Source: an uncultured Clostridia bacterium
Lineage (GTDB): Bacteria; Bacillota_A; Clostridia; TANB77; CAG-508
Direction: 5' to 3'
Assembly: GCA_944393295.1 (NCBI GenBank)
Contig: CALXZR010000134.1
Coordinates: 1 to 12,265, forward strand
DNA: 12,265 bases
This document shows, piece after piece, positions 1-12,265 of the stretch. Made by a program: the position numbers and the translations under genes. Position 1 is the stretch's first letter. Every line of letters starts with the position of its first letter. Under the pieces are notes generated by a model. That model made no database searches and was not told the origin of the DNA. It was given only the letters and a program-made list of their open reading frames with translations.

Positions 1-709
1 CCTCGTTTCCGCTAGCAGCTCCCATCCATAATATATCATGATTTCCCCATTGTATATCCAAACTGTGGAAATCCATCAATTTATCCATAATAATAGGTGC
101 TCCTGGTCCTCTATCGTAAATATCTCCAATTATGTGCAAATGGTCAATTGCCATACGTTTTATTAAATCAGAAATTGCAATAATAAAAGCATCTGCCCTA
201 TTTAAATCTATTATGCTTTCTATAATTTGTTTATAGTAGTTCTCTTTGTTTTTATCTTCTCCTTGAGAATGTAAAAGTTCATCTATTATATAATCAAATC
301 CTTTTGGCATTGCTTTACGAACCTTAGAACGAGTATATTTAGAGCTTACGGCTCTAGTAACTTCAATAAGCCTATATAGTATTATTCTATACCATTCTTT
401 TATTTCTTCTACTTCTTTTTTTACTAAATTTAATTTTTCTTCTGGGTAATATATTAAAGTTGCTAGTTCTTTTCTATCTTTTTCTGTTAATGAATCTTTA
501 TAAATATCCTCTATTTTATTTTTTATAATTCCAGATCCATTATTTAAAATATGAATAAAAGCTTCATATTCGCCATGTATATCACTTAAAAATAGTTCAG
601 TTCCCTTTGGTAGATTAAGAATTGCTTGCAAATTAATAATCTCCTCTGAAACCTCTTGAATATTTTTATAAGTTTTACTTAATAATTCTAAATATTTTTC
701 ATTTTCCAT
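1..709 (-). CDS. fbp: Class 3 fructose-1,6-bisphosphatase, N-terminal 236 residues (cut by window edge)
   Basis: Hydrolyses fructose 1,6-bisphosphate to fructose 6-phosphate in gluconeogenesis, in the cytoplasm. The open frame runs from an ATG at 709 leftwards off the window. It carries the metallophosphoesterase motifs of the Firmicutes-type enzyme in order: SDIHGE (residues 42-47), GDIYDRGP (195-202) and GNHD (222-225), which hold the metal-binding Asp, His and Asn residues. The stretch [19 protein letters not shown] between them is also family-like. Family members have about 650 residues, so roughly two thirds of the protein lies outside. The start is supported by GAAAGG eight bases upstream of the ATG. 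It is divergent from the dodecin/spoVA operon across about 150 very AT-rich bases; I could not pick a convincing fbp promoter there. Assignment is secure from the motifs; completeness cannot be judged. Confidence 0.95.
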
Positions 710-862
710 AGTATCAGCCTTTCTTTTCAATATTATTTAAAAATTAAATTAATTTTATTTTTGAATTATGATTTTTTTATGAATAATTTATGTATTTTAT
801 GGAAAATATATGAACAAAAATATAGATTATTTTATCTAAATTTATTTTTAGGAGGTTTTTTT

Positions 863-1102
863 ATGAATTGTGAAAAACATATCAAAATAACAGGTTATTC
901 TAATGTTTCTTGGAAGGATGCAATTGTTAAATCTATTGCTGAAGCTTCTTGTACTTTAAAGAATTTATCTGGTGTTACAGTATTATCTCAAAGAGCAACT
1001 GTAAAAGGAGATAAAATAGATGAATATTTAGTTGATTTAGATTTAACCTTTTTCATTGATTGCGAGAAAAAAGACGAGAAGGCTGAACAAGATAATATGT
1101 AA
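863..1102 (+). CDS. Dodecin-like small protein, first gene of the spoVA operon
   Basis: A 79-residue protein matching the dodecin fold pattern: beta strand (HIKITGYS), the SWKDAIVKSIAEASCTLKNL helix, then two strands (GVTVLSQRATVKGDKI and YLVDLDLTFFID). Dodecins form hollow dodecamers that store flavin or related ligands. The tryptophan that stacks on the flavin in classic dodecins (in NxxW) is glycine here (G37), while the Gln further on (Q43) is kept, so flavin binding is uncertain. The start is the ATG at 863 behind AGGAGG at 850-855. The frame stays open upstream to 761, but that part has no binding site and a non-dodecin sequence. Only 26 bases separate it from spoVAC, so co-transcription with the spore genes is likely. 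A weak SigG-like pair (TGAATA at 780, AAATATA at 804) lies upstream and is not claimed as a promoter. The last 13 residues are charged and variable. Confidence 0.8.
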   Translation: MNCEKHIKITGYSNVSWKDAIVKSIAEASCTLKNLSGVTVLSQRATVKGDKIDEYLVDLDLTFFIDCEKKDEKAEQDNM

Positions 1103-1128
1103 ATTTATTTTTTTAGAAAGGAAATAAC

Positions 1129-1590
1129 ATGAAAGTAGAAAGTAAAGAAGACTATCAAAAATATGTAGATAAGAAGACTCCAAATTCTCCTATCTTAAAA
1201 AATTGCTTTAATGCTTTTTGGGTTGGTGGTCTTATATGTGCAATTGGACAAATCATATTCGAATTTTGTAAAATTCGAGGCTTAGAAGAAAGTAGTAGCT
1301 ATACTGTAGTTTCAATATTGCTGATTTTCTTAAGTGCTTTTTTAACCGCACTTAATATTTTCAATAGAATTGGTAAATTTGCTGGAGCTGGTTCTTTAGT
1401 TCCTATTACAGGATTTGCAAACTCAATTGTATCTCCTGCAATGGAATATAAATCTGAAGGTTATGTACTTGGAGTTGGTGCAAAAATGTTTACAGTTGCA
1501 GGTCCAGTTCTTGTATATGGAATTTCTTCAGCAATTATTGTAGGAATTATTTTTCTAATTTTTAATACTCAAAGTATAACTTTAGTTTAA
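1129..1590 (+). CDS. spoVAC: Stage V sporulation protein AC
   Basis: Inner spore membrane protein of the SpoVA channel, which moves dipicolinic acid with Ca2+ into the developing spore and releases it at germination. SpoVAC of Bacillus subtilis is known to behave as a mechanosensitive channel. The 153-residue product has a charged N-terminus (KEDYQKYVDKKTPNSP), hydrophobic segments at about 26-46, 58-78 and 111-146, and the family signature GAGSLVPITGFANSIVSP at about 86-103. Its paralogue SpoVAE, downstream, carries the same signature as GCGATVPLTGFGN. Length is normal for the family. The start ATG follows AAAGGAAA at a usable distance. spoVAD begins 72 bases downstream, a wider gap than elsewhere in this operon, and the gap holds a small inverted repeat. 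Confidence 0.95.
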   Translation: MKVESKEDYQKYVDKKTPNSPILKNCFNAFWVGGLICAIGQIIFEFCKIRGLEESSSYTVVSILLIFLSAFLTALNIFNRIGKFAGAGSLVPITGFANSIVSPAMEYKSEGYVLGVGAKMFTVAGPVLVYGISSAIIVGIIFLIFNTQSITLV

Positions 1591-1596
1591 AAATGG

Positions 1597-1630
1597 TTAC
1601 TAGGTACCAAAAACCTAAATATTTTAGTAA
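1597..1630 (+). promoter_or_regulatory. Inverted repeat in front of the spoVAD ribosome binding site
   Basis: TTACTA (1597-1602) is complementary to TAGTAA (1625-1630), and the overlapping TAGGT (1601-1605) to ACCTA (1613-1617). The right arm ends at the GGAG of the only strong binding site before spoVAD. Folding could tune translation here or merely be AT-rich chance; there is no T-tract, so it is not a terminator. Confidence 0.3.
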
Positions 1631-1662
1631 GGAGTATATGATTTTATCATATAAATATAAAA

Positions 1663-2667
1663 GTGAAAAAAGTTGGAAATCAAAGTTTTGTATTAAGTAA
1701 CCCTGTAAATATTGTAAGTACTGCAACTATTGTTGGTCCAAAAGAAAAAGAAGGTCCTTTATGTGAATTTTTTGATCAGGCTTTAGAAGATGAATTTTGG
1801 GGTGAAAAATCTTGGGAAAAAGCAGAAAGTAAATTTATTAAAGAAACTGTAAATATGGCAATAGCAAAATCTAAAATTGCTCAAAGTGATATTGACTTTT
1901 GTTTTGCTGGAGATCTTTTAAATCAATGTATTTCTTCTTCCTTTGGACTTCGTGAAATTAATATTCCATTTTTTGGTGTTTTTGGGGCTTGCTCTACCTT
2001 TGTTGAATCTATGATATTAGCCTCAATGACTATTGACGGTGATTTTGCAACTAATGTCGTTTGTGCAAGTTCTAGTCATTTTTGCAGTGCAGAAAAACAA
2101 TTTCGTTTTCCCCTAGAGCTTGGAAACCAAAGACCACCTTCTAGTCAATGGACTGTTACTGGAAGTGGTAGCGCTGTTCTTTCAAAAAATGGTGAAGGTC
2201 CAAAAATAACAATATTAACTCCAGGAAAAATAGTAGATATGGGAATTAAAGATGCAAATAATATGGGGGCTGCTATGGCTGGTGCTGCAGCAGATACTCT
2301 TCTTACTCACTTTAAAGATACAGGTCGAAAGCCTAGTGATTATGATGCTATATTTACTGGAGATTTAGGTTATATAGGAAAAGACATTTTAATAGATTTA
2401 GCTGCTTCAAAAGGCTACAATATAAGAGCAAATTATAATGACTGTGGTGTTTTAATCTTTGACAAAGAAAAACAAGATACACATTCTGGAGGCTCTGGAT
2501 GTGGTTGTGTAGCAAGTGTTTTTTCTGGTTATATATATCAAATGTTTCAAGAGAAAAAATATAAAAAGGTTTTACTAATGGCAACAGGTGCTTTAATGAA
2601 CTCAACAAGTAGTCAACAAGGTGAATCTATTCCTGGTATTGCTCATGCTGTTAGTATAGAGAGTTAA
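1663..2667 (+). CDS. spoVAD: Stage V sporulation protein AD, dipicolinic acid-binding subunit
   Basis: Soluble thiolase-fold component of the SpoVA complex, known in Bacillus to bind dipicolinic acid. Family hallmarks seen here are VGPKEKEGPL (about 24-33), AGDLLNQ (82-88), FGACST with C110, VTGSGSAVLS, GAAMAGAAADTL, NDCGVLIFD, GGSGCGC, and the C-terminal QQGESIPGIAHAV. Length, 334 residues, is close to the usual 338. The start is a GTG at 1663: the N-terminus MKKVGNQSFV aligns directly with the family start (MKLTGKQTW in B. subtilis). It has no good binding site of its own. The only strong site, AAGGAG at 1629-1634, fits an ATG at 1638 that is in a different frame and ends at 1700, overlapping this start. 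Expression may rely on translational coupling. spoVAE follows ten bases after the stop. Confidence 0.95.
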   Translation: MKKVGNQSFVLSNPVNIVSTATIVGPKEKEGPLCEFFDQALEDEFWGEKSWEKAESKFIKETVNMAIAKSKIAQSDIDFCFAGDLLNQCISSSFGLREINIPFFGVFGACSTFVESMILASMTIDGDFATNVVCASSSHFCSAEKQFRFPLELGNQRPPSSQWTVTGSGSAVLSKNGEGPKITILTPGKIVDMGIKDANNMGAAMAGAAADTLLTHFKDTGRKPSDYDAIFTGDLGYIGKDILIDLAASKGYNIRANYNDCGVLIFDKEKQDTHSGGSGCGCVASVFSGYIYQMFQEKKYKKVLLMATGALMNSTSSQQGESIPGIAHAVSIES

Positions 2668-2677
2668 GGAGGAATTT

Positions 2678-3046
2678 ATGGATTGGTTCATGGTTTTAAA
2701 AGCCTTCATTGTAGGTGGATTAATTTGTATAATTGGTCAAATTTTAATAGATAAAACAAAATTAACTTCAGCAAGAATTCTAGTATTATTTGTAACAACG
2801 GGAGTTATTTTAGGTGGACTTGGAATATATAAATATTTAATAGATTTTGCAGGTTGTGGAGCAACAGTACCTTTAACAGGCTTTGGTAATTTACTTGCAA
2901 AAGGTACTATTGATGCAATATCTGAAAAAGGCTTTTTAGGTATATTTACAGGTGGTACAACAGCCGCCGCTGGTGGCATTGCAGCAGCAGTGTTCTTTGG
3001 ATATATTGCCTCCTTAGTTTCTAAGCCAAAAATAAAAAAGCAATAA
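2678..3046 (+). CDS. spoVAE: Stage V sporulation protein AE (SpoVAEB type)
   Basis: Third core SpoVA subunit, a small membrane protein of 122 residues from the same Pfam family as SpoVAC. Hydrophobic segments lie at about 4-24, 30-52 and 88-112, with the shared signature GCGATVPLTGFGNLLAKG between the second and third. The family-typical end GIFTGGTTAAAGGIAAAVFFGY is present (given here only as its first 20 residues plus FGY), followed by a basic tail KPKIKKQ. Start ATG at 2678 is preceded by AAGGAGG at ideal distance. The order AC-AD-AE without spoVAA/AB/AF is the usual reduced clostridial arrangement. An intrinsic terminator follows about 70 bases downstream. Confidence 0.95.
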   Translation: MDWFMVLKAFIVGGLICIIGQILIDKTKLTSARILVLFVTTGVILGGLGIYKYLIDFAGCGATVPLTGFGNLLAKGTIDAISEKGFLGIFTGGTTAAAGGIAAAVFFGYIASLVSKPKIKKQ

Positions 3047-3115
3047 TTTCTCATTATTTTTAATAAAATTTTTTATAAACATTTTCCTTGAAATGTTCAT
3101 ATATTGCAAACTTTT

Positions 3116-3150
3116 AAATGTTCGAATAATATTTTTTCGAACATTTTTTT
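3116..3150 (+). terminator. Intrinsic terminator of the spoVA operon
   Basis: An 11-bp perfect stem, AAATGTTCGAA with TTCGAACATTT, encloses a nine-base AT loop; the T-run continues after the stem (3144-3150). A second, shorter hairpin (AACATTT 3078-3084, AAATGTT 3091-3097) just upstream uses the same arm sequences and could pair with the terminator arms instead. Confidence 0.85.
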
Positions 3151-3159
3151 GCAAAAGTA

Positions 3160-3188
3160 TTGACAAACAGATTTTCTATGTGTAGAAT
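3160..3188 (+). promoter_or_regulatory. SigA-type promoter of the YgjP-like peptidase gene
   Basis: TTGACA (3160-3165), 17-base spacer, TAGAAT (3183-3188). Transcription should start near 3195, so the LexA-type box at 3196-3207 lies on the first transcribed bases. Confidence 0.8.
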
Positions 3189-3195
3189 AATAACA

Positions 3196-3207
3196 GAACA
3201 AGAGTTC
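3196..3207. promoter_or_regulatory. Putative LexA operator (SOS box), GAAC-N4-GTTC
   Basis: The sequence GAACAAGAGTTC is a perfect dyad GAAC-AAGA-GTTC, the core consensus of LexA boxes in Bacillus and Clostridia (GAACnnnnGTTC). It sits eight bases after the -10 element and before the ribosome binding site at 3227-3233, where bound repressor would block initiation. An outer A on the left (ACAGAAC) is unremarkable. The operator role is inferred from match and position. Confidence 0.6.
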
Positions 3208-3241
3208 AGGTAATAAATATATTTTTAAGGAGGCTTTAGAT

Positions 3242-3811
3242 ATGAATATTTTTTCAAGAACAAACTATAAAACATTTAGAAAATCAAATACTACAGAAGA
3301 TTTTGTATTTGGTAAAGATGAAACTTTAGAGCCAAAATTTACTAAAATTTTCGGTATAAACTATTCAATAAATATATACTATCTAAAGATTAAATCTCCA
3401 GAATTAAATTTAGAAAAAAATAGTATAAAAATTTATCTTCCTATGCAATATAGAAAAAATAACAATCAGGCTTTGTTAGATGTTATTTTACACAAGATGT
3501 ATGTAAAAATTGCAGAAAATGAAATTGAAAATGTTATGGAAAAAGCAAGGCACACTTTTGGTTTTGCACCTGAAGATTATAAAATAACTAAAATGGACAA
3601 AAGTATGGCTTTTTGTAATAAAGAAATGGCTTTAATTTATATAAATCCTAAAATCGTAATGTTTGATAAACAAATTATTGAATATATCGTTTTTCATGAA
3701 TTTTGTCATTTAAAATATAAAACTCATTCTAAAAAATTTTATGAGCTTTTAAAAACTTATGTCCCAAACTATGAGTCACTTTGCAATAAAATTAAAGGAA
3801 TTAATTATTAA
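3242..3811 (+). CDS. YgjP-like (DUF45) zinc metallopeptidase
   Basis: A 189-residue cytoplasmic protein with no signal peptide. The zinc site is HEFCH (152-156) followed by a third His at 162 in the pattern HExxHxxxxxH, then KKFYELLKTYVPNYE, the arrangement of the YgjP/DUF45 gluzincin-like family related to SprT and WLM proteases. The N-terminal half, about 30-90, is the strand-rich part of this family. The expected RWGSC segment before the zinc helix is degenerate (MAFCNKEMALIYINPKI). Molecular function of bacterial YgjP proteins is not settled; relatives (SprT/SPRTN, Wss1) remove proteins cross-linked to DNA. The start ATG follows AAGGAGG eight bases away. The gene is a single-gene unit with its own promoter, a LexA-type box and a terminator, which suggests DNA damage induction. 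Family assignment is good; substrate is unknown. Confidence 0.8.
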   Translation: MNIFSRTNYKTFRKSNTTEDFVFGKDETLEPKFTKIFGINYSINIYYLKIKSPELNLEKNSIKIYLPMQYRKNNNQALLDVILHKMYVKIAENEIENVMEKARHTFGFAPEDYKITKMDKSMAFCNKEMALIYINPKIVMFDKQIIEYIVFHEFCHLKYKTHSKKFYELLKTYVPNYESLCNKIKGINY

Positions 3812-3836
3812 GAATTAATTAAATAATTGTAAAAAT

Positions 3837-3877
3837 AAAGCTTTTGTATAATTCTGTCGTACAAAAGTTTTATTTTT
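3837..3877 (+). terminator. Intrinsic terminator after the metallopeptidase gene
   Basis: AAAGCTTTTGTA (3837-3848) pairs with TACAAAAGTTTT (3860-3871) over 12 bp with one G-U pair and an 11-base loop, followed by a T-rich run to 3878. Confidence 0.85.
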
Positions 3878-3880
3878 TAA

Positions 3881-3909
3881 TTTACATAATTTAATATTTG
3901 TGATATAAT
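3881..3909 (+). promoter_or_regulatory. SigA-type promoter of the acetyltransferase gene
   Basis: TTTACA (3881-3886), 17-base spacer, TATAAT (3904-3909), with an extended TGA before the -10. It starts three bases after the previous terminator's T-run, so this gene is an independent unit with a leader of only about 25 bases. Confidence 0.8.
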
Positions 3910-3941
3910 AAATAACATAATCTTATAAGGAGGTAATACCC

Positions 3942-4400
3942 TTGCAAAAAACAAATAATATTCCACAGCTTCGAATGCGGCTGTTGAAGAAAAAGGACTT
4001 AAGCTCTCTGCGTCAAATTGCAGAGATAAGCTCCGAAACAGAGTTGCTCACTCGCCTCACAAGCAATGCCTTCCCTGAAAAATACAAGAAATCTTACAGC
4101 ATCTTTTTGCTCGATAAATCTGGGAAAACCATAAGCATGGTCGGCTTCATCGAGTTAGAGCCTTGTGCCAAAGCAATGTATGTGAATGGCTTTATTTCGA
4201 AACCGTATCGTGGAAGCCATTTCATGACTAGAATTCTCAAGGACATCATTCTCAAGTATACAGACGTTACCTTCTTCTACTTCGATATTGAAGAAGACAA
4301 CCTGCCTGCGAAGAATCTTATTGAGAAACTCGGTGGTACAGTCTACCGGACCTCTAGTACCAGAAAGAGCTATTATATCAAGGGACGTGGTCTGAGCTAA
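3942..4400 (+). CDS. GNAT-family N-acetyltransferase, probably recently acquired
   Basis: A 152-residue protein reading as a GNAT domain: alpha/beta start LRMRLLKKKDLSSLRQIAEI, central strands SIFLLDKSGKTISMVGFIEL and YVNGFISKPYRGSHFMTRIL, where YRGSHF is the acetyl-CoA pyrophosphate loop (R/QxxGxG/A) in degenerate form, then FYFDIEEDNLPAKNLIEKLG, the typical C-terminal NxxAxxLxEKLG element. Acceptor substrate cannot be told. Start is a TTG at 3942 behind AAGGAGG (3927-3933), spacing eight; no ATG follows until well into the domain. Base use differs sharply: 50% G+C in 4021-4080 and 43% in 4261-4320, against 28% in a matched block of leuS, with codons such as CTC, CGG and TCC rare in the neighbours. 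It carries its own promoter and a G+C-rich terminator, so the whole cassette 3881-4443 may have come by transfer. Confidence 0.75.
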   Translation: MQKTNNIPQLRMRLLKKKDLSSLRQIAEISSETELLTRLTSNAFPEKYKKSYSIFLLDKSGKTISMVGFIELEPCAKAMYVNGFISKPYRGSHFMTRILKDIILKYTDVTFFYFDIEEDNLPAKNLIEKLGGTVYRTSSTRKSYYIKGRGLS

Positions 4401-4407
4401 ATCTGCA

Positions 4408-4443
4408 AAAAGCCCTCGCAGGAGCAATCCTGCAAGGGCTTTT
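4408..4443. terminator. Bidirectional intrinsic terminator between the acetyltransferase gene and leuS
   Basis: Two 16-base arms, 4408-4423 and 4428-4443, pair with a single C/A mismatch around a GCAA (GNRA) loop. The core GCCCT...AGGGC is flanked by A4 on one side and T4 on the other, so it can stop both converging transcripts. It lies 9 bases before the leuS stop codon in window order. Confidence 0.9.
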
Positions 4444-4452
4444 ATTATATTT

Positions 4453-6945
4453 TTATTTTACAACTATATTATATACTTTTGCTTTTACATAAATTTCTTT
4501 TACTATATTTTTTCCTTCTAAAGCCTTTTTTACTGTTTCATCATTTTTTACAATTTCTTTAACAGTATTTTCATCAGCATCTCTATCTATTTTTACAACA
4601 GCTTTTAATTTTCCGTTAAATTGTACTGGTATTTCAATTTCATCATCAATTGTTTTTGCTTCGTCATATTTTGGCCAAGGAGTTTCATTAATTGTCTTTT
4701 TTTCTCCTAAAATACTAAATAATTCTTCTGTCATATGAGGTGCAAAAGGATTTAACAATTGTAAAAAGGTTTTATATTCAGCTTTTGTTATCATTTTATC
4801 TTTTACAAATTCATTTGTCATTGTCATAAATGTTGCAACTGCTGTATTAAATTTCATTTCTTCTATATCTGAAGAAACCTTCTTTATAGCTTTGTGCATC
4901 ATTTTTTCATGTTTCTCTGAATATTTATTTTCATCTGTCATTATATTTTGTAGATTCCAAACTCTATCTAAGAATTTTCCACAACCACGAATACTTTCCA
5001 TAGACCAAGGTGCTGTTTGGTCAAATGGTCCCATAAACATTTCATATACACTGAAAGTATCTGCACCAAATTCTTTTACAATATCATCTGGATTTATAAC
5101 ATTTCCTTTTGACTTTGACATTTTTTCTCCATTTGAACCTAAAATCATTCCATGAGAAGTACGTTTTTGATATGGCTCTTTAGTTGGCACTACACCTATG
5201 TCATATAAAAATTTATGCCAAAATCTTGAATACAATAAGTGAAGTGTTGTATGTTCCATTCCGCCATTATACCAGTCTACTGGGCTCCAATATTCAATAG
5301 CTTCTTTTGAAGCTAAAGCTTTATCGTTATGTGGATCCATATATCTTAAGAAATACCAAGAAGATCCAGCCCATTGTGGCATTGTATCTGTTTCTCTTTT
5401 TGCTGGCTTTCCACAATGTGGACATTTTGTTTTTATCCATTCTGTTTGTTTTGCTAAAGGTGATTCTCCATTTTCTCCTGGTTCATAATCCTCTATATCT
5501 GGTAATTTCAAAGGTAATTCTTCCTCTGGAATTGGAACCCAACCACAATCTTCGCAATAAACCATTGGTATTGGTTCTCCCCAATATCTTTGACGAGAAA
5601 ATACCCAATCACGTAATTTATAATTTACTTTTCTCTTACCTAATTTATTTTTTTCTATATAGTCTATAGCCTTTGCAATTGCTTCTTTTGAAGTTAATCC
5701 ATCTAAAATACCTGAATTTACAGCAATTCCATTATTTACATCTACAAAAGGCTCTTTCATTATAACTTCATTATAATTTACATTTTCTGCCATTAAATAA
5801 TCAAATCTAGCTTCTAATTCTTTTTGTAAATCTTCACTTACATTTTTTAAATCTGGTTTTATAACAGGTTTTATTGGTAAATTAAATTTTTTAGCGAAAG
5901 CAAAATCTCTATCATCATGGGCAGGAACTGCCATAATCGCACCAGTTCCATAAGTAATTAAAACATAATCTGAAATCCATATTGGAATTTCTTCATTTGT
6001 AAATGGATTAATAGCTTTAATTCCTTTTATTTCTACTCCTGTCTTTTCTTTGTTTAATTCTGAACGCTCAAAATCAGATTTTAAAGCAGATTTCTTTTTA
6101 TAGTTTTCTACTTCTTCTTTATTTAAAATTTTATCTTTATATTTTTCAACTAATTCATGTTCTGGTGCAATTACCATATATGTTGCTCCATAAATAGTGT
6201 CTGGTCTAGTTGTATACACAAGCAATGTATCATCTGTATCTTTAATTTTAAAGTTTACTTCTGCACCTTCACTTCTTCCAATCCAATTTTTTTGTTGAAT
6301 TTTTATTTTTTCTAAATAATCTAATTCGTCTAAATCGTCTATTAATCTTTGAGCATATTTTGTAATACCAAGCATCCATTGACTTTTTTCTTTTTGAACA
6401 ACTGGGCTACCACATCTCTCACATACCCCATTTACAACCTCTTCATTTGCTAATCCAACTTTGCAACCAGTGCAAAAATTTATTGGCATTGTAGCTTTGT
6501 ATGCTAGCCCCTTTTTAAATAATTGAATAAAAATCCATTGTGTCCATTTATAATAGTTTGGATCCGTTGTATTTACTTCTCTTGACCAATCAAAAGAAAA
6601 TCCCAAAGATTTTAATTGCTCTCTAAAATGATTTACATTGTTTTCAGTAGTTATTTTTGGATGAACATGATTTTTAATTGCATAATTTTCAGCTGGGAGT
6701 CCGAAAGCATCAAAACCAATTGGATATAATACATTATATCCTTCCATTCTCTTTTTTCTTGCTACAATATCCAATGCTGTATAGCTTCTTGGATGTCCTA
6801 CGTGTAAGCCTTGACCAGATGGATATGGAAATTCTATTAATCCATACCATTTTTTCATTGTATAATCATCTTTTGCATTAAAAGTTCCTTCTGTATACCA
6901 TTTTTTCTGCCACTTTTGTTCTACTTCTTTAAAATTATATGACAT
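4453..6945 (-). CDS. leuS: Leucyl-tRNA synthetase
   Basis: Charges tRNA-Leu with leucine in the cytoplasm. The 830-residue product has all class I landmarks: HIGH signature as HVGH (48-51) after PYPSGQGL, a zinc-ribbon cysteine cluster ([13 protein letters not shown] with CERCG), the editing-domain threonine-rich [12 protein letters not shown] at 245-256, [10 protein letters not shown] in the catalytic core, a second cysteine set (CEDCG, CPHCG), [16 protein letters not shown], and [14 protein letters not shown] with K608. The anticodon-binding and C-terminal ribosome-like domain ([16 protein letters not shown]) complete it. Start is the ATG at 6945, preceded by GAGGGAG at seven bases and matching the family start [13 protein letters not shown]. 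The frame remains open upstream to 7041, across the promoter, so that longer reading is wrong. No T-box leader is visible: the 5' leader is only about 30 bases. Confidence 0.98.
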
Positions 6946-6982
6946 CTTCTTTCTCCCTCTTCTCTTTATATTAATGTTTAGT

Positions 6983-7011
6983 ATTATATAACATTTTTTT
7001 TTATTTTTCAA
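6983..7011 (-). promoter_or_regulatory. SigA-type promoter of leuS
   Basis: On the minus strand TTGAAA (7011-7006), 17-base A-rich spacer, TATAAT (6988-6983). Start near 6976 leaves about 30 transcribed bases before leuS, with no room for a T-box. Confidence 0.85.
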
Positions 7012-7046
7012 CCTGTTTTTAAGAAGTGTACCTAAAAACATTATTC

Positions 7047-7074
7047 AAAAAAAGAATGGCATATGCCATTCTTT
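7047..7074 (-). terminator. Intrinsic terminator of the FGE-fold gene
   Basis: A perfect 24-base palindrome (7051-7074) can form a 10-bp stem AAAGAATGGC/GCCATTCTTT with an ATAT loop. Read on the minus strand it is followed by seven T's (7053-7047). It begins 13 bases after the upstream gene's stop. Confidence 0.85.
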
Positions 7075-7086
7075 TCTTTTAATTTA

Positions 7087-8232
7087 TTATTTATACAATA
7101 TTGTTCTAAAGCCCCAATATCCATCAGACAAGTTCTCATAATAACCAATATGACTATTTGCAACTTTATTTAAATTTGCACTTCCTCCACGCACAGTTCT
7201 TTTTATAGTTGATGTTTCAGAAGCAGAAATAGTATTTTTATTTTTTCTATTAGTTTTTGTATCTTCCTCTACTACACTTTTATCTATTTCTGTTGTCCAT
7301 TCTCTAACATTACCAGCCATATCACATACATTATTTACAATATCACTTGGAGTTTGTCCTGTTGGATAAATAGTTCCTGAATAATTACCATAGCTTGTAT
7401 TTGTAGAATAGTTTGGTATATTTTGATTTATCCATTCTAATGTCGTGTCCCAAGCATAGCTATTTACAATAGCTGTATTAACTTCTTCTGGATATCCAAA
7501 AGCGTCTGCCATATCTAAAGAAGCTTGATACGCATCTGTAAAGTTAATGTTAGTCCATGGAATTTTACCAGCCATACTTGCTGCAACTTTTTTACCATTT
7601 ATATCATAGCTTGAGGCTTCAAATCTAGCAATGTAAAATCCATAATTTTTAGCAACACTATTTACTAACTCTGATGAAGTAGTATTTGATTCTTCAAAAT
7701 CTGAACTTAGCATTGTATTTCTTGTTAAAATACCAGTAGGAACTGGAACCCATACAAACTGATTTCCATAAGAATCTTGTATAACAAATCCACTATTAAC
7801 ATCTCCGCCAATATGTTCAAAACCTTCAGGAATAAATGGATTTTCAGCTGATATTTCTCTTATATTTTCAACAACAACGTTCGTTGATATTTCTTCTCCA
7901 TTTACACCTTTTGCTTTAAAAGTGTAATTACCATTTTCTGTAACTGTGTATTCTTTTGTATTTCCATTAACAGTTGTTCCATCTGGTAAAGTTATAGATT
8001 CAATTCCCTGTTCATCTAAAGTTGCTGCAACAACAGTAATTATTACTTCATCTTGACCTTCCTCCGAAGTATTTACTGTTGCGTCAATAGTTGGAACAAT
8101 TTTTTCCTCTGCATCTTTATTATTGTTGTTTGAGCTTTCATTTGAAGTAAACATACTTACTGCAAACCCTACTATTGCAATTACAACAACTATTAAAACA
8201 ATTATTATAACTGGTGATAACTTACTTCCCAT
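7087..8232 (-). CDS. Membrane-anchored Ig-like plus formylglycine-enzyme-fold (C-type-lectin-fold) surface protein
   Basis: A 381-residue exported protein of unknown ligand. Residues about 6-28 form a signal anchor or membrane segment (SPVIIIVLIVVVIAIVGFAV), then a low-complexity Ser/Asn linker (NESSNNNNKDAEE). A bacterial Ig-like domain spans about 46-124, ending in the typical YTVTENGNYTFKA. From about 133 to the end is a FGE-sulfatase/SUMF1-type domain: QFVWVPVPTG, FYIARFEAS, the core CDMAGNVREW (303-312), RGGSA (348-352) and terminal GFRTILY. Formylglycine-generating enzymes need a C-terminal Cys pair; none exists here, and C303 is the only evident cysteine, so catalysis is unlikely and a binding role is more plausible. 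ATG at 8232 is chosen because AAAGGA lies ten bases upstream; a TTG at 8241 is too close to that site. It has its own promoter and terminator. Confidence 0.75.
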   Translation of the reverse strand: MGSKLSPVIIIVLIVVVIAIVGFAVSMFTSNESSNNNNKDAEEKIVPTIDATVNTSEEGQDEVIITVVAATLDEQGIESITLPDGTTVNGNTKEYTVTENGNYTFKAKGVNGEEISTNVVVENIREISAENPFIPEGFEHIGGDVNSGFVIQDSYGNQFVWVPVPTGILTRNTMLSSDFEESNTTSSELVNSVAKNYGFYIARFEASSYDINGKKVAASMAGKIPWTNINFTDAYQASLDMADAFGYPEEVNTAIVNSYAWDTTLEWINQNIPNYSTNTSYGNYSGTIYPTGQTPSDIVNNVCDMAGNVREWTTEIDKSVVEEDTKTNRKNKNTISASETSTIKRTVRGGSANLNKVANSHIGYYENLSDGYWGFRTILYK

Positions 8233-8295
8233 ATCTACCAATTCCTTTCTTTATTTTTCATTAGAATATTATTATTTCAAATTAATATATATCTT

Positions 8296-8324
8296 ATTAT
8301 AAACATAATGTCTACATTTTTCAA
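8296..8324 (-). promoter_or_regulatory. SigA-type promoter of the FGE-fold protein gene
   Basis: On the minus strand TTGAAA (8324-8319), 17-base spacer, TATAAT (8301-8296). The hexamers are identical to those of the leuS promoter. The leader before the ATG at 8232 is about 55 bases. Confidence 0.8.
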
Positions 8325-8361
8325 ATATTTTTTTGTATTTTTTATAAAAAACAAGAATAAA

Positions 8362-8455
8362 ATTTTCTAAGTAGTAAAGCTACATAAGAAAATCTAATTT
8401 TTCCATAACTATCTTCTAAGGAAACTCACCACTATCGTGGATGCTTTCCTAAGAA
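8362..8455. other. Two unassigned hairpins in the rpmA / FGE-gene gap
   Basis: Hairpin A (8362-8393): ATTTTCT pairs with AGAAAAT, then after an AA/ATA internal loop GTAG pairs with CTAC around TAAAG. Hairpin B (8414-8455): TTCTAAGGAAA pairs with TTTCCTAAGAA with one A/A mismatch; a 4x4 internal loop leads to an inner CCAC/GTGG stem with a four-base loop. Neither has a T-tract, and both lie outside the rpmA transcript (ends near 8459) and the FGE-fold transcript (starts near 8290). I do not recognise a known riboswitch or ribozyme. Confidence 0.4.
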
Positions 8456-8458
8456 TAT

Positions 8459-8490
8459 AAAAAAATAGAGAGCTATATAAAAACTCTCTA
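8459..8490 (-). terminator. Intrinsic terminator of the rplU-rpmA operon
   Basis: On the minus strand TAGAGAG (8490-8484) pairs with CTCTCTA (8472-8466), closed by a further T-G pair, followed by seven T's (8465-8459). It starts 17 bases after the rpmA stop. Confidence 0.8.
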
Positions 8491-8506
8491 TAAAATCTTT
8501 TACATA

Positions 8507-8764
8507 CTAAGCCATTGGATATACACTTACTTGTTTTTTATCTTTTCCTTTTCTCTCAAATTTAACTGTTCCATCTACTAAAGCAAATAAAGTGTCATCA
8601 CTTCCAATTCCAACGTTTGTTCCTGGATGTACATTTGTTCCTCTTTGTCTAATTAATATATTTCCAGCTTTAACAATTTGACCATCAGATTTTTTAACAC
8701 CAAGTCTTTTTGACTCACTATCTCTTCCGTTTTTAACACTACCTTGACCTTTTTTGTGTGCCAT
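8507..8764 (-). CDS. rpmA: 50S ribosomal protein L27 (bL27), without N-terminal extension
   Basis: Component of the large ribosomal subunit whose N-terminus reaches the peptidyl transferase centre. The 85-residue sequence is canonical: [21 protein letters not shown], then [21 protein letters not shown] and [10 protein letters not shown] (first motif spans residues 2-22). In most Firmicutes L27 begins with a short extension ending LQFFA that the protease Prp removes; here the protein starts directly at MAHKKGQ. An in-frame TAA immediately precedes the ATG, so no extension is possible, and AAAGGAG lies at proper distance. It is separated from rplU by 72 bases, with no prp (ysxB) gene between, and is followed by a terminator rather than by obgE. 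Confidence 0.97.
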
Positions 8765-8836
8765 TTAAGATTCACTCCTTTCGCTTTATATACTTTAAAT
8801 ATTTATATTCTCAAATATTATATTTCAATATATAAA

Positions 8837-9214
8837 TTATTTAGCTACTTTTTCTTTTGCTTCTGTTTTTGTAGCTTTTGTAGCTGTTGTTTTCTTTTCA
8901 GCAGCTGTTTTTATTGAAGTAATTTCTACTTTTGTATAATCTTGTCTGTGTCCTCTTGTTTTTCTTTCATTTTTCTTAGCTTTATATTTGAAAACTAAGA
9001 TTTTCTTTCCTCTACCATGAGAAACTACTTTTCCTTCAACTTTTACACCTGTTACATAAGGATTTCCTATTTGTACTTTTCCGTCATCAGAAACTAGAAT
9101 GATTTTATCGAAAGATACTTTCTTTCCTTCTTCTACATCTAATTTTTCGAAATATACATTTTCTCCTTCTTGAACTTTGTATTGTCTTCCACAAGCTTCA
9201 ATAATTGCGTACAT
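8837..9214 (-). CDS. rplU: 50S ribosomal protein L21 (bL21) with lysine/alanine/threonine-rich tail
   Basis: Large-subunit ribosomal protein that binds 23S rRNA. Motifs [18 protein letters not shown], the central [22 protein letters not shown] and IVFKYK-type [21 protein letters not shown] are diagnostic. Length is 125 residues against about 102 in the family; the extra 22 or so at the C-terminus ([19 protein letters not shown]...) are a low-complexity basic tail. The ATG follows GGGAGGTG at nine bases. A leader of about 95 bases with its own promoter lies upstream and rpmA follows in the same transcript. Confidence 0.97.
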
Positions 9215-9309
9215 TAAAAATGCACCTCCCTTTTCGTATACTCGCTAACTTCCAAACTTGGTAGCTGAAATAAATCAGCATTTATTAACCAAAGCTAAGC
9301 AGTTTACAG
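9215..9309 (-). promoter_or_regulatory. Structured rplU leader, candidate L21 autoregulatory leader
   Basis: The roughly 95 transcribed bases before rplU fold into nested helices: CTAAC near the 5' end with GTTAG near the 3' end, TTGGT with ACCAA, and an apical GCTGA/TCAGC hairpin (9279-9264) with a six-base loop. Firmicutes rplU genes are known to carry an L21 leader RNA. The match is by position and architecture only; I did not compare with the Rfam model. Confidence 0.55.
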
Positions 9310-9315
9310 TTAGAT

Positions 9316-9344
9316 ATTTTAACACAGCTTGACTTATTTGTCAA
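9316..9344 (-). promoter_or_regulatory. SigA-type promoter of rplU-rpmA
   Basis: On the minus strand TTGACA (9344-9339), 17-base spacer, TAAAAT (9321-9316) with an extended TGT. The -10 neighbourhood AGCTGTGTTAAAATAT is nearly identical to that of infC. Confidence 0.85.
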
Positions 9345-9395
9345 CATTTTCCTTCAGTTTTTGTTATAAATTTTAGGTGCATTTTTATTTTTTAA

Positions 9396-9719
9396 TTAAT
9401 TTACAAAATCAACATTAGTTCCTACCATATATATACTATCCATACTATTAGGCATTATTATTAAAGATCCAGAATATTTGTAATCTTCTTCATTTTCTTT
9501 TCTATCTACTTTTATAGTTGCTGTATTATTTTCAGCTTTTTCAATACTATTAAAAGAAATGTCTTCTTTATTATTTTTATCTATTACTATTATAGCAAAA
9601 TAATGTTCAAAATCTTCTTGTGTTAGTTCTTCTGCTTTTTCTGCATTTTGAGTTAAACAGCATAAATATTTATAAACTGTTTTAAAATATTCTTTATATA
9701 CATCTTCAATATCTATCAC
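9396..9719 (-). pseudogene. ECF sigma factor remnant joined in frame to an unrelated C-terminus
   Basis: The 107-residue frame begins with about 36 residues typical of ECF sigma region 2 (IEDVYKEYFKTVYKYLCCLT, then AEKAEELTQEDF), but the rest of region 2 and all of region 4 are missing. After LTQEDF the sequence changes to EHYFAIIVIDKNNKEDISF and ends SGSLIIMPNSMDSIYMVGTN, resembling the tail of an exported or anti-sigma-type protein I cannot name. An internal deletion fusing an ECF gene to a following gene explains this best. Translation signals are intact: GTG start at 9719, AGGAGGA seven bases upstream, and an extended -10 (TGTTAAAAT, ending 9757) without a clear -35. No terminator separates it from rplU. 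It may be expressed, but it cannot be a working sigma factor. Confidence 0.6.
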
Positions 9720-9823
9720 TGTTTAGTCCTCCTGTTTTTATTTATATTTCATCTTAATTTTAACATAAATTATATTTTCCTGTATATAAGTCTTTTCTTT
9801 ACAAAAAATGTTACAAAATTTGC

Positions 9824-9852
9824 AAAAAAAATCCTCAAGTTATACTTGAAGA
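9824..9852 (-). terminator. Intrinsic terminator of the infC-rpmI-rplT operon
   Basis: On the minus strand TCTTCAAGT (9852-9844) pairs with ACTTGAGGA (9840-9832), one G-U pair and a three-base loop, followed by eight T's (9831-9824). It lies about 30 bases after the rplT stop. Confidence 0.85.
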
Positions 9853-9882
9853 CTTCTTTTATTCTTTATATTTTTAAATAAT

Positions 9883-10233
9883 TTATGCTTTTTTAGCAAC
9901 TTCTGCTAATTCTGCGAAAGCTTTGCTATCAGAAACAGCTAATTCTGCAAGCATTTTTCTATTAATTGTAACATTAGCTTTCTTTAATCCTGCGATTAAT
10001 TTACTATATGTTAAACCATTCATTCTTGCTGCTGCATTAATTCTTACTATCCATAATTTTCTAAAATTACTTTTTCTATCTTTTCTTCCTACATATGCAT
10101 ACATTCCAGATTTCATAACAGCTTGTTTTGCCATTCTAAATCTATAATGTTTTGCTCCATAGTAACCTTTTGCTTGTTTTAATACTTTTTTATGTCTTGC
10201 TCTTGTTGTTCTTGCTGTTTTTACTCTTGCCAT
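9883..10233 (-). CDS. rplT: 50S ribosomal protein L20 (bL20)
   Basis: Early-assembling 23S rRNA-binding protein and, in Firmicutes, the repressor that binds the leader of its own operon. The 116-residue product shows the basic N-terminus [20 protein letters not shown], then [42 protein letters not shown] and [16 protein letters not shown] (each quoted in parts). Length is standard. AAAGGAG precedes the ATG. It is the last gene of infC-rpmI-rplT, 34 bases after rpmI. Confidence 0.98.
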
Positions 10234-10267
10234 TTATTTTCACTCCTTTTCCTTCTAATATCAATTT

Positions 10268-10471
10268 CTAGTTACCATAAGGTAATAATTTCTTAATTCC
10301 TGCTTCTACTGTTTTATCTGCAATTCCATTTTGTACTCTAGCAGTCATTCTTTGTCTTTTTGTTTTATTTGCTAATAAATGTCTTCTATTAGCTTTTGTT
10401 CTTTTTACTTTTCCTGTTGCAGTATAAGAATATCTTTTCTTTGCTGCTTTGTTTGTTTTTAATTTTGGCAT
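10268..10471 (-). CDS. rpmI: 50S ribosomal protein L35 (bL35)
   Basis: Small basic large-subunit protein of 67 residues: MPKLKTNKAAKKRYSYTATG, then KVKRTKANRRHLLANKTKRQ and a C-terminal KLLPYGN. Family members usually begin MPKMKTHRGAAKRF; the His after KT is Asn here and the rest is conserved. GGGAG lies before the ATG. Gap to infC is 21 bases, so translation is probably coupled within the operon. Confidence 0.97.
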   Translation of the reverse strand: MPKLKTNKAAKKRYSYTATGKVKRTKANRRHLLANKTKRQRMTARVQNGIADKTVEAGIKKLLPYGN

Positions 10472-10492
10472 TTTTTTATCTCCCTTCGCATT

Positions 10493-11002
10493 TTAGATTT
10501 TTTTACTTAAAATAATAAACATTGTTTTACCTTCTAAGAATGGCTTCTTTTCCACTGTTGCAATATCTTCAAGAGATTCAGCAAATTTAGTTAAAATTGC
10601 TTCTCCTGCCTTTACATTGTTTAATTCTCTTCCTCTAAATCTTAATGTGAATTTTACTTTGTTTCCAGCCTCTAAAAAGCCCCTAGCATTTTTACTCTTA
10701 AAGTTAAAATCATGTTCACCTATATTAGATGAAACTCTAATTTCTTTCATTTCAACAGCTTTTTGATTTTTTCTAGACTCTTTTTCTCTTTTAGCTTGTT
10801 CAAATTTGTATTTTCCATAATTCATAATTTTGCAAACTACAGGTTTGCTGTTTGGAGCAACTAATACTAAATCTAAGTTTTTATCTTCTGCCATTGATAT
10901 TGCTTCATCTAATGGTAAAATTCCAACTTTTTCTCCTGTTTCTCCAATAACTTGAACTTCTTTTTCTTTTATTTGTCTATTTATAGGCAATTCTTGTTTT
11001 AT
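10493..11002 (-). CDS. infC: Translation initiation factor IF-3, probable AUA start codon
   Basis: Binds the 30S subunit, prevents subunit joining and proofreads start codons. Both domains are present: N-terminal INRQIKEKEVQVIGETGEKV and DLVLVAPNSKPVVCKIMNYG, then the linker YKFEQAKREKESRKNQKAV and C-terminal EMKEIRVSSNIGEHDFNFK with KVKFTLRFRGRE. With the proposed start it has 169 residues, normal for the family. The strong site GGAGG (11016-11012) is followed in frame by TTT, ACT and then ATA at 11002, nine bases away; the next possible start, a TTG at 10990, is 21 bases away, and no ATG or GTG is nearby. IF3 genes are known for rare starts such as AUU, which let IF3 limit its own synthesis. 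The frame is open up to 11083, but that part lies inside the leader and terminator. Confidence 0.92.
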   Translation of the reverse strand: MKQELPINRQIKEKEVQVIGETGEKVGILPLDEAISMAEDKNLDLVLVAPNSKPVVCKIMNYGKYKFEQAKREKESRKNQKAVEMKEIRVSSNIGEHDFNFKSKNARGFLEAGNKVKFTLRFRGRELNNVKAGEAILTKFAESLEDIATVEKKPFLEGKTMFIILSKKI

Positions 11003-11157
11003 AGTAAAACACCTCCAAAAAAAAATTTGACTTATTTTAAAAAGCCAAATCCACAATATCTTAACATTATGTGTATAACACAATGCTTATTTATGATATT
11101 TTCTAACCGTATGCCTTATAAAAGATACGGTGAGAAGTGGATACTTCTTCTTAAAAC
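11003..11157 (-). promoter_or_regulatory. infC-rpmI-rplT leader, candidate L20 leader RNA
   Basis: About 155 transcribed bases precede infC. On the minus strand they contain AGAAG/CTTCT around TATCCA, CCGTAT/ATACGG as a perfect 6-bp stem, an AATATC/GATATT outer helix enclosing a GTGT/ACAC hairpin, and finally a terminator hairpin. Firmicutes infC operons are known to carry an L20 leader that attenuates transcription when L20 is in excess; position, length and the terminal hairpin fit. Not compared with the Rfam model. Confidence 0.7.
11017..11049 (-). terminator. Attenuator in the infC leader
   Basis: On the minus strand TTTGGCTT (11049-11042) pairs with AAGTCAAA (11033-11026) with one G-U pair, followed by nine T's (11025-11017). 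The T-run directly touches the GGAGG of infC, so premature termination would end transcripts just before the binding site. Confidence 0.8.
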
Positions 11158-11163
11158 ACATAT

Positions 11164-11192
11164 ATTTTAGCACAGCTTTTTTTTATTGTCAA
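11164..11192 (-). promoter_or_regulatory. SigA-type promoter of infC-rpmI-rplT
   Basis: On the minus strand TTGACA (11192-11187), 17-base spacer, TAAAAT (11169-11164) with an extended TGC. Confidence 0.87.
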
Positions 11193-11227
11193 GGAAAAGT
11201 TATAATTTTTACCAATTTTACATATAT

Positions 11228-11258
11228 AAAAAAATTTGTATCATTAGCTGATACAAAT
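11228..11258 (-). terminator. Intrinsic terminator of the membrane/coiled-coil protein gene
   Basis: A perfect 10-bp stem ATTTGTATCA/TGATACAAAT with a five-base loop; read on the minus strand it is followed by a T-run to 11228. It separates this gene from the infC promoter. Confidence 0.88.
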
Positions 11259-11267
11259 CTATTTAAA

Positions 11268-11872
11268 AGAATATGCACATTTAATAAATTATTATATCTC
11301 AAATTCTACATAAAAACTCTCTCAATATGTATGTCTTCAAGTCTTACTCTGTTAACATCTCCGCCGTTAACTCTTCTATCTGCTTAACCATTTCTGTATA
11401 TTCCTCGAGTTCTTTTTGATTTTCTAATAGTGTTTCTAAATCGCTCTGGTGCATTTTTATTGCATTTTCTATTTCAGTGCGATCACTATCGTATTTGTTA
11501 TCTGATGGAATTTTTCTTAAAAGCTCTTCTAAATAATCAATAATTTCTTCATTCATTTCTATTTCTATTTGATTCTTTATGCAAGAGTTTTCAATTCCTA
11601 CCATCAGATATTCTTTTTCAAGAAGCATAAATGTTTCGGAAATATAAGCTTCATCTGTTTCTATCTTTGTTTCATCCAACTCCCGAAGATTTAATTGTTT
11701 TAGCTCCTTTACTGTAATTGTTTCTGTTTCCTTTTTTAAAGAAAAACCAATTACGATTCCCAATATAAGAGCTGCCACTAACCCAATTACAAAGCCTATC
11801 TTTTCTTTTGTATTCATCTTGCTCTCCCTCTTCTTATACCTATATTATCTATGTAAAAAATGTGCATATTCT
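11268..11872. repeat. 15-bp inverted repeat bracketing the membrane/coiled-coil protein gene
   Basis: AGAATATGCACATTT at 11268-11282 is the exact reverse complement of AAATGTGCATATTCT at 11858-11872; the match stops at both ends. One arm lies in the 5' leader and the other between the stop codon and the terminator, so both are in the same transcript. Confidence 0.6.
11344..11817 (-). CDS. Hypothetical small membrane-anchored coiled-coil protein
   Basis: I do not recognise this 157-residue protein. Residues 7-26 form one membrane segment (IGFVIGLVAALILGIVIGFS) after a short basic N-terminus, followed by KKE. The rest is hydrophilic and very Glu-rich; about 38-75 and 85-155 are predicted by eye to be helical, and the last 60 residues show coiled-coil-like spacing (LETLLENQKELEEYTEMVKQ). 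Only one Cys (79) and no catalytic motif is seen. A peripheral structural or scaffold role at the membrane is possible but unproven. ATG at 11817 follows GAGGGAG at suitable distance. It is a single-gene unit with promoter, a leader of about 105 bases holding two hairpins, and terminator, all enclosed by the 15-bp inverted repeat. Confidence 0.7.
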   Translation of the reverse strand: MNTKEKIGFVIGLVAALILGIVIGFSLKKETETITVKELKQLNLRELDETKIETDEAYISETFMLLEKEYLMVGIENSCIKNQIEIEMNEEIIDYLEELLRKIPSDNKYDSDRTEIENAIKMHQSDLETLLENQKELEEYTEMVKQIEELTAEMLTE

Positions 11873-11917
11873 GAAATTGAATAAGACTCAATTTCTATTT
11901 CTTTGCTGCATAGCAAA
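11873..11917 (-). promoter_or_regulatory. Two hairpins in the leader of the membrane/coiled-coil protein gene
   Basis: GAAATTGA/TCAATTTC (11873-11880 with 11888-11895) is a perfect 8-bp stem with a seven-base loop; TTTGC/GCAAA (11902-11906 with 11913-11917) is a 5-bp stem. Neither has a T-tract. The gap 11818-12132 otherwise holds only the two divergent promoters and the rplM leader. Confidence 0.4.
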
Positions 11918-11929
11918 ATTATGTAATCT

Positions 11930-11958
11930 ATTTTAGCATAAAATATTATTTTTTACAA
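11930..11958 (-). promoter_or_regulatory. SigA-type promoter of the membrane/coiled-coil protein gene
   Basis: On the minus strand TTGTAA (11958-11953), 17-base spacer, TAAAAT (11935-11930) with an extended TGC. Confidence 0.75.
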
Positions 11959-11976
11959 GTTTTTTCCACTATTTAC

Positions 11977-12005
11977 TTGACTTTTATATAAATCTGTATT
12001 AAAAT
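11977..12005 (+). promoter_or_regulatory. SigA-type promoter of rplM
   Basis: TTGACT (11977-11982), 17-base spacer, TAAAAT (12000-12005). The -35 lies only 18 bases from the -35 of the divergent promoter. Confidence 0.8.
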
Positions 12006-12011
12006 AATTAA

Positions 12012-12132
12012 GCATTATATGTAAGTATGTAAAATTTGTTTCAACCTCTCCCCGGTAGTTGAAAATAAATTTTCATATATTTATATAACTTAGATATTAA
12101 ATTTAAAAATTGAAATGGAGGGTATTTGTACC
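12012..12132 (+). promoter_or_regulatory. rplM leader, candidate L13 leader RNA
   Basis: About 120 transcribed bases precede rplM. The clearest element is TTTCAAC (12039-12045) with GTTGAAA (12058-12064), a 7-bp stem capped by a C-rich CTCTCCCCGGTA loop, unusual in this AT-rich region. Firmicutes rplM genes are known to have an L13 leader; assignment here is by position. Confidence 0.5.
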
Positions 12133-12265
12133 ATGAATAATACTACATATAGCCCTAAAAAAGGCGAAATTGAAAAAAAATGGTATATAATAGACGCAAC
12201 AGATAAGTCATTAGGTAGAGTTGCTAGTGAAGCAGCTAAATTATTAAGAGGAAAACATAAACCAA
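12133..12265 (+). CDS. rplM: 50S ribosomal protein L13 (uL13), N-terminal 44 residues (cut by window edge)
   Basis: Early-assembling large-subunit protein. The visible residues [20 protein letters not shown] and [20 protein letters not shown] followed by KHKP match the family start (WyvIDAtgktLGRLAs.iA..LrGKhKp). Start ATG at 12133 follows GGAGGG (12117-12122) at ten bases. In Bacillota rpsI normally follows; it would lie outside. The frame runs open to the end of the window. Confidence 0.96.

Follow-up and report, generated by a model that had tools for sequence, protein, structure and literature searches.

Comparison of a 12,265-nucleotide stretch of DNA from an uncultured Clostridia bacterium (hereafter the window) with the genomes of its relatives indicates that its gene for a YgjP-like metalloprotein is very probably under LexA (SOS) control. 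The encoded protein may act on DNA-bound proteins, a reading we advance much more tentatively, as it draws on the company the gene keeps in the regulon and on the fold of its product. A preliminary description of the region had pointed to a perfect dyad right after the -10 of a strong promoter, driving a single-gene unit for a YgjP-like peptidase with an HExxHxxxxxH motif. The features concerned are as follows.

3116..3146, + strand: terminator-like hairpin ending the spoVA operon (RNA fold -11 kcal/mol, z -4.2)
3137..3152, strand unspecified: weaker upstream LexA-like site, (C)GAACATTTTTTTG, before the -35 (matrix score 10.1)
3160..3165, + strand: -35 TTGACA, by comparison with the consensus
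3183..3188, + strand: -10 TAGAAT, after a 17-nt spacer
3196..3207, strand unspecified: LexA box GAACAAGAGTTC (GAAC-AAGA-GTTC), predicted SOS operator
3227..3233, + strand: ribosome-binding site AAGGAGG, upstream of the ygjP-like ORF
3242..3811, + strand: ygjP-like gene, short form, 189 aa (PF01863)
3695..3727, + strand: codons for HEFCHLKYKTH (HExxHxxxxxH, metal and catalytic motif; residues 152-162)
3831..3877, + strand: terminator-like hairpin after ygjP, T-rich on its 3' side (fold -16.6 kcal/mol, z -6.8)

The preliminary observation was confirmed on inspection. The promoter, TTGACA-17 nt-TAGAAT, agrees with the consensus at 11 of 12 positions. The dyad begins 7 nt past the -10, such that the operator abuts the core promoter and would span about +1 to +12 of the predicted transcript. 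It is the sole exact GAACNNNNGTTC within the window. Sites were also scored with a LexA matrix derived from 50 unique recA, lexA, pcrA, recN, dinB and recD2 sites, with ygjP excluded; as this matrix was built palindromic, it favours palindromes. It ranked the dyad best in the window (12.1) and the site at 3137-3152 second. Shuffled sequence of 12 kb reaches a score of 12 by chance, so it is the co-location of both sites in one promoter that counts.

Upstream of ygjP lie spoVAC, spoVAD and spoVAE, and downstream comes a GNAT-like ORF, which has a promoter-like site of its own (3881-3909). Because hairpins flank ygjP on both sides, it is most likely transcribed alone, as a single-gene unit. The 3' arm of the spoVA-terminal hairpin overlaps the upstream LexA-like site (3116-3152), a layout that by eye is alike in the nearest relative (L001). 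Elsewhere in the window, a short ORF at 9396-9719 begins as an ECF sigma factor would (SigM-like, every match below cut-off) and then diverges; it looks like a broken sigma-factor gene. The ORF at 7087-8241 encodes an FGE-sulfatase-domain protein with a hydrophobic stretch at its start.

The box is of the same type as those described for the LexA regulons of Bacillus and Clostridioides difficile. The B. subtilis LexA box is given as GAACN4GTTC, and C. difficile carries GAACN4GTTY on recA, lexA, ruvC and uvrB (PMC4234289). No YgjP-like gene is named in the text excerpts and table entries drawn on here from that paper.

Reference LexA boxes for the family were taken from the recA, lexA and pcrA genes of relatives, with the window's own genome outside that set. 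A LexA DNA-binding domain was matched in 26 of the 27 genomes with an orthologue locus (23 strong matches, the rest weak pieces). RecA was likewise matched in 26 of 27, with 24 readable at the start. In the nearest relative, LexA passes TIGR00498 and has both its S24 and DNA-binding domains. Upstream of recA, RAACNNNNGTTY follows the -10 in all 24 readable genomes, taking the form GAACATAAGTTT in 20; in one of the 27 genomes (G025) the recA box is identical to the window 12-mer. The lexA genes carry AAACNNNNGTTT across the -35 at 18 of 23 loci, with a GAAC-type box further downstream in 9. Four lexA loci are without the strict box (G022, G023, G025, G026), and a fifth (G015) is incomplete. Promoters of relatives' recA, lexA, pcrA, recN and dinB thus bear RAACNNNNGTTY or near variants, which indicates that their LexA recognises this motif and upholds the earlier equation of the dyad with the LexA consensus.

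Searching the 27 genomes for a promoter followed by such a box returned 108 matches, versus 2 for the control. Seventy of these were read: pcrA (15), recN (14), recA (7), dinB (7; five assigned by script, two by eye), ygjP (6), recD2 (1), ArsR-type genes (9) and others (11, including a hypoxanthine phosphoribosyltransferase gene). As 40 of the 70 were hand-picked, mostly skipping apparent recA and ygjP matches, these counts are not a random sample, and the ArsR-type and 11 other genes mean that the pattern is not fully specific. SOS gene names were assigned by eye and one example of each was checked. Those of recA, recN and recD2 scored over cut-off, while those of pcrA (an incomplete piece) and dinB had the expected best match yet fell under it. 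The ygjP promoter itself matches the pattern at 17 of 27 loci. Across the order, matches occurred in 129 of 143 genomes, with 7 control matches in all.

The pcrA, recN and dinB genes and one recD2 (L157-L226) share the promoter-plus-LexA-box layout of recA, and this layout outlines an SOS regulon for this uncultured family. At L198 and L203, a promoter bearing GAACAGAAGTTT or AAACGCATGTTT precedes a small unclassified ORF (about 105 aa), possibly a further SOS gene. A gene for an ArsR/SmtB-type repressor (L166, L176, L178, L192 and others) has a dyad of GAAC half-sites after its promoter and lies some kilobases from lexA in several genomes. These dyads are probably ArsR's own operators.

Conservation of the box was assessed in 70 ygjP upstream regions of 80 nt each, 48 outside and 22 inside the short-form subgroup to which the window belongs. 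Among 83 genomes with a match, 27 best-match upstream regions (4 already in the set) and 20 more were read. The set omits L010 (no upstream DNA), L107, L117 and L122 (unparsed) and L028-L038 (distant). Four loci are duplicates (L101, L102, L103 and L108 equal L001, L006, L021 and L024, respectively). For L243 the start was assigned manually, and for L106 it was shifted to the Met aligning with L110.

Strict RAACNNNNGTTY was present in 43 of the 48 upstream regions outside the subgroup and absent in 5. Shuffled versions of the 70 regions gave a mean of 0.24 strict boxes (maximum 2). Position was conserved as well, with 41 of 47 strict boxes starting 32-52 nt before the ygjP start codon. Of the 47, 20 are AAACNNNNGTTC, and the window's 12-mer is found unchanged in L001, L113, L123, L129 and L231. 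Recurrence of the dyad near the promoters of orthologues, which the preliminary description had proposed as a check, was therefore borne out outside the subgroup and only in part inside it, where the strict box was confined to the window and L001 (2 of 22). In the other 20 members the site is a weaker LexA-like variant (AAACAAACATTY or GAACATTTATTT, for example), and upstream of the -35 most of them carry CGAACATTTTTTCG or something close to it. By matrix, all 22 subgroup regions scored 11.0-14.3, versus a best of 9.1 among 111 non-ygjP upstream regions. This background came from the L001-L027 loci only and comprised 113 regions less two that belonged to ygjP genes (L024, 18.1; L025, 12.3). 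A second, relaxed site, RAACNNNNNTTY, was found at most 40 nt before TTGAC in 54 of the 70 regions (shuffles, mean 1.1), with a pattern chosen after the sequences had been inspected.

The association is specific to one group of YgjP proteins. The box was upstream of none of 20 lower-scoring YgjP paralogues from the same family, several with unsure starts, and of none of the 7 parsed distant YgjP loci among L029-L038, several of whose starts have no clear ribosome site. YgjP was matched in 171 of 291 genomes across the class. From these, 24 outgroup loci (L273-L296) were read and 23 parsed; one (L277) has a strict box, which probably lies inside the end of the preceding gene. In a tree of 113 proteins, the 70 LexA-linked members form one side of a branch with an SH-aLRT support of 99. 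The tree was a quick one, built without bootstrap, and its 70 proteins include L122 and lack L235, thus differing from the 70 upstream regions. Given this specificity relative to paralogues and outgroup and the single clade in the tree, the LexA-ygjP link most likely arose once, within the family, and was then kept, with weakening in most of the window's subgroup.

Between the window and the L001-L027 loci, ygjP has changed more quickly than the spoVA and leuS genes beside it. In local alignments with L001, identity is 85% for YgjP, 93% for LeuS and 95-96% for SpoVAD and SpoVAE. For other subgroup loci, the values are 58-69% for YgjP versus about 75-88% for SpoVAD, SpoVAE and LeuS.

The window protein resembles other YgjP-like members of PF01863 (COG1451, the YgjP-like metallopeptidases). 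It matches the domain at 97.4 bits (cut-off 26) and has an intact HEFCH-x5-H motif, that is, HExxH plus the third His. A full-length domain is usual, although the cut-off does not demand one. The match covers positions 66-202 of the 207-position profile; the protein falls short of a full-length domain in its N-terminal part, and its long relatives L113 and L118 match from position 2-3. The clade departs from usual YgjP-like proteins in this short form, in forming a clade of its own with LexA boxes, and in repeated E-to-Q loss. The match to WLM (Wss1-like, PF08325) was under cut-off (21.6 bits versus 26), and SprT-like (PF10263) was not among the Pfam matches of the window protein at E 0.001. 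Relative L113 scored over the SprT-like cut-off (27.5 versus 25.6) and L118 below it. Pfam found no DNA-binding domain in the window protein, and PADLOC returned no defence-system match for it or for L113.

By structure, the protein model best matched minigluzincins (abylysin, jannalysin and selecase), with moderate matches to SPRTN and Wss1. The minigluzincin chains have 104-112 residues and lack the N-terminal strands that the window protein has. The SPRTN and Wss1 matches cover about 90 residues at 12-18% identity, and Ste24p (8.2) and BlaR1 (7.9) rank among them. Their accessory parts were not seen in the 189 aa of the window protein. Entries 6mdx and 6mdw, presumably SPRTN, bear a title that names DPC repair. 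Weak Foldseek matches include a toxin, anthrax lethal factor.

LexA self-cleavage, triggered by RecA after DNA damage, is established biology. In our model, LexA would bind the dyad at the transcription start and block the promoter, probably aided by the weaker site upstream of the -35. RecA-triggered self-cleavage would then induce the gene, and a single YgjP-like minigluzincin would be made. This metalloprotein might act, by analogy with SPRTN and Wss1, on proteins that are trapped on damaged DNA or crosslinked to it. Members with HExxH would cut such proteins, and those with HQxxH would bind them. Comparison lends good support to SOS control of ygjP, and the proposed repair role reaches beyond it.

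Loss of catalytic residues recurs in this clade. Among 120 listed of 396 close homologues, 25 had HQFCH and one had HEFCN. Within the clade, 12 of 70 proteins were altered: nine without the catalytic Glu (HQ; L002, L003, L016, L109, L118, L227, L228, L238 and L242) and three without the second His (HEFCY; L023, L026 and L105). The motif was lost in none of 20 paralogues or 23 outgroup YgjPs (0 of 43), and the motif state changed at least 8 times over the whole tree. Substituting Gln for the HExxH Glu is a usual way of inactivating such enzymes, and a structure of Wss1 E203Q is among the Foldseek matches. That the catalytic Glu was lost repeatedly makes a role in proteolysis alone less straightforward: in the altered members, either catalysis is dispensable or binding is the conserved job. 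The protein could instead have an SOS-controlled non-proteolytic role, binding metal and a protein or DNA partner during damage as a scaffold or trap for which catalysis is dispensable. We regard this as possible, if doubtful. In its favour, the strict LexA box is retained by all nine altered members outside the window's subgroup (6 HQ and 3 HEFCY). Weighing against it, 58 of the 70 clade proteins (that of the window among them) keep HExxH, and all three His are intact in the nine HQ members, so that reaction by another route is possible.

An SOS-controlled protease might also have targets that are not DNA-bound, namely a free regulator or some damaged protein in solution. IrrE (PprI) of Deinococcus, a damage-linked metallopeptidase, acts in this manner, as a regulator that cuts a free regulator; it is not known to be a LexA target. 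The window protein may be likened to it as a damage-linked metallopeptidase, and IrrE does appear among the Foldseek matches, if weakly (E 0.32). The sequence also gives no sign of DNA binding. However, SPRTN- and Wss1-type chains stand above IrrE in the Foldseek list and are among the matches listed in the best 50 by VIA, where IrrE is not, an omission that by itself proves nothing. Furthermore, ygjP stands alone between hairpins, which suggests that no substrate gene is co-transcribed with it. We consider this activity on free targets unlikely.

Under either activity the gene would remain under LexA, and it is very improbable that another repressor binds the dyad. Such a repressor is brought to mind by the ArsR-type genes, with their GAAC half-site dyads after their own promoters. 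However, those ArsR sites that were read differ in type (GAACAANTATTC or GAACAGATATTC), and the ygjP box resembles those of recA and pcrA in sequence and position, to the point of identity with one recA box.

The bare dyad is neither rare nor over-represented. The window holds 5 one-mismatch dyads versus 2.2 expected, a number reached in 18 of 200 shuffles. Relative genomes have 1-7 exact copies each, and in 23 of 26 the reversed control is the more frequent. The nearest relative (G001, 1.7 Mb) has two, one at the ygjP promoter and one within an ORF. Count alone is uninformative, and the dyad's weight comes from its position and conservation. A chance palindrome, or merely a small hairpin in the mRNA 5' region (the RNA does fold GAAC-AAGA-GUUC as a 4-bp stem), is scarcely credible and was rejected: the former because of position, the company of SOS genes and conservation, with the strict box in 0 of 112 other genes of the L001-L027 loci, and the latter because the 5' region has a z of -1.1, with 28 of 200 shuffles folding as well, and AAACNNNNGTTC breaks the outer RNA pair (A against C) while still making a good LexA-type site.

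LexA regulons vary in content, and a LexA-linked YgjP is thus an addition of a known kind; the pattern of catalytic loss is of interest in itself. We found no open-access paper linking YgjP (COG1451) with LexA or, by title, with SOS. YgjP proteins are widespread and have no settled role in the open-access papers found, and the link to LexA gives them a regulatory context and a testable job. In a fuller scenario, which we hold only speculatively and judge rather unlikely as a whole, the clade was recruited once to SOS, deals with proteins on damaged DNA, and has since gone back and forth several times between HExxH forms that cut and HQxxH forms that bind metal but do not cut. If true, it would represent a bacterial, LexA-controlled counterpart of SPRTN and Wss1 with natural trap versions, and these E-to-Q variants, kept by evolution, would let the need for catalysis be tested.
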